The position numbers and the translations under genes were made by a program. From the NCBI RefSeq assembly GCF_013322225.1, contig NZ_JAAMFB010000013.1, positions 1 through 64,000 on the forward strand: DNA of 64,000 nucleotides. Reading direction: 5' to 3'. Under the pieces are notes generated by a model that saw only the letters and a list, made by a program, of their open reading frames with translations, ran no database searches and was not told where the DNA came from. The DNA comes from Agrobacterium larrymoorei (GTDB lineage Bacteria > Pseudomonadota > Alphaproteobacteria > Rhizobiales > Rhizobiaceae). Position 1 is the first letter of the stretch. Each line of letters opens with the position of its first letter. This document shows positions 1 to 64,000 of the stretch, piece by piece.

Positions 1-323
1 CGCTGGGTGACGCTGAGCACGTGAGCCGAGGGGAGAACTGTGTCCGCAGTCAGCCACATCACCCATCAACCAGCCGACATGAACCAAGAACCGCCCCTCA
101 AGAGAAAGGGCGGCGGGGTAAGGCGCATGCATGTCAGGTGGCTGTGTGGCTCACGTGGTTATGCAACGGTCCCACAAGGGGAGAGGTACCAACGCAAGCG
201 GCGCGGCACTCACCCTATCTCTCCCCTTGTGGGAGAGAAAGCAATTTCAACATCTTAGCGTAGCTAAGTGTTAGAAATTGCCAGTGAGGGGTCCGGCCCT
301 CTTTGCAGTTCTTTCTATGTACC
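1..323. other. Gene-free left edge with repeat sequence
   Basis: No convincing coding frame is present. The short open frames are low-complexity and lack ribosome binding sites. From about 171 on, the stretch consists of a half palindrome (cccacaaggggagagg) facing a full copy of the intergenic palindromic element listed at 217-293. The same two-part arrangement recurs at 5068-5227. Whether positions 1-170 belong to an upstream gene's regulatory region cannot be judged from this window. Confidence 0.5.
217..293 (+). repeat. Intergenic palindromic element, family A copy 1
   Basis: This ~77-bp unit starts with the inverted pair ctctccccttgtgggagag. It continues with a long imperfect hairpin, caatttcaacatcttagc facing gctaagtgttagaaattg, and ends in gtgaggggt. 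Five further copies lie in this window: 5010-5084 (reverse), 5151-5227, 26385-26460, 44540-44615 and 44640-44717 (reverse). All are between genes, as expected of REP/RIME-like elements of rhizobia. The hairpin arms differ between copies but stay complementary. Confidence 0.8.
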
Positions 324-1154
324 TCAAGCCGCCTTGGAGCCGATCAACTTTGGAAACGCCACCGGCTCCAGTTGGCGAATGGTCGGCTGCTCGGCCTCAT
401 CGCTGGTCTGCATCCACGTGATCAGCTCGAAACTGCCGTCCATGTTCTCCACGATGGCGGTGCAGCTTTCCACCCAGTCGCCGGTGTTGATGTAGCGGAT
501 GCCATCGATATCCTCCATCACCGCATGATGGATATGGCCGCAGATGACACCGTCCACCTTGTTGCGGCGGGCCTCGTCGGCCACCACGCGCTGAAACTCG
601 CCAATGAAGTTGACCGCGTGCTTTACCTGCAATTTCGCCCAGGCTGAAAATGACCAGTAAGGCAGGCCGATACGGCGGCGCACGGCAGCCAGTATCACGT
701 TTATTGCAATAGCAGCATCATAGGCCCAGTCGCCGAGATAGGCGAGTAGTCGTGCATTACGAACGACGACATCGAATTCGTCGCCGTGGAGGACGAGGTA
801 TTTCTTGCCGTCAGCAGCCTCATGGATCATCCGCTCGGCCACTTCGATGCCGCCGAAATGGGTGCCGGGAAATTCACGAAGGAACTCGTCGTGGTTTCCC
901 GGAATATAGACGATGCGAGCGCCCTTGCGCGCCTTGCGCAGCAATTTCTGCACGACATCGTTGCACCCTTGAGGCCAGTACCAACTACGGCGCAGTCTCC
1001 AGCCATCGATAATGTCACCGACCAGAATGATGGTATCGGCTTCGTGGTGCTTCAAAAAATCCAGCAGGAAATCCGTTTTGGCCGCTTTGGAGCCAAGATG
1101 CACATCGGAGATAAACAGGGTTCTGAAATGTCTGGTTTCGATCTGCCCGGCCAT
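324..1154 (-). CDS. Calcineurin-like metallophosphoesterase, UDP-2,3-diacylglucosamine diphosphatase-like
   Basis: The protein has about 276 residues and all the metal-binding blocks of the calcineurin-like phosphoesterase fold in order: FISDVHLGS near the N-terminus, VGDIIDGW, GNHDEF, HGDEFD and GHIHHAV. The block pattern resembles LpxH-type hydrolases that cleave UDP-2,3-diacylglucosamine to lipid X. Alphaproteobacteria often use LpxI for that step, so the true substrate is uncertain. The ATG at 1154 is chosen over upstream starts because AGGGGA lies six bases before it. Upstream in-frame ATGs at 1172 and 1253 have no comparable site. It is divergent from maeB and probably monocistronic. 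Confidence 0.8.
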   Translation of the reverse strand: MAGQIETRHFRTLFISDVHLGSKAAKTDFLLDFLKHHEADTIILVGDIIDGWRLRRSWYWPQGCNDVVQKLLRKARKGARIVYIPGNHDEFLREFPGTHFGGIEVAERMIHEAADGKKYLVLHGDEFDVVVRNARLLAYLGDWAYDAAIAINVILAAVRRRIGLPYWSFSAWAKLQVKHAVNFIGEFQRVVADEARRNKVDGVICGHIHHAVMEDIDGIRYINTGDWVESCTAIVENMDGSFELITWMQTSDEAEQPTIRQLEPVAFPKLIGSKAA

Positions 1155-1382
1155 GGTTAGTCCCCTCGTCATAGCAAAGTCGCCTAGAAACTTTCGCCCC
1201 TTGCAAAACCAGACTCGTGTTTCAGCAAGATGACAACGGGGCATTCCGGTCACGAAACATCAACTTTTCGGAATATGTAAAGTGCTGGAATTGCGTGCTG
1301 AGGCCGAAATAAACGGCTGTACGCTGGGACTGTTTGTTGTATGCAGAGGCCTCCAAGAAACTTGAAATAAAGCGGTGAAAAG

Positions 1383-3698
1383 ATGAGTTCTGAGGACAAG
1401 GGCAACCCACAAAGCAAAAACGCCAATGCGGATCTGGAAGAACAGGCGCTTTTCTATCACCGCTATCCGCGCCCCGGTAAGCTCGAAATCCAGGCGTCCA
1501 AGCCCCTTGGCAACCAGCGCGATCTCGCACTTGCCTATTCGCCTGGTGTTGCCGCACCCTGTCTCGCCATTCACGAGAACCCGGAAACCGCTGCCGAATA
1601 CACGGCGCGCGCCAACCTCGTCGCCGTAATTTCCAACGGTACCGCCGTTCTGGGTCTCGGCAATATCGGCCCGCTTGCTTCCAAGCCGGTCATGGAAGGC
1701 AAAGCCGTTCTCTTCAAGAAATTCGCCGGCATTGATGTTTTCGACATCGAGATCGACGCGCCCGGCATCAACGACATGGTGTCCACCATCTCCGCGCTTG
1801 AACCTACATTCGGAGGCATCAACCTTGAAGACATCAAGGCGCCTGAATGTTTCGAAGTCGAACGCCAGTTGCGCGAGAAGATGAACATCCCGGTGTTCCA
1901 TGATGACCAGCATGGAACGGCCATCATCGTCGCGGCTGCGGTCACCAACGCTCTTGAGCTCGCCGGAAAATCGCTCTCCAGCGTCAAGATCGTTACGTCC
2001 GGCGCAGGTGCCGCCGCTCTCGCCTGCCTCAACCTGCTCGTTGAAATGGGCGCAAAGCGCGAGAACATCTGGGTCCACGACATCGAAGGCCTGGTCTATG
2101 ATGGCCGCAATACGCTGATGGATGAGTGGAAGGAAATCTACGCGCAGAAGACGGACAAGCGCGTGCTGGCAGAGTCCATCGAAGGCGCCGACGTCTTTCT
2201 CGGCCTGTCCGCTGCTGGCGTTTTAAAGCCGGAACTTCTGGCGCAGATGGCCGAAAAGCCGCTCATTCTGGCACTCGCCAACCCCACACCGGAAATCATG
2301 CCGGAACTGGCCCGCACCGCCCGCCCGGATGCGATGATCTGCACCGGCCGTTCGGATTTCCCGAACCAGGTGAACAACGTCCTCTGCTTCCCTTACATCT
2401 TCCGTGGCGCGCTGGATTGCGGCGCAACCAGCATCAACGAAGAAATGAAGATGGCCGCAGTGCAGGCGATTGCGGAACTGGCCCGTGAGGAAGTGTCCGA
2501 AGTCGCAGCGAGAGCCTATAGCGGCGATACGCCGGTTTTCGGCCCGAATTACCTCATTCCCTCGCCCTTTGATCCACGCCTCATCCTGCGCATAGCACCA
2601 GCCGTCGCCCGCGCCGCTGCGGCAAGCGGCGTGGCTGCACGCCCGATCACGGATTTCGACGCATATCTCGATCAGCTGAACCGCTTCGTCTGGCGCTCCG
2701 GTTTCATCATGAAGCCCATCTTCAATACCGCGAAGGCGGCAGAGAAGAAGCGCATCATCTTTGCGGAAGGCGAAGACGAGCGCGTGCTGCGCGCCGCACA
2801 GGTTCTGCTCGAAGAAGGCACCGGCGTTCCGATCCTCATCGGTCGCCCGCAGATCATCGAAACCCGCCTGAAACGCTTCGGCCTGCGCATCCGCCCGCAC
2901 ACGGATTTCGCCGTGGTCAACCCGGAAGACGATCCACGTTACCGTGAATATGTCGATGATTACTTCGCGCTGGTTGGCCGCGCGGGCATCAACCCGGAAG
3001 CCGCGCGAACCATCGTTCGCACCAATACGACCGTCATCGGCGCGCTCTCCGTCAAACGCGGCGAAGCGGACGCCCTGATCTGCGGTCTGGAAGGCCGTTT
3101 CGACCGCCACCTGCGCGATGTGAACCAGATCATCGGCAAGCGCGAAGACGCGCAGTCTTTTGCTGGTCTCAGCCTGTTGATTACCCAGCAGGGCGCGTTG
3201 TTCATGACGGATACCTTCGTCAACTACGATCCGACATCGGAAGAAATTGCCGAAATGGCGATCCTCGCGGCAAAGGAAATCAAGCGCTTCGGGATCACGC
3301 CGAAGATCGCACTCGCCAGTCACTCCAATTTCGGTTCCCGCGATTCAGAAAGCGCACGCAAGATGCGTCGTGCATTGAAGCTTGTGCGTGAAGCTGCACC
3401 GGAACTGGAAATCGATGGTGAAATGCAGGGTGGCTCGGCGCTGTCGGAAACATTGCGCAAGCGCGCGATGCCGAACAGTTCGCTTTCCGGCGAGGCAAAC
3501 CTTTTGGTCTTCCCCAACCTCGACGCGGCGAACATTTCGCTCGGCGTTGTCCGCACCATGACGGAAGGTCTGCATGTCGGCCCGCTGTTGCTTGGCACGG
3601 CCATGCCCGCACACATCCTGTCGCCTACCGTCACCTCTCGCGGTGTGGTGAACATGGCGGCGCTTGCCGTCGTGCAGGCATCACACCCATCGGTGTGA
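1383..3698 (+). CDS. maeB: NADP-dependent malic enzyme with C-terminal phosphotransacetylase-like domain
   Basis: This 771-residue protein fuses an N-terminal malic enzyme (about 1-430) to a phosphate acetyltransferase-like domain (about 440-771), the large MaeB/Tme architecture of Gram-negative bacteria. Seen in the malic part are FHDDQHGTAIIVAAAV around residue 172 (metal and substrate region) and the nucleotide-binding GAGAAALACLNLL just after. It converts malate to pyruvate with release of CO2 and reduces NAD(P). Rhizobia carry an NAD-type (Dme) and an NADP-type (Tme) enzyme, both with this C-terminal domain, so cofactor choice is inferred. The start codon follows gcggtgaaaag. Confidence 0.9.
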   Translation: MSSEDKGNPQSKNANADLEEQALFYHRYPRPGKLEIQASKPLGNQRDLALAYSPGVAAPCLAIHENPETAAEYTARANLVAVISNGTAVLGLGNIGPLASKPVMEGKAVLFKKFAGIDVFDIEIDAPGINDMVSTISALEPTFGGINLEDIKAPECFEVERQLREKMNIPVFHDDQHGTAIIVAAAVTNALELAGKSLSSVKIVTSGAGAAALACLNLLVEMGAKRENIWVHDIEGLVYDGRNTLMDEWKEIYAQKTDKRVLAESIEGADVFLGLSAAGVLKPELLAQMAEKPLILALANPTPEIMPELARTARPDAMICTGRSDFPNQVNNVLCFPYIFRGALDCGATSINEEMKMAAVQAIAELAREEVSEVAARAYSGDTPVFGPNYLIPSPFDPRLILRIAPAVARAAAASGVAARPITDFDAYLDQLNRFVWRSGFIMKPIFNTAKAAEKKRIIFAEGEDERVLRAAQVLLEEGTGVPILIGRPQIIETRLKRFGLRIRPHTDFAVVNPEDDPRYREYVDDYFALVGRAGINPEAARTIVRTNTTVIGALSVKRGEADALICGLEGRFDRHLRDVNQIIGKREDAQSFAGLSLLITQQGALFMTDTFVNYDPTSEEIAEMAILAAKEIKRFGITPKIALASHSNFGSRDSESARKMRRALKLVREAAPELEIDGEMQGGSALSETLRKRAMPNSSLSGEANLLVFPNLDAANISLGVVRTMTEGLHVGPLLLGTAMPAHILSPTVTSRGVVNMAALAVVQASHPSV

Positions 3699-3867
3699 TC
3701 CTGTAAGGCGGGATTAACGCAATTTTGAACTGGCTGTTGCCGCATTGCGGCACGGCCCTATGCTATCCTGAACTTAAAATCGCCATCCGCGTTTGTGCAT
3801 CAGCATCTGCGAACAACGCTCAACAGGATAGAGCCCGCATGATATCGGGCAGGAAACGGACGGACCA

Positions 3868-4983
3868 TTGAACCCGCGCCGCGGCCGAATGATCGGCACC
3901 ATCATAGCCCTCACGCTGGCTGCCCCCTTGTCCGCGCAGGCGAATGCCGTGTGCGAATCCCTGCGTGCCCAGCTTAACCAGCCTACACGCATCGGCAACA
4001 CCGCCGAGGTTCGTCAGTATGCAAACGCTCTGACGCAGCAGAACATCGTGATCCGGCGTATCAAGAACGAAATGCGAAGCTATGGCTGCTCTTCCGGCAG
4101 CGTCATTCGCTACGGCAACCCCAATGCAGGGCTTTGCGCGGAAATCGGTGATGCGCTGATGCAGGCGGAAGCAGAGCGGGACATGATCGCCGAGGACCGA
4201 GATCGCATGCTGTCGATGCAGCGCGAGGAGCGTTCCGGTGGTGAGCGGCAGCGGATCATGGCCGCTCTGGACGCCGAAGGGTGCTTCGATGAGCCCACAC
4301 CGGATTTCGCCTCCAACGATCCCTATCAGACCCGCGAAATGCGAGGCTATTCCGATCCGTTCAACGAGCCGGATCGACAGGACTACGCCCCGCCATCCGA
4401 TATTCCGATGCAGGGAGGCTTGAGAACGCTGTGCGTGCGCACCTGCGATGGCGCGTTCTTCCCGATTTCCTCCAACGCTACTCCGCTGGATTTCCGGGCT
4501 CAGGCAGCGCAATGCGAACGCATGTGCCCCGGCACGGAAACGGAGCTTTTCTACCACTCGCTTCAGGGGCAGGAAAGCTCGGACATGGTTTCAGCCAAGA
4601 CCGGTCAGCCTTACACCTCCATGCCAACCGCCTTCGCTTACAAAAACGGCTCACCGACCAATCGCACGCCTTCGTGCAGCTGCAATATGGCGGCTTATCA
4701 CGATGAGATGAAAAAATTGGGGGAGCAGGAAGCGAAAGCCCCGCAGTCACAACCTTCGCAACAATATTCCAGCATCACCGTGCTTCCGTCACCGAAAATA
4801 GAGGCGGCTCCAAAGCCTGATGAGCCAACAGTAGAGGCGACGGCACAAGCGATTCCAGAGCGCGATTACGACCCCAAAAACAGCAAGGTCCGCGTCGTCG
4901 GCCCACAGTTTTTGCCGGAAGAGACGAGTAGGATTGATCTGAAGAACCCGGCTTTGAAAGGTGCTCAGCCGCAGCAGGAGTGA
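3868..4983 (+). CDS. DUF2865 domain-containing secreted protein
   Basis: The 371-residue product has a signal peptide (MIGTIIALTLAAPLSAQANA within the first 27 residues) and a central cysteine-rich block, LCVRTCDGAFFPIS followed by ERMCPGTETELFY and PSCSC. That block is the signature of the DUF2865 family found in Rhizobiales. The N-terminal third is predicted helical and the C-terminal ~100 residues are proline-, glutamine- and acid-rich and probably disordered. The function is unknown; a periplasmic or envelope role is inferred from the signal and cysteines. The 5' end is uncertain: TTG at 3868 sits closer to a purine-rich stretch, while ATG at 3889 gives a neater signal peptide. Confidence 0.75.
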   Translation: MNPRRGRMIGTIIALTLAAPLSAQANAVCESLRAQLNQPTRIGNTAEVRQYANALTQQNIVIRRIKNEMRSYGCSSGSVIRYGNPNAGLCAEIGDALMQAEAERDMIAEDRDRMLSMQREERSGGERQRIMAALDAEGCFDEPTPDFASNDPYQTREMRGYSDPFNEPDRQDYAPPSDIPMQGGLRTLCVRTCDGAFFPISSNATPLDFRAQAAQCERMCPGTETELFYHSLQGQESSDMVSAKTGQPYTSMPTAFAYKNGSPTNRTPSCSCNMAAYHDEMKKLGEQEAKAPQSQPSQQYSSITVLPSPKIEAAPKPDEPTVEATAQAIPERDYDPKNSKVRVVGPQFLPEETSRIDLKNPALKGAQPQQE

Positions 4984-5009
4984 GGTTGCCTGGCCGAGAG
5001 GGAGCGCTA

Positions 5010-5084
5010 CCCCTCACCTGAAAAATCTATGGCTTAGCTGAAGCTAAGACCATGATTTTTCTTCCTCTCCCACAAGGGTAGAGG
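5010..5084 (-). repeat. Intergenic palindromic element, family A copy 2
   Basis: Reverse-oriented copy: cccctcacc, then a hairpin around ggcttagctgaagctaag, then ctctcccacaaggg. It faces copy 3 (5151-5227) across about 65 bp, forming a large composite inverted structure in the gap between the DUF2865 gene and bluB. Confidence 0.75.
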
Positions 5085-5150
5085 TAACCCGCCGCACCGC
5101 TTCGACACTTTACAAAGGTCGAGATGGAGGTAGACGGCGCAGCATATCTA

Positions 5151-5227
5151 TCTCTCCCCCTGTGGGAGAGAAAGCAATTTCAACACCTTAGCCAAAGGCT
5201 AAGTGTTAGAAATTGCAAGTGAGGGGT
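5151..5227 (+). repeat. Intergenic palindromic element, family A copy 3
   Basis: Nearly identical to copy 1: tctctccccctgtgggagag, then caatttcaacaccttagc facing gctaagtgttagaaattg, ending gtgaggggtt. The loop between the arms differs (caaag against g/ta in copy 1), which shows drift in the loop with conserved arms. Confidence 0.8.
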
Positions 5228-5273
5228 TTGCTGCCTTACCTCAGTCTTCAAAGCAAAACGGTGAAAGCCAAAC

Positions 5274-5963
<690 letters not shown>

Positions 5964-6044
5964 CTATCCCCAACAATGCAAAGCGGCAGCGTCTCAAAAC
6001 ACACCGCGCTTCCAACCCTCCGCCGTCCGCGCGGGCGGGTCTAT

Positions 6045-6205
6045 CGCGTCAGGCCGGTCTTCTGACTTGGCTTCATCTGCCCGCTGCCGCCTTCCCGATA
6101 ATCAGTGGCTTATGGCAACAGGCATCCGCCTCACAGCGTTGGGCACGTTGCGGGCTTGCACCGCATTCCCGATTCTCCCGCCAAAGGCAGGCACCTGACG
6201 TTAGG
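6045..6205 (-). promoter_or_regulatory. Cobalamin (B12) riboswitch upstream of bluB
   Basis: Read on the minus strand, the leader contains the conserved blocks of the AdoCbl riboswitch in order: an upstream aggtgcctgcc arm, GGGAATGCGGTGCAAGCCCGC-like core, GCCACTG, GGGAAGG, and the B12 box AAGCCAAGTCAGAAGACC followed by GGCCTGAC. Its 3' end is about 85 bases before the bluB start. The position and element order fit repression of bluB by adenosylcobalamin. Confidence 0.95.
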
Positions 6206-6240
6206 CGTTATGGCCAATGTGGCTGGCGAAAGCAACCTGC

Positions 6241-7071
6241 TCAGGCTGCGGGAAAATAGCGCACATAGGCAAATTCATCACCATCCGGCGACCAGTTGGG
6301 AGAGTTCATCGTACCCTGCCCGCCAAAGAGATCGAACAGGGTTTCGACATTGCCGCCATCCGGGTCCATCAAGCGCGCACGCACATTCAGGTCGCGAGGG
6401 TGATCGAAAACGTCGCCGTCATAAGAGATGAAGACCACCTTATCTCCTTTGGGAGACGGATGAGGAAACCAGTCGCCATAGGCGCTGTCGGTAATACGCT
6501 CTACGTCGGAGCCATCCGGCCTTACCCGCCAGATCTGCATCTGGCCGGTACGGCTGGAGTTGAAGTAAATCCACGCTCCATCCGGCGAGTAATCCGGCCC
6601 GTCATTGCGCCCCTCGCCATGCGTCAGCCGTGTTTCCGTGCCGCTTTCTATATCCATGGAATAGATGTCGAAAACATCGTTGCGAATACCGCAATAGGCG
6701 AAGCTCTTCCCATCCGGCGCCCAGCCATGCCAGTAAGACGGCAGGTTCTTCGTCATCAACCTCGGTGCGCCACCCGAAGATGGCAGAAGATAAATCGCGC
6801 TTTTGCCGAACTCGACCTTGTCCGAAATCGCATAAAGCGACCCATCCGGCGAAATGCCGTGATCGTTGTTACACTGAGTCGCAAAGCCCGTATCGACCTT
6901 CTCGATCTCACCGTTTCCAACCACAGGCAGTCGATAAAGCAACCCCTCGGTGTTTAGGAGCAGATATGTCCCATCCGGTGACCAGTTCGGCGCCTCGAAC
7001 AGCTTTTCCGTCTGCCACACCACCCGGTTTTCGCGGGTACGAATGTTGAATATCTCCACTGAACTGCGCAT
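6241..7071 (-). CDS. TolB-like beta-propeller protein
   Basis: The protein has about 276 residues and at least five repeats of the PD40/TolB type, seen as recurring NWSPDGTYL, GISPDGSLY, GWAPDGKSF, DYSPDGAWIYF, HPSPKGDKVVF and NWSPDGDEFAYV. These build a cytoplasmic or periplasmic beta-propeller. No signal peptide is visible, unlike true TolB (about 430 residues), so this is a shorter stand-alone propeller. Function is unknown; protein or carbohydrate binding is possible. The ATG at 7071 follows a strong GGGAGG. An upstream TTG at 7089 would cover that site and is rejected. It lies immediately upstream of the bluB riboswitch on the same strand. Confidence 0.75.
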   Translation of the reverse strand: MRSSVEIFNIRTRENRVVWQTEKLFEAPNWSPDGTYLLLNTEGLLYRLPVVGNGEIEKVDTGFATQCNNDHGISPDGSLYAISDKVEFGKSAIYLLPSSGGAPRLMTKNLPSYWHGWAPDGKSFAYCGIRNDVFDIYSMDIESGTETRLTHGEGRNDGPDYSPDGAWIYFNSSRTGQMQIWRVRPDGSDVERITDSAYGDWFPHPSPKGDKVVFISYDGDVFDHPRDLNVRARLMDPDGGNVETLFDLFGGQGTMNSPNWSPDGDEFAYVRYFPAA

Positions 7072-7253
7072 CGTTCCTCCCGGCTGCAATCATTAAGCAC
7101 CTGACAAAGCGAATATTTCTTTGCTTCACTCAAAACGCCAACTATGATCATATTGTCGTAGGCACCGCCCTGCAAACGTGAATAGGAAGATGGCAGCGTT
7201 ACCGCACCGCCCGTATCGCCAGCGCAAACTCTTCCCACTATTGAGGTCTCACG

Positions 7254-7634
7254 ATGACGACCATCGCCGATCAGGCCATTCGCTTTGGACGAGTGGCTCC
7301 CATGATTCCAGTCAAAAACATCCAGATAGCACACGACTTCTATGTGGGCGTGCTGGGATTTCGAAAAACCTTTGAAAACGGCAACCCCGTCGGCTTCATC
7401 ATTTTGAAGCGGGACGATGCGGAACTGCATTTAACCTTGCAACCCGCTCACGAGGCCGCATCATTCAATGTGGCGCATATGCTTGTTAGCAATATCGATG
7501 AGCTGCATGATTTGTGTAGTAAACACGGCCTACGCATCATCAAGAGTCTACAAAACAAGGACTATGGATTGAGGGCCTTCGTTTTTAAAGACCCTGATGG
7601 AAACAGGATCGATGTAGGGCAGATCATAGCCTGA
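7254..7634 (+). CDS. VOC family (glyoxalase/bleomycin resistance-like) protein
   Basis: This 126-residue single-domain protein has the paired beta-alpha-beta-beta-beta modules of the vicinal oxygen chelate fold. APMIPVKNIQIAHDFYVGVLGF opens the first module, and the second ends in AFVFKDPDGNRIDVGQ, with D-P-D-G-N-x-I/L typical of the family. The closest style is the bleomycin-resistance (Ble-like) subgroup, which sequesters a ligand rather than performing catalysis. No resistance function is shown by the sequence. GAGG lies seven bases before the ATG. Confidence 0.75.
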   Translation: MTTIADQAIRFGRVAPMIPVKNIQIAHDFYVGVLGFRKTFENGNPVGFIILKRDDAELHLTLQPAHEAASFNVAHMLVSNIDELHDLCSKHGLRIIKSLQNKDYGLRAFVFKDPDGNRIDVGQIIA

Positions 7635-7673
7635 AAAGCTGAACGGCGCGCTTATCCCGCGCCGCTCGTCTTA

Positions 7674-9353
7674 TCACCGATCCCGGAACCGGTTGGTAAT
7701 CGGATATCGCCGGTCCCGACCAAAGTTCTTCTTGGTGATCTTCACGCCCGGCGCAGACTGGCGGCGCTTGTATTCGGCGAGATAAAGTAGATGCTCGATG
7801 CGGTGGACGGTCGCCACATCATGGCCGCGTGCAACGATCTCCTCGACCGACATTTCCTGCTCGACAAGGCATTCGAGAATGTCGTCCAGCACCGGATAGG
7901 GCGGCAGCGAATCCTGGTCCGTCTGGTTTGGACGCAGTTCCGCCGAGGGTGCCTTGGAGATGATGTTTTCTGGAATGACCTCGCCGGAAGGCCCAAGCAC
8001 GTCCGGTGGTACATGGCCATTTCGCCATTTCGAAATGGCATAGACCTGCATCTTGTAGAGATCCTTGATGGGATTGAAGCCGCCATTCATGTCGCCATAA
8101 AGGGTGGCGTAGCCGACTGACATTTCCGACTTGTTGCCCGTCGTCACCACCATGGAACCGAACTTGTTGGACACCGCCATCAGGATCGTGCCACGCGCAC
8201 GGCTCTGGAGGTTTTCCTCGGTGATGCCCTCCTCCGTTCCTTCGAAAAGGTCGGACAGCGCCGTCGTGAAACCGTCAACCGGTTCGGCAATCGGCACGAT
8301 ATCGTAGCGGCAACCCAGCGCCTTGGCGCAATCCGCTGCATCCTTCAGCGATTCTTCGGAGGTATAGCGGTAAGGCAGCATGATGCAGCGCACCCGCTCC
8401 TCTCCCAGCGCATCGACCGCAATTGCCGCGCAGATGGCCGAATCGATGCCGCCGGAAAGGCCAAGAACGACGCTCTTGAAGCCGTTCTTGTTTACGTAAT
8501 CGCGGAAACCCAGCACGCAGGCGCGGTAATCGGCCTCCTCACCTTCGGGAATATGCGAGAATGGTCCGTGCTCGCAGTGCCAGCCTTTTTCAGTTCGCTT
8601 CCAGTCCGTCACCGTGAGCGTGGCTTCGAACTGGCTCATCTGGAAGGCGAGCGACTTGTCCGCATTGAAACCGAAGCTTGCGCCATCGAAGACGAGTTCA
8701 TCCTGCCCGCCAAGCTGGTTGGCGAATATCAGCGGCAGACCGCTTTCGATGACCTGACGCAAAGCCACCTGATGGCGCACATCCACCTTGCCGCGATAAT
8801 AAGGCGAACCGTTCGGCACCAGAAGGATTTCCGCGCCCGCTTCCGCCAGCGTCTCGCACACGCCGATGTCGTTCCAGATTTCCTCGCAGATCGGAATACC
8901 GATGCGAACACCCCTGAAATTATAGGGGCCGGAGATCGAACCTTCGCTGAACACCCGCTTTTCGTCGAACTCACCGTAATTCGGCAAATCCACCTTGTCG
9001 CGCAGCGCAACGATCTTGCCGCCGTCCAGCAGCGCAACGGAATTGTGCCGTCCGGTTTCGCCCTGCCTTGGCAAGCCAATGATGACCCCCGGTCCGCCAT
9101 CCGCCGTTTCCGCCGCCAGTTCTTCCACCGCCTTAAGGCAGGATTTAAGAAAAGCGGGTTTCAAAACCAGATCTTCCGGCGGATAGCCGGAGATGAAAAG
9201 CTCCGTCAGCAGCAGCAGATCGGCACCCTGCTTTGCCGCGTCGGCTCTGGCGTCTCGTGCCTTGGCAAGGTTGCCTGCAACGTCGCCCACGGTGGGGTTG
9301 AACTGCCCTACGGCAATCCGCAAAGTGTGTGGAATGGAGTGTGCTTCGCTCAT
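7674..9353 (-). CDS. nadE: Glutamine-dependent NAD(+) synthetase
   Basis: About 559 residues comprise an N-terminal nitrilase-type amidase (about 1-260) and a C-terminal NAD synthetase. The amidase triad is visible as the Glu in LLLTELFISGYPPEDL, the Lys in LRDKVDLPNY and the Cys in GIPICEEIWND. The synthetase has the ATP-pyrophosphatase loop LGLSGGIDSA. It amidates nicotinic acid adenine dinucleotide using ammonia from glutamine, the last step of NAD synthesis. The ATG at 9353 is preferred because the family begins close to the TLRIAVGQFNPTVGD strand; the longer frame to 9389 adds an uncharacteristic N-terminus. Confidence 0.93.
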   Translation of the reverse strand: MSEAHSIPHTLRIAVGQFNPTVGDVAGNLAKARDARADAAKQGADLLLLTELFISGYPPEDLVLKPAFLKSCLKAVEELAAETADGGPGVIIGLPRQGETGRHNSVALLDGGKIVALRDKVDLPNYGEFDEKRVFSEGSISGPYNFRGVRIGIPICEEIWNDIGVCETLAEAGAEILLVPNGSPYYRGKVDVRHQVALRQVIESGLPLIFANQLGGQDELVFDGASFGFNADKSLAFQMSQFEATLTVTDWKRTEKGWHCEHGPFSHIPEGEEADYRACVLGFRDYVNKNGFKSVVLGLSGGIDSAICAAIAVDALGEERVRCIMLPYRYTSEESLKDAADCAKALGCRYDIVPIAEPVDGFTTALSDLFEGTEEGITEENLQSRARGTILMAVSNKFGSMVVTTGNKSEMSVGYATLYGDMNGGFNPIKDLYKMQVYAISKWRNGHVPPDVLGPSGEVIPENIISKAPSAELRPNQTDQDSLPPYPVLDDILECLVEQEMSVEEIVARGHDVATVHRIEHLLYLAEYKRRQSAPGVKITKKNFGRDRRYPITNRFRDR

Positions 9354-9389
9354 GCCTACTTCATTATCGCGCCCTCGCCCGATGCGCAA

Positions 9390-9740
9390 CGCGGCCAGTC
9401 AAACTGTTTTACACGAGCAGGTTTCCGCGCTCATTCATGCAATTCACGCGATGGTTATCTCATAGCCTTGTGAATTACGCATAGTTCATGTCGCGTTCAT
9501 TGCGCTTATGTGACAGTGAAGTGACACTTTCATGACAGGCGATTCACCGCCTGCTTCAGAGTCTGTTTGGAAACTTGGCGGCTGAGAGCCGGAGAATGAT
9601 TTTTGTGTGCTGCAAGGAGAAGATCGTAGGCGATATCCTTCGATATCGGCAAGATTTTCGACGCAGCAGAACGCTAAAAGCATCACCGGATCGACCCGTC
9701 CGAGTTTTTAAACAGGCCCTAAGACTGCCGGAGTAATACA
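9390..9740. other. Gene-free interval with a degenerate inverted-repeat element
   Basis: No gene is seen. Near 9559 the sequence gagtctgtttggaaactt faces, near 9718, the reverse complement of a related gggcctgtttaaaaactc, about 16 of 22 positions agreeing. Each end is flanked by a TNA trinucleotide (tca, taa). This recalls ends of IS5-group elements reduced to a ~160-bp MITE-like remnant. The two flanking trinucleotides differ, so insertion cannot be proven. The promoters of nadE and the sulfatase gene must lie here. Confidence 0.35.
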
Positions 9741-11675
9741 TTGACGAATTCGGTGCCTAAAACAACGGTTGCCGAAAGGGCAAAACTCGTCCTTTCAAAA
9801 CCGTGGCAACGCTCCCCCGCCCGCCTTGCAAATGATCTCTACCCATTCTTAAACTTGGCTCTGGCCGCGATTTTGCTGATCGTCTGCATGGAGTGGATCG
9901 CGCGCGGCACGCTGCATGACGTAGGCGAGTTCCTCACCTCCTCAGCGCGTCCGGGGATGACCACGATCGCCGCAGTCGTTCTCGCGCTCATGGCACTCGA
10001 TGCGCTGTTCGGTCGATATTATCAGTCGTTGCTGGTTGCAGTTCCGCTGCTGGTCGTTCCGGCCTTCATTTCCAGTCAGAAGCAGCTTTATCTGTCGGAT
10101 CCGCTTTACCCGTCCGATCTTCTGTTCGGACGCCAGATCCTGCAACTGCTGCCGCCCATGCTGAAGGCGCAACCGGTGACCGGTGTTCTCGTCTTCGGCG
10201 GTCTGGCGCTCGCCATCGCCGGCTTTGTTTTCTTCTGGCTACTTTGCCGTAAACTTGCGCCGGTCATGGGATTGAAGTCGCGGCTGTGGCGCCTGTCGCT
10301 CGCCATTCCACTGCTGGCCGGGCTTGGTTCTTTGATGGAATATTCGCACTATTCCTGGGTTCGGGATCGCCTGAACATCATTCCCATGATGTGGGACCAG
10401 AAGGAGAACTATCGTCATAACGGCTTCGTCATGGCCTTCGCCTTCAACATTCCGATGGCAAATGTGGCAGCACCCGTAAACTACGGCGAAAACACGATTT
10501 CGGATATCGCCTCGGACGGCTCGGCCTTTGCCGTCAACCGCAGCGCGCGACCGGATGTCATCATGATCATGAGCGAGTCGCTGTTCGATCCGACCCGGCT
10601 GAAAGATATCGACTTTTCGAAAGACCCCATGCCGACGATCCGCGCACGGCAGTCCGGCAACGTCTTTTCGCCGGAGTTCGGCGGCATGACGGCGAATGTG
10701 GAATTCGAGGCGCTGACCGGTTTCACCAATGCCTTTCTGCCCTACGGCAGCATCCCCTATCAACAATATATTCGCCGCCACATGCCGTCGCTTGCCACCT
10801 TCTTCCGTGGCGAAGGCTATTCGGCGATTGCCATGCATCCGTTTCAGGAATGGTTCTGGAACCGCCGCGAGGTCTACAAGCACTTCGGTTTCGAGGAATT
10901 CCGCTCGGAAGAAACGCTGCCGCCCATGGAAAAGCGCGGCACTTTCGCGTCGGACGAAGCGCTGACCAAAGAAATCATGCAGACGGTGGATGCAGCGGAA
11001 AACCCGCTCTTCCTGTTTGCGGTCACCCTGCAGGGACACGGGCCCTATGAGCCAAACCGGTACGCGCAAAACGCCATTTCGGTCAACGGCAACCTGTCAG
11101 AGGGTGCCACACAGGCACTTTCGACCTACACACAGGGCGTTTCCGAAGCCGATGCCAGTCTCGCGAAACTGATGAAGTGGGCGAAGTCCCGCGAGCGCGA
11201 AACCGTTATCGTCCTCTTTGGAGATCATCTGCCACCCTTGGGACAGGCCTTCGTGGAAAGCGGATACATGCCCGACATGGTCGCCTCGCGCCGCGCCCCG
11301 CTGGAAACAATGAAAAAGGAGCATGAAACACCGCTCGTCGTCTGGTCGTCCAGAACCGGTGTTCAGAAAAAGCTCGGCACGATCAGCCCTGCCCTTCTGC
11401 CCTATCATGTTCTGAAGACCGCAGGTTTCGACGATCCGTTCTACACCGGCGTTCTCGGCAACGTGCAGAAATCCTACTCGGTCATCGACAGGCATATGCT
11501 GGTGAAAAAGAATGGTCAGGCGGTCCCAGACTGGGCAACCGCACCAGCGGACGTTTCCTCTTCGCTAAACGAATACCGGCTGCTGCAATTCGACATGATG
11601 TTTGGCAACCAGTTCGGCAAGGACCGTTTCTTCCCCGGTTTTACGTGGGTGAACAGCGAAGAACCGTCCGCCTGA
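9741..11675 (+). CDS. LTA synthase family/phosphoglycerol transferase-like membrane sulfatase
   Basis: The 644-residue protein has an N-terminal membrane domain of about five hydrophobic segments (about 35-210) and a C-terminal alkaline-phosphatase-superfamily domain. Seen are RPDVIMIMSESLFD (metal-binding Glu/Ser strand), GGMTANVEFEALTGF (candidate catalytic threonine) and ETVIVLFGDHLPPLG (metal-binding DH). The family transfers phosphoglycerol or phosphoethanolamine from phospholipids. In rhizobia a likely acceptor is periplasmic cyclic beta-glucan, as with CgmB/OpgB, but that is inference. The start is a TTG preceded by GGAG, the only start giving the complete first membrane segment. Confidence 0.8.
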   Translation: MTNSVPKTTVAERAKLVLSKPWQRSPARLANDLYPFLNLALAAILLIVCMEWIARGTLHDVGEFLTSSARPGMTTIAAVVLALMALDALFGRYYQSLLVAVPLLVVPAFISSQKQLYLSDPLYPSDLLFGRQILQLLPPMLKAQPVTGVLVFGGLALAIAGFVFFWLLCRKLAPVMGLKSRLWRLSLAIPLLAGLGSLMEYSHYSWVRDRLNIIPMMWDQKENYRHNGFVMAFAFNIPMANVAAPVNYGENTISDIASDGSAFAVNRSARPDVIMIMSESLFDPTRLKDIDFSKDPMPTIRARQSGNVFSPEFGGMTANVEFEALTGFTNAFLPYGSIPYQQYIRRHMPSLATFFRGEGYSAIAMHPFQEWFWNRREVYKHFGFEEFRSEETLPPMEKRGTFASDEALTKEIMQTVDAAENPLFLFAVTLQGHGPYEPNRYAQNAISVNGNLSEGATQALSTYTQGVSEADASLAKLMKWAKSRERETVIVLFGDHLPPLGQAFVESGYMPDMVASRRAPLETMKKEHETPLVVWSSRTGVQKKLGTISPALLPYHVLKTAGFDDPFYTGVLGNVQKSYSVIDRHMLVKKNGQAVPDWATAPADVSSSLNEYRLLQFDMMFGNQFGKDRFFPGFTWVNSEEPSA

Positions 11676-11752
11676 ACCGGGCAGCCAAGGAATTCCATTG
11701 AACTCTCGTCGCCCTTGCGCTTATCTCCTCCGTAGCCTTTCGGAGGAGATTC

Positions 11753-12286
11753 ATGTCGGCAGTTCCTGATTACATCGTGTCGCACTTCAAGCGCTCCTCG
11801 CGGACTATCGGAGAGATCGAAAAACGCATTCTGGAGGTCGCGCACCAGAAGCAGCTCATCTCCACAGACACCAATGCCGCTTTCTCGAAACACGCAAGCG
11901 TCGGCGAGCGGCTGGCGGATAACATCGCAAGAATTGGCGGCTCATGGGGCTTTATTATCGGCTTCATGGTTTTTCTGGTGGTATGGGCCATCGTCAATAC
12001 CGTGGTCCTGACGACCCGTGCTTTCTACCCCTTCGTCTTCCTCAATCTCATCCTCTCCATGCTCGCCGCCATTCAAGCGCCCATCATCATGATGTCGCAG
12101 AACCGGCAGGCAGCGCGGGATCGCTTCGATGCGGAAAAGGATTACGAGGTGAACCTGAAGGCAGAGCTGGAAGTGCTATCCCTGCACGAAAAGATCGACG
12201 TGAAGGTATTGGCCGAACTTGCCGCCCTGCGCCAGGAAATCGCCAGATTGCACGGCGCAAGTCAGTCTTCGCGAGAGCTTCCCTAA
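11753..12286 (+). CDS. DUF1003 membrane protein
   Basis: This 177-residue protein carries the DUF1003 core: a GERLADNIARIGGSWGFII lead-in, then two membrane helices (roughly FMVFLVVWAIVNTVVL and FVFLNLILSMLAAIQAPIIMM), then MSQNRQAARDRFDAEKDYEVNLKAE. The C-terminal part is a helical cytoplasmic extension with coiled-coil character. The biochemical role of the family is unknown. GGAGGAG precedes the ATG at a good distance. A rho-independent terminator follows at 12299-12326, so the gene ends its transcript. Confidence 0.85.
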   Translation: MSAVPDYIVSHFKRSSRTIGEIEKRILEVAHQKQLISTDTNAAFSKHASVGERLADNIARIGGSWGFIIGFMVFLVVWAIVNTVVLTTRAFYPFVFLNLILSMLAAIQAPIIMMSQNRQAARDRFDAEKDYEVNLKAELEVLSLHEKIDVKVLAELAALRQEIARLHGASQSSRELP

Positions 12287-12298
12287 TCTTCTTGCATC

Positions 12299-12326
12299 AG
12301 CCGCATATTCTTTTTGCGGCTTTTTC
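12299..12326 (+). terminator. Rho-independent terminator after the DUF1003 gene
   Basis: AGCCGCA (12299-12305) pairs with TGCGGCT (12315-12321) around a T-rich loop and runs into five T residues. Confidence 0.8.
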
Positions 12327-12519
12327 TGTGCTGGTTACGAATCCGTCAGATTTCTTCGCTACAGATTGACGCAGGCGTTTGTTGCATTGCACTCTGACCG
12401 GGTGCGAACACGAGAATCATTGTCGTGTCGCGAAAGCATCGTGCTTTTCGTCGCAACAACACCGGACGCAGGTCGCTCGGCATGCAATATGGCAATTCCA
12501 GTTCAGAGGGCATTTTTCC

Positions 12520-13965
12520 ATGAACCAGTACGATCTCATTGTTGTCGGCAGCGGCCCTGCGGGCAGACGCGCCGCCATTCAGGCCGCAAAGCTGGACAAG
12601 ACCGTTCTGGTTATCGAAAAAGGCAGCCGCGTCGGCGGTGTCTCTGTCCACACCGGCACCATTCCTTCGAAGACCATGCGCGAAACCGCGCTCAATCTCT
12701 CCGGCTGGCGCGAGCGCGGTTTTTACGGACGCTCCTACCGCGTCAAGGAAGAGATCAGCGCGGAAGACCTGCGCCGCCGTCTTCTCATCACGCTCAATCA
12801 TGAAGTCGAAGTGCTGGAGCACCAGTTTGCCCGCAACCGCGTTCAGCACATTCGCGGCAAGGCCAGCTTCGTTACCGCCGATACGCTGCAAATCACCAAG
12901 GAAGATGGCGAAGTCGTGCATGTCATGGGCAAGAGCATCCTGCTCGCAGTCGGCACACGCCCCTTCCGCCCGGATTACATGCCTTTCGATGGCAAGACGG
13001 TGATCGACAGCGACGAGTTGCTGGAAATCGAAAAACTGCCGCGCTCGATGGTCGTCATCGGTGCAGGCGTTATCGGTATCGAATATGCGACGATCTTCAG
13101 CGCACTCGATACAGCCGTCACGCTCATAGATCCGAAAGCGACGATGCTGGACTTCATCGACAGGGAAATCGTCGAGGACTTCACCTACCAGCTGCGCGAT
13201 CGCAACATGAAGCTACTGCTGGGTCAAAAAGCGGAAAAGGTGGAGCATACGCCGGAAGGCAAGGTCTCGGTCACGCTCGATAACGGCCGCACGATCATCA
13301 CGGAAATGGTCATGTTCGCCGCTGGCCGCATGGGCGCGACCGATACGCTGAACCTTGCCGCCGCCGGTCTCGAAGCAGACAGTCGTGGCCGTCTCTCCGT
13401 CAATCCGGAAACATTCGAAACGAAGGTGCCGGGCATATTTGCAGCCGGTGATGTGATCGGCTTCCCAAGCCTTGCTTCGACCTCGATGGAACAGGGCCGA
13501 ATCGCAGCCCGTGTCGCCGTCGGCGCCATCGGCATGGAGCCGCAGAAATATTTCCCATACGGTATTTATGCCGTTCCGGAAATTTCCACCTGCGGCCTGA
13601 CAGAAGAGGAAATGAAGGAACGCGGCATCCCTTACGAGTGCGGCATCGCCCGTTTCCGTGAAACCTCACGCGGCCACATCATGGGCCTCGATAGCGGCCT
13701 GCTCAAGCTCATTTTCTCTCTGAAAACACGCCGCCTGCTTGGCGTTCACATCGTTGGTGAAGGCGCAACGGAACTTGTCCACATCGGCCAGGCCGTGCTG
13801 AACCTCAAAGGCACCGTCGAGTATTTCGTAGAGAACACCTTCAATTATCCGACGCTCGCCGAAGCCTACAAGATCGCAGGCCTCGACGCATGGAACCGCA
13901 TGGGCGACATCAAGAAAAACGAAGAAACGCTGCAAGACCCTGCACCAAAAATCGCAAGCGCCTGA
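12520..13965 (+). CDS. sthA: Soluble pyridine nucleotide transhydrogenase (Si-specific NAD(P)+ transhydrogenase)
   Basis: The 481-residue flavoprotein belongs to the pyridine nucleotide-disulfide reductase fold: GSGPAGRRAA near residue 11 binds FAD, VVIGAGVIGIEYA binds NAD(P), and FAAGDVIGFPSLAS is the second FAD block. At the position where disulfide reductases have CxxxxC it shows HTGTIPSKTMRE, lacking both cysteines, as in SthA/UdhA. It equilibrates NADPH with NAD. The ATG at 12520 is taken because it immediately precedes the Rossmann strand; the longer frame from 12379 is unlikely coding. Confidence 0.93.
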   Translation: MNQYDLIVVGSGPAGRRAAIQAAKLDKTVLVIEKGSRVGGVSVHTGTIPSKTMRETALNLSGWRERGFYGRSYRVKEEISAEDLRRRLLITLNHEVEVLEHQFARNRVQHIRGKASFVTADTLQITKEDGEVVHVMGKSILLAVGTRPFRPDYMPFDGKTVIDSDELLEIEKLPRSMVVIGAGVIGIEYATIFSALDTAVTLIDPKATMLDFIDREIVEDFTYQLRDRNMKLLLGQKAEKVEHTPEGKVSVTLDNGRTIITEMVMFAAGRMGATDTLNLAAAGLEADSRGRLSVNPETFETKVPGIFAAGDVIGFPSLASTSMEQGRIAARVAVGAIGMEPQKYFPYGIYAVPEISTCGLTEEEMKERGIPYECGIARFRETSRGHIMGLDSGLLKLIFSLKTRRLLGVHIVGEGATELVHIGQAVLNLKGTVEYFVENTFNYPTLAEAYKIAGLDAWNRMGDIKKNEETLQDPAPKIASA

Positions 13966-13979
13966 TCTCTGGTTTTAGA

Positions 13980-14005
13980 GCGTTTCCTTGCCAAGCGGGA
14001 AACGC
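13980..14005 (+). terminator. Hairpin after sthA, possible terminator
   Basis: GCGTTTCC (13980-13987) pairs with GGAAACGC (13998-14005). There is no T-tract, so it may be a transcript-stabilising hairpin between the convergent sthA and 14046-14699 genes. Confidence 0.4.
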
Positions 14006-14045
14006 GCCAAGCACGGCAACGGCCTTCCACGGACGTTGCCAGCCA

Positions 14046-14699
14046 CTACCAGCGAATACTGTAACGCGCATTGACCGAGGGACGAAAGCGGTCTTCGTAT
14101 CCCTGGTTCAGCCGTCCCGTCACCGTCAAATGATCGCCGAACTTCTGCTCCACCGCCACACTGGAACTGAATTCATCGAATGTATCGCGGCTCGCTCCGG
14201 TCAGGATGAACGCCGTTCCGGTCGCCGAGCGGGTGAGCCGAAGCGACTGGGAAACGTCCAGCCCGCTCCACTGCTGCGCCGTGCCATCATAACGCATCGT
14301 CATATTCCGGTTGGCTTCCAGATCGAAATCCGGTGTTGCGATCCGTTTTTGCGAGGTCGTCATCGTCCACGCGCCTGAACCGCTAATCGCATTCATCAGC
14401 ACGCCTATGTCACCCGCAATCTTCACCCCCGGCAAATTGGCCGAAAGCAGCGTTACGTTGCCCCAGAATTTGACTGGGGTATCGACCACCGCGCCGGTCT
14501 CCGAGGCATTCATGCCCATCTCGAATCCCGCCCTGATCGGCGTCTCGGTGGGCAGCTTCGCGCCGATGCGGGCAGAATAAGACCGGTCGGAATTCTTGGC
14601 TGGAGCCCAGATCAGTCCCCGCTCCTGCCCTTTCACGGTCACAGGCTGCGCAAGTGCGATAGCTCCCACGACGAGAGCTCCCACGATCTTGATATTCAT
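14046..14699 (-). CDS. Secreted beta-strand-rich protein of unknown function
   Basis: The 217-residue product starts with a clear Sec signal (MNIKIVGALVVGAIALAQPVTVKGQ). The rest is made of alternating polar/hydrophobic stretches such as GKLPTETPIRAGFEM-like and NMTMRYDGTAQQWSG segments and ends in NARYSIRW, an aromatic C-terminus reminiscent of outer-membrane barrels. I do not recognise the family; an outer-membrane or periplasmic beta-barrel-like structure is an inference. GAGGAAGAG lies just before the ATG. The gene is convergent with sthA. Confidence 0.65.
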   Translation of the reverse strand: MNIKIVGALVVGAIALAQPVTVKGQERGLIWAPAKNSDRSYSARIGAKLPTETPIRAGFEMGMNASETGAVVDTPVKFWGNVTLLSANLPGVKIAGDIGVLMNAISGSGAWTMTTSQKRIATPDFDLEANRNMTMRYDGTAQQWSGLDVSQSLRLTRSATGTAFILTGASRDTFDEFSSSVAVEQKFGDHLTVTGRLNQGYEDRFRPSVNARYSIRW

Positions 14700-14893
14700 G
14701 TCTCTTCCTCAAGCTTTGAAAGGTCTGCCGTCCTTGGGAGGATAACGGCAAGCCTCGTTCTGGCTTTTTCGAGCGGCATCCTGTTCCAGACGTCACCCGG
14801 GATGGTTCGGCATCAGGCGCACCGCACCTCGACATGCCCGTCGCAATACCGCACCACAGCCAATCGTAAGGCTGTCGTCGCAGTTCGCTTAAT

Positions 14894-14989
14894 TCAGATC
14901 ATACGGGCACCGTGGCCACCGCCGATGACGCCCGCAAAAGAGATGAAACTGAAGGCCGAAGCCAGGTTGCGCTTGCTCGCAACGCTCAT
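14894..14989 (-). CDS. Candidate 31-residue small protein
   Basis: This minus-strand frame starts at an ATG directly after a run of six Gs (GGGGGG then C), a possible strong but very close ribosome binding site. It encodes a basic N-terminus (MSVASKRNLASAF), a short hydrophobic stretch (SFISFAGVIGGG) and the tail HGARMI. It resembles a tiny single-span membrane protein. It precedes the 14046-14699 gene on the same strand by about 195 bases. Nothing else in the interval explains it. The coding status is unproven, since a frame of this length can occur by chance. Confidence 0.4.
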   Translation of the reverse strand: MSVASKRNLASAFSFISFAGVIGGGHGARMI

Positions 14990-15226
14990 GCCCCCCTGAA
15001 AACACGAGGGGGCAAATCACTCACCAAAAAATGCCAGATGAACGGGAGATGAACAAGAGTTGACGCCGGAAAAAGTCGTCACGCACCGCTTTGTGATCGG
15101 GGAAGCCCGCTGGTTTTCATCATATCGGGCTTGAGCAGCGGCCGTACATTTAAAAAAAATGCATGTGGACAGAGTATCCATGGAGCGAGGACATTACCCT
15201 TCCACCGTCATCCTAGGGCTTGTCCC

Positions 15227-15529
15227 ACTGCTGTCCGGTTTAAATATTCAGGAATGATGCAGGGTATTGATTCCATGCATATTCTGTCCGTTCTCGTGAT
15301 TTTGGACATTAGCGGAAGACCGGCATGGGATAGGTGATTGGCACCATAGCCAAACCCACCGCCGTCATCCTCGGCCTTGAGCCGAGGATCCATTCACCTC
15401 TCAATGAATTCAAACGGTTGTGGATCCTCGGGTCAAGCCCGAGGATGACGGCAGTGGGGGCGGAGCCGTCGAGGCACCCTATCTGGGTAACGGTGCAGGA
15501 ACGCTCGTCAACGTAAACCGGACAGCAGT
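15227..15529. mobile_element. 303-bp MITE-like insertion with perfect 16-bp inverted ends
   Basis: The ends actgctgtccggttta (15227-15242) and taaaccggacagcagt (15514-15529) are perfect inverted repeats. They are flanked by an 11-bp direct repeat, gggcttgtccc, at 15216-15226 and 15530-15540. Removing the insert and one repeat restores tcctagggcttgtccctagg, the form seen almost intact at 52004-52030. An 11-bp duplication fits IS4-type transposases. No transposase is encoded, so the element is non-autonomous. It carries a second repeat pair at 15361-15452. Confidence 0.85.
15361..15452. repeat. Family B inverted repeat pair inside the MITE
   Basis: gccgtcatcctcggccttga... (15361-15391) faces ...caagcccgaggatgacggc (15421-15452), forming a ~92-bp palindrome with a short spacer. 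Related units occur at 41455-41490 and 52004-52094. The location inside the MITE implies a later, nested acquisition, or that the MITE carries this repeat as cargo. Confidence 0.75.
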
Positions 15530-15634
15530 GGGCTTGTCCCTAGGATCTAATCACGCTTCTGCGGATGCAACGTTGCAAATCCTCGAAACGAGTTACGAGC
15601 AAAAGGCCGGCTCTCTCTTCACACGGCCCGCAAC

Positions 15635-16165
15635 TCAAAACTCAGGAAACTCAAGCTTCTTCGTATCATATCCAAGCTCGCTCGCCTTCCGCACCATCGC
15701 CGCCAGCCTGGCTTTCGACGGAACACTCCGAGAATAAATCCACAGGTGTTCCAGGTCGGGCGTGCCGCTGATAAACCAGTTACGATCGGGCGATTTGTAC
15801 AGGACCCAATAATTAAACGTGATGAACAGAGGATAGCGGACCCGCAGCTTGGCATGCGTGGTCTCTTTATCCACCAGAGTGCCAAGTCCCTCGATCGTTT
15901 TAAGCTCGCCCTGCGGTGAGCCTTCCCGGCAACCGTCCTGCACGGCCACCTCGCCCGGAGCATTGCCCGGCTTATAAATCGTAAAGCCAGCCACGCATCC
16001 ATCCGTCAGCCGCATCGGCGTTCTGCCGATTTCCAGCCATTTGCCACGATAGTGAGATGAGTCGATCTTTGCCACGGACGGTTCGGCCTTCACTTCCGTA
16101 ACGAGGCAGGCGCTTAGGGCGCAAAAGGCAAGCCCGGCAGTGGCCAATCGTGTGAAACTCAGCAT
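15635..16165 (-). CDS. Lipocalin family lipoprotein (Blc-like)
   Basis: About 176 residues. The N-terminus has a lipoprotein signal with the lipobox LSAC (MLSFTRLATAGLAFCALSAC). The mature part has the lipocalin strands: SSHYRGKWLEIGRTPMR carries the G-x-W motif, and YWVLYKSPDRNWFISGTPD the second conserved region. It ends in a C-terminal helix SKARLAAMVRKASELG, as in bacterial outer-membrane lipocalins that bind lysophospholipids or fatty acids. GAGGAGG lies five bases before the ATG at 16165, which decides the start over an upstream ATG at 16207. Confidence 0.88.
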   Translation of the reverse strand: MLSFTRLATAGLAFCALSACLVTEVKAEPSVAKIDSSHYRGKWLEIGRTPMRLTDGCVAGFTIYKPGNAPGEVAVQDGCREGSPQGELKTIEGLGTLVDKETTHAKLRVRYPLFITFNYWVLYKSPDRNWFISGTPDLEHLWIYSRSVPSKARLAAMVRKASELGYDTKKLEFPEF

Positions 16166-16262
16166 GGCAGCCTCCTCAGCAAGATATGCTGCAAAAAACG
16201 CAATCACGCGCTGCCAGTTGCATCACCCAATGAAAACACTCGAATGTGATGTGGTCATCGGC

Positions 16263-16703
16263 TCAGGAAACCACCCGACCGTCGGGATACTCGGCAGGGC
16301 CTTTGATTTCGAGCACATTGCCGAATGGATCGCGTATGTAAAATGAGTGGCCCATGCCCCGCGAGCCGCCATGCAGAGCCTCACGATGGATCTCCACCCC
16401 GTGCTGCTCCAGATGGGAGCGCAGTGCCTCATGCTCGAAAGGCCCGGTGGCGATGCAGATGTGGTCTACGTTGCGCCCGCCCGCAACCGGGGGCGCGGCC
16501 TTCTGCCCGCCCGGATGCGTAATGTCCTAAAGCACGATCAGCGATGCGCCACACCAAACCTGCTCCATGCCAAGCGCGGGATAGGTATAGCCCGAACGGC
16601 ACCCAAGCACCTCGTGGTAGAAACGAAGTGCTTTCGGCATCTCATCCACAAGCAGAACGACATGATCGATACCCACCAGCGAAAATGGCACATTTGACGT
16701 CAT
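16263..16703 (-). pseudogene. VOC/glyoxalase family gene broken by a single amber stop
   Basis: One continuous reading frame of 147 codons gives a full glyoxalase-fold protein. It opens FSLVGIDHVVLLVDEMPKAL, has the second-module strand NVDHICIATGPFEHEAL and ends with HSFYIRDPFGNVLEIKG. At codon 59 (16527-16529) it carries TAG, in the context LIVL-stop-DITHPGG, where homologues usually have Q or another polar residue. No other lesion is seen, so it is a recent mutation, a sequencing error or a readthrough site. The gene is unrelated in detail to the VOC gene at 7254. Confidence 0.75.
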
Positions 16704-16842
16704 CAACGACCCTCCCAGGTTGAAGCAACATCAACCTCGAAATCGGGCGCAACGTCAAACGCAAAAGCGCGGGAAACGCAAAGTGCGATCAAGCCGAGAG
16801 CGGCAACCGTTCAATTCTGTGTCGGGGAAATTTGAACCCAAG

Positions 16843-16917
16843 TGGTACGCCCTAGGGGAGTCGAACCCCTCTTTTCAGAATGAAAATCTGACGTCCTAAC
16901 CGATAGACGAAGGGCGC
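16843..16917 (-). tRNA. tRNA-Glu (anticodon TTC)
   Basis: On the minus strand the 75-nt sequence folds as a cloverleaf: acceptor GCGCCCT with AGGGCGT, D-arm around TCTATCGGTTAGGAC, anticodon arm with TTC in loop ATTTTCATT, T-arm AGGGGTTCGACTCCCCT. The encoded CCA end (16843-16845) follows. The TTC anticodon reads GAA/GAG. Confidence 0.96.
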
Positions 16918-17361
16918 GTAACGCTTGTGGTGTGGCGCCCTTATAGTCAGACATTTCTGATCCGGCAAGCGGGAAATTGCATCTTTTTACAAAAAAATGA
17001 CAGCGCATCCCAAATCCCTTGGAAAACAAGGATTCTGCATTGAAAACAGTGTCTTATTTTGACGAGCGAGATGGGTTTGAACAGTCTTTTTCTTCTCGAA
17101 AAGCCGTTGCCCCGCCGGAATCGGCAATCGGAAAATAGCAGGCCCCAAGGCATAAAGTCCTCCGGCCAGACACGTTTTCTGCCCATGCTGCAGGACCTGG
17201 TGTGCATTTTTCGTTTTCATAAAAAAGCACCAATCGAAACACACAGTGGTGCCAGTTGGCTGCACGACATATAGGAGCCGCACTTCGACCAGACTATGCG
17301 TTGGCTTGCCAGGCAGGACACGATAAGAGCGGGCGAGATCCAAGAGTGTGAAGGGACGGGA
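16918..17361. other. Gene-free interval between tRNA-Glu and the diguanylate cyclase gene
   Basis: No protein-coding frame with a ribosome site was found. The stretch must contain the tRNA promoter (reading left) and the cyclase promoter (reading right). An imperfect hairpin around 17111-17133 (ccgccggaatcggcaatcgg) is the only local structure noticed. Confidence 0.4.
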
Positions 17362-18252
17362 ATGGAAACTGAACAGCTGCCGATCATCCAACGGTTCCAG
17401 ACGTCCCTGATTGCCAAGATTTTTCTCGTCTGCTTTGTCAGCGTCCACGTTCCTTTGATTGCGCTGGTTCTTTTCCTTGCCATAGGGTTCGAGCCCAGCC
17501 TTGTTTCCGTCGTGGTTCTGGTCCTTTTGGCCACGGTTGTCGGTACCGGCATCTGCCTGCTGGCGATCTGGCGGTTTATCCGCCCTCTCAATCATCTGGC
17601 GTCGGCGCTTAAGAAATATCCGCAGGAGAAGTCCGTCATGAGACTTCCTGCTGGCGGCAAGGACGAGATCGGCGTCGTCGCAGATGCAGCCAAATCGATG
17701 ATATTTCAGGTTGAAGAACTGACGAAGCAGCTCAAGCGTCAGGCGACCACGGATTTTCTGACCGGGCTCGGCAACCGTCGCTCGCTCACCGAACAGTTTC
17801 CCACCATCCAGTCGCAGGCGACGCGCACGCAGGAAATGCTGTCCGTCATTCTGTTCGATCTCGATAACTTCAAGAACATCAATGATGAGCATGGTCACGA
17901 TATCGGCGACAAGGTCTTGATGGTGGTCGGCGAAATCGTAAAGGATCATATCCGGCCTTACGATGTCGCTGCCCGGATCGGCGGAGAGGAATTCTGCATC
18001 ATCCTGCCGCGCACCACCGGAGAAGCCGCACTTGGTATCGCCGAGCGCCTGCGGACCGCCTTTCAGGCAAGCTATGTCGATCCGTTACCGCAAGGGCGCG
18101 TCACATGCAGCTTCGGCGTTATCGAGGCACGTACCAACGAAAAGCTTCAAAGGCTGCTGGCGCGCGCGGATGTCGCTCTTTACAAGGCAAAGGACGCGGG
18201 CCGTAATACGGTTATCGGCATGTTCGTGGAAAAGGACAGGGACCAGATTTGA
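17362..18252 (+). CDS. Membrane-bound diguanylate cyclase (GGDEF domain)
   Basis: About 296 residues. Two hydrophobic helices (FLVCFVSVHVPLIALVLFLAI and SVVVLVLLATVVGTGICLLAI) are followed by a HAMP-like linker (WRFIRPLNHLASALKK) and a C-terminal GGDEF domain beginning TDFLTGLGNRR. The active-site motif is GGEEF, a functional variant. An intact I-site, RPYD, lies five residues upstream, so product inhibition by c-di-GMP is expected. It synthesises c-di-GMP from two GTP. The ATG at 17362 follows gaagggacggga. An in-frame ATG at 17296 is possible but would add a charged segment without family resemblance. Confidence 0.9.
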   Translation: METEQLPIIQRFQTSLIAKIFLVCFVSVHVPLIALVLFLAIGFEPSLVSVVVLVLLATVVGTGICLLAIWRFIRPLNHLASALKKYPQEKSVMRLPAGGKDEIGVVADAAKSMIFQVEELTKQLKRQATTDFLTGLGNRRSLTEQFPTIQSQATRTQEMLSVILFDLDNFKNINDEHGHDIGDKVLMVVGEIVKDHIRPYDVAARIGGEEFCIILPRTTGEAALGIAERLRTAFQASYVDPLPQGRVTCSFGVIEARTNEKLQRLLARADVALYKAKDAGRNTVIGMFVEKDRDQI

Positions 18253-18406
18253 CCTATTGCGGCGAAGCGGCCTGCGGCGCACGTGAACGTCAGTCCACGA
18301 CGGGCATGTTCGAAACCTAAAGATTGCTGCACCGGCTTGATTTTTTGGCTTATCTGCCGCTATTAGCCAAAGCCATCAGCAATTTTTACCAGATGGTCGA
18401 CGCCTC

Positions 18407-18904
18407 ATGTCCCTTCCCGATAAAGCCTTTCCCGTTTCCTGGGACCAGTTTCACCGCGATGCCCGCGCTCTTGCATGGCGTCTTGCCGGCCTGAACCAGG
18501 AGTTCAAGGCCATCGTCTGCATCACCCGCGGCGGCCTCGTTCCAGCAGCAATCATTTCCCGCGAACTCGATATCCGCCTCATCGACACGGTCTGCATCGC
18601 CACGCGCCATGATTATGTCAACCAGGGCGAAACCGTTCTGCTCAAGGGCATTTCCCCGGACCTTCTGGAAAAACAGGGCGAAGGCATTCTCGTGGTCGAT
18701 GACCTGACCGATACCGGCAAGACGGCGCTGGAAGTTCGTGAAATGCTGCCAAAGGCCCATTTCGCCTGCGTCTACGCAAAGCCCTCCGGCGTCCCGACGA
18801 TCAATACCTTCGTCACAGAAGTCAGCCAGGATACCTGGATCTACTTCCCCTGGGACATGGGCTTCTCCTTCCAGGAGCCAATCGCCAAGGGCGCGCGCGG
18901 ATAA
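18407..18904 (+). CDS. gpt: Xanthine-guanine phosphoribosyltransferase
   Basis: The 165-residue protein is a type I phosphoribosyltransferase. [19 protein letters not shown] gives the PPi loop region, and the PRPP-binding motif is [14 protein letters not shown] at about residue 88. The C-terminal [13 protein letters not shown] carries the purine-contacting tryptophan region of Gpt. It salvages xanthine and guanine to XMP and GMP. The gene is followed by a strong hairpin terminator at 18935-18957 and is likely monocistronic. Confidence 0.93.
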
Positions 18905-18934
18905 CGCATTTCCACATACGATATATTGAGATCA

Positions 18935-18957
18935 GGGCCGCCTTCGGGCGGCTCTTT
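18935..18957 (+). terminator. Rho-independent terminator after gpt
   Basis: GCCGCC (18937-18942), a TTCG tetraloop and GGCGGC (18947-18952), then a short T-rich tail. Confidence 0.75.
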
Positions 18958-19682
18958 CGTTTCCGGCACTTGCGCAGAGTAGCGGATGTACGGGTCCGCG
19001 CGGCCCACGCACATCTGCTGAACCCACTACCATCCACTAGATTTTGTGGCCCTCCCCCTCGCTGTTTCTCCCATTCGCATATCTCTTGTGGAAAGCCGCG
19101 CTTTCTGTTGCCTGTACGCAACAAGAAAAATCTTCAAGAAATAACGTTTTTCGTGCCCTCCGTTAGGTTAGGCAAGCGTCACGCAAGGTTAGAAAACCTG
19201 CCCTGCCCCACTCAAGTGCCTGAATTTTATAGGGGGTTTTTCTTTCCCCGTTTTCCACAACCACTCCACACCATATCTTGTGGTTAATAAACGGTTGCAA
19301 ACTAACGCTTGACGGAATCAGCACGTTTTCTAAAAGTAGCATTCATGTTGCGGCGGCAACGGAGCTGGCAGTTTCTCCTGCGGTTCTTCACCTGTTTCAG
19401 TTCACGCGTTTGTCTGCGTTCCGGCCATGAGGGGATGGAGCGCATCGGCATGTCTGTGGGCTTGAGCGGTCGTCAAAACATAATGCTGGGACTGGCGGCA
19501 AGAAACTGTTAATACTATATATAGTATGCTTGCAGCCGAAATCACCACGAGATACAGGAACAACATCCACGGATGATTGTTTCACCCATATCGGCAAACG
19601 ACCGGCTCAAGCGTAACGAGGCGCTAGGCTGGAACGTATTTCTGCGCCCAGTTCAAGGGCGCCAAAGGACGAGGACAAAACG
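18958..19682. promoter_or_regulatory. Long nrdJ upstream region with three NrdR-box-like palindromes
   Basis: About 720 bp hold no gene. Three 16-mers resemble the NrdR box acaCtATATatTGtgt: ccactagattttgtgg at 19034-19049, acaccatatcttgtgg at 19268-19283 and atactatatatagtat near 19510-19525, matching 12, 13 and 13 of 16 positions. A weaker one, cgcatatctcttgtgg (19076-19091), lies 42 bp after the first, four helical turns. NrdR controls ribonucleotide reductase genes, so regulation of nrdJ is plausible. Typical sites are paired at about 31 bp, which these are not. Confidence 0.5.
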
Positions 19683-22600
19683 ATGCGCATCGAACGCCGC
19701 TTTACGAAGCCAGGCCAGTCTGCTTATGCGGAAATCGACTTCCGCAAGGCCGTCAGCGAAATCAAGAATCCCGACGGCTCCATCGTGTTCCGCCTCGCGG
19801 ATATCGATGTCCCGGCGCAGTTCAGCCAGGTTGCGACCGACGTTCTGGCGCAGAAATATTTCCGCAAGGCTGGCGTTCCGAAGATCCTCAAGAAGGTCGA
19901 AGAAAACGACGTTCCTTCCTTCCTCTGGCGTTCCGTTGCCGATGAAAAGGCGATGAAGGATATCCCGGAAGACGAGCGTTACGGTTCTGAAGTCGATGCG
20001 CGTCAGGTGTTCGACCGTCTGGCCGGCACATGGGCTTACTGGGGCTGGAAGGGCAAATATTTCTCGTCCGAAGAAGACGCCCTCGCCTTCAAGGATGAGC
20101 TCGCCTATATGCTGGCAACCCAGCGCGTTGCGCCGAATTCCCCTCAGTGGTTCAACACCGGCCTGCACTGGGCCTATGGCATCGATGGCCCCGGCCAGGG
20201 CCACTTCTATGTCGACCCCTTCACCGGCAAGCTGACCAAGTCCAAGTCCTCTTACGAACACCCACAGCCGCATGCCTGCTTCATCCAGTCCGTCGAAGAC
20301 GATCTGGTTAATGAAGGCGGCATCATGGACCTTTGGGTGCGTGAAGCACGCCTGTTCAAATACGGCTCCGGCACTGGCTCCAACTTCTCCTACCTGCGCG
20401 GCGAAGGCGAAAAGCTGTCGGGCGGCGGTCGTTCTTCCGGCCTTATGAGCTTCCTCAAGATCGGTGACCGCGCAGCGGGCGCCATCAAGTCCGGCGGCAC
20501 GACCCGTCGTGCGGCCAAGATGGTCGTCGTCGATGCGGATCACCCGGATATCGAAGCCTATATCGACTGGAAGGTGAACGAAGAGCAGAAGGTTGCCGCT
20601 CTCGTGACCGGCTCCAAGATCGTCGCCAAGCATTTGAAGGCCATCATGAAGGCCTGCGTCAATTGCGAAGGCGATAACGGCGATTGCTTCGACCCTGCCA
20701 AGAACCCTGCCCTCAAGCGCGAAATCCGCGCTGCCAAGAAGGACATGGTGCCGGAAAACTACGTCAAGCGCGTCATCCAGTTCGCCCAGCAGGGCTATAA
20801 GGACATCGAATTCAAGACCTACGACACCGATTGGGATTCGGAAGCCTACCTCACGGTATCTGGCCAGAACTCCAACAACTCCGTGTCACTGAAGGATGAC
20901 TTCCTGCGCGCAGTCGAAAACGACGGTGACTGGAACCTGACCGCCCGTAAGGACGGCAAGGTCATGAAGACGCTGAAGGCACGCGCGCTATGGGAAAAGA
21001 TCTCCCACGCAGCATGGGCATCTGCCGATCCGGGCCTGCACTTCAACACCACCATGAACGACTGGCATACATCGCCAGCCGCAGGTCCAATCCGCGCATC
21101 CAACCCGTGCTCGGAATATATGTTCCTTGACGACACGGCCTGCAACCTTGCCTCGCTGAACCTGCTTCAGTTCAAGGACGCCAAGACCAAGAACATCGAT
21201 ATCGCGGACTACGAACACGCCGTTCGCCTGTGGACCGTCGTTCTCGAAGTCTCCGTCATGATGGCGCAGTTCCCATCGAAGGAAATTGCCGAACGCTCCT
21301 ACGAATACCGCACGCTCGGCCTCGGCTACGCCAACATCGGCGGCCTGCTGATGTCTTCGGGCATTCCTTATGACAGCGACGAAGGCCGCGCCATCGCCGG
21401 TGCCCTCACCGCCATCATGACCGGCGTTTCCTACGCAACATCGGCTGAGATCGCTGGCGAGCTTGGCCCATTCCCGGGCTTTGCACCGAACCGTGACAAC
21501 ATGCTGCGCGTCATCCGCAACCACCGTCGTGCCGCGCAAGGTCTGGCCTATGGTTACGAAGGCCTGTCGGTAAATCCGGTTCCGCTCATCCATGCCGATT
21601 GCCCGGATCAGGACCTCATCACCCACGCCGTTGCTACATGGGACAAGGCTCTGGAACTTGGCGAACTGAACGGCTACCGCAATGCCCAGACAACCGTTAT
21701 CGCGCCAACAGGCACGATCGGCCTCGTCATGGATTGCGACACCACCGGCATCGAGCCTGACTTCGCTCTGGTGAAGTTCAAGAAGCTCGCAGGCGGCGGC
21801 TACTTCAAGATCATCAACCGCGCAGTACCGGAATCGCTCCGTTCGCTCGGTTACTCCGAAAGCCAGATCGCCGAGATCGAAGCCTACGCAGTCGGCCACG
21901 GCAATCTCAATCAGGCACCCGGCATCAACCCCGGTTCGCTGAAGGCCAAGGGCTTCACGGATGAGAAGATCGAAGCCGTCAACGGCGCGCTGAAGTCCGC
22001 CTTCGACATCAAGTTCGTCTTCAACCAGTGGACGCTCGGCGCGGACTTCCTGAAGGACACGCTAAAGGTTTCCGACGAGCAGCTCTCCGACATGAGCTTC
22101 AACCTGCTTGAGCATCTCGGCTTTGCCAAGAAGGACATCGAAGCAGCAAACGTTCACGTCTGCGGCGCGATGACGCTGGAAGGCGCACCATTCCTGAAGG
22201 AAGAGCATCTGCCCGTTTTCGATTGCGCGAACCCATGCGGCAAGATCGGCAAGCGTTACCTCTCGGTCGAGAGCCACATCCGCATGATGGCTGCTGCCCA
22301 GCCTTTCATCTCGGGTGCGATTTCCAAGACCATCAACATGCCGAACGATGCGACGGTGGAAGATTGCGGCGCAGCCTACATGCTGTCCTGGAAGCTGGCT
22401 CTCAAGGCCAACGCTCTCTACCGCGATGGTTCCAAGCTGTCCCAGCCGCTCAACGCATCGTTGGTCGAAGACGAGGATGACGAGGACGCACTGGAAGATC
22501 TCATCGCTCAGCCGCAGGCCGCTCAGGCTGTCACGCTGACCGAAAAAATCATCGAGCGTGTGGTCGAGCGCGTCAGCCGCGAGCGTGAAAAGCTGCCGAA

Positions 22601-23492
22601 CCGCCGTCAGGGTTACACCCAGAAGGCCGCCGTCGGTGGACACAAGGTGTATCTGCGCACCGGCGAATTCGGTGATGGCCGCCTCGGTGAAATCTTCATC
22701 GATATGCACAAGGAAGGCGCTGCTTTCCGTGCAATGATGAACAACTTCGCCATCGCCATCTCGCTCGGCCTGCAATATGGCGTGCCGCTGGAAGAATATG
22801 TGGAGGCCTTCACCTTCACTAAGTTCGAGCCAGCGGGCATGGTCATCGGCAATGACGCGATCAAGAACGCTACCTCGATCCTCGACTACGTGTTCCGCGA
22901 ACTCGCCGTCTCCTACCTCGGCCGTCACGATCTAGCGCATGTCGATACGTCGGATTTCTCCAACACGGCACTCGGCAAGGGCATTCAGGAAGGCAAAACC
23001 AACCTGCTCTCCACCGGCTGGACCCGCGGCTACAAGCCAACTCTGGTTTCCAACAGCGAACGCAGCGCGTCCTCCTCGGAACCCAAAGGCTCGGCAACCG
23101 CCGCCCCTGCCCGCGCCTCTGGCAACGTGACCGCCATTTCCGGCAACACCGTCCGCAAGCTGGAACCAGCCATAGCCGCCTCCCCATCGGAAGTCGTCGC
23201 CTTCAAGCGTGACTACGAAGAGCGCGCCAAGGAACTGGCCGAAGAAATCGCAGAAGACGCCATCGCCACCGAAGCCGAACAGGCCGCAACGGCCCTCTTC
23301 TCCGACAAGGCAGCCGCCGACGCCGCCTCTGCGAAGACGGAAGCCAAAAAGAAGGAAGCCGAACGCCGCCTCCGCTCCATCGCGCAGGGCTACACGGGCA
23401 ACATGTGCTCCGAATGCCAGAACTTCACGATGGTGAGAAATGGTACGTGCGAGAAGTGCGATACTTGTGGTGCGACGAGTGGTTGCAGCTGA
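19683..23492 (+). CDS. nrdJ: Vitamin B12-dependent (class II) ribonucleotide reductase
   Basis: The 1269-residue enzyme reduces ribonucleotides using adenosylcobalamin. Visible are the substrate-site block [20 protein letters not shown], the active-site stretch [20 protein letters not shown] (one redox cysteine plus the N-C-x-E motif), [19 protein letters not shown], and a C-terminal zinc-ribbon-like redox tail, CSECQNF...[14 protein letters not shown]. An Ala/Glu/Lys-rich linker precedes that tail. The length matches alphaproteobacterial NrdJ. GAGGA lies close to the ATG. Dependence on B12 links it to the riboswitch-controlled bluB in this window. Confidence 0.96.
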
Positions 23493-23523
23493 TAATTGCT
23501 GTGGATAACCCAATAATTTCTGG

Positions 23524-23623
23524 CCCGAAGATTTCTTCGGGCTGGATTATTTCTTGGAACAAAACGAGACTCAAGTTTGTGATTTAGAAATACAAAAGCC
23601 GGGACACGAATGTCCCGGCTTGT
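23524..23623 (+). terminator. Two tandem hairpins after nrdJ
   Basis: CCCGAAG/CTTCGGG (23524-23541, ATTT loop) precedes a T-rich tract. A second, perfect 11-bp stem AAGCCGGGACA/TGTCCCGGCTT spans 23596-23621. Together they should end nrdJ transcription. Confidence 0.7.
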
Positions 23624-23756
23624 ATACCGCGAAAAAGCCGAAGCTCATGCGGGGCAAAGAGACTCGCATCCCTTAGCCGCTAGCATGGTCATAATGGGAT
23701 ATGTGAGGATCAGAGTCGAGGTAGCATCGGCATTATTAAGCCAATGGAGACGAAAC

Positions 23757-23945
23757 ATGGCTCGAAATACTGGTGATAACTTTAGACGTGGTTCTGTCAC
23801 AGGGCGAACGCAGTTCGAACGGCCTGATGGTCACTACCAAAAACGTGATGAGCGCACAGGCCACTTTATGGAAGTGAAGCAGTCAGAAGGAAAATTCAAA
23901 GGCGTGGCAATGGAGCGTGATGGTCGCGATACTGATAATTCCTAA
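23757..23945 (+). CDS. Small basic protein of unknown function
   Basis: This 62-residue, highly charged protein (MARNTGDNFRRGSVTGRTQF..., ending GVAMERDGRDTDNS) has no hydrophobic segment and probably no compact fold on its own. The R-x-GSVTGRTQ and PDGHYQKRDERTGHF blocks recall a family of short hypothetical proteins common in bacterial genomes, but no function is known to me. GGAGACGAAAC precedes the ATG. A 3' hairpin terminator at 23954-23992 marks it as its own transcription unit. A and T are more frequent here than in neighbouring genes, consistent with acquired DNA. Confidence 0.65.
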   Translation: MARNTGDNFRRGSVTGRTQFERPDGHYQKRDERTGHFMEVKQSEGKFKGVAMERDGRDTDNS

Positions 23946-23953
23946 CCAATAAC

Positions 23954-23992
23954 AAGTGCAGCCGCTCAATAAACGAGGCCGGCTGCACTTTA
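23954..23992 (+). terminator. Rho-independent terminator after the 62-residue protein gene
   Basis: AAGTGCAGCCG (23954-23964) pairs perfectly with CGGCTGCACTT (23980-23990) and runs into TTTATT. Confidence 0.8.
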
Positions 23993-24101
23993 TTGCTATC
24001 TTGAACGCTAAAATATTTCTGCGCTTATGTTTTATATCTGCCGCTTATCAAATTGCGCTATGAATCATTCCAATGTTTATACTGGATACCCGTAGCTAAC
24101 T

Positions 24102-24380
24102 ATGCTAGATTTTGAGTGGGATGAGCAGAAAGCAATCACCAATTTTTCGAAACACGGCATCAGCTTTGCCGACGCTTGTACTGTGTTCGATGACCCGTTT
24201 GCGATCGATATCGAAGATAGGTCAATTAATTATGGCGAAGTGCGACGGCGGATTATCGGCGTTGGTCAAAACCGATATCTTACGGTTATCTACACGGAGC
24301 GCGGCGATATCATCCGCTTGATCTCCGCACGAAAAGCAACACGGTTGGAACGACGGGAATATAGCGATGTCAATGGATAA
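24102..24380 (+). CDS. brnT: BrnT family toxin of a type II toxin-antitoxin system
   Basis: The 92-residue protein matches BrnT, a RelE-like ribonuclease toxin. FEWDEQKAITNFSKHGISFADA at the N-terminus holds the conserved D-x-x-K-x-x-x-N-x-x-KHGI pattern, followed by FDDPFAIDIED and the RRIIGVGQNRYLTVIYTERGD strand pair, ending in ISARKATRLERREY. It is expected to cleave RNA when free of antitoxin. It overlaps the next gene by 14 bases, as usual for toxin-antitoxin operons in which the toxin comes first. Confidence 0.9.
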   Translation: MLDFEWDEQKAITNFSKHGISFADACTVFDDPFAIDIEDRSINYGEVRRRIIGVGQNRYLTVIYTERGDIIRLISARKATRLERREYSDVNG

Positions 24381-24702
24381 GTTGCACAAGTCCGATTGGA
24401 AACGCGTAGACACTATGACCGACGAAGAATCGGAAGCAAACGCTCTTGCCGATCCCGACAACCAGCCGATGACGAAGGAGCAATTGCGTTCTGCTCCACG
24501 TATGCCGCAAGTCAAAGTCATTCGCCGCGCACTTCGCTTGACTCAGGAAGAATTTTCGACCCGCTACCAGATACCGCTCGGCACATTGCGAGATTGGGAG
24601 CAAAACCGTAGCGAACCGGATCAGCCCGCTAAAGCTTATTTGAAAGTGATCTCCGCCGATCCGGCTGGCACCGCAGCAGCCTTGCACAAGGGCGCTGCGT
24701 GA
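24367..24702 (+). CDS. Xre-type helix-turn-helix antitoxin partner of BrnT
   Basis: The 111-residue protein overlaps brnT and occupies the antitoxin position. The N-terminal half (DWKRVDTMTDEESEANALAD) resembles the toxin-wrapping part of BrnA-type antitoxins. The C-terminal half is a Cro/C1-type helix-turn-helix: VIRRALRLTQEEFSTRYQIP then LGTLRDWEQNRSEP. Classical BrnA has a ribbon-helix-helix domain, so this is a pairing with a different DNA-binding module. It should neutralise BrnT and autoregulate the operon. Confidence 0.82.
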   Translation: MSMDKLHKSDWKRVDTMTDEESEANALADPDNQPMTKEQLRSAPRMPQVKVIRRALRLTQEEFSTRYQIPLGTLRDWEQNRSEPDQPAKAYLKVISADPAGTAAALHKGAA

Positions 24703-24733
24703 ACGGCGGTCGAGAGCCTGAGCCGCACCAACC

Positions 24734-25000
24734 CTACATCCGCCGTGCTTGCAGCCGCCGCTTGTCCCGCTCCACATACTCATGCCCCAGGCTCGTCAGC
24801 CGAAACTGGCGCTTCTGAAACTCACCGCGGATTTGGATGAAACCCTGTTCTTCGGCCTCATAAAGCGTCTTTAACCCCGTACCTTTGGGCGGGGTTTGCC
24901 AGTCGAGGCCGACAGCGGCGTGCAGGAGTACCATGATTTTAATAATGTGAAATCTCCATGGCCGCGCTTGCGACGGCCGTGTCATATGGCAAACAGACAT
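24734..25000 (-). CDS. Short hypothetical protein, coding status uncertain
   Basis: A frame of up to 88 residues, whose C-terminal part (KTLYEAEEQGFIQIRGEFQK then FRLTSLGHEYVERDKRRL) reads like the wing and last helix of a small winged-helix domain. No start has a good ribosome site: candidates are 25000, 24985 and 24934. I do not recognise a family. It lies convergent to the antitoxin gene in the accessory patch and could be a decayed gene. Confidence 0.35.
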   Translation of the reverse strand: MSVCHMTRPSQARPWRFHIIKIMVLLHAAVGLDWQTPPKGTGLKTLYEAEEQGFIQIRGEFQKRQFRLTSLGHEYVERDKRRLQARRM

Positions 25001-25059
25001 TTATGACCCGCACTCCATTCCGGCATCAAACCGTCGAAATGGAGTGGCGATGGCCGAGC

Positions 25060-25188
25060 TTACTTTTTCTTCGTGTTGCTTTCGCTGGACTTCACCTGCG
25101 ATCCGAGCGTTGGCGCAGCGGCGGGGGCCGCTTTGTCTTTCTTCGGCTTTCTGACTTCCTTGTTGCTGCGCATCTGACCTTTGGCCAT
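25060..25188 (-). CDS. Small lysine-rich protein (42 residues)
   Basis: The frame encodes a 42-residue, very basic and disordered-looking peptide beginning MAKGQMRSNKEVRKPKKDK and ending SSESNTKKK. AAGGAG sits nine bases before the ATG, an unusually strong ribosome site for so short a gene, which decides both start and coding status. Similar MAKGQ-RSN-KE-KKPKK peptides are, to my knowledge, widespread in Proteobacteria with unknown function. It may bind nucleic acid given its charge, which is inference. It is divergent from the structured RNA candidate that begins about 240 bases away. Confidence 0.75.
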   Translation of the reverse strand: MAKGQMRSNKEVRKPKKDKAAPAAAPTLGSQVKSSESNTKKK

Positions 25189-25394
25189 CGGAATATCTCC
25201 TTGTTTCGGCATGTGATTTAGCGGCCAAGTAAGCGGTAAAGGCAAGACATTTCTGATCGACCCTGCCAAGCCGCGCACGACTGCGCCTGTTTTACCACGT
25301 CAGTTGGCACCCGGATCTGCCTCGGAACGCTTTTTGAATGTCGCGCTCCAGCCTGTCCGAATAAACCGGCCCTCCATAGAAGATGCCGGAAACT

Positions 25395-25423
25395 TTGGCC
25401 ATGAGAAGAAAATGCAAAATAAT
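25395..25423 (+). promoter_or_regulatory. Candidate sigma-70 promoter of the structured RNA
   Basis: TTGGCC (25395-25400), a 17-base spacer and AATAAT (25418-25423) match the -35/-10 pattern at 4 and 5 of 6 positions. The predicted transcript start, about 25430, falls just before the first stem at 25442. Confidence 0.4.
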
Positions 25424-25429
25424 TCTCCG

Positions 25430-26288
25430 GAAATTTTCCCAGCCTGCCCTGACCCATGCCTAGAATGCTCGCGTCCCGTCACGGATACACCGCAAGGCGT
25501 TGCGGCGAGGCGGGACCGGCGCTGGTGGTGAAGTGTATACGCAGACTTTTCATCACCGGGGTCAGGCAGCAAATCCCCCCGGCGGCAACGGGCGGGCGAA
25601 CAGGGCGTCGGTTTCGGACCGGCTGACGCAGTTCTCCCGATGCCCGACCTGGCCGGATCGAAGGCGGCAGTGCGAACAACGGCTGCAGGCTTTCGATCCA
25701 TCCGTCAGGTTCTTCACCGCCGGGTGTACCGACAGCCGATGATCCTCAAGGCCGAACGCGACCGTGAGGATGAGAGGCGAAAATCAGGCGGTACACAGGA
25801 ACACGCTGCATCTGCCCCGCCCATCTGAAAAGGTGGACGACGGATCGCAGGACGGACATCTGGCCGGGGCTGGCCGGTGAACGTCCTGCGGAAAACGGAT
25901 CGAGGCTGCGGGCGTTTCGTCAGAATGAGCGCCCTCATCCCCGAAGGCAGATACGGCCGAACTGGCAGGGCGATGATCCAGCAATGGAGGATCGCACCCG
26001 GATGGGAAGGGTTGGACCTTGGATATGTCCGACCGGTTTTCCGGCAAGGCCTATCACCCTTGCCATCCGGTTTCTGCCAGCCATGGCAAGCGGATTGCTG
26101 TCTGACCAAAAAAGCTGAACGGGGCGCTGAGAGGTGCCACCTACCAAACTACCAAACGAGGCAGCTTTCAACGCCCCGTCCGAAATGCCATTGCCTCAAG
26201 GGGCGATGGAGAACATGAGAAGATCAAGCCACGGGCAGATGCTGCCGCGTGAACGGCGAAGCTTGCTTGGAAGCTGGCCGGGATTTTT
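25430..26288 (+). ncRNA. Candidate large, highly structured non-coding RNA (~860 nt)
   Basis: No protein frame fits this stretch, but long complementary segments tile it. Examples: 25442-25455 with 25559-25570 (12 bp) closing a three-way junction with 25473-25516 and 25524-25557; 25655-25662/25692-25699; 25724-25731/25789-25796 enclosing 25742-25748/25765-25771; a GAAA-capped hairpin 25821-25836; 25846-25854/25882-25890 (9 bp); 25919-25924/26101-26106 and 25962-25968/26074-26080 enclosing 25998-26005/26063-26070 and 26011-26017/26027-26033; 26119-26126/26172-26179; 26188-26195/26202-26209. Five G-U pairs exist only in plus orientation. A promoter and a terminator flank it. I do not recognise it as RNase P RNA, tmRNA or a group II intron. 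Confidence 0.55.
26254..26288 (+). terminator. Rho-independent terminator of the structured RNA
   Basis: CGGC (26254-26257) and AGCTT (26260-26264) pair with AAGCT (26271-26275) and GCCG (26277-26280). GGA and five T residues follow. Confidence 0.55.
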
Positions 26289-26384
26289 GACATTACGAGC
26301 GAGGTAAACCCCTCTAGCCGAGAGCGGCACTGCTTTGCCCTTTCTCGATGTTAAATAAAAGGGTAAAGCGGTGCGACGGGTTTT

Positions 26385-26460
26385 CCTCTCCCCCTGTGGG
26401 AGAGGATAGATAATCTCAGACTTCGCAAAGCGAAGTCCTAGATTGTCTTGGTGAGGGGTC
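26385..26460 (+). repeat. Intergenic palindromic element, family A copy 4
   Basis: cctctccccctgtgggagagg, then a diverged hairpin around gacttcgcaaagcgaagtc, ending ggtgaggggtc. The hairpin differs in sequence from copies 1 and 3 but keeps its symmetry, so compensatory change is evident. Confidence 0.75.
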
Positions 26461-26484
26461 ACGCCGTTGACACCACCCCGCCCA

Positions 26485-26946
26485 TCAAACCCATCCGAGC
26501 GTCACAAAAGCAAGCGCCGCATAACGCCCGACCTTGGCAATGGAAACGATCAGGAGAAACGACGCCAGCGGTTCCCGCATCACGCCTGCTACCATCGTCA
26601 GCGGATCGCCGATGATCGGCAGCCAGCTTGCCAGCAACGACCAGCGGCCATAGCGGGCGTACCAGCGCTGGGCGCGCTCCAGCTTTGCTTGCGAAACGGG
26701 AAACCACCGGCGTCCGCGATACTGCTCGATGCTTCTGCCGAGATACCAGTTGATGATGGAACCGAGAATGTTACCGAGGCTTGCCACGAAAACGAGCAGT
26801 GCAACGGAGTGTTCTTTTGCCAATATGAGATAGACCAGCACGGATTCTGACTGCGCGGGAATGAGTGTCGCAGCCAGAAAGGCGGAGGCGAAGAGGCCGA
26901 GATATGCGCCGATTTCACCGGTCACGCCTTCAACCCCGGCAGGCAC
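26485..26946 (-). CDS. YqaA/DedA-like membrane protein
   Basis: About 153 residues with four hydrophobic segments. ETRR-type acidic loops are replaced by AATLIPAQSESVLVYLILA, then LVFVASLGNILGSIINWYLGRSIE, and a re-entrant-like LLASWLPIIGDPLTMVAGVMREP, the signature of the YqaA branch of the DedA/SNARE-associated family. These proteins are inner-membrane transporters or scramblase relatives, often linked to envelope integrity. The start is a GTG at 26946; an in-frame GTG at 26925 is also possible, and neither has a clear ribosome site. Confidence 0.82.
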   Translation of the reverse strand: MPAGVEGVTGEIGAYLGLFASAFLAATLIPAQSESVLVYLILAKEHSVALLVFVASLGNILGSIINWYLGRSIEQYRGRRWFPVSQAKLERAQRWYARYGRWSLLASWLPIIGDPLTMVAGVMREPLASFLLIVSIAKVGRYAALAFVTLGWV

Positions 26947-27037
26947 CCCAATGAAGCGTCAGCAGAATGTCGGAGTGACCCGCGCCAGACATCACGTGCC
27001 GAGCCAGACACCGGACGATGTTTGCGTTGCGGATATC

Positions 27038-28303
27038 TCATTCGATGAGAAAGGCGCGAAAATCATTGACATTGGTGCCGGTCGGCCCCGGCACGAAAAG
27101 GTCGCCCGCCAGATCGAAAGCGGACCATGCATCATGGCTAGCGAGAAACGCACGGGCGTCACCGCCCTTCCCGCGAATACGGGCGACCGTCATTCCATCG
27201 CAAAAGGCACCGGCATTGTTTTCGGAACCATCGATGCCATCCGTATCCGCTGCAAGTGCCAGAACATTGCCAACGCCTTGCAGATCAAGCGCGGCTGCAA
27301 GTAATAGCTCAGAGTTTCGGCCCCCTTTGCCATATCTCCCCTGACCTATCGTGACGGTTGTTTCGCCACCGGAAAGCAGCACCAGTGGCCGGGATCGATC
27401 CACCCTGCCCGCAAATTCCCGGGCAAGCGCTGCGTGCATACGCCCGATGTCCTTGGCCTCACCCTCGATGCTATCGGACAGGATCAACACCTCGACGCCT
27501 CTTTGCCGCGCCAGTTCGGCAGCCGCCATCAGCGAAACCCGCGCCGAAGCAATGACGTGAATTTCGTTGCGGGCGAAAACGGCATCACTTGGCTTCGGCG
27601 CAGCCGCTTGGCGGATGCTCTCGACCATGCGTTCCGGCAGCGTAATGCGATAATCACGGATTACCCGCAGCGCCTCTTGCGCATCGCTGTCATCCGCCAC
27701 GGTGGGACCGGAGGCAACAAAGGCAGGGTTATCGCCCGGCACATCGGAAACGACCAGACTGACGACCTTCGCGGGGTAAGAAAGTGCAGCAAGCCTTCCG
27801 CCCTTGATGCGGGAAAAGTGCTTGCGCACCACGTTCATGCCGGAAATCGGCGCGCCGGAAGCAAGCAGAGCCTCATTCAGCACAATCTCGTCGGCAAGCA
27901 TGAAACCTTCCGGCGGCGCGGGCAGCAGTGCAGAACCGCCGCCGGAAATCAGCGCGATCACCAGATCATCCTCGGTCAATCCGGTGAGCTGCCTCATCAG
28001 AGCCTTGGCAGCGGCAAGCCCCGCCTCATCCGGCACAGGATGCGCAGATTGCAGGACCTCGATACGCTCGCATCGCTCGACTGGACCATGGCGGGCAACG
28101 ACGATGCCCTCGCAAGGATGAGGCCAGGCGCGCTCGAACGCCGCCGCCATCTGGCTGGCGGCCTTGCCAGCACCAATCACGACCGCCCGACCCTTCGGCC
28201 TTTCCGGCAGGTGGCGCAGGATAGCCTCATAAGGATCTGCCGCGCGCACTGCCGCGAAAAACAACTGCTCCAGAAATGCGCGTGGATTGGCAATCAAACT
28301 CAA
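27038..28303 (-). CDS. Glycerate 2-kinase (MOFRL family)
   Basis: The 421-residue protein is a GckA/TtuD-type glycerate kinase. The N-terminal DUF4147 domain shows VIGAGKAASQMAAAFE and the phosphate-binding ALISGGGSALLPAPPEG; the C-terminal MOFRL domain shows LLSGGETTVTIGQGRYGKGG and ALAADTDGIDGSENNAGA. It phosphorylates glycerate to 2-phosphoglycerate, used in the serine cycle and in tartronate or glyoxylate metabolism. Earlier annotations call homologues hydroxypyruvate reductase. The start is one of two TTG codons (28303 or 28297) behind AGGGAG. Confidence 0.88.
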   Translation of the reverse strand: MSLIANPRAFLEQLFFAAVRAADPYEAILRHLPERPKGRAVVIGAGKAASQMAAAFERAWPHPCEGIVVARHGPVERCERIEVLQSAHPVPDEAGLAAAKALMRQLTGLTEDDLVIALISGGGSALLPAPPEGFMLADEIVLNEALLASGAPISGMNVVRKHFSRIKGGRLAALSYPAKVVSLVVSDVPGDNPAFVASGPTVADDSDAQEALRVIRDYRITLPERMVESIRQAAAPKPSDAVFARNEIHVIASARVSLMAAAELARQRGVEVLILSDSIEGEAKDIGRMHAALAREFAGRVDRSRPLVLLSGGETTVTIGQGRYGKGGRNSELLLAAALDLQGVGNVLALAADTDGIDGSENNAGAFCDGMTVARIRGKGGDARAFLASHDAWSAFDLAGDLFVPGPTGTNVNDFRAFLIE

Positions 28304-28539
28304 GCTCTCCCTTAGCCTTTCCTCACAATCCCGAAGCTACTCAAGAGCGAGGGAATCGGCACGACCACAGCATGTCCTGCCAGCCCGTGGCGGGCAAGGC
28401 GTAAAGCATTTTCAGCGAAACTACGAAGCGGTCTCGCGCCGGATTTCAGACAAGTGAAAAGGATCGATGAAACCCCGCCCCGGCTGGTGCGTTGGGTTTG
28501 AGAAGAAGTGGTTTGCCTTGCGCCAAGGAGATTGAAATC

Positions 28540-28779
28540 ATGTCGAACACCGACCAACTCGGCCCGGAATATCATCACCATGAGAACAAGCAGCGCTTGC
28601 GCAACAGGCGCTTCGTCTGGTCACGCAGAAAATCCAGCCCATGGGGGCTGACCATACTGGTCATCGGAACGCTGGTCGCGGCATCGTGCTTTGTCGCCGT
28701 AACATATCTCGTGACCTCGCATCCGGGAGCGCCGGAGCCCAATCCGGGCATCGAGACGCGGGGCAATGGCGTAGGTTAA
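28540..28779 (+). CDS. Small single-span membrane protein
   Basis: 79 residues. A polar, histidine- and arginine-rich N-terminus (PEYHHHENKQRLRNRRFVW) is followed by one membrane helix (GLTILVIGTLVAASCFVAVTYLV) and a short proline/glycine-rich tail. AAGGAG precedes the ATG at 28540, which fixes the start. No family is recognised. The gene is convergent with hom, and the two share a bidirectional terminator at 28783-28824. Confidence 0.7.
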   Translation: MSNTDQLGPEYHHHENKQRLRNRRFVWSRRKSSPWGLTILVIGTLVAASCFVAVTYLVTSHPGAPEPNPGIETRGNGVG

Positions 28780-28782
28780 ATG

Positions 28783-28824
28783 AAAAAAGCCACCGAGCAG
28801 CTAAGACTGGTCGGTGGCTTTTGT
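28783..28824. terminator. Bidirectional terminator between the small membrane protein and hom
   Basis: AAAAGCCACCGA (28785-28796) pairs perfectly with TCGGTGGCTTTT (28811-28822), giving a T-tract on either strand. Confidence 0.85.
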
Positions 28825-28850
28825 TTACTATCGATGGTCAGAAACGGCGC

Positions 28851-30161
28851 TCAAGCGCGTTCGATACGGATGACCTGCGGTTCGCTGACGAGGTACTTCT
28901 CGTTCTTGATGGCCTTCACAGCCTTACGGATCGCGTCTTCCATCGTGGCATGGGTAACGAGGATAATCGTCTGCGGGGCGCCTTCTGCGTGGATGCGAGG
29001 ACGCTGGACGATGGATTCGAGCGAGATGTTGTTTTCGGCCATACGGGTTGCGATGGAGGCGAAAACACCCGCCTGATCCTTCACCGTCAGGCGAATGAAG
29101 TAGCCGCCTTCGTGGCTCTTCATCTTGGCGCGGCGGTACTCGGTCAGCGATTTTGCAGGGCGGCCAAGAACGGGCACCTGCTGCGCACCGGGACGGCTTT
29201 TGGCGATGTCTGCGACGTCGCCTAGAACGGCGGAGGCCGTGGCATTGCCGCCAGCACCGGGGCCGACCATCAGCAGCTCGCCGAGAATATCGGATTCCAC
29301 AGCGACAGCATTGGTCACGCCATCCACCTGCGCGATGACGGAATCGAGCGGCACCATGGTCGGGTGAACGCGCTGTTCGATGCCGGATTCGGTGAGCTGC
29401 GCAACGCCGAGAAGCTTGATGCGATAACCGAGATCGGCAGCAGCCTGAATATCCTCGATGGAGATATTGGTGATGCCTTCCAGATAAATATCGTCAGCCG
29501 CGATCTTCGAGCCGAAGGCGAGCGTGGTGAGGATCGCCAGCTTGTGTGCCGTGTCATTGCCTTCGATATCGAAAGCCGGATCGGCTTCCGCATAGCCCAG
29601 CCGCTGTGCTTCCTTAAGGCAGGCCTCGAAGGACAGACCTTCCTTCTCCATCTTGGTCAGGATGTAATTGCAGGTGCCGTTCATGATGCCGTAGATGCGC
29701 GACACATGGTTGCCGGTCAGCGATTCACGCAGCGCCTTGATGATCGGGATGCCGCCCGCGACCGCCGCTTCGAAGTTGAGCAGAGCGCCCTTCTCTTCTG
29801 CAAGCTTTGCCAGCTCCACGCCATGCTTGGCCAGCAGCGCCTTATTGGCCGTCACCACATGGAGACCGCGGGAAAGTGCTGCACGCACGGCATTTTCAGC
29901 GGCACCGGAAGCGCCGCCGACGAGCTCCACGAACACGTCGATCTCGGCGTTTTTCGCCAGTTCTTCCGGCGTGTCGAACCAAGTAATACCCTTGAGATCG
30001 ATGCCGCGATCACGCGAGCGATCGCGTGCGCTGACGGCAATAATCTCAATTGCGCGTCCGCAGGTAATCGCAAGTTCGTTGCTTCTCTGCTGGAGGATGC
30101 GCACAAGCGAAGAGCCGACAGTGCCGAGTCCCGCTATGCCGATTCTCAATGAATCTGCCAT
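28851..30161 (-). CDS. hom: Homoserine dehydrogenase
   Basis: 436 residues in three parts: an NAD(P)-binding domain (IGIAGLGTVGSSLV at the N-terminus), the catalytic domain with KALREGLT-type lysine region (GGIPIIKALRESLTGN) and GNDTAHKLAILTTLAFG, and a C-terminal ACT domain starting near RLTVKDQAGVFASIATRM. It reduces aspartate semialdehyde to homoserine for threonine and methionine synthesis; the ACT domain suggests threonine feedback. It lies 66 bases downstream of the aminotransferase on the same strand, so the pair is probably co-transcribed. Confidence 0.95.
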   Translation of the reverse strand: MADSLRIGIAGLGTVGSSLVRILQQRSNELAITCGRAIEIIAVSARDRSRDRGIDLKGITWFDTPEELAKNAEIDVFVELVGGASGAAENAVRAALSRGLHVVTANKALLAKHGVELAKLAEEKGALLNFEAAVAGGIPIIKALRESLTGNHVSRIYGIMNGTCNYILTKMEKEGLSFEACLKEAQRLGYAEADPAFDIEGNDTAHKLAILTTLAFGSKIAADDIYLEGITNISIEDIQAAADLGYRIKLLGVAQLTESGIEQRVHPTMVPLDSVIAQVDGVTNAVAVESDILGELLMVGPGAGGNATASAVLGDVADIAKSRPGAQQVPVLGRPAKSLTEYRRAKMKSHEGGYFIRLTVKDQAGVFASIATRMAENNISLESIVQRPRIHAEGAPQTIILVTHATMEDAIRKAVKAIKNEKYLVSEPQVIRIERA

Positions 30162-30227
30162 GGGTATATTCCTGATCTAATTAAATAAATGAGGTGGCCG
30201 AGAACCGGCCACCTTGGCGGGTTGCCC

Positions 30228-31448
30228 TTAACGATGGGCGTTGAGCGAAACGACGTTGTGCAACGTATCGTCCGCAGTCGACAGAAAGCGCTTGAGATTA
30301 CGCGCAGCCTGACGAATTCTGTGCTCGTTCTCGACAAGCGCAAGGCGAACGTAATCGTCGCCCATTTCGCCGAAGCCGACACCCGGAGCAACCGCGATAT
30401 CGGCTTTCTCGATGAGAAGCTTGGAAAACTCAAGCGAACCGAGATGGCGGAATTTTTCCGGGATTTTTGCCCATGCGAACATTGTAGCCGCTGGTGGTGG
30501 CACCTCGAAACCGGCCTTGCCGAACGTATCGACCATGACATCGCGACGGCGGCGATAGACATTGCGGACTTCGGCAATGTCGGAGCCATCACCGTTCAGC
30601 GCGTGGGTCGCCGCAACCTGGATCGGCGTGAATGCACCGTAATCGAGGTAGGATTTCACGCGCGTGAGTGCCGCGATCAGACGCTCGTTGCCGACAGCAA
30701 AGCCCATGCGCCAGCCGGGCATGGAGAATGTCTTGGACATCGAGGTGAACTCGACAGCCACATCCATGGCACCCGGTACTTCCAGAACGGAAGGTGGCGG
30801 GCTCTTCTCATCGAAATAGATTTCCGAATAGGCAAGGTCGGAAAGCACGATCAGATCATGCTTCTTCGCGAATGCGATGACGTCCTTGTAGAAATCCAGC
30901 GATGCAACATGCGCCGTCGGGTTGGACGGGTAGTTGATGATCAGCGCCAACGGCTTCGGGATGGAGTGGCGAACCGCACGCTCCAGCGGGCCGAAGAAGG
31001 TGTCGTCAGGCTCCACATTCATCGAGCGGATGACGCCGCCTGCCATCAGGAAGCCGAAGGCATGGATCGGGTAAGTCGGGTTCGGGCATAGGATGACATC
31101 GCCCGGCGCTGTGATGGCCTGCGCCATGTTGGCGAAGCCTTCCTTGGAGCCGAGGGTGGCCACAACCTGCGTATCCGGGTTCAGCTTCACGCCGAAGCGG
31201 CGGGCGTAATAAGCAGCCTGCGCACGGCGAAGGCCGGGAATGCCCTTGGAGGAAGAATAGCGGTGCGTGCGCGGGTCCTGAACGACTTCGCAAAGCTTGT
31301 CGACGATCGCCTTCGGTGTCGGCAGATCAGGGTTGCCCATGCCAAGGTCGATAATATCCGCGCCACCCGCTCGCGCGCTGGCTTTCAAACGGTTGACCTG
31401 TTCGAAAACATACTGCGGCAGACGCTTGACCTTGTGAAACTCTTCCAT
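30228..31448 (-). CDS. Class I/II aminotransferase, AlaC/DapL-like
   Basis: About 406 residues with the fold-type I PLP pattern: IIDLGMGNPDLPTPK near the N-terminus, NYPSNPTAHVASLDFY, LSDLAYSEIYF and the PLP-lysine motif SMSKTFSMPGWRMGF. Homologues are annotated either as LL-diaminopimelate aminotransferase or as glutamate-pyruvate aminotransferase AlaC; sequence alone does not separate these here. The position directly before hom favours a role in the aspartate family or alanine supply. The ATG at 31448 follows GAGG at six bases; an in-frame ATG four codons earlier overlaps that site and is rejected. Confidence 0.88.
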   Translation of the reverse strand: MEEFHKVKRLPQYVFEQVNRLKASARAGGADIIDLGMGNPDLPTPKAIVDKLCEVVQDPRTHRYSSSKGIPGLRRAQAAYYARRFGVKLNPDTQVVATLGSKEGFANMAQAITAPGDVILCPNPTYPIHAFGFLMAGGVIRSMNVEPDDTFFGPLERAVRHSIPKPLALIINYPSNPTAHVASLDFYKDVIAFAKKHDLIVLSDLAYSEIYFDEKSPPPSVLEVPGAMDVAVEFTSMSKTFSMPGWRMGFAVGNERLIAALTRVKSYLDYGAFTPIQVAATHALNGDGSDIAEVRNVYRRRRDVMVDTFGKAGFEVPPPAATMFAWAKIPEKFRHLGSLEFSKLLIEKADIAVAPGVGFGEMGDDYVRLALVENEHRIRQAARNLKRFLSTADDTLHNVVSLNAHR

Positions 31449-31740
31449 CTCTTTCCTCATGGAAATGGACCGGATTGGCCGGTCCACATAACGTTCGTTT
31501 TTCGGTTGGAAACACAGCCGACACGAACAAATCGGATCTGTGTCATTCATTGTAACGTATGCGCCGGAAAACACGAATTGCTTTTCCGTACACGCGGCCA
31601 ATCGGGGACCGGCATCACGCCGGTCACTTCGATGATTATTGCCGGTGGGCGACGCTCAGCCGATACAATCTTGCTTGCATAACGCCAGATTCTCGCAAAT
31701 TGCAAGGCAAAGCCTTAAAGAGAACGGCCCGTGCAATCAA

Positions 31741-32700
31741 TCAGCCGCGCTCACCGCGCACAATTGCGGCGCGAATGACGGAAAGCACACGATCCGGCTC
31801 GATTTTCACGCAGACATTCTGGCTGGGATGACCATCCCAATTGCCCGGCGGGAACGTGGTGCCATCCGGTTTCTGGATCGTCTGACCATCGGCAAGACCG
31901 CCGCAGACGACGCGAATCGCGCCGCTACGTGTTTCAAACAGTTCCGGGTTGGTGAGGTAGACGCAAGCGCAGGCATCATGCACCACCATGCCATCGCCGG
32001 TGCGGGTGTTGTAGAACTCGATGTAGAACTGCGACAGGTCAGACAGAAGCTGCACGGCGGCACCGTTTTCCTTCACCATATCGGCAAGGAAACCAGACGT
32101 CATAACCGTCTTGGTCGTGACATCGAGACCGATGACGGTGACGCGCCATGGGGCGGTGAAGACCAGATCGGCGGCTTCCGGATCTCCATGGATATTGGCT
32201 TCCGCGGCGGGATTGACATTGCCGTTGATATCGAAGGCACCGCCCATGATGATGACTTCTTTCACCAGCGCGGCGAAATCTGGATCGGCCTTCAGCGCAA
32301 GCGCGAGATTCGTCATCCGCCCGACTGCGATCAGCGTCACCTCGCCCGGATTGTCCTTGACGGTATCGATGATGAAGTGATGCGCTGGACGCGGATCAAG
32401 CGGCAGGTCGACTGCCTCGGGAACGCCGATATTGCCAAGGCCATCTTCACCGTGAATGAAGGTGGGGAAATGGCCTTCGGGACGCGAAGGATCGAAGGTC
32501 ACGCCAGCGCCCTTGGCAACGGGCGCTTCGAAAGCCCATTGCTGCTTCAGGTAAAGCGCATTGCGTGTGGTAATATCGATGGGCGCATTGCCGAAAACGG
32601 TGGTGACACCGATGAGATCGATATCCGGATGACGGTGCAGAAACAGCAACGCCATTGCGTCATCGATACCGGGGTCCGTGTCGAAAATTACCTTTTGCAT
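31741..32700 (-). CDS. Nucleoside hydrolase (IunH/RihA type)
   Basis: About 319 residues. The N-terminal calcium-binding signature is intact: VIFDTDPGIDDAMALLFL, with the aspartates expected of inosine-uridine nucleoside hydrolases. Further family blocks are GVTTVFGNAPID and LIAVGRMTNLALALKADP, and the C-terminal VHDACACVYLTNPELF contributes the last metal ligand. It splits N-glycosidic bonds of ribonucleosides; base preference cannot be told from sequence. GAGGG lies before the ATG at 32700. The frame extends ten codons upstream without a better start. Confidence 0.92.
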   Translation of the reverse strand: MQKVIFDTDPGIDDAMALLFLHRHPDIDLIGVTTVFGNAPIDITTRNALYLKQQWAFEAPVAKGAGVTFDPSRPEGHFPTFIHGEDGLGNIGVPEAVDLPLDPRPAHHFIIDTVKDNPGEVTLIAVGRMTNLALALKADPDFAALVKEVIIMGGAFDINGNVNPAAEANIHGDPEAADLVFTAPWRVTVIGLDVTTKTVMTSGFLADMVKENGAAVQLLSDLSQFYIEFYNTRTGDGMVVHDACACVYLTNPELFETRSGAIRVVCGGLADGQTIQKPDGTTFPPGNWDGHPSQNVCVKIEPDRVLSVIRAAIVRGERG

Positions 32701-32915
32701 GCAATATCCCTCATTCAAATTCAGGCGCATTTTTTCGATGCGCGAAGCAGGCAGCGGACATTAGAATGTTTCGTTGCGAAATGTAATCGCTGCACTGGCA
32801 TCTACAGGCTTTCCGCGACAGAGGCTTAAAACACCGGTGAAAATGGTTGCGGCAATTGTCATTCAATGACAGAAGCAAGGCACTTAAATCCCTCCACATC
32901 CTGCGGATACTCCCC

Positions 32916-33719
32916 GTGCAAGACGTTGCCTTTCAGCTGCTCATCATCCTGTTCTTTGTCGCCATTTTCGCCGGTTTTGTGGATTCCATCGCGGGCGGCG
33001 GAGGGTTGATCGTCATTCCCGCCATGCTGATCCTCGGAATTCCCCCTCTCGAGGCCCTGGGAACGAACAAATTACAGGCGCAGTTCGGCTCTGCATCCGC
33101 GACCATTGCCTATGCCCGACGCGGCCATGTCGATCTAAAGCAGCAGTTTCCGATGGCTTTCATGGCCTTTCTTGGCGGCATATTGGGCGCGCTTGCGGCA
33201 TCCTTTGTGCCATCGGACATATTGCGGGCAATCATGCCGTTTCTGCTGGTCGCCATTGCGGTCTATTTCGCTTTCAAACCAAACATCAGCGACATCGACA
33301 GCCATCGCCGCATTACCCCGTTGCTTTTCGGCCTGACGGTCGTTCCACTGATCGGGTTTTATGATGGAATTTTCGGACCCGGCGCTGGCTCGTTCTACAT
33401 GCTGGCCTTCGTCAGTCTCGCTGGCTTCGGTATGTTGAAGGCCACGGCCCACACGAAACTCTTGAATTTCGGCTCCAATTTCGGCGGTTTCCTGGTGTTC
33501 ACCTTCACCGGAGCGATCCTTTGGAAACTGGGTCTGGTGATGGGGCTCGGGCAGTTTCTGGGCGCTCAGGCAGGCTCCCGCCTTGCCATGAAAAATGGGG
33601 CGAAAATCATCCGCCCGCTGCTCGTCCTGTCCTGTCTGGCCATGGCTACGAAGCTGTTGCTGGACACAGGCGCTCCCTACTCATTGGGCTGGCTTATCGC
33701 ACGCGTGACCGGCGCCTGA
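32916..33719 (+). CDS. TSUP family permease (TauE/SafE-like)
   Basis: About 267 residues with eight hydrophobic stretches in the two-fold repeat of the TauE/SafE family. The first repeat carries FAGFVDSIAGGGGLIVIPAML and GTNKLQAQFGSASA; the second carries GFYDGIFGPGAGSFYMLAF and HTKLLNFGSNFGGF. Members move sulfite, sulfonates or organic acids, and the substrate here is unknown. A GTG at 32916 is the likeliest start because the first membrane helix begins there (VQDVAFQLLIILF); the frame continues to a TTG at 32847 without membrane character. Confidence 0.85.
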   Translation: MQDVAFQLLIILFFVAIFAGFVDSIAGGGGLIVIPAMLILGIPPLEALGTNKLQAQFGSASATIAYARRGHVDLKQQFPMAFMAFLGGILGALAASFVPSDILRAIMPFLLVAIAVYFAFKPNISDIDSHRRITPLLFGLTVVPLIGFYDGIFGPGAGSFYMLAFVSLAGFGMLKATAHTKLLNFGSNFGGFLVFTFTGAILWKLGLVMGLGQFLGAQAGSRLAMKNGAKIIRPLLVLSCLAMATKLLLDTGAPYSLGWLIARVTGA

Positions 33720-33780
33720 TCCAAGCCCGCCTCATATTGCCATATCGTCGCCAAGAAAACTTTTGGTCAGGGCTACCGGT

Positions 33781-34509
33781 TTACGATCCGTGATGCGCAA
33801 GTACGGAAGCGTTTTCAACCGGCTGCAAAACCATGACCGCGCCAATGATGTGGTCATTGCCACTACGAAGCGGCGTAAGCCTGCAACGGGTTTCGAAAAC
33901 TCTCGACGCGAAACGACCATGGTGAACGTAGTCCACCTTTTCCCCGGCAAAGCATTTGTCGAATGCCGGCTTTGCCTGCAGCTGGAAACCTTCGTCACCT
34001 ATGAATTCGGAAACGTGGCTTCCCACCATCGAAAACGCCGTTCGCCCCAGATACTTCGCATTGGCATTATTGGTGTACAGATAGCGATAATCGGTCGTTA
34101 TCACGCCGACCCGATCCGGCAAGCCATCCAGAATGGCCTCGTTGAGAAGCGGTTGTTCCGGGCTCTGATTGACGGCTGGCCGACCAATCCGGGGTTCTGC
34201 GATGGGCCGCTCCTGTTGTTTTCCATCACCCATCAAATATCTGTCGATCAAAGCCGACACCGCAGCGGTACGCCGAAGCACGTTGCCTTTGTCGTCCGCT
34301 TCATCCCGTATGAGACTGTTGATAAATTGTAGCTGTTTGTGGACATCTTCACGCGTGGTAGCGCGATAGGCGACGATGTCATCGATAATGGGCTCCAGCT
34401 CCTTATCGAGCAGGCACACAAGATCGTCATCCCCAGCGATAACCGCATGCTTGAGTTGCATTCGCTTTAGAGCAAAAGTTTCAAAGAGACCAAGCAAAAA
34501 AGCCTCCAT
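33781..34509 (-). CDS. PAS-domain protein, paralogue 1
   Basis: 242 residues. The N-terminal ~90 residues are helical with coiled-coil character (FETFALKRMQLKHAVIAGDDDLVCLLDKELEP). A linker precedes a single PAS domain (about 130-230: PDRVGVITTDYRYLYTNNANAKYLGRTAFSMVGSHVSEFIG). There is no output kinase or cyclase domain, so it probably acts as a stand-alone sensor. It is a paralogue of the protein at 35129-35809: both share the IDRY/VDRY turn, Y-x-N/TN-ANA and GxHxxEF motifs. An FNR-like box lies at 34792-34805, upstream of it. Confidence 0.72.
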   Translation of the reverse strand: MEAFLLGLFETFALKRMQLKHAVIAGDDDLVCLLDKELEPIIDDIVAYRATTREDVHKQLQFINSLIRDEADDKGNVLRRTAAVSALIDRYLMGDGKQQERPIAEPRIGRPAVNQSPEQPLLNEAILDGLPDRVGVITTDYRYLYTNNANAKYLGRTAFSMVGSHVSEFIGDEGFQLQAKPAFDKCFAGEKVDYVHHGRFASRVFETRCRLTPLRSGNDHIIGAVMVLQPVENASVLAHHGS

Positions 34510-35128
34510 TTAACTCACCATCCGTCGCCATGGCGATCACAAGCACTTCACGACCCGTTACCTAAACGCGCCAGAAACACCGGATGGTGAAACTTGGACA
34601 GAGCGAAAAGCAACGTCATCGTTAAGGCGTCAACGCTTAACAGCGCGACTGCCGTGATCCAACCGTCAGCGGATTCATAAACATATGACCATATGAATAA
34701 GGACCTGATGCCAAAGGTCAATACACTAGATTTGATAGTATCATCATGAAAAACATCGCTATTTAACTGCCGGCGAAATTATCGAACACAAATTTGATAT
34801 TTGTCAAAATAATCCAACAAATTCGAAGACCCTGCTGAAACAAATATCCACAACAATACTTCGGCGCGCGGTCGCGACCTCACCGCCTCACGATAATTTC
34901 AACGCTTCATCTTGGGGAATCTGTAGTCCTGTCAGACAGATATTTAATCCAGAATGACGGCACGCGTAGATTGAAGGACGAGACAGGAGATGAGGGTCTT
35001 AGCGAATACGCGAGGCGGTCATTCGCGTATTTCATACGGATCTGCCGACAAGACGTTAGAAGCTGCGCTCCATGGTTGGGCGCCGCTTTTCATACGTAGG
35101 ATTATGATTGATCAGCCGGATCTGCGGA
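34510..35128. promoter_or_regulatory. Intergenic region between the PAS genes with an FNR/FixK-like box
   Basis: This ~620-bp, relatively AT-rich region has no gene. At 34792-34805 it contains TTGAT-ATTT-GTCAA, matching the FNR/FixK consensus TTGAT-N4-ATCAA at 9 of 10 positions. It lies about 290 bp upstream of the 33781-34509 gene and is oriented symmetrically, so it could act on that gene. Confidence 0.45.
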
Positions 35129-35809
35129 TCAGGCCACTGCGCGGCTTCGTCGATCCGCGAGTTCCTTCACCACGATGATGGCGCCAACCAGCTTGTACGA
35201 GGGCGAATAGCAGGGCGACATGTCGAACGATTTGACGATTGTCTGGCCGTCAACGTCTTCGGCATAGGTATATTTGCCCGCCTCGCCCTTGAAGCATGCG
35301 TCCAGCTTCTGACGGAATGCGTGTTGGAAATGGTGAATACCGACGAATTCGGCGATGTGCTTTCCAACGATCTCGTTGGCGTTCGTGCCGAGTGAAGAAG
35401 CATTGGCGGAATTCGTGTAATTGATGCGATATCCCGGCGCGACCACGACGACGCGGTCATCCGAATCGTCCAGACGGTCTTCATCGAGAACAACGTAGGG
35501 GCTGACACCCCCTTCGCCATCGCCGTTATAGGACAGACCTGCGCCAATGTAGCGATCCACAAGCTTGCGCAGCATGTCGGAATTGCGCTGAACGCAGCCG
35601 ATATCCTCCGCTTCCTCGTTGAGAAGGTCTATCGCGAAGCGAAACTGTTCCAAAATTTCCGCCGCAGACGCGTTCTTCTTGACGGTGATGTTTTCGAGGA
35701 GATTATCGAGTTCACGATCCAGAATAGCGATCTTGTCGGCCTCATTGCGATCAACCGCACGCTTGAGCTCCGCATAACGCTGCCAGAACAACCCTATCAA
35801 TGTTTTCAA
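35129..35809 (-). CDS. PAS-domain protein, paralogue 2
   Basis: About 226 residues, same layout as the gene at 33781: helical N-terminus (GLFWQRYAELKRAVDRNEADKI) followed by one PAS domain (VVVVAPGYRINYTNSANASSLGTNANEIVGKHIAEFVG) and no output domain. The TTG at 35809 is chosen because GGGGAG lies seven bases upstream and because the protein then aligns from its first residue with paralogue 1. The longer frame to an ATG at 35887 adds 26 residues with no counterpart. The function as a sensor is inferred. Confidence 0.7.
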   Translation of the reverse strand: MKTLIGLFWQRYAELKRAVDRNEADKIAILDRELDNLLENITVKKNASAAEILEQFRFAIDLLNEEAEDIGCVQRNSDMLRKLVDRYIGAGLSYNGDGEGGVSPYVVLDEDRLDDSDDRVVVVAPGYRINYTNSANASSLGTNANEIVGKHIAEFVGIHHFQHAFRQKLDACFKGEAGKYTYAEDVDGQTIVKSFDMSPCYSPSYKLVGAIIVVKELADRRSRAVA

Positions 35810-36055
35810 CTCGACACTCCCCGAACGACCGGCACCTGCGCTTGGCGATCCTCTCTGGTCGATGGCGCAGAGCATGCTATACGACATGCCCGTAAAAAAT
35901 GATGTAACGAGTAATGATTATGCCACCCAGGCACAAACTTAAATTACCATATTCCGGTGTCGTTTTACAAATGCCAGAAATCATGAAGCAAAATAAGCAT
36001 TGCTGAAAATATTAAGAGCGCCCTCACGGTCAATTCCTAATAATTCCTGGAGGTA

Positions 36056-36997
36056 TTATTCCTCGTTCTTTACCTTGTCTTTAACGTGCCATCGGTCATG
36101 GTACCACAACCATTGGCCGGGATATTCGCGCACCCAGCTTTCAACCTTGTCATTCAAAAGCTGTGCGGTTTTCTGAATATCCACGCTACCCTTCTCGTTG
36201 CGGGGAATCTCGACCTTGGGTTCGAGCTCCAGCCGATAGCGATTATCCGGTAGCCGGATGCAGCGAGCTGGATAAACATCGCAGCCGAACTGCCGGACCA
36301 GCTTGGCCAGCAGAGGGTTGGTTTTCACATCGTGCCCGAAGAACTGTGTCGGCAGGCCCTTGCGGAACTTCTGATCCACCAGAACACCAACGCCGCCTCC
36401 CCGCTCCAGCTGACGCGCGAGCGCGAAAGACGAGCCCGCGTGAGACGGCACGAGATTACCCATGCGCTCCTTGCGGAACTTGAAGATTTTTTCCGCAACG
36501 TAAGGATTGTTCGGCGGACGGAACAGCACGGTCACATCCAGCCCGAAGGCGGAGCTTGCAACGGGCAGCAGCTCGAAATTGCCGGTGTGGGCGGTGAAAA
36601 CGATGAAGGGACGCGGATTGTCGCGAAGCTCCAGGAAGTTATCGATGCCCACGACTTCGACGCGGCCAGGCTTGGTTTGAGCAGGATCGAAATCGAAGAG
36701 ACGGTCCAGAAACACATACTCGGCTGCCAGCCGACCCATGTTGCCCCAGCTATCGAGCGCGATCTCATGACGCTCTTCTTCCGTCTTTTCCGGGTAAGCG
36801 CGCGCCAGGTTGAACAGCATCAGCTTGTGCCGTGGCGTTTTCGGGCCGATCTGGCGCGCCATCTTATCTCCGAACCGGATAGCCGGATCGGCAGGGAAAA
36901 GCTTCAGCAGATTGAGGACGCCGAACGCGATGGTCGCGTTCAACCACTGGCGAAAGTGTTCAAGCGCCAGGACAACGCGTGTTATAAAAAGTTTCAC
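36056..36997 (-). CDS. lpxXL: VLCFA lipid A acyltransferase LpxXL
   Basis: 313 residues of the LpxL/LpxM acyltransferase family. The catalytic HX4E motif is present in FTAHTGNFELLP, and GGVGVLVDQKFRKGLPTQFFG is the second conserved block. As last gene of the acpXL operon it should transfer the 27-hydroxyoctacosanoyl chain from AcpXL to lipid A at the inner membrane. An N-terminal hydrophobic helix (MKLFITRVVLALEHF) anchors it. It starts four bases after the adh2XL stop, so translation is probably coupled. Confidence 0.94.
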   Translation of the reverse strand: MKLFITRVVLALEHFRQWLNATIAFGVLNLLKLFPADPAIRFGDKMARQIGPKTPRHKLMLFNLARAYPEKTEEERHEIALDSWGNMGRLAAEYVFLDRLFDFDPAQTKPGRVEVVGIDNFLELRDNPRPFIVFTAHTGNFELLPVASSAFGLDVTVLFRPPNNPYVAEKIFKFRKERMGNLVPSHAGSSFALARQLERGGGVGVLVDQKFRKGLPTQFFGHDVKTNPLLAKLVRQFGCDVYPARCIRLPDNRYRLELEPKVEIPRNEKGSVDIQKTAQLLNDKVESWVREYPGQWLWYHDRWHVKDKVKNEE

Positions 36998-37000
36998 TTA

Positions 37001-38029
37001 TCAATCCATCCGGAGGACGATCTTGCCGAAGACCTGACGGGTCTCCATGCGTTCGAGCGCCTTGTCGATATCTTCGAAGGTTACTTCGGTATCGATGACA
37101 GGATGTACAAGGCCGCGCGCCATTTTCTGCATGGCATTCGCCATGTTTTCCATGCGGCAACCGAAGGAGCCGAGCAGCTTCAGCTGTTGCTGGAACAGCA
37201 TCATCAGGTTGATTTCGGTGGAAACGCCCGAAGTGGAGCCGCAGGTGACGAGGCGGCCGCCGCGCTTGAGCGAGAACATCGAGCCTGCCCACGTGTCCTT
37301 GCCGACATGTTCGAACACGACGTCGACGCCCTTCTTCTTCGTCAGCTTGCGCACGACGCCTTCGAAGCGATCAACCCGGTAGTTGATGACGTGATCGGCA
37401 CCGAGTGCCTTGGCGCGCTCGATCTTGTCATCCGAACCGACGGTGGTAATGACCGTGCAGCCCATTTTCTTGGCAAGCTGAATAGCCGCAGTGCCGATGC
37501 CGGAGCCACCTGCGTGAACGAGGATTGTTTCGCCCGGCTGGAGCTTGGCATTATCGAACAGCATATGCTCGACCGTGCCGAAGGTCACGGGCGCGAGTGC
37601 TGCGGCCACCGCATCCACATTCGGCGGAGCAAGAACGAGCTGACGGGCCGGGATGTTGATCTTTTCCTGCGCAAAGCCATCCAGATGGAAGCCGTGCACA
37701 CCGCCGACATTTTCGCAAAGGTTATCGCGACCGGCAACACAGTGATGGCAGCGACCGCAGATGCGTGCGCCATAGATGGACACGAGCTGGCCGGGCAGAA
37801 CATTGGACACACCCGGCCCGATGGCTTCCACCACACCGGACGCTTCCGCGCCGATGGTGAGTGGCATCTTGCGCTTGGCAAATGCCATGCCGCGCCAGCC
37901 CCAGACATCGATATGGTTCAGCGCAACAGCCTTGACGCGAAGCGTGACTTCGCCCGGTGCCGGTGCTTCCGGCTCAGGCAGTTCCACTTTCTCAAGCTTA
38001 CGGTCATCGACGAGTTGAAGAGCGCGCAT
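37001..38029 (-). CDS. adh2XL: Zinc-binding alcohol dehydrogenase/enoyl reductase of the VLCFA cluster
   Basis: 342 residues, medium-chain dehydrogenase/reductase family. The structural zinc site is visible as CGRCHHCVAGRDNLC. The cofactor-binding GGSGIGTAAIQLAKKMGC is the Rossmann turn. The catalytic-zinc histidine region reads GAEASGVVEAIG, without the usual GHE, which suggests an enoyl-reductase-like rather than alcohol dehydrogenase activity. In the cluster it probably reduces enoyl-AcpXL intermediates during chain elongation; that is inference from context. It is the fifth gene of the operon. Confidence 0.9.
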   Translation of the reverse strand: MRALQLVDDRKLEKVELPEPEAPAPGEVTLRVKAVALNHIDVWGWRGMAFAKRKMPLTIGAEASGVVEAIGPGVSNVLPGQLVSIYGARICGRCHHCVAGRDNLCENVGGVHGFHLDGFAQEKINIPARQLVLAPPNVDAVAAALAPVTFGTVEHMLFDNAKLQPGETILVHAGGSGIGTAAIQLAKKMGCTVITTVGSDDKIERAKALGADHVINYRVDRFEGVVRKLTKKKGVDVVFEHVGKDTWAGSMFSLKRGGRLVTCGSTSGVSTEINLMMLFQQQLKLLGSFGCRMENMANAMQKMARGLVHPVIDTEVTFEDIDKALERMETRQVFGKIVLRMD

Positions 38030-38082
38030 AGTAAAAGTCCTTCGCCCGAAGGCGTTATATCGTTTTGCAGTTGGGGAACCGA

Positions 38083-39369
38083 TTAAGCCGGTTCCCGCGT
38101 CATGACAAGGCTTGCGTTCTGGCCGCCAAAGCCGAAGGAATTGGAAAGCACGGCACTTACCTCAGCGTCACGCTTCACATTCGGCACGACATCAAGAACG
38201 ATTGTCGGGTCTGGATTGGTATAGTTGATGGTCGGCGGCACGGTTCCGGTCAGCATGGTCTGGAGCGAGAACACGGCTTCAACCGCACCGGCGGCCGTCA
38301 GCGTATGCCCGATCATCGACTTGTTGGACGAAACCGGGATCGACTTCAAACCCTCTCCAAAGACGGCGAGCATGGAGCCATATTCCATCTTGTCGTTTTC
38401 CGGCGTCGAGGTGCCGTGCGCATTGATGTAGTTGATGCCGCCTTCGGCCACACCCGCATCCGCGAGCGCCGCACGAATGGACGCAATCGCAGGGCCGCCA
38501 TCCGGCGACGAGCGCGTGCGGTGAAAGCTGTCAGCCTTTTCGCCAGCGCCCTTGATGATGCCGAGAACCTTCGCACCACGAGCGACGGCGGATTCAAGCG
38601 ATTCCAGCACCAGCGTGGCAGAGCCTTCGGCAATTACGAAACCATCGCGATCCTTGCTGAACGGCTTCGATGCCTTTTCTGGCGGGTCGTTTTGCGTGGA
38701 AAGTGCCGACAGAAGCGAGAAGCGGATGAGCGCTTCCGCGCTGACCGAGCCATCCGTCGCAACCGTCAAGGCGCGATCCGTGCGGCCCTGCCGAATGGCC
38801 TCGACGCCAAGCTGGATAGCCGTGGCACCCGATGCGCAAGCAGTAGACAGAGTGACCGGCAGGCCGCGTGTGCCGAACTTATCCGAAAGACGTTCGGAAA
38901 TCGCACCAAAGAGTGCAGCTTCCTGAAAGGCCGGATCGGGGCGCTCGCGAAGTGCGGCCATGAAGCGATCATAGGCATCGCCTGGCTTCTGTGCAGGCGG
39001 AGAGCGGTCGCCAAGCTCGAAACGGGCGCTCCACTCCGGCTCGATGGGTGGGGCTGCGAGAAACAGCGGGCCACCGAAATCACCGGAAAGACCTGCTTGC
39101 GCCAATGCCTCAATGGTGGTTTCGCGAGCGAATGCGTAAGAGCGCTCGACCGAGTTCGGAACCGGAATGTCGATGAAATCGACCATGCCGGAAATTCTGG
39201 TCGAGAGATTATCCGTCGGGAAACGGGTGATCTTGCGGATGCCGGATTTGCCGGACGTCAGAGCCGCCCAGTTATCTTCAACCCCCTGCCCCAAGGACGT
39301 GATGATACCCATGCCGGTAACGGCAACGATTGGACGGCCAAGGTGATCCCTGAAATTGCTGGATGCCAT
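38083..39369 (-). CDS. fabF1XL: Beta-ketoacyl-ACP synthase FabF1XL
   Basis: 428 residues of the KAS II family with the full catalytic triad: Cys in LSTACASGATAIQ, His in NAHGTSTPENDKM and His in KSMIGHTLTAAGAVE. It condenses malonyl-ACP with the growing acyl-AcpXL to build the 28-carbon chain. It directly follows fabF2XL (12 bases apart), whose product lacks the catalytic cysteine; the two likely form a heterodimer like ketosynthase and chain-length factor in type II polyketide systems. The C-terminal GFGGQNASLVM is typical. Confidence 0.95.
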   Translation of the reverse strand: MASSNFRDHLGRPIVAVTGMGIITSLGQGVEDNWAALTSGKSGIRKITRFPTDNLSTRISGMVDFIDIPVPNSVERSYAFARETTIEALAQAGLSGDFGGPLFLAAPPIEPEWSARFELGDRSPPAQKPGDAYDRFMAALRERPDPAFQEAALFGAISERLSDKFGTRGLPVTLSTACASGATAIQLGVEAIRQGRTDRALTVATDGSVSAEALIRFSLLSALSTQNDPPEKASKPFSKDRDGFVIAEGSATLVLESLESAVARGAKVLGIIKGAGEKADSFHRTRSSPDGGPAIASIRAALADAGVAEGGINYINAHGTSTPENDKMEYGSMLAVFGEGLKSIPVSSNKSMIGHTLTAAGAVEAVFSLQTMLTGTVPPTINYTNPDPTIVLDVVPNVKRDAEVSAVLSNSFGFGGQNASLVMTREPA

Positions 39370-39381
39370 GGTCTCTACTCC

Positions 39382-40578
39382 TCAAACGTCTTTGGAAAGA
39401 ACGGCGACACCTTCGCCGCGCACATGGCCAACCGTGGTGACGACTGCCTGCCCTGCTGCAACGGTCATCGGTTTTTCCTCGGCGCTATCGAAAGCCGGAA
39501 CTTTCGCGCCACTTTGCAGCGCAAGTGCTGCCAGCGCCAGGCCCAGCGGGAACTGCGCCTCAAGTGCGTGGCCGGTGACACCGCCGAAGCCGCGAATGAC
39601 GGCATTGGGCAGTGCCTTTTCGAGAATACCCTTCTCACGAACCGTCAGTCCGTCATAACCGCTGGCACCGGAGAACACGACGGTCTCGGCTGCATCACTG
39701 GCGGGAGCCAGGAGGCGCTCAAGACGCGTCTCGAGCTTACCCTCTTCGCGGCTGCCGCGATCTCCCTCAAGGGCATCGATGCGGGCATAGATATGCGCAC
39801 CGCGTGCCTCTGCGCGCTTGCGCGATTCCAGAACCAGGAAGGCGCCGACGGAACCGGTTATCATGCCACCGCCCTTGCCATCTTCACGCGACCATAAAGG
39901 CTGCCAGGCACCCTGCGCATGTGCGCCGATGGCTTCGAACAGCAGCGTCATATCCGGGCGTTCGGCTGCGAAAGCACCGCCGACCAGCGCGTGGCTCGAT
40001 TCGCCGGAACGGATGCGATAAAATGCGGTCTCGACGGCGGAAATGCCCGCTCCCTCTTCACCCATGAAGGTGCGCGAGGAGCCGGTGACCTTGTGGACGA
40101 TGGAAATGTTCCCGGCCATCAGGTTCGAAAGCTGGGCAAGGAACAGCGTCGGGCGCAGTTCGGTCGTCAGCTTCTCGTTGAGCATGACCTCGCGGTCGTT
40201 GCGCTTCAGACCCTCATCCACGATCAGCGTATCGACATTGATATCGCGCTCGCCGCCACCGGCTGCGACGATCATATCCATCGTGCCGCAGGCTTCCGGA
40301 TCTTCCTTCAGCCCAGCATCGTCAAGTGCCAGGCCCGCGGCGAAAACGCCCAGACGCTGCCAGTTTTCCATCTGGCGCTGATCCTTACGGCCAATCTGGG
40401 CGGACCAATCGATTTCCGGCAGAGGATGGATGGGATAAGGCGCAAACTTCTCCGTCTCCACAATCGCCTGCGGCGTCGTGGTGCTGGAGAGCAGCGCAAT
40501 ATGGGCGTCTTTACCGACACCATGACAGGTCACGATACCGACCCCGGTAATCACCACATCATTGTCAGACTTCATCAT
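39382..40578 (-). CDS. fabF2XL: Beta-ketoacyl-ACP synthase-like FabF2XL lacking the active-site cysteine
   Basis: 398 residues of KAS fold. Where the partner has TACASG this protein reads VTGSSRTFMGEEGAG, so the nucleophilic cysteine is absent. The first catalytic histidine motif is also missing (FSGASGYDGLT region); only the second survives in GGVTGHALEAQ. The pattern resembles chain-length factors, non-catalytic KAS partners that set product length. It sits between fabZXL and fabF1XL, consistent with the order in Rhizobium leguminosarum. Confidence 0.9.
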   Translation of the reverse strand: MMKSDNDVVITGVGIVTCHGVGKDAHIALLSSTTTPQAIVETEKFAPYPIHPLPEIDWSAQIGRKDQRQMENWQRLGVFAAGLALDDAGLKEDPEACGTMDMIVAAGGGERDINVDTLIVDEGLKRNDREVMLNEKLTTELRPTLFLAQLSNLMAGNISIVHKVTGSSRTFMGEEGAGISAVETAFYRIRSGESSHALVGGAFAAERPDMTLLFEAIGAHAQGAWQPLWSREDGKGGGMITGSVGAFLVLESRKRAEARGAHIYARIDALEGDRGSREEGKLETRLERLLAPASDAAETVVFSGASGYDGLTVREKGILEKALPNAVIRGFGGVTGHALEAQFPLGLALAALALQSGAKVPAFDSAEEKPMTVAAGQAVVTTVGHVRGEGVAVLSKDV

Positions 40579-40912
40579 CCGTCATCCTTCGTCGCTTTTC
40601 CGGGAGAGAGCATCGCCGGGCCAGCCATCAAAAACGGCAATAACGCCGCAGTTGCCATGCGAAATAAAGGGCGGGATGACGCTTTGCAATGGCGAAGGCC
40701 ACAAGACACGTCTCAATGCGTGACTTTTCAGCGTTTTAGAGTTGGAAAATAGTGCCGACGATGGGCACAAATGGTTTCACGACCTTCGACATCTCCTCAT
40801 TCCTGTCCTTGTGACAGGAATCCAGTCAGCCCAGTCCTGTGCTGAAAGACTCTTCCCGCCGCGCAGACGCGCGTCGACTGGATTCCTGTGACAAGCACAG
40901 GAATGAGGGAGT
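40579..40912. repeat. Intergenic spacer with a long inverted repeat (family D)
   Basis: The gap between fabF2XL and fabZXL holds no gene. It contains a 116-bp inverted repeat at 40795-40910: the left arm runs ctcctcattcctgtccttgtgacaggaatccagtc and the right arm gactggattcctgtgacaagcacaggaatgag. If transcribed with the operon it would form a very stable hairpin between coding regions. Confidence 0.75.
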
Positions 40913-41392
40913 TTAGATAGAAACGTCAGCAGCAATCGCCGCCATCAATCCTATTTCCTCGGCGCGCTTCTTGACGACAGGGCCGAGCGGAATTTCAGAG
41001 AAAGGCATGGTGCGGAGCTTCAATTGCGCGTCGCATACCTTCTTGCCCTCAGACGTGATCTTGGCCTTGGTCACGGCAAAACCTGAGCCGTCATGTTCCA
41101 GATAGGCCTCGATATCGAGAACGGCATTGGGTTCGACAAAGGTGCGCATCTTCGCACCGTCGACCGTCATCAAAAACGGCATGGCGGCGAAATCGGTCAT
41201 GGCCAGAACGAGCATACCGGATGTCTGCGCCATGGTTTCGATCAACAACACGCCGGGGACCAGCGGCATGCCAGGAAAATGACCTTCGAAGACCGGGCTC
41301 TTGTCCGGCACGACCGAGCGGGCCTTGAGTATACGGGCCGATCTATCGATTGATTCGATGCGGTCCACCATCTGGAAGTATTCGAGGAGCAT
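40913..41392 (-). CDS. fabZXL: 3-hydroxyacyl-ACP dehydratase FabZXL
   Basis: 159 residues of the hot-dog fold. The catalytic histidine is in VFEGHFPGMPLVPGVL and the acidic partner in LLIETMAQTSG. It dehydrates 3-hydroxyacyl-AcpXL during VLCFA synthesis. FabZ proteins are about 150 residues, so the length fits. The second gene in the lipid A operon, it is separated from acpXL by 143 bases including a family B repeat, and from fabF2XL by a large inverted repeat. Confidence 0.92.
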   Translation of the reverse strand: MLLEYFQMVDRIESIDRSARILKARSVVPDKSPVFEGHFPGMPLVPGVLLIETMAQTSGMLVLAMTDFAAMPFLMTVDGAKMRTFVEPNAVLDIEAYLEHDGSGFAVTKAKITSEGKKVCDAQLKLRTMPFSEIPLGPVVKKRAEEIGLMAAIAADVSI

Positions 41393-41454
41393 GTTTTTGG
41401 TCCGTGGGGTGGTAGGCCGTGGAGGTGCTTTAATGCAGACACCGTCCAGTCACT

Positions 41455-41490
41455 GCGTCATCCTCGGGCCTGACCCGAGGATGACGACGT
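41455..41490. repeat. Family B palindrome between acpXL and fabZXL
   Basis: cgtcatcctcgggcctgacccgaggatgacg is a perfect-arm palindrome of the same type as 15361-15452 and 52060-52090. It lies between the first two genes of the lipid A operon. Confidence 0.75.
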
Positions 41491-41535
41491 GTATGTAGCA
41501 AGCGGTCTGCCATCAAAGGCAGGCCATCAAAAAAC

Positions 41536-41814
41536 TCAGCCCTTGGCGGCCTTCAGCTCGTCAATTTTGGCGCAGAGGTTCTTCAGAACGAAGTATTCCT
41601 CGGTCGAAACCTTGCCTTCGTTGACTTCCTGCGTCCACTGCTCGAGCGGGATCTTGATGCCGAATTCCTTGTCGATCGCAAAGACGATATCGAGAAAGTC
41701 CAGGCTGTCGATGCCGAGATCGTCGATCGTATGGCTTTCCGGCGTAATGGTTTCGCGGTCGATTTCGCTGGTGTCAGCAATGATGTCTGCAACCTTGTCG
41801 AATGTAGCTGTCAC
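41536..41814 (-). CDS. acpXL: Acyl carrier protein AcpXL for very-long-chain fatty acids
   Basis: 92 residues with the phosphopantetheine serine in [15 protein letters not shown], acidic throughout. It carries the 27-hydroxyoctacosanoic acid destined for lipid A. The length and C-terminal extension ([15 protein letters not shown]-like) distinguish it from the ~78-residue housekeeping AcpP. It is the first gene of the operon; the 5' region 41815-41948 must hold the promoter, shared with the hemN stop side. Confidence 0.95.
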
Positions 41815-41948
41815 GCCCGTAATCCTTCGTGTTCTTGATTATAAAGGTCTCTTCTGACGCACCACATAGGCAAGTTGGGCAGAAAAGCCAATGGTTTCGT
41901 GAGGGTCAGTTGAAATTTGAGGGCAAAGTGTTGCCCATGCCCTACACA

Positions 41949-43298
41949 TCAAACCGCCACAGAATGACGTCCCCGACCGCTCGTGAGATAAGTATCGAAA
42001 ATTGCGGCGATGCTTCTTGCAAAAGGTTTTCCGGCCTCGGTCAAAGAAAATCTGTCACCACTCAGCTTCACCAACCCGTCTCGCTCGCTTCGGGCAAAGT
42101 CTACAGCCTCCATGATCGCCTCCTCGGAATCGACACCGAAAAGCTGCTCCAGAGCGAAGAAATCGAGCGAGAAGTCGCACATGATGCGTTCGATGACGAA
42201 AGCGCGAACGCGGTCCTCAACAGACAGCTCTATACCCTTGACGACGCATAGCCCGCCGGTATCGGCCGCCCGCTCATACTCGCCGGTCGCAACCATGTTT
42301 TGCACATAGCCCTGAGGTAATTTGCCGATGGCCGATGCGCCGAGACCGATCAGCGCATCTGCGCTGTCATCCGTGTAACCCTGAAAATTGCGGCGCAGCT
42401 CACCGTCATTCAAGGCGCGCGCCAAGGTGTCGCCCGGCTTGGCGAAGTGGTCGATACCGATGGTATGATACCCCGCTTGCCTCAGCATTTCTCCAGCAAC
42501 GGTCATCTGGCGGTAGCGCTCGTAAACGTTTGGTAGGGCCTTTTCGGAGATCATGCTCTGATGCTTTTTCATCCACGGTACATGGGCGTAACCGAACAGC
42601 GCAATGCGGTCCGGATCGAGCGAAATGATCTGTCGCACCGTGTCTCTGAGCGTATCGACCGTCTGATATGGCAGGCCATATAGAATGTCGCAGTTGACCG
42701 AACGAACGCCCCTCGCCCGCACAGCATCCACAACCGATCTGGTCTGCTCGAAGCTCTGGATGCGATTGATGGTTTTCTGTACTTTCGCATCGAAATCCTG
42801 CACACCAAGACTCGCGCGGGTCATGCCGATGGCGGCCAGCGCATCGTAGCGCCCTTCGTCCAGATCATTGGGGTCCATCTCGACGCTGATTTCCGCATTC
42901 TCCGCAAAGCAAAATGCGGAGCGCAGACAGTGCATCAGCGCAATCATGTCTTCGGGCTCAACCATCGTGGGCGAGCCGCCGCCGAAATGGACGGCGGTGA
43001 CTTTCGTTTCAGACGACACATGCCTGCCGACAGACTCGATTTCCCGGTGGAGCGATTTCAGATAGGTGGCGATCGGCTCATAGCGCAGCGTGTGCTTGGT
43101 GTGGCAGGCGCAGAACCAGCAGAGCCGGTCGCAATAGGGAATATGCACATAAAGAGACAAGCTGTTTTCCGCGCCGAGCCCCCTCAGCCATGACGCATAG
43201 GTCTGCGAATCGACACCATTGTGGAAATGCGGGGCAGTCGGGTAGCTGGTGTAACGCGGAACCGGCCCGGCGAATTTTCGGATCAGTTGCTCGTCCAT
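41949..43298 (-). CDS. hemN: Oxygen-independent coproporphyrinogen III oxidase
   Basis: About 449 residues, radical SAM family. The iron-sulfur motif is seen in YCDRLCWFCACHTK (CxxxCxxC), followed by the GGGSPTMVEPEDM SAM-binding region and the HemN-specific C-terminal domain. It converts coproporphyrinogen III to protoporphyrinogen IX without oxygen. The ATG at 43298 follows GGGAAG. The upstream frame to 43556 overlaps fnrN and is rejected. An FNR box at 43372-43385 lies 74 bp upstream. Confidence 0.95.
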   Translation of the reverse strand: MDEQLIRKFAGPVPRYTSYPTAPHFHNGVDSQTYASWLRGLGAENSLSLYVHIPYCDRLCWFCACHTKHTLRYEPIATYLKSLHREIESVGRHVSSETKVTAVHFGGGSPTMVEPEDMIALMHCLRSAFCFAENAEISVEMDPNDLDEGRYDALAAIGMTRASLGVQDFDAKVQKTINRIQSFEQTRSVVDAVRARGVRSVNCDILYGLPYQTVDTLRDTVRQIISLDPDRIALFGYAHVPWMKKHQSMISEKALPNVYERYRQMTVAGEMLRQAGYHTIGIDHFAKPGDTLARALNDGELRRNFQGYTDDSADALIGLGASAIGKLPQGYVQNMVATGEYERAADTGGLCVVKGIELSVEDRVRAFVIERIMCDFSLDFFALEQLFGVDSEEAIMEAVDFARSERDGLVKLSGDRFSLTEAGKPFARSIAAIFDTYLTSGRGRHSVAV

Positions 43299-43371
43299 CG
43301 CGCTTCCCTTTCTTTTTTTAACATGTATCAAATCTGCGACTATGGGATACATGGTGCGACAGTTTGCAACT

Positions 43372-43385
43372 TTGACTTCGATCAA
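43372..43385. promoter_or_regulatory. FNR/FixK box in the hemN-fnrN divergent promoter
   Basis: TTGAC-TTCG-ATCAA matches the consensus TTGAT-N4-ATCAA at 9 of 10 positions. It lies 74 bp upstream of hemN and 114 bp upstream of fnrN, fitting oxygen-responsive control of both genes, including FnrN autoregulation. Confidence 0.85.
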
Positions 43386-43498
43386 GTGAGGACATAAACA
43401 TCCCCTTACGGGAGTCGGCGGAATACGGCTCTCGAGGGTAGAGATGGGGGTCCGGGGGGACAACATCTGCCCGACGCTTGAGGATCGGACATACGCCC

Positions 43499-44224
43499 AT
43501 GGATACGCTGCAAAGGAACATCCATAATTCGGAAATGCCGGTCGTATGCCGCTCATGCGAGGCGCGACATGGCGGTTTGTGCGGCGTGCTGACGCCCTGG
43601 CAACTGATCGAACTCAGCCGACACTCCAGCCGCAAGAGACTGGAGCCGGGCAACGAATTGCTGGGACAGGGTGAACTAGTTCCGTATTACGCCAATATTC
43701 TCAGCGGCGTCGTGAAGCTTTCCAAGATGATGAGCGATGGCAGGCAGCAGATCGTCGGCCTGCAATTCGCCCCGGATTTTCTCGGTCGCCCATTCAACGC
43801 GGAAAGCAGCATGTCTGCGGAAGCCGCAACGGATGTGGAAATCTGCCTTTTTCCCCGCCGCGCCGTGGACCGCATGGTCGGCGATGTGCCGGGTATGGAG
43901 CGCAAGCTTCACAGCCAGTCGCTCAAGGAACTGGATGAAGCCCGCGACTGGATGCTGACACTCGGACGCAAGACCGCGCAGGAGAAGGTCGCAAGCTTCC
44001 TCTACCTGATAGCCACTCACATCGATCCGGAAAAGGATGACAAGTCCAGTTTCGACCTGCCGCTGTCACGCGCCGATATTGCCGATTTCTTAGGGCTCAC
44101 CATCGAAACCGTCAGCCGCCAGATGACGAAGTTGAAGAAGGAAAACATCATCCAGATCGAGAACAACCGGCACATAACCGTGCCTGATCTGGATGCCCTG
44201 AGCAGCGCCGCCGGAAACGACTGA
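43499..44224 (+). CDS. fnrN: FNR-type oxygen-sensing transcription regulator FnrN
   Basis: About 241 residues. The N-terminus has a cysteine cluster CRSCEARHGGLC and a further internal cysteine in VEICLFPRR, enough for an oxygen-labile [4Fe-4S] cluster. A cyclic-nucleotide-type beta-barrel (about 40-140), a dimer helix and a C-terminal Crp helix-turn-helix (SRADIADFLGLTIETVSRQM) follow. The E-SR recognition-helix pattern matches FNR/FixK proteins that bind TTGAT-N4-ATCAA. The ATG at 43499 is favoured over a TTG at 43478. It divergently adjoins hemN. Confidence 0.93.
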   Translation: MDTLQRNIHNSEMPVVCRSCEARHGGLCGVLTPWQLIELSRHSSRKRLEPGNELLGQGELVPYYANILSGVVKLSKMMSDGRQQIVGLQFAPDFLGRPFNAESSMSAEAATDVEICLFPRRAVDRMVGDVPGMERKLHSQSLKELDEARDWMLTLGRKTAQEKVASFLYLIATHIDPEKDDKSSFDLPLSRADIADFLGLTIETVSRQMTKLKKENIIQIENNRHITVPDLDALSSAAGND

Positions 44225-44250
44225 CACCGCCCTAATGTCCACGCGTTGTA

Positions 44251-44355
44251 TTAGCGCGAATGCCCGACGTGGCTCGCAAACATAAATGGCGCCTTGGCCT
44301 CTGCGGGCGTGAAAATCGCACCGGCAATCAACATCATTACAAAAAAGCATTTCAT
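44251..44355 (-). CDS. Candidate 34-residue secreted peptide
   Basis: A minus-strand frame with GGGGAG nine bases before the ATG encodes a clear Sec-like signal (MKCFFVMMLIAGAIFTPAEA, with an AEA|K-type cleavage site) followed by a 14-residue mature part, KAPFMFASHVGHSR. No family is recognised. It is convergent with fnrN, separated from its stop codon by 26 bases. Both signal sequence and ribosome site argue for a real gene, but its size leaves doubt. Confidence 0.5.
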   Translation of the reverse strand: MKCFFVMMLIAGAIFTPAEAKAPFMFASHVGHSR

Positions 44356-44539
44356 CTTTTCACGCTCCCCAGCGCCTGCCATCGAGTGGCCTCACATGGG
44401 AAAAGTTATAGCGGATGAAGTGCCTCTATCGACTTAAGGAACGCGGTAAGCCAGCGGTTGAATGAAAGCGTAGAAGGCGATGGGTGTGGAAAGGGTTTTG
44501 TTAAGGATTGGGGTAGCTGAAGCGGACGCGGCTGGGTTA

Positions 44540-44615
44540 CCTCTCCCCGTGTGGGAGAGGACAGAAAATCACGATCTTAGCTTCAGCTAAGTCGTAGATT
44601 TTCTAGGTGAGGGGT
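44540..44615 (+). repeat. Intergenic palindromic element, family A copy 5
   Basis: cctctccccgtgtgggagagg, a hairpin around gatcttagcttcagctaag, ending ggtgaggggtt. Its hairpin resembles copy 2 more than copies 1 and 3, so at least two subfamilies are present. Confidence 0.75.
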
Positions 44616-44639
44616 TGGGCAACGCTTGCGGCAAGCAGA

Positions 44640-44717
44640 CCCCTCACTTGCGGATTTCTAACACTTAAGTGGAGCTTAAGATGTTGAAATCGCTTTCTCT
44701 CCCACAAGGGGGAGAGA
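44640..44717 (-). repeat. Intergenic palindromic element, family A copy 6
   Basis: Reverse copy: cccctcac, hairpin atttctaacacttaagtgg facing agcttaagatgttgaaat, ending ctctcccacaagggggagag. It belongs to the same subfamily as copies 1 and 3. Confidence 0.75.
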
Positions 44718-44746
44718 TAAACCCAGCCTCACTGCGGCACCACAAT

Positions 44747-45145
44747 TCACTGAGAAGCAGCAGGCGTTGCCACCGGCTGTTGTGCTTCCGACAGCGCGCG
44801 GAGTTCTGCCACGCGGCGCTTGTATTCAGCCTCCGAAATGCTGCCCTTGCGGCGTGCTACGGCCAGATGGGAGAGGTTCTGCTCCATCGTCGTCGCTTCG
44901 TCGTCCGTCATTTGAGGCATGGCAGCGGTGATTGGCTTGGCGAACGTGGGAAAGGTTCCGGTGGACTGCTTTTGCGACGGCGCGGTGCTGACGCGTTGAG
45001 GTCCGACCACCTGCGCCTTCGGGCGCTCCATGTGAACGGGATCGACCAGTGGCTTGGGCGTGGTGCACGCCGCAAGCATAAGCGGAAGCCCAGCGCAAAC
45101 CGACAGTCCAGCCGCCTTCTTCAAGCTTCCCAAAGTCTTGCCCAT
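44747..45145 (-). CDS. Lipoprotein with SHOCT-like C-terminal motif
   Basis: About 132 residues. The N-terminal signal ends in the lipobox LAAC (AGLSVCAGLPLMLAAC), predicting lipid anchoring. A proline/serine/glutamine-rich middle is followed by HLAVARRKGSISEAEYKRRVAELRALSE, a short helical SHOCT-like motif often found at protein ends. The function is unknown. The ATG at 45145 follows GGGACAACGGAA. It is divergent from phaC, with 128 bases between starts. Confidence 0.72.
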   Translation of the reverse strand: MGKTLGSLKKAAGLSVCAGLPLMLAACTTPKPLVDPVHMERPKAQVVGPQRVSTAPSQKQSTGTFPTFAKPITAAMPQMTDDEATTMEQNLSHLAVARRKGSISEAEYKRRVAELRALSEAQQPVATPAASQ

Positions 45146-45273
45146 TTCCGTTGTCCCGCCTGTCAAGAATCGTGCGTGTTTCGGACGCTGTCATACTGGC
45201 GTCCATCCTGCTGGAACTTGTATTCGTTTTCATGCAGAATGTGCAAACACAAAAATGCGCCGGAGACGAATGC

Positions 45274-47124
45274 ATGGCAGGCAAACAGGGCGGGGAGAAT
45301 GGGAGCCAGGAAAAACCTTCCGGCTTCGACCCTAAATCCGCCGATGCCTATATTCTACGCGATCCTCAAGCCTTCGCCATGAACATTGCCCGCGCCGTAG
45401 AAAACCTCGGCAAAGCAGCATCGGAATGGCTTGCGCCGCGTGAAAGCGGAGAAATTCCGCCGACCAACACAAGTCCGATGAGCGATCTGTTTCAAACGTT
45501 GTCGGATGTCGCGGAATACTGGATGGCCGAGCCGCAGCGTTCCATCGAGGCGCAGACGCATCTGCTTTCGAGCTATTTTGATATATGGCAGAAATCCCTG
45601 ACGCAGTTCGCAAGCCAGCAGATGGGCGAAGCGCCGAAGCCATCGGAAAAGAAACAGGACAGGCGCTTTGCAGATGCCGACTGGCAGGCCAATCCGTTCT
45701 TCGATCTTTTGCAAAAACTGCATTCTGCCACTGCAAGCTGGGCGGAAACCATGGTCGTGCAGGCTGATGGCCTGGACGAGCGCACCCGGGAGAAGGCACG
45801 CTTCTATGTACGGCAAGTGATAGAGGCCATCTCCCCTGCCAATTTCACATTCACCAACCCGCAGGTGTTTCGTGAGACGGTGGCCACCAGCGGCGCCAAT
45901 CTGGTCAAGGGTATGGCGCAGCTTGCCGAAGACATGGCGGCGGGCAAGGGCAACCTCAAACTGCGGCAGACGGATTACAGCAAATTCGTCATTGGGCAGA
46001 ATGTGGCGATCACACCCGGCAAGGTGATTTCACGCAGCGATCTATGCGAGATCATTCAGTATGCCCCTTCCACCGAGAAAGTGTTCAAGCGCCCCCTGCT
46101 GATCATCCCTCCCTGGATCAACAAGTTCTACATTCTGGACCTCAACGCCCGAAAATCCTTCGTCAAATGGTGCGTCGATCAAGGTCACAGCGTCTTCATG
46201 GTGTCCTGGATCAACCCGGATGCGCGCCACGCGAAGAAAGGTTGGGAGAGCTACACGCATGAGGGCATAGACTTCGCGCTTGACGCCATCGAGCAGGCAA
46301 CGGGCGAGAGCAAAGTCAATGCCATAGGGTACTGCATTGGCGGCACGCTTTTGGCATCGACGCTGGCTCTTCACGTACAGGAAAAGAACAAGCGCATCAG
46401 CACCGCAACTTTCCTTGCAGCACAAACGGATTTCACCCACGCGGGCGACCTGAAAATCTTCATCGACGAGGCGCAACTGGCGGCACTCGATGCACATATG
46501 AAAGCGGTGGGTTATCTGGACGGCGCGATCATGGCCAGCGTCTTCAATATGCTGAGGGCATCCGACCTGATCTGGCCCTATGTGGTCGATAATTATCTGC
46601 GCGGCGCGCAACCGCCGCCTTTCGATCTCCTCTACTGGAATTCCGATTCCACCCGCGTCGCGGCAGCCAACCACTCTTTCTATCTGCGCAATTGTTATCT
46701 GGAGAACAATCTGGCCGAAGGCCGGATGAAGGTGGATGGCAAGGTGATCAATCTCGCGGATATCAAAATCCCCGTCTACGACATGGCAACGCGGGAGGAC
46801 CATATCGCACCGGCAAAGTCTGTATTTACCGGTGCTTCGCTTTTTGGTGGACCGGTGGAGTTTGTACTGGGCGCGTCCGGCCACATAGCCGGCGTCGTCA
46901 ATCCGCCCGACGCCGAGAAGTATCAATTCTGGACAGGCACATCACCGAACGGTGATTTCGATGCCTGGCAGCAGGCAGCGACAGCGCACAAAGGTTCCTG
47001 GTGGCCGCATTGGCAAGGCTGGCTCGAAAAACAGAGCAGGCAGCGCAAGGTTGCCGCCCGTATACCCGGCGATGGAGCCCTGCCGCCGCTTTGCGACGCG
47101 CCCGGCACCTATGTTCTTGAATAA
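45274..47124 (+). CDS. phaC: Class I polyhydroxyalkanoate synthase
   Basis: 616 residues. The C-terminal alpha/beta-hydrolase carries the synthase lipase-like box GYCIGGTLLAS with the catalytic cysteine. The later DHIAPAKSVF (Asp) and GASGHIAGVVNPP (His) complete the triad. The N-terminal ~200 residues form the class I-specific domain. It polymerises (R)-3-hydroxyacyl-CoA into storage granules. GGAGACGAATGC before the ATG at 45274 selects this start; upstream in-frame ATGs would run into the divergent lipoprotein promoter. Confidence 0.95.
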   Translation: MAGKQGGENGSQEKPSGFDPKSADAYILRDPQAFAMNIARAVENLGKAASEWLAPRESGEIPPTNTSPMSDLFQTLSDVAEYWMAEPQRSIEAQTHLLSSYFDIWQKSLTQFASQQMGEAPKPSEKKQDRRFADADWQANPFFDLLQKLHSATASWAETMVVQADGLDERTREKARFYVRQVIEAISPANFTFTNPQVFRETVATSGANLVKGMAQLAEDMAAGKGNLKLRQTDYSKFVIGQNVAITPGKVISRSDLCEIIQYAPSTEKVFKRPLLIIPPWINKFYILDLNARKSFVKWCVDQGHSVFMVSWINPDARHAKKGWESYTHEGIDFALDAIEQATGESKVNAIGYCIGGTLLASTLALHVQEKNKRISTATFLAAQTDFTHAGDLKIFIDEAQLAALDAHMKAVGYLDGAIMASVFNMLRASDLIWPYVVDNYLRGAQPPPFDLLYWNSDSTRVAAANHSFYLRNCYLENNLAEGRMKVDGKVINLADIKIPVYDMATREDHIAPAKSVFTGASLFGGPVEFVLGASGHIAGVVNPPDAEKYQFWTGTSPNGDFDAWQQAATAHKGSWWPHWQGWLEKQSRQRKVAARIPGDGALPPLCDAPGTYVLE

Positions 47125-47151
47125 GCGTGAGCGCACGACGACACTGTGGAC

Positions 47152-47871
47152 ATGATCTTTGATTCTCCACTCATTCCCGCCACTCTGGTTGCCCGGTACA
47201 AGCGCTTCCTCTTCGATGCCATTCTGGAAGACGGCACGGCCATCACCGGCTCGTGCCCCAACACCGGCTCCATGAGAGGGCTGACGACGCCTGGGTCGCG
47301 CATTTGGATATCCGAGCATAACAGCCCTACCCGCAAATATCGCCACATGCTGGAACTGGTGGAGGCGGATAGCACGGTCGTTGGTATCAATACTGGAATG
47401 CCGAACCGATTGACAGAAGAGGCAATCCGCAACGAGCGAATCCCTTCGCTTCGCGGCTACACGACAATCAAGCGTGAACAGCGTTACGGCATCAACTCCC
47501 GCATCGATTTCCTGCTATCCGCTCCCGGTAGGCCGGACGCCTATGTCGAAGTGAAGAACGTGCATTTCATGCGCGAGCAGGGTCTGGCGGAATTTCCCGA
47601 TACGGCCACCCTGCGCGGCGCAAAGCATCTGGAAGAGCTGGGCAATGCGGCGCAGGCCGGTCACCGTGCGGTGATGCTTTATCTGATACAACGGAACGAT
47701 TGCGGGAGGATGCGAATCTGCGGCGATCTCGATCCGGTCTATGCAGCGGCATTTCAGCGGGCGATGGCGCGTGGTGTTGAAGCCTACGCCATCCGGTGCC
47801 ATGTATCTTCACTGGAAATTGTGGCCAGAACCATTGTTGCAATAGACGGCGGCCACTCTGCTGCTTTATGA
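47152..47871 (+). CDS. sfsA: SfsA family protein
   Basis: About 239 residues, the usual SfsA length. Typical blocks are [38 protein letters not shown] and the nuclease-like [20 protein letters not shown]. The E-x-K pair in YVEVKNV is the metal-site signature of the restriction-endonuclease-like fold. The protein is known as sugar fermentation stimulation protein and binds DNA; nuclease activity has been proposed for the family. ATG at 47152 is preferred over GTG at 47146. It follows phaC by 27 bases. Confidence 0.9.
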
Positions 47872-47899
47872 ACGCAGATGCAAAATAGAAAGCGGTTCA

Positions 47900-48730
47900 A
47901 TGGTTACTTATATCGATGCGGCATCGGCTCCCATGAAGAATACGGGCGTCATCCGCCTGTATAATTCTGAAGACTTCGAGGGCATGCGCAAGGCAAGCCA
48001 GCTGACGGCGCGCTGTTTGGACGAACTGGCGAGCATCGTAAAGCCCGGTGTTACCACCAATGCCATCGACCGCTTCGTATTCGAATTCGGCGCGGATCAC
48101 GGTGCCCTGCCCGCCACCTTGAATTATCGCGGTTACACGAAATCCGTCTGCACCTCCATCAATCATGTGGTCTGCCACGGTATTCCCGATGACAAGCCAC
48201 TGCGCGAGGGAGATGTCGTCAATATCGACGTGACCTATATTCTCGATGGCTGGTATGGCGATTCGAGCCGCATGTATCCCGTCGGCCAGATCAAGCGGGC
48301 AGCGGAACGGCTTCTGGAAGTGACCTATGAATGCCTGATGCGTGGCATCGCCGCCGTCAGACCCGGCGCTCGGACCGGCGCAATCGGCGCGGCCATTCAG
48401 ACCTATGCGGAGGCCGAACGCTGCTCCGTGGTGACGGATTTCTGCGGCCATGGCGTGGGACGCCTTTTCCACGACACGCCGAACATCCTCCACTACGGCA
48501 AGGAAAGCGACGGGCCGGAAATCCGCGAAGGCATGATCTTCACCATCGAGCCGATGATCAATCTCGGCAAGCCGCACGTGAAGGTGCTTTCCGATGGCTG
48601 GACGGCGGTAACACGGGACCGTTCGCTTTCTGCGCAATACGAACATGCGGTTGGCGTGACCGCCACCGGTTGCGAGATCTTCACGCTTTCCCCGGGTGGC
48701 TTCGACCGCCCCGGCCTGCCGCCGCTTTAA
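47900..48730 (+). CDS. map: Type I methionine aminopeptidase
   Basis: 276 residues with all five metal ligands in context: Asp in VVNIDVTYILDGWYGDSS (two), His in CGHGVGRLFHDTP, Glu in FTIEPMINLG and Glu in SAQYEHAVGVT. It removes the N-terminal methionine from new proteins. The N-terminal ~25 residues preceding the catalytic core are somewhat longer than in E. coli (264). It starts 28 bases after sfsA and is followed by radC with 18 bases between, so sfsA-map-radC may be one operon. Confidence 0.96.
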   Translation: MVTYIDAASAPMKNTGVIRLYNSEDFEGMRKASQLTARCLDELASIVKPGVTTNAIDRFVFEFGADHGALPATLNYRGYTKSVCTSINHVVCHGIPDDKPLREGDVVNIDVTYILDGWYGDSSRMYPVGQIKRAAERLLEVTYECLMRGIAAVRPGARTGAIGAAIQTYAEAERCSVVTDFCGHGVGRLFHDTPNILHYGKESDGPEIREGMIFTIEPMINLGKPHVKVLSDGWTAVTRDRSLSAQYEHAVGVTATGCEIFTLSPGGFDRPGLPPL

Positions 48731-48748
48731 TTCGAAAGTCATCGCCAC

Positions 48749-49585
48749 ATGGCAAAACGCCCCTCTTCTCCGACCGAAAAAGCAACGTCGTTTCAGGAAG
48801 AGAACGGCGGCAACGATCTGTTCGAACCGATGGACGAGCGCGGTTACTTCGCTGAACCGCGTCCCGCGTCGAGAAAAACCAAGGCGGAGGAAGTGGCGTC
48901 TCCGGTTGAAGACATGGCGCATTATCACGGCCATCGCGAACGGTTGCGCGCCAAATATCGAGAGAACGGCGATGTGGCATTGGCCGACTATGAATTGCTG
49001 GAACTGTTGCTTTTCCGGCTTATTCCTAGACGCGACACAAAGCCGATTGCCAAGGCGCTGATCGCCCGCTTCGGCACACTTGGCGGGGTTTTGGGCGCAC
49101 CGGTCGGGCTTCTCCAAGAAGTGAAAGGCGTGGGCGAAGCCGTGGCGCTGGACCTGAAGTTGATCGCATCCGTTTCACAACGCATGCTCAAAAGCGAAAT
49201 TCGCAACAAGCAGGTGCTTGGCTCCTGGTCATCCGTCATCGATTACTGCCACGCCGCCATGGCGCACGAAACCCGCGAGCAGTTCCGGATTCTGTTTCTC
49301 GACAAGCGCAACGTATTGATTGCCGATGAGGTGCAGGGCCATGGCACCGTGGACCATACGCCGGTTTATCCGCGTGAAGTGGTGCGGCGTGCATTGGAGC
49401 TTTCCTCAACTGCCATCATCCTCGTGCACAATCATCCGAGCGGCGACCCTACCCCATCTCGCGCCGATATAGAGATGACGAAGACCATCATCGATACGGC
49501 AAAGCCGCTGGGCATCGCCGTGCATGACCACATCATCATCGGCAAGGACGGGCATGTCAGCTTCAAGGGACTGCGGCTGATATAA
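48749..49585 (+). CDS. radC: RadC family JAB-domain protein
   Basis: 278 residues. The helix-hairpin-helix part ([25 protein letters not shown]) lies centrally and a C-terminal MPN/JAMM domain has the zinc motif [14 protein letters not shown] with the upstream Glu in [15 protein letters not shown]. Despite the name, a direct repair function is not established for the family. The N-terminal ~55 residues are charged and disordered. A perfect 11-bp inverted repeat at 49639-49680 follows the gene. Confidence 0.93.
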
Positions 49586-49638
49586 AGCAGTGTCGGCATG
49601 TCGCTGGCCTGCCGACCGGAAGAGTTGGAACCCTTCCA

Positions 49639-49680
49639 TTTGAAATGAAGCGCTCAAGTGCCATACCGTTTCATTTCAAA
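49639..49680. repeat. 11-bp perfect inverted repeat between radC and tadE
   Basis: TTTGAAATGAA (49639-49649) faces TTCATTTCAAA (49670-49680) across 20 bases. It lacks a T-tract, so it could be an operator for the following pilus genes or a processing hairpin. Confidence 0.45.
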
Positions 49681-49812
49681 ACATCTACCCGAAGTTTTCG
49701 AAGCTTATCGTTCGGTTGTCGGCACAACCGTAAGTGATGTCGTTAATTAAAAATCAATATCTCTAAATTAGTTTTTTCGAAAATAATAATATCCGTATTT
49801 CGGGGGAAAAGC

Positions 49813-50235
49813 ATGGCACGACTGGCCAACATACTCCGCAATCGCTCGGGCTCATCGGCCGTCGAGTTCGCAATCATTGCGCCTGTCTTCATAATGGTTC
49901 TACTGACGATGATTGCTTACGGCATCTATCTTACCGCTGCCTATGCCGTGCAACAGGTGGCGGCAGACGCTGCGCGCACCGCCGTTGCTGGCCTCAGCAC
50001 CAGCGAGCGCGAAACACTGGCGCGGAACTTCGTCAGCAAGAGTGCACTGGACTATGCGTTTCTGGACAAGAAACGCATGAATGTGAGCGTGGGCAGCGAT
50101 CCGGGCAATGCCAACCAGTTCACCGTGACGGTGGAATATGATGCGCGCAACCTGCCGATCTGGAGCCTCTACACCTATGCGCTTCCGGAAAAGACCATCA
50201 AGCGCTTCTCGACAATTCGGATCGGAGGGGTCTGA
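49813..50235 (+). CDS. TadE family pilus assembly protein
   Basis: 140 residues. An RSGSSAVEFAIIAPVF motif leads into a single N-terminal membrane helix (VFIMVLLTMIAYGIYLTAAYAV), the pattern of TadE-like pseudopilins with the invariant Glu in V/A-E-F-A. The rest is a periplasmic domain. It would act with the tight-adherence (Flp pilus) apparatus, none of whose core genes are in this window. GGGGGAAAAGC precedes the ATG. The next gene begins one base after its stop. Confidence 0.85.
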   Translation: MARLANILRNRSGSSAVEFAIIAPVFIMVLLTMIAYGIYLTAAYAVQQVAADAARTAVAGLSTSERETLARNFVSKSALDYAFLDKKRMNVSVGSDPGNANQFTVTVEYDARNLPIWSLYTYALPEKTIKRFSTIRIGGV

Positions 50236-50236
50236 C

Positions 50237-51970
50237 ATGCGCAAGTTTCATGCACTCATGAAAACGATCCATAGCGACAGATCCGGCAACATTGCCATCA
50301 TGGCGGGGGTCACCGCGCCGCTGATCGCAGGTATTCTCGCGCTCGGCGTCGACTATGGCTACCTGACCCTGCAAAAGCGGCAGTTGCAGCAAACCGCCGA
50401 TCTTGCAGCTTTATCCGCCGCATCCGCAACCAACGTCGAAAACGCCGTGCTGCAGTATTTCCAGATGAATGGCAAAAATCTCGGCGTCAAAACCGCATCC
50501 GGTCTCTTGACGGAAAAAGGCGTCAAACCCTTCAATACCGAAACGGTCTTTTCCACAGTCGATGGCTATGCCGAAATCACCAAAGGCCACTACGAGCCGG
50601 ACCTCAACGTGCCGGTAGGGCAGCGCTTCGTTAAAAACGGTGCGCAGACGAATGCGGTGAAGGTGAATATCGTGGAGAAAGGCCGCATTTTCTTTGCAGG
50701 AACATTCACGACAGCCCCGACCCTGTCTGCGGTAGGCACAGCTGCGTCACAGCGGCTGGCCTCGTTTTCGGTTGGGTCGCGCGTGGCAAGCATCAATAAC
50801 GGCTTGCTCAACAACCTGCTCGGCGGTCTGTTAGGAACGAAGATCAATCTCAGCCTGATGGACTATGATGCTCTCGTCGCAGCCGATGTGAACGCCCTGC
50901 ATATTATCGACGCACTGGCGCTTGACCTTAAATTGACCGCAGGCACCTACCGCGATGTGCTTCAAACGGACATTACCTACGGCCAGTTTCTCAACGCGCT
51001 TGGCAAGACGACCGGGCTGAAGCCGACCGTGACGGCCGCGCTGAAGACGCTGGAAAATGCTGTCAACAAAACCAACGTCAAACTTAAGCTGAACAAACTC
51101 ATTGCTCTCGATGCGATACTGGATAAACCCATCGGGGCGGCTGAGAATCTAAAAGTTCAGGCGGGCGTTTTCGACCTCATCTCTGCCGCCGCGACGGCCG
51201 CCAATGGCGGCAAACAGATCGCCGTCGATGCGGGCGTCACCGTTCCGGGACTTACCTCCACCAAAATCACGCTCGCCATCGGTGAGCCGCCTGTCGGCAC
51301 GCCGCCACTTGCCGCCGGCGCACCCGGCACCATCGTCCGAACCGCGCAGACACGTCTTTCCGTCGATGTAAGGGTGGATGGATTGAAGGCGTTGTTGAAC
51401 ACAGGCGTCCATATTCCGCTTTATGTAGAAGTTGCTAACGCGGAAGCCAAGCTTGCCGATATTCGCTGTTCAGCCGGGAATATGGGCACGGTCGATGTGG
51501 AGGTGGTTCCGGGCATCGTCGAGATCGCCCTGGGCGACGTTGATACCAGTGCGTTCAACAATTTCGGCAAAGACCCACGAGTCACCAAAGCCACCCTCGT
51601 CAACGTGCTGAGCCTCGTGACGATCACCGGCATGGCCCATATCGACACGGCCAATCTGACCAAGACCAAACTGACCTTCCAGCAGACCGATATCAATCAG
51701 GGTCTAGTCAAGAACGTATCGACCAAGGATGTCACGACCTCGCTGGTCAAATCGCTTCTGACCAATCTGGACCTGAGTATCAATCTGCCCCTGCTCAGCC
51801 TCGGCTCCCCCGGGCCTCTTCAGGCGGCCCTTGCAGAAACGCTGAGCGTTGCGACGGTTCCGATCGACAGCGTGCTCTATAACACGCTGATGCTGCTGGG
51901 TGTGAAGATCGGCGAGGCCGATGTCAGGGTAACTGACGTGCGGTGCATGCATCCGGCGCTGGTGCAGTGA
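50237..51970 (+). CDS. TadG-like pilus assembly protein
   Basis: About 577 residues. The N-terminal motif SDRSGNIAIMAGVTAPLIAGILALGVDYG is the TadE/TadG membrane helix, followed by QKRQLQQTADLAALSAA, also typical. The long C-terminal region is mostly beta-rich and repetitive, with two cysteine-containing segments (ADIRCSAGNMG and VTDVRCMHPALVQ at the end). A von Willebrand factor A motif is not obvious. It probably sits in the periplasm, anchored in the inner membrane. GGAGGGGTCTGAC before the ATG overlaps the tadE stop, indicating coupling. Confidence 0.82.
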   Translation: MRKFHALMKTIHSDRSGNIAIMAGVTAPLIAGILALGVDYGYLTLQKRQLQQTADLAALSAASATNVENAVLQYFQMNGKNLGVKTASGLLTEKGVKPFNTETVFSTVDGYAEITKGHYEPDLNVPVGQRFVKNGAQTNAVKVNIVEKGRIFFAGTFTTAPTLSAVGTAASQRLASFSVGSRVASINNGLLNNLLGGLLGTKINLSLMDYDALVAADVNALHIIDALALDLKLTAGTYRDVLQTDITYGQFLNALGKTTGLKPTVTAALKTLENAVNKTNVKLKLNKLIALDAILDKPIGAAENLKVQAGVFDLISAAATAANGGKQIAVDAGVTVPGLTSTKITLAIGEPPVGTPPLAAGAPGTIVRTAQTRLSVDVRVDGLKALLNTGVHIPLYVEVANAEAKLADIRCSAGNMGTVDVEVVPGIVEIALGDVDTSAFNNFGKDPRVTKATLVNVLSLVTITGMAHIDTANLTKTKLTFQQTDINQGLVKNVSTKDVTTSLVKSLLTNLDLSINLPLLSLGSPGPLQAALAETLSVATVPIDSVLYNTLMLLGVKIGEADVRVTDVRCMHPALVQ

Positions 51971-52003
51971 TGTGATTGGACGATCGGGGAAACCTGGAGA
52001 TTT

Positions 52004-52094
52004 CCGTCATCCTAAGGCTTGTCCCTAGGATCTAATCACGGTTCTGCGGATGCGACGTCGCAGATCCTCGGGTCGAGCCCGAGGACGACGGAGG
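52004..52094. repeat. Composite family B repeat
   Basis: ccgtcatcctaaggcttgtccctaggatctaatcacg joins gcagatcctcgggtcgagcccgaggacgacgg. The left half is the uninterrupted relative of the sequence split by the MITE at 15216-15540, and thus reveals that element's empty site. Confidence 0.75.
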
Positions 52095-52139
52095 AGAGGT
52101 TGCGCCTCGACAGAGCCAAAGAGTTCGTCTCCCTCTCAA

Positions 52140-52172
52140 ACAAAAAAGCCGCCGGATCGCTCCGGCGGCTCA
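52140..52172 (-). terminator. Rho-independent terminator of the DAHP synthase gene
   Basis: Minus strand: GCCGCCGG, loop agcgat, CCGGCGGC, followed by six T residues. It lies 21 bases after the stop codon. Confidence 0.88.
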
Positions 52173-52192
52173 CTTATTGTCTTTTACCAAAC

Positions 52193-53569
52193 TCAGCCGT
52201 TCACGACAGCCAGACGCTTCTCATCGCGGCCGCTCTTCATGCGCTCGGACAACAGGAACGCCAGTTCCAGAGCCTGATCCGCATTGAGGCGTGGGTCGCA
52301 ATGGGTGTGGTAACGGTCGGACAGCGAGTCGGCTGTAACGGCGCGTGCGCCGCCGGTGCATTCCGTTACGTCCTTGCCAGTCATTTCGATATGGATGCCG
52401 CCCGGATGGGTGCCTTCGGCGCGGTGGATCTGGAAGAAGCTTTCGACTTCCGACAGAATACGCTCGAACGGACGCGTCTTGTAGTGGTTGAGCGTGATTG
52501 TGTTGCCATGCATCGGATCACAGGACCAGACGACCTTGCGGCCTTCTTTTTCCACAGCCCGAATAAGCTTTGGCAGGCTGTCTGCAACCCTGTCGTGGCC
52601 GAAACGGCAGATCAGCGTCAGGCGACCAGCTTCGTTGGTCGGGTTCAGCGCATCGATCAGCTCGATCAGGTTGTCCGGCTGCAAGGATGGGCCGCACTTC
52701 AGACCGATCGGGTTCTTGATACCGCGGAAATACTCGACGTGCGCATGGTCCAGCTGGCGGGTACGGTCGCCGATCCACAGCATATGGCCGGAGGTGGCGT
52801 ACCAGTCGCCGGAGGTCGAGTCGACGCGGGTCAACGCTTCTTCATAGCCGAGCAGCAGGGCTTCATGGCTGGTGAAGAAATCGGTCTCGCGCAGGCTCGG
52901 ATTGTTTTCCGCAGTGATGCCGATGGCCTTCATGAAGTCCATGGTTTCAGAAATACGGCTTGCGAGCTTGCGGTAACGATCTGCCTGGGGGGAGTCCTTG
53001 ATGAAGCCGAGCATCCACTGGTGCACGTTCTCAAGGTTGGCATAACCACCCATGGCGAAAGCGCGCAGCAGGTTCAGCGTTGCAGCGGACTGGCGATATG
53101 CGTCCAGCTGGCGCTCCGGGTTGGGGATACGCGAGGCTTCGTTGAACTCGATGCCGTTGATGATGTCACCACGGTAGGACGGCAGCTCCACGCCGTTCTG
53201 CGCCTCGATATTCGAAGAGCGCGGCTTGGCGAACTGACCGGCGATGCGGCCGACCTTGACGACAGGAAGCTGTGCGCCATAGGTCAGAACCACGGCCATC
53301 TGCAGGAAGGCGCGGAAGAAGTCGCGGATATTGTCCGCGCCGTGTTCCAGGAAGCTTTCGGCGCAATCGCCGCCCTGAAGCAGGAACGCTTCGCCTTCGG
53401 CAACGCTTGCCAGCTGCTTCTTCAAACGGCGCGCTTCACCGGCAAAAACCAGCGGTGGATAGCTTGCGAGCTGAGCTTCCGTGGCAGCCAGTGCTGTCGC
53501 ATCCGGGTACTGGGGAACCTGCTGGATTGGCTTGTGTCTCCAGCTGCTGGGCGTCCAATTCTGTGCCAT
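52193..53569 (-). CDS. Class II 3-deoxy-7-phosphoheptulonate synthase
   Basis: About 458 residues of the plant-like (type II) DAHP synthase family. Characteristic blocks are [12 protein letters not shown] (metal-binding cysteine), [13 protein letters not shown] and [20 protein letters not shown], with HGNTI in the C-terminal half. It joins phosphoenolpyruvate and erythrose 4-phosphate in the first step of aromatic amino acid synthesis. The ATG at 53569 follows GGTGAG; the GTG three codons upstream overlaps that site and is rejected. Confidence 0.95.
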
Positions 53570-53801
53570 TTTACTCACCTGGTTTTCTCGCCAACTAAAC
53601 TAGATGGCGGCGATCTCGAAATTTGCGCGGCTTATACCCTCAAGGACAGGCTTTGCAAAGTCGATGTTCAAGGACAGCCGCCGTTTCGGCCTATTTTGTA
53701 GGGTTTTAGGAAAGAAAAGCGAATCTAACCGATTTAAAAACGTCGCCGCCCCGTGCGCTACGAGGCGGTGACAAGAATAGCCTATGTCAGAAGGTCAGAG
53801 A

Positions 53802-55190
53802 CTAGAGGCGCTCGCCGTTCCTGACCCGGTAGCTTGGAGAATACATCGTCACCAGCTCTTCCGCAGCGGTTGGGTGCACCGCCATGGTGGCGTCGAAGTC
53901 ATCCTTTGTGCATCCGGCCTTTAGTGTGATGCCGAGCAGCTGAGCCATTTCACCAGCCTCGTGACCGAGAATATGCGCGCCGACGACCTTGCGGTCCGCC
54001 GCATTGACGATGAGTTTCATGATGGTCTTCTCGCCACGGCCAGAAAGGGTCGCCTTCATCGGGCGGAACTGCGCGCGGTAGACCTCAATTTCCTCGAACT
54101 TTGCGGAGGCCTGCTCTTCGGACAGACCAACCGTGCCGATTTCCGGCTGTGAGAATACGGCGGTCGCAATCAGATGATGATCCGGCTTCGTCGGATTGTT
54201 CTTGAACTCGGTTTCGATGAAGCACATGGCTTCGTGGATCGCCACCGGAGTAAGCTGTACCCTGTCGGTGACATCGCCCAGCGCATAAATGTGCGGCACG
54301 TTGGTGCGGGAATATTCATCAACGACGATCGCACCCCGCGCATTGGTTTCGACGCCAGCCTTGTCAAGGCCGAGACCTTGCGTATTCGGGTCACGACCCA
54401 GCGCCAGCATGACGAGGCCGACATGGACCGACTGGCCCTTGCTGGTGCGGGCCATGAAGCCGCCTGCCCCATCCTTGCTGACTTCCTCGATAACATCTTC
54501 AAGAATGATACGGATGCCCTTGGCTTCCATCGCTTCATGCAGCCCTTGGCGCATGTCGCCATCGAAGCCGTTGAGGATGTTCTTGCCTCGATAGATCAGC
54601 GTGGTCTCGACGCCAAGGCCATGGAAGATGTTGGCGAATTCGACAGCGATGTAACCGCCGCCTGCAATCAGGATAGACTTCGGCAGTTCTTCCAGATGAA
54701 AGGCTTCGTTGGACGAGATCGTCAATTCATAGCCCGGCAGTGCAACGTGAGGATTTGGCGTGCCACCAACGGCAATGACGATGCGTTCCGCTGTCACGGT
54801 CTGGCCGGTCTTCACCAGCTTTACGGTATGTGCATCGACAAGCTCTGCGCGGCTATCGAAAATTTCGGCTTTGGCGTTCTCCAGACCCTTGCGATACAGG
54901 CCTTCGAGACGCTCGATTTCCTTGTCCTTGGCAGCGATCAGCTTCTTCCAGTCGAATTTGCTCTCACCCACGCTCCAGCCGAAGCCTGCGGCATCTTCGA
55001 AGTGCTCTGGATATTGTGAAGCGTAGACGAACAGCTTTTTCGGCACGCAGCCTCTTATGACGCAGGTTCCGCCGTACCGGTATTCTTCGGCAATGCCGAC
55101 GCGCTTGCCGAGTGATGCCGCCACACGCGCGCTGCGCACGCCGCCGGAACCGCCACCGATAACGAAAAGATCATAGTCATAAGATGTCAT
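53802..55190 (-). CDS. gor: Glutathione-disulfide reductase
   Basis: About 462 residues of the pyridine nucleotide-disulfide reductase family. FVIGGGSGGVRSARVAASLG binds FAD; the redox-active disulfide is GGTCVIRGCVPKK near residue 45; ILIAGGGYIAVEFANIFHGLG binds NADPH; the C-terminal MAVHPTAAEELVTM has the active-site His-Glu pair. It regenerates reduced glutathione. Two adjacent ATGs (55193, 55190) follow AGGGG; the downstream one is better spaced. It lies 127 bases downstream of the DUF2059 gene, which has its own terminator at 55262-55292. Confidence 0.95.
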   Translation of the reverse strand: MTSYDYDLFVIGGGSGGVRSARVAASLGKRVGIAEEYRYGGTCVIRGCVPKKLFVYASQYPEHFEDAAGFGWSVGESKFDWKKLIAAKDKEIERLEGLYRKGLENAKAEIFDSRAELVDAHTVKLVKTGQTVTAERIVIAVGGTPNPHVALPGYELTISSNEAFHLEELPKSILIAGGGYIAVEFANIFHGLGVETTLIYRGKNILNGFDGDMRQGLHEAMEAKGIRIILEDVIEEVSKDGAGGFMARTSKGQSVHVGLVMLALGRDPNTQGLGLDKAGVETNARGAIVVDEYSRTNVPHIYALGDVTDRVQLTPVAIHEAMCFIETEFKNNPTKPDHHLIATAVFSQPEIGTVGLSEEQASAKFEEIEVYRAQFRPMKATLSGRGEKTIMKLIVNAADRKVVGAHILGHEAGEMAQLLGITLKAGCTKDDFDATMAVHPTAAEELVTMYSPSYRVRNGERL

Positions 55191-55261
55191 CATAAACCCC
55201 TGTCTCACGGCAGCGTCATACGCGCCGGACTGGCCCTCATATAGGTTCTACCACTGGAAAA

Positions 55262-55292
55262 AGAAAAGCCCGGAGGTGGGTCCGGGCTTTGA
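55262..55292 (-). terminator. Rho-independent terminator of the DUF2059 gene
   Basis: Minus strand: AAAGCCCGGA, loop cccacc, TCCGGGCTTT then CTTTTTC. It separates DUF2059 from gor. Confidence 0.88.
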
Positions 55293-55316
55293 AAAAAACT
55301 GAACGATCGCGAGAAA

Positions 55317-55898
55317 TCAGGGCTTTGGCGCAGGCGCCGCAGCGCCAGGTGCGCCACCGATATTCGCTTCGTTGGCTGGCAGCGGCTGCAAGTCCGCGCC
55401 GGCAACCTTTTGAAGTTCGGTCATCGAAGACGTATTCAGGTCACGATTGATGCCAGCAGCCCAGATATCGGCGGCCTTCATCAGCTCACGCGTTGCGATA
55501 GGACCGTCCTTCAACAGCTTCTTGCCGGCTTCGCTGCCGTAAAATGCGGAAATGGCCTTCAACTCTTCCACGGAAAACGCGCGCGCGTAGGTCAGCGCAG
55601 CTTCACGCTCCAGATCGGCGCGGCGCGGTGCCAGTTCCAGAGCCTTGGCGTCGACAGTCGCGGTAATCGCGTCTTCGACATTCGGCGATGCCTGGATCAA
55701 TTCACCCTTCAGGCGCTCGGCAAGACCCGGCAGGATGTTGTCGAAACGATCCGTTACGCCAAGCGAGGCAATTGCCTGTCTTGCTGCAGCGATATGCTCT
55801 TCCGAAATTTCCTGCGCACGTGCGGCGGTGCCGAACACGAAACCGGAAATAAGGATCGAAGCGGCGGCAGCTTTGCCTAGTCCGGCCAGTTTGATCAT
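55317..55898 (-). CDS. DUF2059 domain-containing exported protein
   Basis: 193 residues with a Sec signal (IKLAGLGKAAAASILISGFVFGTAARAQ). The mature part is helical and carries the DUF2059 core: ELAPRRADLEREAALTYARAFSVEELKAISAFYGSEAGKKL within residues about 100-145. The C-terminus is proline/alanine-rich. Function unknown; members are periplasmic. It lies 17 bases downstream of rpiA on the same strand, so rpiA and this gene probably form one transcript ending at the terminator at 55262. Confidence 0.88.
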   Translation of the reverse strand: MIKLAGLGKAAAASILISGFVFGTAARAQEISEEHIAAARQAIASLGVTDRFDNILPGLAERLKGELIQASPNVEDAITATVDAKALELAPRRADLEREAALTYARAFSVEELKAISAFYGSEAGKKLLKDGPIATRELMKAADIWAAGINRDLNTSSMTELQKVAGADLQPLPANEANIGGAPGAAAPAPKP

Positions 55899-55915
55899 GA
55901 AATCTCTCGCTCCTG

Positions 55916-56614
55916 TTATATTTTCGCCTGCATTACACGGGCGCCTTCCGGCCCGGCAATAATGGCAAGCGATGCCAAATTGATGAAAAGTCCGTGCTCT
56001 ACGACGCCCGGTATCGTGTTCAGCTCACATGCCAGCGCTTCTGCATCAGGAATACGGCCAAAAGATGCGTCCAGAATGAGGTGTCCACCGTCTGTCCTGA
56101 AGGCATCGCCATCATGCGAGCGTAGCTTCATCTCACCGGAAAGACCGAGCTTTGAAGCCAGCTTTTCAATGGCGATGCGCGTTGCGACCTGACCGAAAAT
56201 ATTGATTTCGATTGGCAGGGGAAACGCGCCGAGCGTCTCCACGACTTTGCTCTGGTCCGCAATCACGATCATGCGGCCCGATGCGGCAGCAACGATCTTC
56301 TCACGTAGCAACGCCCCACCGCCGCCCTTTACCAACTGAAGCGAATAATCGACTTCATCGGCACCGTCTATGGTCAGGTCCAGTTCTGGCAACTCATCCA
56401 GAGACTTCAGCGGAACGCCCAGCTCCACGCAGAGCCGCGCCGTGCGCTCGGATGTCGGAACGCCCTGCACGTTCAAACCATTCGCAACTTTTTCTGCAAG
56501 AAGGCGAACGAATTCCTCCGCCGTAGAACCAGTGCCTATGCCAAGACGCATTCCGTCTTCAACATAGGAGAGCGCTGCTTCGGCAGCCTTGATCTTCATT
56601 TCGCGGGCATCCAT
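55916..56614 (-). CDS. rpiA: Ribose-5-phosphate isomerase A
   Basis: 232 residues with the RpiA motifs [15 protein letters not shown], the catalytic [11 protein letters not shown] (Asp), and [14 protein letters not shown] (Glu and Lys). It interconverts ribose 5-phosphate and ribulose 5-phosphate in the pentose phosphate pathway. Family length is about 220-235. It is the first gene of a two-gene minus-strand unit and is divergent from gph across 259 bases. Confidence 0.96.
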
Positions 56615-56873
56615 ACGCCTGCAACTCCAGTCGATTCATGAGAGTTTCGCTTCGATAGACAAGAGCGAACCCCAAAATTGTCATGCGCCATCAAAGGCCC
56701 GGAGAAATTGCTAGAGGTCTCCCAACCCATGCGCCTGCCGAGTGTTTACACGGCTCACCATCCAAACGGAAGCGTTTTTGCTGGTTCGAAATGGGCCATT
56801 CAAGGGTTTCGTTGCAAATGCCCTACCCTTTGCTTAGGCTCGAACAAACACATCATAGATACGAGGCTTCCAT

Positions 56874-57560
56874 TTGACTTCCCCCCTAGTGATATTCGAT
56901 CTTGACGGAACGTTGGTCGATACGGCCCCTGACCTTATCGAAAGCCTGAACTTCACCATAGAGGCCGCCGGTCTCGAACCCGTGACGTTTGCCGATCTGA
57001 CCCACCTTGTCGGGCAGGGCGCACGCATCATGATCAAGCGAGCCTTCGCGCTGCGTGAACGGGAACTGCCTGACGCGGAAATCGAGCCGCTTTATGAACG
57101 CTTTATCGCCCATTACATCGAACACATGCCCGGCGAAAGCACACCCTACCCCGGCATAGTCGATACTCTGGAAAGACTGTCCGCGGCAGGTTTCACGCTT
57201 GCCGTCTGCACCAACAAGACGACGGTTCTGGCAATTCCGCTTTTGGAAAAGCTTGGTTTGAAAGACCGTTTCGCAGCCATCACCTGCGGCGACACCTTCG
57301 AATGGCGCAAGCCGGATGGCCGCCATATTCTAAGCACTATCGAAAAAGCGGGCGGCGATCCGGCGCGCAGTATCATGGTTGGCGATAGCGTCAACGATAT
57401 TCTGGCCGCAAAGAACGCCAACGTCCCCTCCATCGGCGTCACCTTCGGCTATACGGATGTGCCGATGGCCGAACTTGAGCCGGATGTGGTGATCCATGGC
57501 TATGACGAGCTGGATGTTGCGCTGTTGGAGCCGTTGCTGTCCAAGCGGGCGGCGGCTTGA
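56874..57560 (+). CDS. gph: Phosphoglycolate phosphatase
   Basis: 228 residues, HAD superfamily. The nucleophile motif is VIFDLDGTLVDTAPDL at the N-terminus; motif II is AVCTNKTT, motif III the Lys in EWRKPDG, and motif IV MVGDSVNDILAAKNA. It removes 2-phosphoglycolate arising from DNA repair or RuBisCO oxygenation. The start codon is a TTG at 56874 behind GAGG with a seven-base gap; it is the only start that includes the whole first strand. Confidence 0.9.
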   Translation: MTSPLVIFDLDGTLVDTAPDLIESLNFTIEAAGLEPVTFADLTHLVGQGARIMIKRAFALRERELPDAEIEPLYERFIAHYIEHMPGESTPYPGIVDTLERLSAAGFTLAVCTNKTTVLAIPLLEKLGLKDRFAAITCGDTFEWRKPDGRHILSTIEKAGGDPARSIMVGDSVNDILAAKNANVPSIGVTFGYTDVPMAELEPDVVIHGYDELDVALLEPLLSKRAAA

Positions 57561-57615
57561 GAAGTAAGCCGTTTTTTCAGCTTTCTGGTGATAAAGCGAC
57601 GGCAGTGCGTGGGGT

Positions 57616-57774
57616 AAATACCCCCTCTGCCCTGCCGGGCATCTCCCCCACAGGTGGGGAGATGACTCGTTGAGACCTCTCGCCAACATTGAAGGCTGCG
57701 GGTTGGGCAGGGAGTGTACGCCTTGCTAATCTCCCCACCTGTGGACGAGATGCCCGGCAGGTAGAGGGGTATAC
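57616..57774. repeat. Family C long inverted repeat
   Basis: ctgccgggcatctcccccacaggtggggagat (left, from about 57632) faces atctccccacctgtggacgagatgcccggcagg (right, to about 57762), flanked outside by accccctct and agaggggt. The arms of about 45 bp surround a ~60-bp centre. It fills most of the gap between gph and rpsD. Confidence 0.8.
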
Positions 57775-57805
57775 TTCAAACGCCGCCGCAAGCTTGAAAG
57801 CAGAC

Positions 57806-57838
57806 AACAAAAAAGCCGCCTCGAAGGGCGGCTTTTTC
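57806..57838. terminator. Terminator after rpsD (bidirectional)
   Basis: AAAAAAGCCGCC, loop tcgaag, GGCGGCTTTTT. On the minus strand it ends rpsD; on the plus strand it could end gph. Confidence 0.88.
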
Positions 57839-57857
57839 TATTGATGCTAAACGCGGA

Positions 57858-58472
57858 TTAACGCGAGTAGAATTCGACGACCAGATGCGGTTCCATGATG
57901 ACGGCGTAAGGCACGTCGGACAGAGCCGGTACGCGAGCAAACGTCGCAACCATCTTGTTGTGATCGACTTCGATGTAGTCAGGAACATCGCGCTCAGCCA
58001 GAGCAACAGCTTCGAGAACGATTGCAAGCTGCTTGGACTTCTGACGAACTTCGATAACGTCGCCGACCTTGCAACGGTAAGAACCGATGTTGACGCGAAC
58101 GCCGTTAACCGTGACGTGGCCATGGTTGACGAACTGGCGAGCCGCGAAAACGGTCGGAACGAACTTTGCGCGGTAGACGATTGCGTCCAGACGCGACTCG
58201 AGCAGGCCGATCAGGTTTTCAGACGTATCACCCTTGCGACGGTTGGCTTCGTCGTAGGTTGCGCGGAACTGCTTTTCACGGATTTCGCCGTAGTAGCCCT
58301 TGAGCTTCTGCTTGGCGCGCAGCTGCGTACCGAAGTCGCTCATCTTGCCCTTGCGGCGCTGGCCGTGCTGGCCTGGGCCGTATTCGCGGCGGTTTACTGG
58401 AGACTTAGGACGGCCCCAGATGTTTTCGCCCATGCGGCGGTCAATTTTATACTTGGACGATTCGCGCTTGCT
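57858..58472 (-). CDS. rpsD: 30S ribosomal protein S4
   Basis: 204 residues. The start [21 protein letters not shown], the [17 protein letters not shown] region and the S4 RNA-binding domain ([32 protein letters not shown]) are diagnostic. It nucleates 30S assembly by binding 16S rRNA. In alphaproteobacteria rpsD often stands alone, as here. The zinc-binding cysteines of some S4 proteins are absent. The ATG at 58472 follows aaaggaaat. Confidence 0.97.
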
Positions 58473-58919
58473 CATCGCATTTCCTTTCAGAATGTTACAC
58501 CGGTCTGTTGCCAAACCGGATTAAGGAAACACGCCCTCCTCTGAAGTCTGATTTCCAGACCTCTGACAGGTTTCTCACATTTGCGAATGGAGAAGCCACG
58601 GGACATGTCAGTTAAGGTCGATTGCCGAACGACAGTTCAAGCTGCAAGGCAACCAACGAAACACACCGGACATTGCTGCCCGGCGTTGGTGGGGCTTCTA
58701 TGTGGCCTTCATAAAATTGTCAACGAGAAAAAAACTTCGTGACTGCTCTTGAAACGCTTTTTAGCCACATTATTTCCTCGTCGTGATCAGGACTCGGGCC
58801 CCTCTGGCGTATTACCGGACAATACGCGATGTCGAGTCTCTAAAGGTTGGGGCCACGTCTATTGTCTGTCACGCGTTCCCCAGCCGTTAAGCCAACCTCG
58901 TCCGGACAAGGGTTGACTG
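58473..58919 (+). promoter_or_regulatory. terC leader with two mutually exclusive helices
   Basis: The right half (58790-58919) is a structured leader. GACTCG/CGAGTC (58791-58796/58833-58838) encloses GCGTATT/AATACGC (58807-58813/58821-58827). CCAACCT at 58892-58898 can pair either with AGGTTGG (58844-58850) or, as CAACC, with GGTTG (58911-58915), the latter covering the AAGGG ribosome site at 58908-58912. This is the layout of a translational switch. The canonical yybP-ykoY manganese riboswitch sequence was not found. The left part (58473-58790) holds the rpsD promoter and no gene. Confidence 0.5.
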
Positions 58920-59909
58920 ATGGACTTCCTGTTTACGGATTTTCTCGGCACGGCTACATGGATGTGGGCCGTCTTCATTTTTCTCGTTTTAGGTCTTCTC
59001 GCGCTCGATCTGGGCGTGCTTCATAAGAACTCCAAGGAAATCGGCATCCGCGAGAGCCTGCTAATGTCCGGCTTCTATATCGCTATCGGCCTGGCCTTTG
59101 GTGGCTGGATCTGGTACCAGTCCGGCCAGCAATCGGCCATGGAATATGTCACAGGCTTCGTGGTGGAAAAAAGCCTGGCGATGGACAACATCTTCATCAT
59201 CGCCATGATTTTCTCCTACTTCGCCATCCCGCGTGAGTATCAGCACCGCGTGCTGCTTTGGGGTATCCTCGGCGTTATCATTCTGCGCGGCATCATGATC
59301 GCAGCTGGCGCTGCAATCGTCGAAAACTTCGAATGGGTGCTTTATCTTTTCGCGGCATTCCTTGTCTTCACCGGCGTGAAGATGCTGTTCTCTTCGGATC
59401 ATGACGAGCAGGATATCGGCAAGAACCCTATCCTTAAGTTCCTGCGCACCCGGTTGCCCGTTACTGACCGTCTTTATGAAGAGCGATTTTTCGTCAAGAA
59501 ACACGACGAAAAGACCGGCAAGCTAAAGACTTTCGTAACGCCGCTTTTCCTCGCGCTCATCATGGTCGAAATTGCCGACCTGATCTTTGCCGTCGACTCG
59601 ATCCCGGCGATCTTCGCGATCACCACCGATCCGTTCATCGTCTACACGTCTAACATCTTCGCAATCCTCGGCCTGCGCGCGCTGTACTTCGCTCTCGCTG
59701 CCCTCATGCACCGCTTCGCTTACCTCAAATATGCTCTGGCTGCGGTTCTGGTGTTCGTGGGTTCCAAGATCTTCCTCGCGGATATGCTGGGAATCGCCAA
59801 GATCCCTCCGTCCATCTCGCTCGGCATCACCGTAGCGATCTTGGTAACGGGCGTCGTGGGCTCGCTGTTTGCGACACGCAACGAAAAGAAGGCTATCGAC
59901 GAGGTTTGA
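58920..59909 (+). CDS. TerC/Alx family membrane protein
   Basis: 329 residues and about nine membrane helices. The family's conserved acidic motifs are LALDLGVLHKNSKEI, EKSLAMDNIFIIAMIFSYF and MVEIADLIFAVDSIPAIFAIT; the aspartates within helices likely coordinate metal. Homologues (Alx, TerC) export manganese or assist metallation of exported proteins. AAGGG precedes the ATG. The upstream leader may control translation. A terminator follows at 59933-59960. Confidence 0.92.
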   Translation: MDFLFTDFLGTATWMWAVFIFLVLGLLALDLGVLHKNSKEIGIRESLLMSGFYIAIGLAFGGWIWYQSGQQSAMEYVTGFVVEKSLAMDNIFIIAMIFSYFAIPREYQHRVLLWGILGVIILRGIMIAAGAAIVENFEWVLYLFAAFLVFTGVKMLFSSDHDEQDIGKNPILKFLRTRLPVTDRLYEERFFVKKHDEKTGKLKTFVTPLFLALIMVEIADLIFAVDSIPAIFAITTDPFIVYTSNIFAILGLRALYFALAALMHRFAYLKYALAAVLVFVGSKIFLADMLGIAKIPPSISLGITVAILVTGVVGSLFATRNEKKAIDEV

Positions 59910-59932
59910 TTCGGGCGTAGACATGAAATTGG

Positions 59933-59960
59933 AAAAGGCGGGGGTGACCCGCCTTTTTTT
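59933..59960 (+). terminator. Rho-independent terminator after terC
   Basis: GGCGGG (59937-59942), loop ggtga, CCCGCC (59948-59953), then seven T residues. Confidence 0.9.
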
Positions 59961-60053
59961 GTTTGCGACACCTTCGACGTCAGCAAAATTCAGCGTTTTC
60001 AGATGATCGATACAAGCCCGAGCATGACCAAGGACACAGAGAGGTTAAGCGCC

Positions 60054-61571
60054 TTACTCAGCCGCAAGACTCACATCCCCATCCGCCGCATCGGCATCAC
60101 CCGGCGCGGTCTTGGCGTCGAGGTCGGGGAACGCCACGATACGTTTGCCGGAGAAATCCGCATGGACCACCACCAGTTCCTTCTCCTCGAAGTAACCGAG
60201 CAGGCGGCGGGCGCGGCGGGCGGAATGGGTACCGTAGGCACGGGCGATGCGCGCGTCCGAGGGACACGGCTCTTCCGCCAGTGCTGCCTTGACCAGAAGC
60301 AGGAACACGCCCTGTAGGTCGTCCGAAACACTTTTGGAAAGGTCCAGCGCCTTTTCCCAGTTTTCGCTCGCAGCCATTTCGACATCGACGCCGGAGCGCG
60401 TAATGGCCACCTGACGGCGGAACTCCGACAAGGCCATGGGTGTGCCGGGAATGCGGCGCATACGGGCGCGGACGAGGAAATCCTGATAAAGCACGGCATC
60501 GGTACGATAAGCCGATTGCGGATCGTCCATGATTTCCGACAGGACGGCAGAGATTTTCTCCGCGCGTTCTTCCGGCGTTAATTCCGGCTGACCGCTGCGT
60601 TGCGGCTGATCCGATGCAGGCGCAATGGCTGCAGGCGTGGAGCGGGAAAGCTCAGCCAGAATATCCGTTGTCGGGCGCGGTGCAGGCGGCGTGCGGCGCG
60701 CGACAGGGCGATTGAACTCTTCCGGGTCCGGCGTGAAGATCAGGTCTTCTACGTCCTGCGGCGCATTCGGCAGGGGCATCAGCTTGGGCGATGACGAACG
60801 GGCGGAGGTTTCCACAGCACCGATGACAATCGGCAAAGGACGACGCGACAGGGCCGGGCCGAGTGCGACGAAATTGCCGCGCTGAAGATCGCGGAACATT
60901 TCCGCCTGGCGGCGATCCATGCCGAGAAGATCTGCGGCGCGTGCCATATCGATATCGAGGAAGGTGCGGCCCATCAGGAAGTTGGAGGCTTCGGCAGCGA
61001 CATTCTTGGCAAGCTTTGCAAGGCGCTGCGTGGCGATGACGCCCGCCAGCCCGCGCTTACGACCACGACACATAAGGTTGGTCATGGCACCCAGCGACAT
61101 TTTGCGGGCGTCTTCCGTCACCTCACCGGCAACTGAGGGCGCAAACATTTGCGCCTCGTCCACCACCACGAGAACGGGGTACCAGTATTCTCTGTCAGCA
61201 TCGAACATGCCGTTCAAGAAGGCGGCAGCGGCGCGCATCTGCTGCTCGATATCCAGCCCTTCCAGCGTCAGAACGCAGGAGACGCGATGCTGGCGAATGC
61301 GGTTGGCAATGCCCGCCAGTTCACCCTCGGTACGCTCGCCATCGACCACCACATGGCCGAACTTATCCGCCAGCGTGACGAAATCGCCCTCGGGATCGAT
61401 GATGACCTGCTGCACCCATGGCGCGGATTGTTCCAGCAGGCGGCGCAAAAGATGCGACTTGCCGGAACCGGAATTTCCCTGCACCAAAAGGCGTGTGGCA
61501 AGCAATTCCTCAATATCGAGCTTGGCTTGCTGCCCGCCCGAAAGCGTTCCCATGTCGATGCCGACCTGCAA
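60054..61571 (-). CDS. HerA-like ATPase (DUF87/helicase HerA domain)
   Basis: 505 residues. Walker A is VQGNSGSGKSHLLRRLLE near residue 30; Walker B is PVLVVVDEAQMFAPS; an arginine-finger-like stretch follows in NLMCRGRKRGLAGVIATQRLAKL. This is the HerA/FtsK-like hexameric ATPase core, which in archaea pairs with nuclease NurA; no NurA is adjacent. The C-terminal ~220 residues contain a proline-rich linker and a helical domain ending in DAADGDVSLAAE. The start is a TTG at 61571, six bases after GGGAAG; the next ATG (61553) lies too far from that site. Confidence 0.85.
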   Translation of the reverse strand: MQVGIDMGTLSGGQQAKLDIEELLATRLLVQGNSGSGKSHLLRRLLEQSAPWVQQVIIDPEGDFVTLADKFGHVVVDGERTEGELAGIANRIRQHRVSCVLTLEGLDIEQQMRAAAAFLNGMFDADREYWYPVLVVVDEAQMFAPSVAGEVTEDARKMSLGAMTNLMCRGRKRGLAGVIATQRLAKLAKNVAAEASNFLMGRTFLDIDMARAADLLGMDRRQAEMFRDLQRGNFVALGPALSRRPLPIVIGAVETSARSSSPKLMPLPNAPQDVEDLIFTPDPEEFNRPVARRTPPAPRPTTDILAELSRSTPAAIAPASDQPQRSGQPELTPEERAEKISAVLSEIMDDPQSAYRTDAVLYQDFLVRARMRRIPGTPMALSEFRRQVAITRSGVDVEMAASENWEKALDLSKSVSDDLQGVFLLLVKAALAEEPCPSDARIARAYGTHSARRARRLLGYFEEKELVVVHADFSGKRIVAFPDLDAKTAPGDADAADGDVSLAAE

Positions 61572-61697
61572 TGTTCACTTCCCTGCGACTGCGAATGGAT
61601 GAAGCGCCGTCTCTCGGTACGGCGAATACCCTCTTTACCAAAGTTTTAAGCAAATGCCCCTGCGCATCGCAACAATGCACAGGGAATTGCTGATCCC

Positions 61698-62585
61698 CTA
61701 TGCCGCGTTCGACGGCTTGCGTCCGAAAGACAGACGACGCCCGAACACGTTGAGGGCCAGACCCGCCACGACCAGCGCACTGCCGATGATTTCAAGCAAC
61801 GTGATATGTTCTGCAAAAGCGAAATAGGCACCGAGAAAACCGACGATGGGAACCAGCAGCGAGAACGGTGCGACAGTTCCAGCTGGATAACGCAGCAGAA
61901 GGAAGCTCCAGATCCCTGCCCCGACAATCGTTGCGCCATAGGCCATGTAGATGACCACCATTGCCGTCAACATATTGGCGTTGGCTAACCCCTCGCTGAT
62001 GGCTTGCGGACCTTCAAGCGCCAGAGACAGGAGAACGAGCGGAAGCACCGGCACGAGGCTTGTCCACGCAACGAAAGCTATCGCGTTGACGCGACCCACC
62101 TTGCGGTTGACGATATTGCCGATGGCCCAGCTGAAGGCGGCACCGATGCACATCAGCAGAGGCACCAGAGCGGTGATATCAAGTCGTTCCAGGCCGATGA
62201 CCGCGAGCCCGCCAAAGGCAACGGTGGCACCAGCAATATGCGACTTCAACGGAATTTCACCGAGCAGCGTAACCGCCAGCGCCATGGTGAAAAACGCCTG
62301 CGACTGCATGACGAGCGAGGCCAGCCCGGCTGGAAGACCCCATTTGATGGCGGTGTATAGCAGGCCGAACTGCGCGCAGCCCATGACCATGCCGTAGACG
62401 ATCGTATGCTTCCACGGCACCTTGGGTTTCGGAAGAAAGAAGATCAGCGGCACGGCGGCGAAGAGATAACGCAACGCGGTGAGGAAAAGCGGCGGCATAT
62501 CCATGACGCCGACCTTGATGACCACGAAGTTGAAGCCCCACAAGAACACGGTGATGAGGGCGAGAAGAATATGCGGCAATGCCAT
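61698..62585 (-). CDS. EamA family transporter
   Basis: About 295 residues and ten membrane helices as two EamA (DMT) repeats of five. The first begins LPHILLALITVFLWGFNFVVIKVGV; the second contains FSWAIGNIVNRKVG and ends with AEHITLLEIIGSALVVAGLALNVFG. These drug/metabolite transporters usually export amino acids or metabolites; the substrate is unknown. The ATG at 62585 begins 39 bases after the LysE-type gene stops, and they are likely co-transcribed. Confidence 0.9.
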   Translation of the reverse strand: MALPHILLALITVFLWGFNFVVIKVGVMDMPPLFLTALRYLFAAVPLIFFLPKPKVPWKHTIVYGMVMGCAQFGLLYTAIKWGLPAGLASLVMQSQAFFTMALAVTLLGEIPLKSHIAGATVAFGGLAVIGLERLDITALVPLLMCIGAAFSWAIGNIVNRKVGRVNAIAFVAWTSLVPVLPLVLLSLALEGPQAISEGLANANMLTAMVVIYMAYGATIVGAGIWSFLLLRYPAGTVAPFSLLVPIVGFLGAYFAFAEHITLLEIIGSALVVAGLALNVFGRRLSFGRKPSNAA

Positions 62586-62623
62586 TGCGGTATCCGAAGT
62601 CTCAACCGCAAATGCGCGGCATT

Positions 62624-63259
62624 TCAGGAAGCAGCCCTTTTCCACCCCATTGTCAAAAGCCCGGCACCGATCAGCAGACTTCCGCCGGTGCGGTTGACGA
62701 TACGCTGAACGTTAGGCTTGCGGATGGTGTTGCGGGCTGCACTTGCCAGCATTCCATAAAGCGCCGCATTACAGGTGGCAAGCACAAGAAAAGTAACTTC
62801 GAAAATAACCACCTGCGGCCAGAACGGCTGCGTCGACACCAGAAACTGCGGCAGGAACGCCACGAAAAACACGATGCTTTTTGGGTTCAATGCCGTGACG
62901 ACATAGGTGTGGGCGAAAATTCTGAACGGCCTTTCCTTGGCCCTCACCGCAGTCGTCTCATCGCCCTGCCCGCCCGCAGGCGCGCGCCACAGTTTGATTC
63001 CGAGGTATATCAGATAGGCCGCGCCAACCCATTTCAAAACGGTGAAGAGCGCGGCGGATGTGGCAAGCAAAGCGCCGAGCCCGAGCATGGAGGCGGTCAT
63101 GGCGGTAAAATCGCCAAGCGCCACCCCAGCGACCGTCGCCGTACTCGCCTTCCGGCCATGGCCCAGCGCATAGGAAATGACGAGCAGGATAGTCGGCCCG
63201 GGAATGGCAAGCATGATGGCGGATCCGGCGACGAAGGCCAACCAGTTTTCAAGCGGCAT
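62624..63259 (-). CDS. LysE family amino-acid exporter
   Basis: About 211 residues with six membrane helices. The N-terminal AIPGPTILLVISYALGHGRK is the family hallmark, followed by GVALGDFTAMTASMLGLGALL and NPKSIVFFVAFLPQFLV. It belongs to the RhtB/LysE type and exports amino acids such as homoserine or threonine analogues; the substrate is unproven. GGGGAG lies before the ATG at 63259; the upstream frame to 63319 is not supported. Confidence 0.92.
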   Translation of the reverse strand: MPLENWLAFVAGSAIMLAIPGPTILLVISYALGHGRKASTATVAGVALGDFTAMTASMLGLGALLATSAALFTVLKWVGAAYLIYLGIKLWRAPAGGQGDETTAVRAKERPFRIFAHTYVVTALNPKSIVFFVAFLPQFLVSTQPFWPQVVIFEVTFLVLATCNAALYGMLASAARNTIRKPNVQRIVNRTGGSLLIGAGLLTMGWKRAAS

Positions 63260-63332
63260 GATGTGATCTCCCCGGACGATGAATATAAGGAGCAAGCCAT
63301 CTACCGCTTTTGATATCAAGCGGAATTATGTA

Positions 63333-63523
63333 CTACGCGGCTCGGTCGTCCAGAGGGCGAACGGGCGGCTGCTCTCGTGCCATCGCCTGCGCGAGATCAT
63401 AATTGGCCTGCATGGCAAGCCATGCTCGCGCCGTACCGGCACCGGCTCGCTCCAAACGAAGAGCCAGATCGGAACTGACCCCTGGCCTTCCGTTAAGAAC
63501 ACGCGACAAGGCAACGCGAAATA
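63333..63523 (-). pseudogene. HigA-type antitoxin remnant (C-terminal part)
   Basis: The frame encodes RVALSRVLNGRPGVSSDLAL then RLERAGAGTARAWLAMQANYDLAQA, the recognition helix and C-terminus of HigA-family antitoxins (R-V-x-LSRVLNG-R-G-S-LA-RLE). The N-terminal third, including the first helices of the HTH domain, is missing; sequence upstream does not continue the family in any frame and runs into the DUF1127 gene. No HigB toxin is nearby. It is a decayed gene, unless a chimeric start at 63644 is used. Confidence 0.65.
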
Positions 63524-63564
63524 GCAGTGCGCTCCCCGGCAACTTCACCAACGGAGCGACATCG

Positions 63565-63810
63565 TCAAAACCGGGGCGGACCCGGAAATAGATCGAGCGG
63601 AGAAAGTTCTCCGGGCATGGGTTTTGCCACCGGCAAACCAACATCCCGACGCATATGATCGGAGAGATGAGAAACGTCGGCTACGGCTTTCCTTCGCTGC
63701 CAAGCGACGACGAGTACGGCCTTGACGGTTGTCCAAACACCAAAGCTGCGGAACAGATCGTCAACGGCTTTGGAAACATCATTCACACTCAAAGATTGTT
63801 CTTCAGACAT
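63565..63810 (-). CDS. DUF1127 domain-containing small protein
   Basis: About 81 residues. The C-terminal half carries the DUF1127 (YjiS-like) motif WQRRKAVADVSHLSDHMRRDVGLP, a short arginine-rich helix pair. DUF1127 proteins in Agrobacterium are linked to small-RNA turnover and phosphate or stress responses; the family binds RNA in some members. ATG at 63810 is chosen by the MSEEQSLS start common to such proteins, but no clear ribosome site is seen. It may have been fused to, or inserted next to, the antitoxin remnant. Confidence 0.7.
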   Translation of the reverse strand: MSEEQSLSVNDVSKAVDDLFRSFGVWTTVKAVLVVAWQRRKAVADVSHLSDHMRRDVGLPVAKPMPGELSPLDLFPGPPRF

Positions 63811-63834
63811 GAGAGGTCCATCCCGGCGCGGCAA

Positions 63835-64000
63835 TGCGACCAGGTCCTTTTGGTAATGAAAGATGACGTGCGAAGCCGATGGACGCAGCGATACGCTACG
63901 ACGACAAAAAGCCTATCGGCATGCATGAGATAAGTTGAAAACGGCCACAAAGGCCGGAAAAGCGTTAGATCGCTGTTCCGCGTCGAATAGATGGCGTGAT
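63835..64000. other. Right edge, no gene seen
   Basis: A weak hairpin (aacggccacaaaggccgg, near 63940) is the only structure noted. No coding frame with a ribosome site is visible before the window ends. Confidence 0.4.

Follow-up and report, generated by a model that had tools for sequence, protein, structure and literature searches.

Two adjacent small genes, which we take to resemble a BrnT/BrnA toxin-antitoxin pair, lie on the plus strand at 24102-24702 of the window, the 64,000-nucleotide stretch of Agrobacterium larrymoorei DNA that was analysed. A short repeat at 26366-26462 recurs at several related loci and at other sites of the same genome. Between them, on the plus strand at 25473..26288, is what its sequence indicates to be a gene that stands alone and encodes a large structured non-coding RNA of about 815 nucleotides (nt). 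A promoter-like motif (25434..25466) precedes it, and a terminator-like hairpin followed by five Ts (26266..26288) closes the block. In most full-length copies, homology to the window copy begins at 25464-25482 and stops at 26290-26298. The position of the promoter-like motif and the start of homology together place the RNA at about 25473-26288, with a presumptive 5′ end and the T-run as its 3′ end. A preliminary description of the locus gave its span as 25430-26288; the 3′ end holds, and the first 40 or so bases are promoter region instead of RNA.

That description proposed a large structured RNA on the plus strand, with no recognisable protein in the stretch. The nine open reading frame (ORF) translations that overlap the RNA region have no Pfam match at E ≤ 1. 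Diversity by codon position is flat (0.231/0.233/0.234), with no periodicity, and of 451 gap runs, counted per sequence against the window copy, 401 have a length that is not divisible by three. The protein-coding reading was rejected on these grounds. The long chance ORFs in the region could be taken as remnants of a decayed protein gene; however, such ORFs of at least 60 amino acids span most alignment columns, so that the presence of an ORF is uninformative, and with no Pfam match, no codon periodicity and gaps mostly out of frame the probability of a decayed gene is negligible. The stretch folds far better than shuffled controls, a comparison which had been proposed as a check: the plus strand reaches -415.7 kcal/mol compared to -346.2 for the shuffles (sd 7.5; n = 20), a z of -9.3, and the minus strand has a z of -7.6 (20 shuffles).

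The promoter-like motif consists of TTTTCCC at 25434-25440 and a -10-like TAGAAT at 25461-25466. Its -35 side is atypical for a housekeeping promoter. Searched as a pattern within 60 bases 5′ of the 5′ hairpin (TTTTCCCC with at most two mismatches, then N13-18 and YAnnMT), it was present in 83 of 116 independent upstream regions, selected by script as mutually dissimilar, compared with 0, 3 and 0 of 116 in control windows farther upstream. Since the motif was derived from the same RNA family, this result shows conservation and not activity. The sigma-70-like promoter first proposed, a match at 25395-25423, is not this conserved motif, which sits about 40 bases downstream. At the 3′ end, where a hairpin with five Ts had been noted, a terminator-like hairpin was found. 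In the long-form alignment described below, 24 of 26 copies end in at least five Ts, the ends having been positioned by a script that seeks the terminator-like motif itself.

Paired positions were taken from consensus structures predicted by RNAalifold. Alignment A4 contains 26 Agrobacterium long forms out of 31 candidates; L064, L065 and L081, which contain N, were omitted, as were L074 and L084, for which no 3′ end was located by the script. Its consensus fold has a value of -477.6 on the plus strand vs. -408.3 on the minus strand. The predicted structure, all on the plus strand, begins with a 5′ domain at 25472..25516, in which an outer helix (25472-25483/25506-25516) encloses an inner hairpin (25490-25495/25500-25505) with a GGCG loop. 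Column pairs 23-32 and 24-31 of this inner hairpin are significant in a tree-aware covariation test in two other alignments, A1 and A2. It is followed by a second hairpin of 15 bp (25522..25559) with two-sided changes in 10 of the 15 pairs, three of which are significant. A multibranch domain is closed by a central helix, 25560-25578/26090-26107, with 16 pairs that are 95% paired in the 26 copies; four of these have two-sided changes, and 25565-26102 and 25571-26096 are significant in the tree-aware test. The domain contains, at 25579..26089, the inner region that is expanded in the Agrobacterium long form; its helices were tabulated from A4 and include hairpins at 25595-25637, 25724-25796, 25805-25957, 25963-25996 and 25997-26071. 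A conserved 3′ hairpin follows at 26116..26182, where the covariance model R2 matches the window at E 1.3e-18. The last hairpin, CCACGGGCAG..CTGCCGCGTG at 26230..26251, has 9 pairs, 100% paired in 26 copies that hold no sequence variation able to test them.

Several stems had already been proposed from the window sequence, with mixed outcomes. The perfect stem at 25846-25890 corresponds to 25845-25853/25883-25891 in A4 and has two-sided changes in 4 of 8 pairs. In the nested pair of stems at 25724-25796, the outer one (25724-25733/25788-25796) is in the plus-strand consensus, with no two-sided change, and the inner 7-bp stem is retained only in part, with three pairs at 81%. The stem of the GAAA hairpin, 25817-25825/25832-25839, holds, with two-sided changes in 5 of 9 pairs; the sequence of its loop varies. 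Two stems did not survive the comparison: a 12-bp stem at 25442-25570 has its 5′ half in the promoter region, 25560-25578 being paired with 26090-26107, and a closing stem at 25919-25924/26101-26106 is absent from the consensus, in which the central helix closes the domain.

The spacing between the 5′ and 3′ hairpins distinguishes a long form, with about 510-640 nt in most Agrobacterium copies, from a short form, with 208-251 nt in 29 sequences. These 29 short forms measure 286-328 nt up to the 3′ hairpin. Around a shared core, members of the family vary in length between a few hundred and about 840 nt, and the family is often multi-copy. To judge from the alignments, this core, made up of the 5′ domain, the second hairpin, the multibranch closing helix and the 3′ hairpin, is structurally constrained.

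Covariation, the lack of which would by the preliminary description have told against its proposal, is present in both forms and exceeds controls. In the short form (alignment A1, 29 sequences), 31 of 73 pairs are altered on both sides in at least one sequence, and in the long form (A4) 60 of 237 pairs have two-sided changes. The value observed for the short form was matched by none of 500 shuffles in any of five measures, and structures slid along the alignment gave 9-12 two-sided pairs vs. 31 observed. Two further alignments were used: A2, with 52 of 71 dereplicated sequences, 19 having been omitted by hand to limit its size, and A3, with all 41. The tree-aware test, which is self-written, R-scape-like and unvalidated, found 11 of 237 pairs in A4, 4 of 73 in A1 and 4 of 23 in A2 at E < 0.05. 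At the whole-alignment threshold, the single column pair above it in A4 belongs to the structure. In A1, two of the three column pairs above this threshold are outside the structure; both include column 77, its partners being columns 53 and 88, themselves paired with one another.

The strand was assigned by comparing G-U with A-C combinations, the argument first made for the plus strand from the window alone. In the plus-strand fold of A4 there are 611 G-U vs. 97 A-C cells. Folding itself favours G-U, and the count was therefore repeated on pairs predicted on both strands: the 176 such pairs in A4 have 218 G-U vs. 71 A-C, and the corresponding counts are 122 vs. 42 in A1, 75 vs. 11 in A2, and 36 vs. 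11 in A3. When the minus strand of A4 is folded alone and read in its own letters, there are 326 G-U vs. 241 A-C. The excess of G-U in pairs common to both strands indicates that the plus strand is the structured one, as had been proposed. The alignments thus display the two general signs of a structured non-coding RNA, compensatory changes above controls and a strand bias, and it is almost certain that a gene family with the window copy as a member exists as structured RNA. The original proposal stands in its essentials: homologues exist, pairs covary more than in controls, the gene has a conserved promoter-like motif before it and a terminator-like end, and neither a coding signal nor an Rfam match was found. 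Its strand was right, and it erred in some stems, the promoter and the 5′ end.

DNA matches to the window RNA were found in 13 of 39 genomes of the same genus and in 14 of 61 genomes in a mixed draw of relatives, usually several per genome. The shorter form came to light through 18 plasmid records (Shinella, Rhizobium, Agrobacterium, Neorhizobium, Allorhizobium and Ciceribacter) with weaker or partial matches; Allorhizobium pseudoryzae is among the carriers of the RNA. The two Agrobacterium plasmid records have a 92-base fragment only; the one in A. fabrum plasmid pAtN33_94 (L097, 2501-2592) resembles window 25726-25819 and is intergenic, beside a SIR2-family gene. A 33-base pattern for the 5′ hairpin occurs in 53 of 394 genomes of the family Rhizobiaceae, with 0 in every row for the reversed control pattern, and in at least 119 GTDB genome stretches, including Agrobacterium rosae, A. 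rubi, A. bohemicum, Neorhizobium, Shinella and Xaviernesmea.

These searches were extended with two covariance models: R1, built from 52 sequences of the 5′ domain, and R2, built from 41 of the 3′ hairpin. Whenever more than 40 genomes were searched, the filters were stricter, at the cost of weak matches. Within the genus R1 gave 46 matches in 11 of 39 genomes, and in Rhizobiaceae it matched 61 of 394 genomes in 17 of 109 genera. In an order-wide draw, for which the share of genomes from other families is only partly listed, it matched 5 of 397 genomes, all five in the window's family and the window's own genome among them. R2 is more widely distributed, with 79 of 394 Rhizobiaceae genomes and 29 of 109 genera. 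In two genomes with no R1 match (G094, genus g57, and G207, g83), visual inspection shows a likeness to the family core in the sequence ahead of the R2 hairpin, and more diverged members of the family therefore probably exist. There are up to 10 R1 matches per genome, a count of 5′ domains, some of which are tandem duplicates within one RNA copy; the window's own draft genome has one. Tandem duplications of the 5′ domain, 88-160 bases apart, were seen in G033 (C4, C15, C18) and G341 (C24, C27), and of the 3′ hairpin in G033 (C15:12338-12560 and C21:232088-232254).

The Rfam collection includes HEARO and group II introns. It also includes GOLLD, ROOL and OLE (PMC12286853). A search against these five had been suggested at the outset. 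A cmscan of the whole window with the 4227 families of Rfam 15 at gathering scores gave only cobalamin, tRNA and terC, none of them in the RNA region, and there was no match at E ≤ 1 on 24900-26500 and none in 10 related loci; a known Rfam family was rejected on this basis. The cobalamin riboswitch is at 6035-6213 (minus strand), the terC RNA at 58786-58844 (plus strand), and a single tRNA was found in the window, about 8.6 kb from the RNA. With a threshold of E ≤ 10, the top match of the short form L237 was ciona-mir-92, on the minus strand with 25.4 bits vs. a cut-off of 56, which was taken as chance. No description of this RNA family was recognised among the papers listed by searches of one open-access library, and it is apparently an undescribed RNA family of Rhizobiaceae.

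An origin of the RNA in phages was considered and rejected: none of 50,697 phage records matched at E ≤ 1e-5, and only two IMG/VR contigs, L250 and L251, have the 5′ pattern. In L250, no phage gene was recognised in the 1,044 bases covered. In the last 1.3 kb of L251 a Mu-like phage seems to interrupt a copy of the RNA gene, the 3′ part of which is missing there; its ORFs are presumably a Mu-like transposase and ATPase.

GOLLD resembles the Rhizobiaceae RNA as a very large, ornate bacterial RNA of unknown function in which a conserved 3′ part adjoins a less conserved one (PMC12286853). It differs in occurring in phages and prophages near tRNA islands, whereas the Rhizobiaceae family is found in chromosomes and large plasmids, often in several copies. 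ROOL is likewise a large ornate RNA with no known protein partner (PMC12286853), but it is phage-borne, and the Rhizobiaceae RNA has no match to it in Rfam by sequence or structure. OLE is also large and structured and acts in a membrane-associated ribonucleoprotein (PMC10898510); no model match to OLE was found, and the Rhizobiaceae RNA has no constant neighbour gene among 191 elements. The raiA motif, or ModT RNA, is another conserved structured bacterial RNA, reported from Bacillota (PMC11706538), in contrast to an RNA of Rhizobiaceae that matches none of the 4227 Rfam models. GOLLD and ROOL assemble as RNA-only nanocages (PMC12286853), and by analogy the Rhizobiaceae RNA might multimerise by itself and need no protein. 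Its similar size and elaborate fold, its variable inner region between conserved ends, and the lack of a constant protein neighbour among the 191 elements would all fit such an assembly, but the RNA matches no Rfam family and is not found in the 50,697 phage records, while GOLLD and ROOL live in phages; we regard self-assembly as unlikely, if worth keeping in mind.

The genomic setting of the copies bears on how the family is inherited. In 6 of 7 drawn genomes of genus g118, three paralogues retain three loci, where the flanks align at 78-97% identity in best blocks of 0.4-2.9 kb on the upstream side and 1.4-3.1 kb on the downstream side. Between orthologues, the RNAs of this genus are 74-97% identical; two of the paralogues are 68-72% identical over most of their length, and the third was unalignable at the cut-off used. 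The seventh genome, G417, has no R1 match, nor have 333 of 394 family genomes under the strict filters; the RNA is therefore dispensable. The retention of three paralogues at three loci in six of seven species argues for largely vertical inheritance. We read the family, on comparative grounds, as probably consisting of largely vertically kept RNA genes with duplication, loss and homogenisation.

The same genomes offer arguments for a selfish or non-autonomous mobile element, either a structured RNA or MITE-like DNA, that spreads between genes and is transcribed incidentally. Up to 10 R1 matches occur in a genome, and most of 15 copies inspected have differing neighbours. Extra copies are nearly identical in two genomes (G229a/d, 98.7%; G341c/d, 97%), and Agrobacterium copies are more alike within a genome (mean similarity 0.871, n = 39) than between genomes (0.760, n = 286). 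A gene beside the window element is, we assume, glycerate-kinase-like; the element is present beside it in G000, G002, G020 and G030 and was not found there in the fetched stretches of G001, G009, G010, G016, G019, G021, G022, G027 and G029. The gene region that precedes the window's element lies 32 bases from the glycerate-kinase-like gene in G019 and about 220 bases from it in G022. A gene between them, presumed to be DedA-like, also comes and goes, and the exact empty site is therefore not clean. A search with locus L061 likewise gave no clean empty site. In genome G015 an ORF that we take to be an IS110-like transposase adjoins two RNA copies (L061 and L063) on the upstream side; a link with IS110 was rejected, as no such ORF was seen beside the other copies of the 15 inspected. 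Several of 15 aligned copies lie among other short repeats.

RIME (Rhizobium intergenic mosaic elements) and other rhizobial repeats are repeated, palindromic and intergenic, as is the Rhizobiaceae RNA, several copies of which lie near short repeats. The RNA differs in being several hundred bases long, in having a promoter-like motif, a fold under constraint and a terminator-like end, and in the synteny of its paralogues. A title on RIME is cited in PMC2873474. Against a mobile element stand the three paralogues syntenic at three loci in six species, the promoter-like motif and a fold under constraint. The window copy has no terminal inverted repeat of at least 12 bases, its sole such pair being internal (25805-25817/26233-26245). 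Among the 25 largest clusters of 823 flanking ORFs from 191 elements, in a survey for which transposases were not a specific target, there is no widely recurring neighbour gene: the largest cluster, of 23, was interpreted as a repeat in translation, and no other exceeds 9. Taken together, we consider incidental transcription of a mobile element improbable, though it deserves consideration.

The reading we prefer, with a probability of roughly 0.6, is that the window RNA is the Agrobacterium long form of a largely vertical, often multi-copy Rhizobiaceae family that acts in trans, most likely through an RNA-binding protein. The RNA would be transcribed independently, and the folded product would work in trans. 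Most likely, an RNA-binding protein would recognise the 3′ hairpin, the RNA serving as its scaffold or titrating partner, and the several paralogues may supply dose or variants. The scaffold or titration role is put forward tentatively, at slightly less than even odds.

To our knowledge, few large structured bacterial RNAs of unknown function have been found. The large RNA described here would be a bacterial gene family in plant-associated Rhizobiaceae, in contrast to the phage-borne GOLLD and ROOL. Several of the host bacteria can be cultured, so that tests of expression, deletion and partners are direct. The family could become a new Rfam class and could account for a set of repeated intergenic stretches in Rhizobiaceae genomes.

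The R2 hairpin also occurs outside the RNA copies, at 26 places in 19 of 39 genomes of the same genus (manual count, best strand). Each of the 26 faces outward at a distance of 160-610 bases from a contig end (14 at contig starts and 12 at contig ends), and R1 has no match in 11 of the 19 genomes. The 12 end hairpins inspected are alike in appearance. Some of the contigs are about 2 Mb, like a linear chromid; not every contig end is a replicon end. Recurrence of the hairpin at these 26 places fits a shared binding factor. A single RNA-binding factor for the 3′ hairpin could connect the RNA family with the upkeep of telomeres or replicons in Agrobacterium, with an unknown older role elsewhere in Rhizobiaceae; the location of 26 of 26 end hairpins near contig ends raised our estimate for this link slightly, from a low starting point, and it is still doubtful. 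If correct, the 3′ hairpin of the RNA would be the same recognition module as the outward-pointing hairpin near linear-chromid ends. Alternatively, the conserved hairpins might act as DNA, as cruciform or single-stranded sites of a REP- or attC-like kind. The 3′ hairpin is a GC-rich near-palindrome, found near contig ends in 26 of 26 places, some of them linear-chromid ends; but the excess of G-U over A-C in pairs common to both strands of A4 points to one structured strand, and a promoter-like motif lies ahead of the whole unit, which makes a purely DNA role quite improbable. At locus L002, on contig C26 of the window's own genome (G000), a 98-base palindrome occupies the contig end (1-98), and a homologue of the 3′ hairpin of the RNA is at 445-498, about 350 bases inward. 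We take this palindrome to be telomere-like, as it resembles a TelA site.
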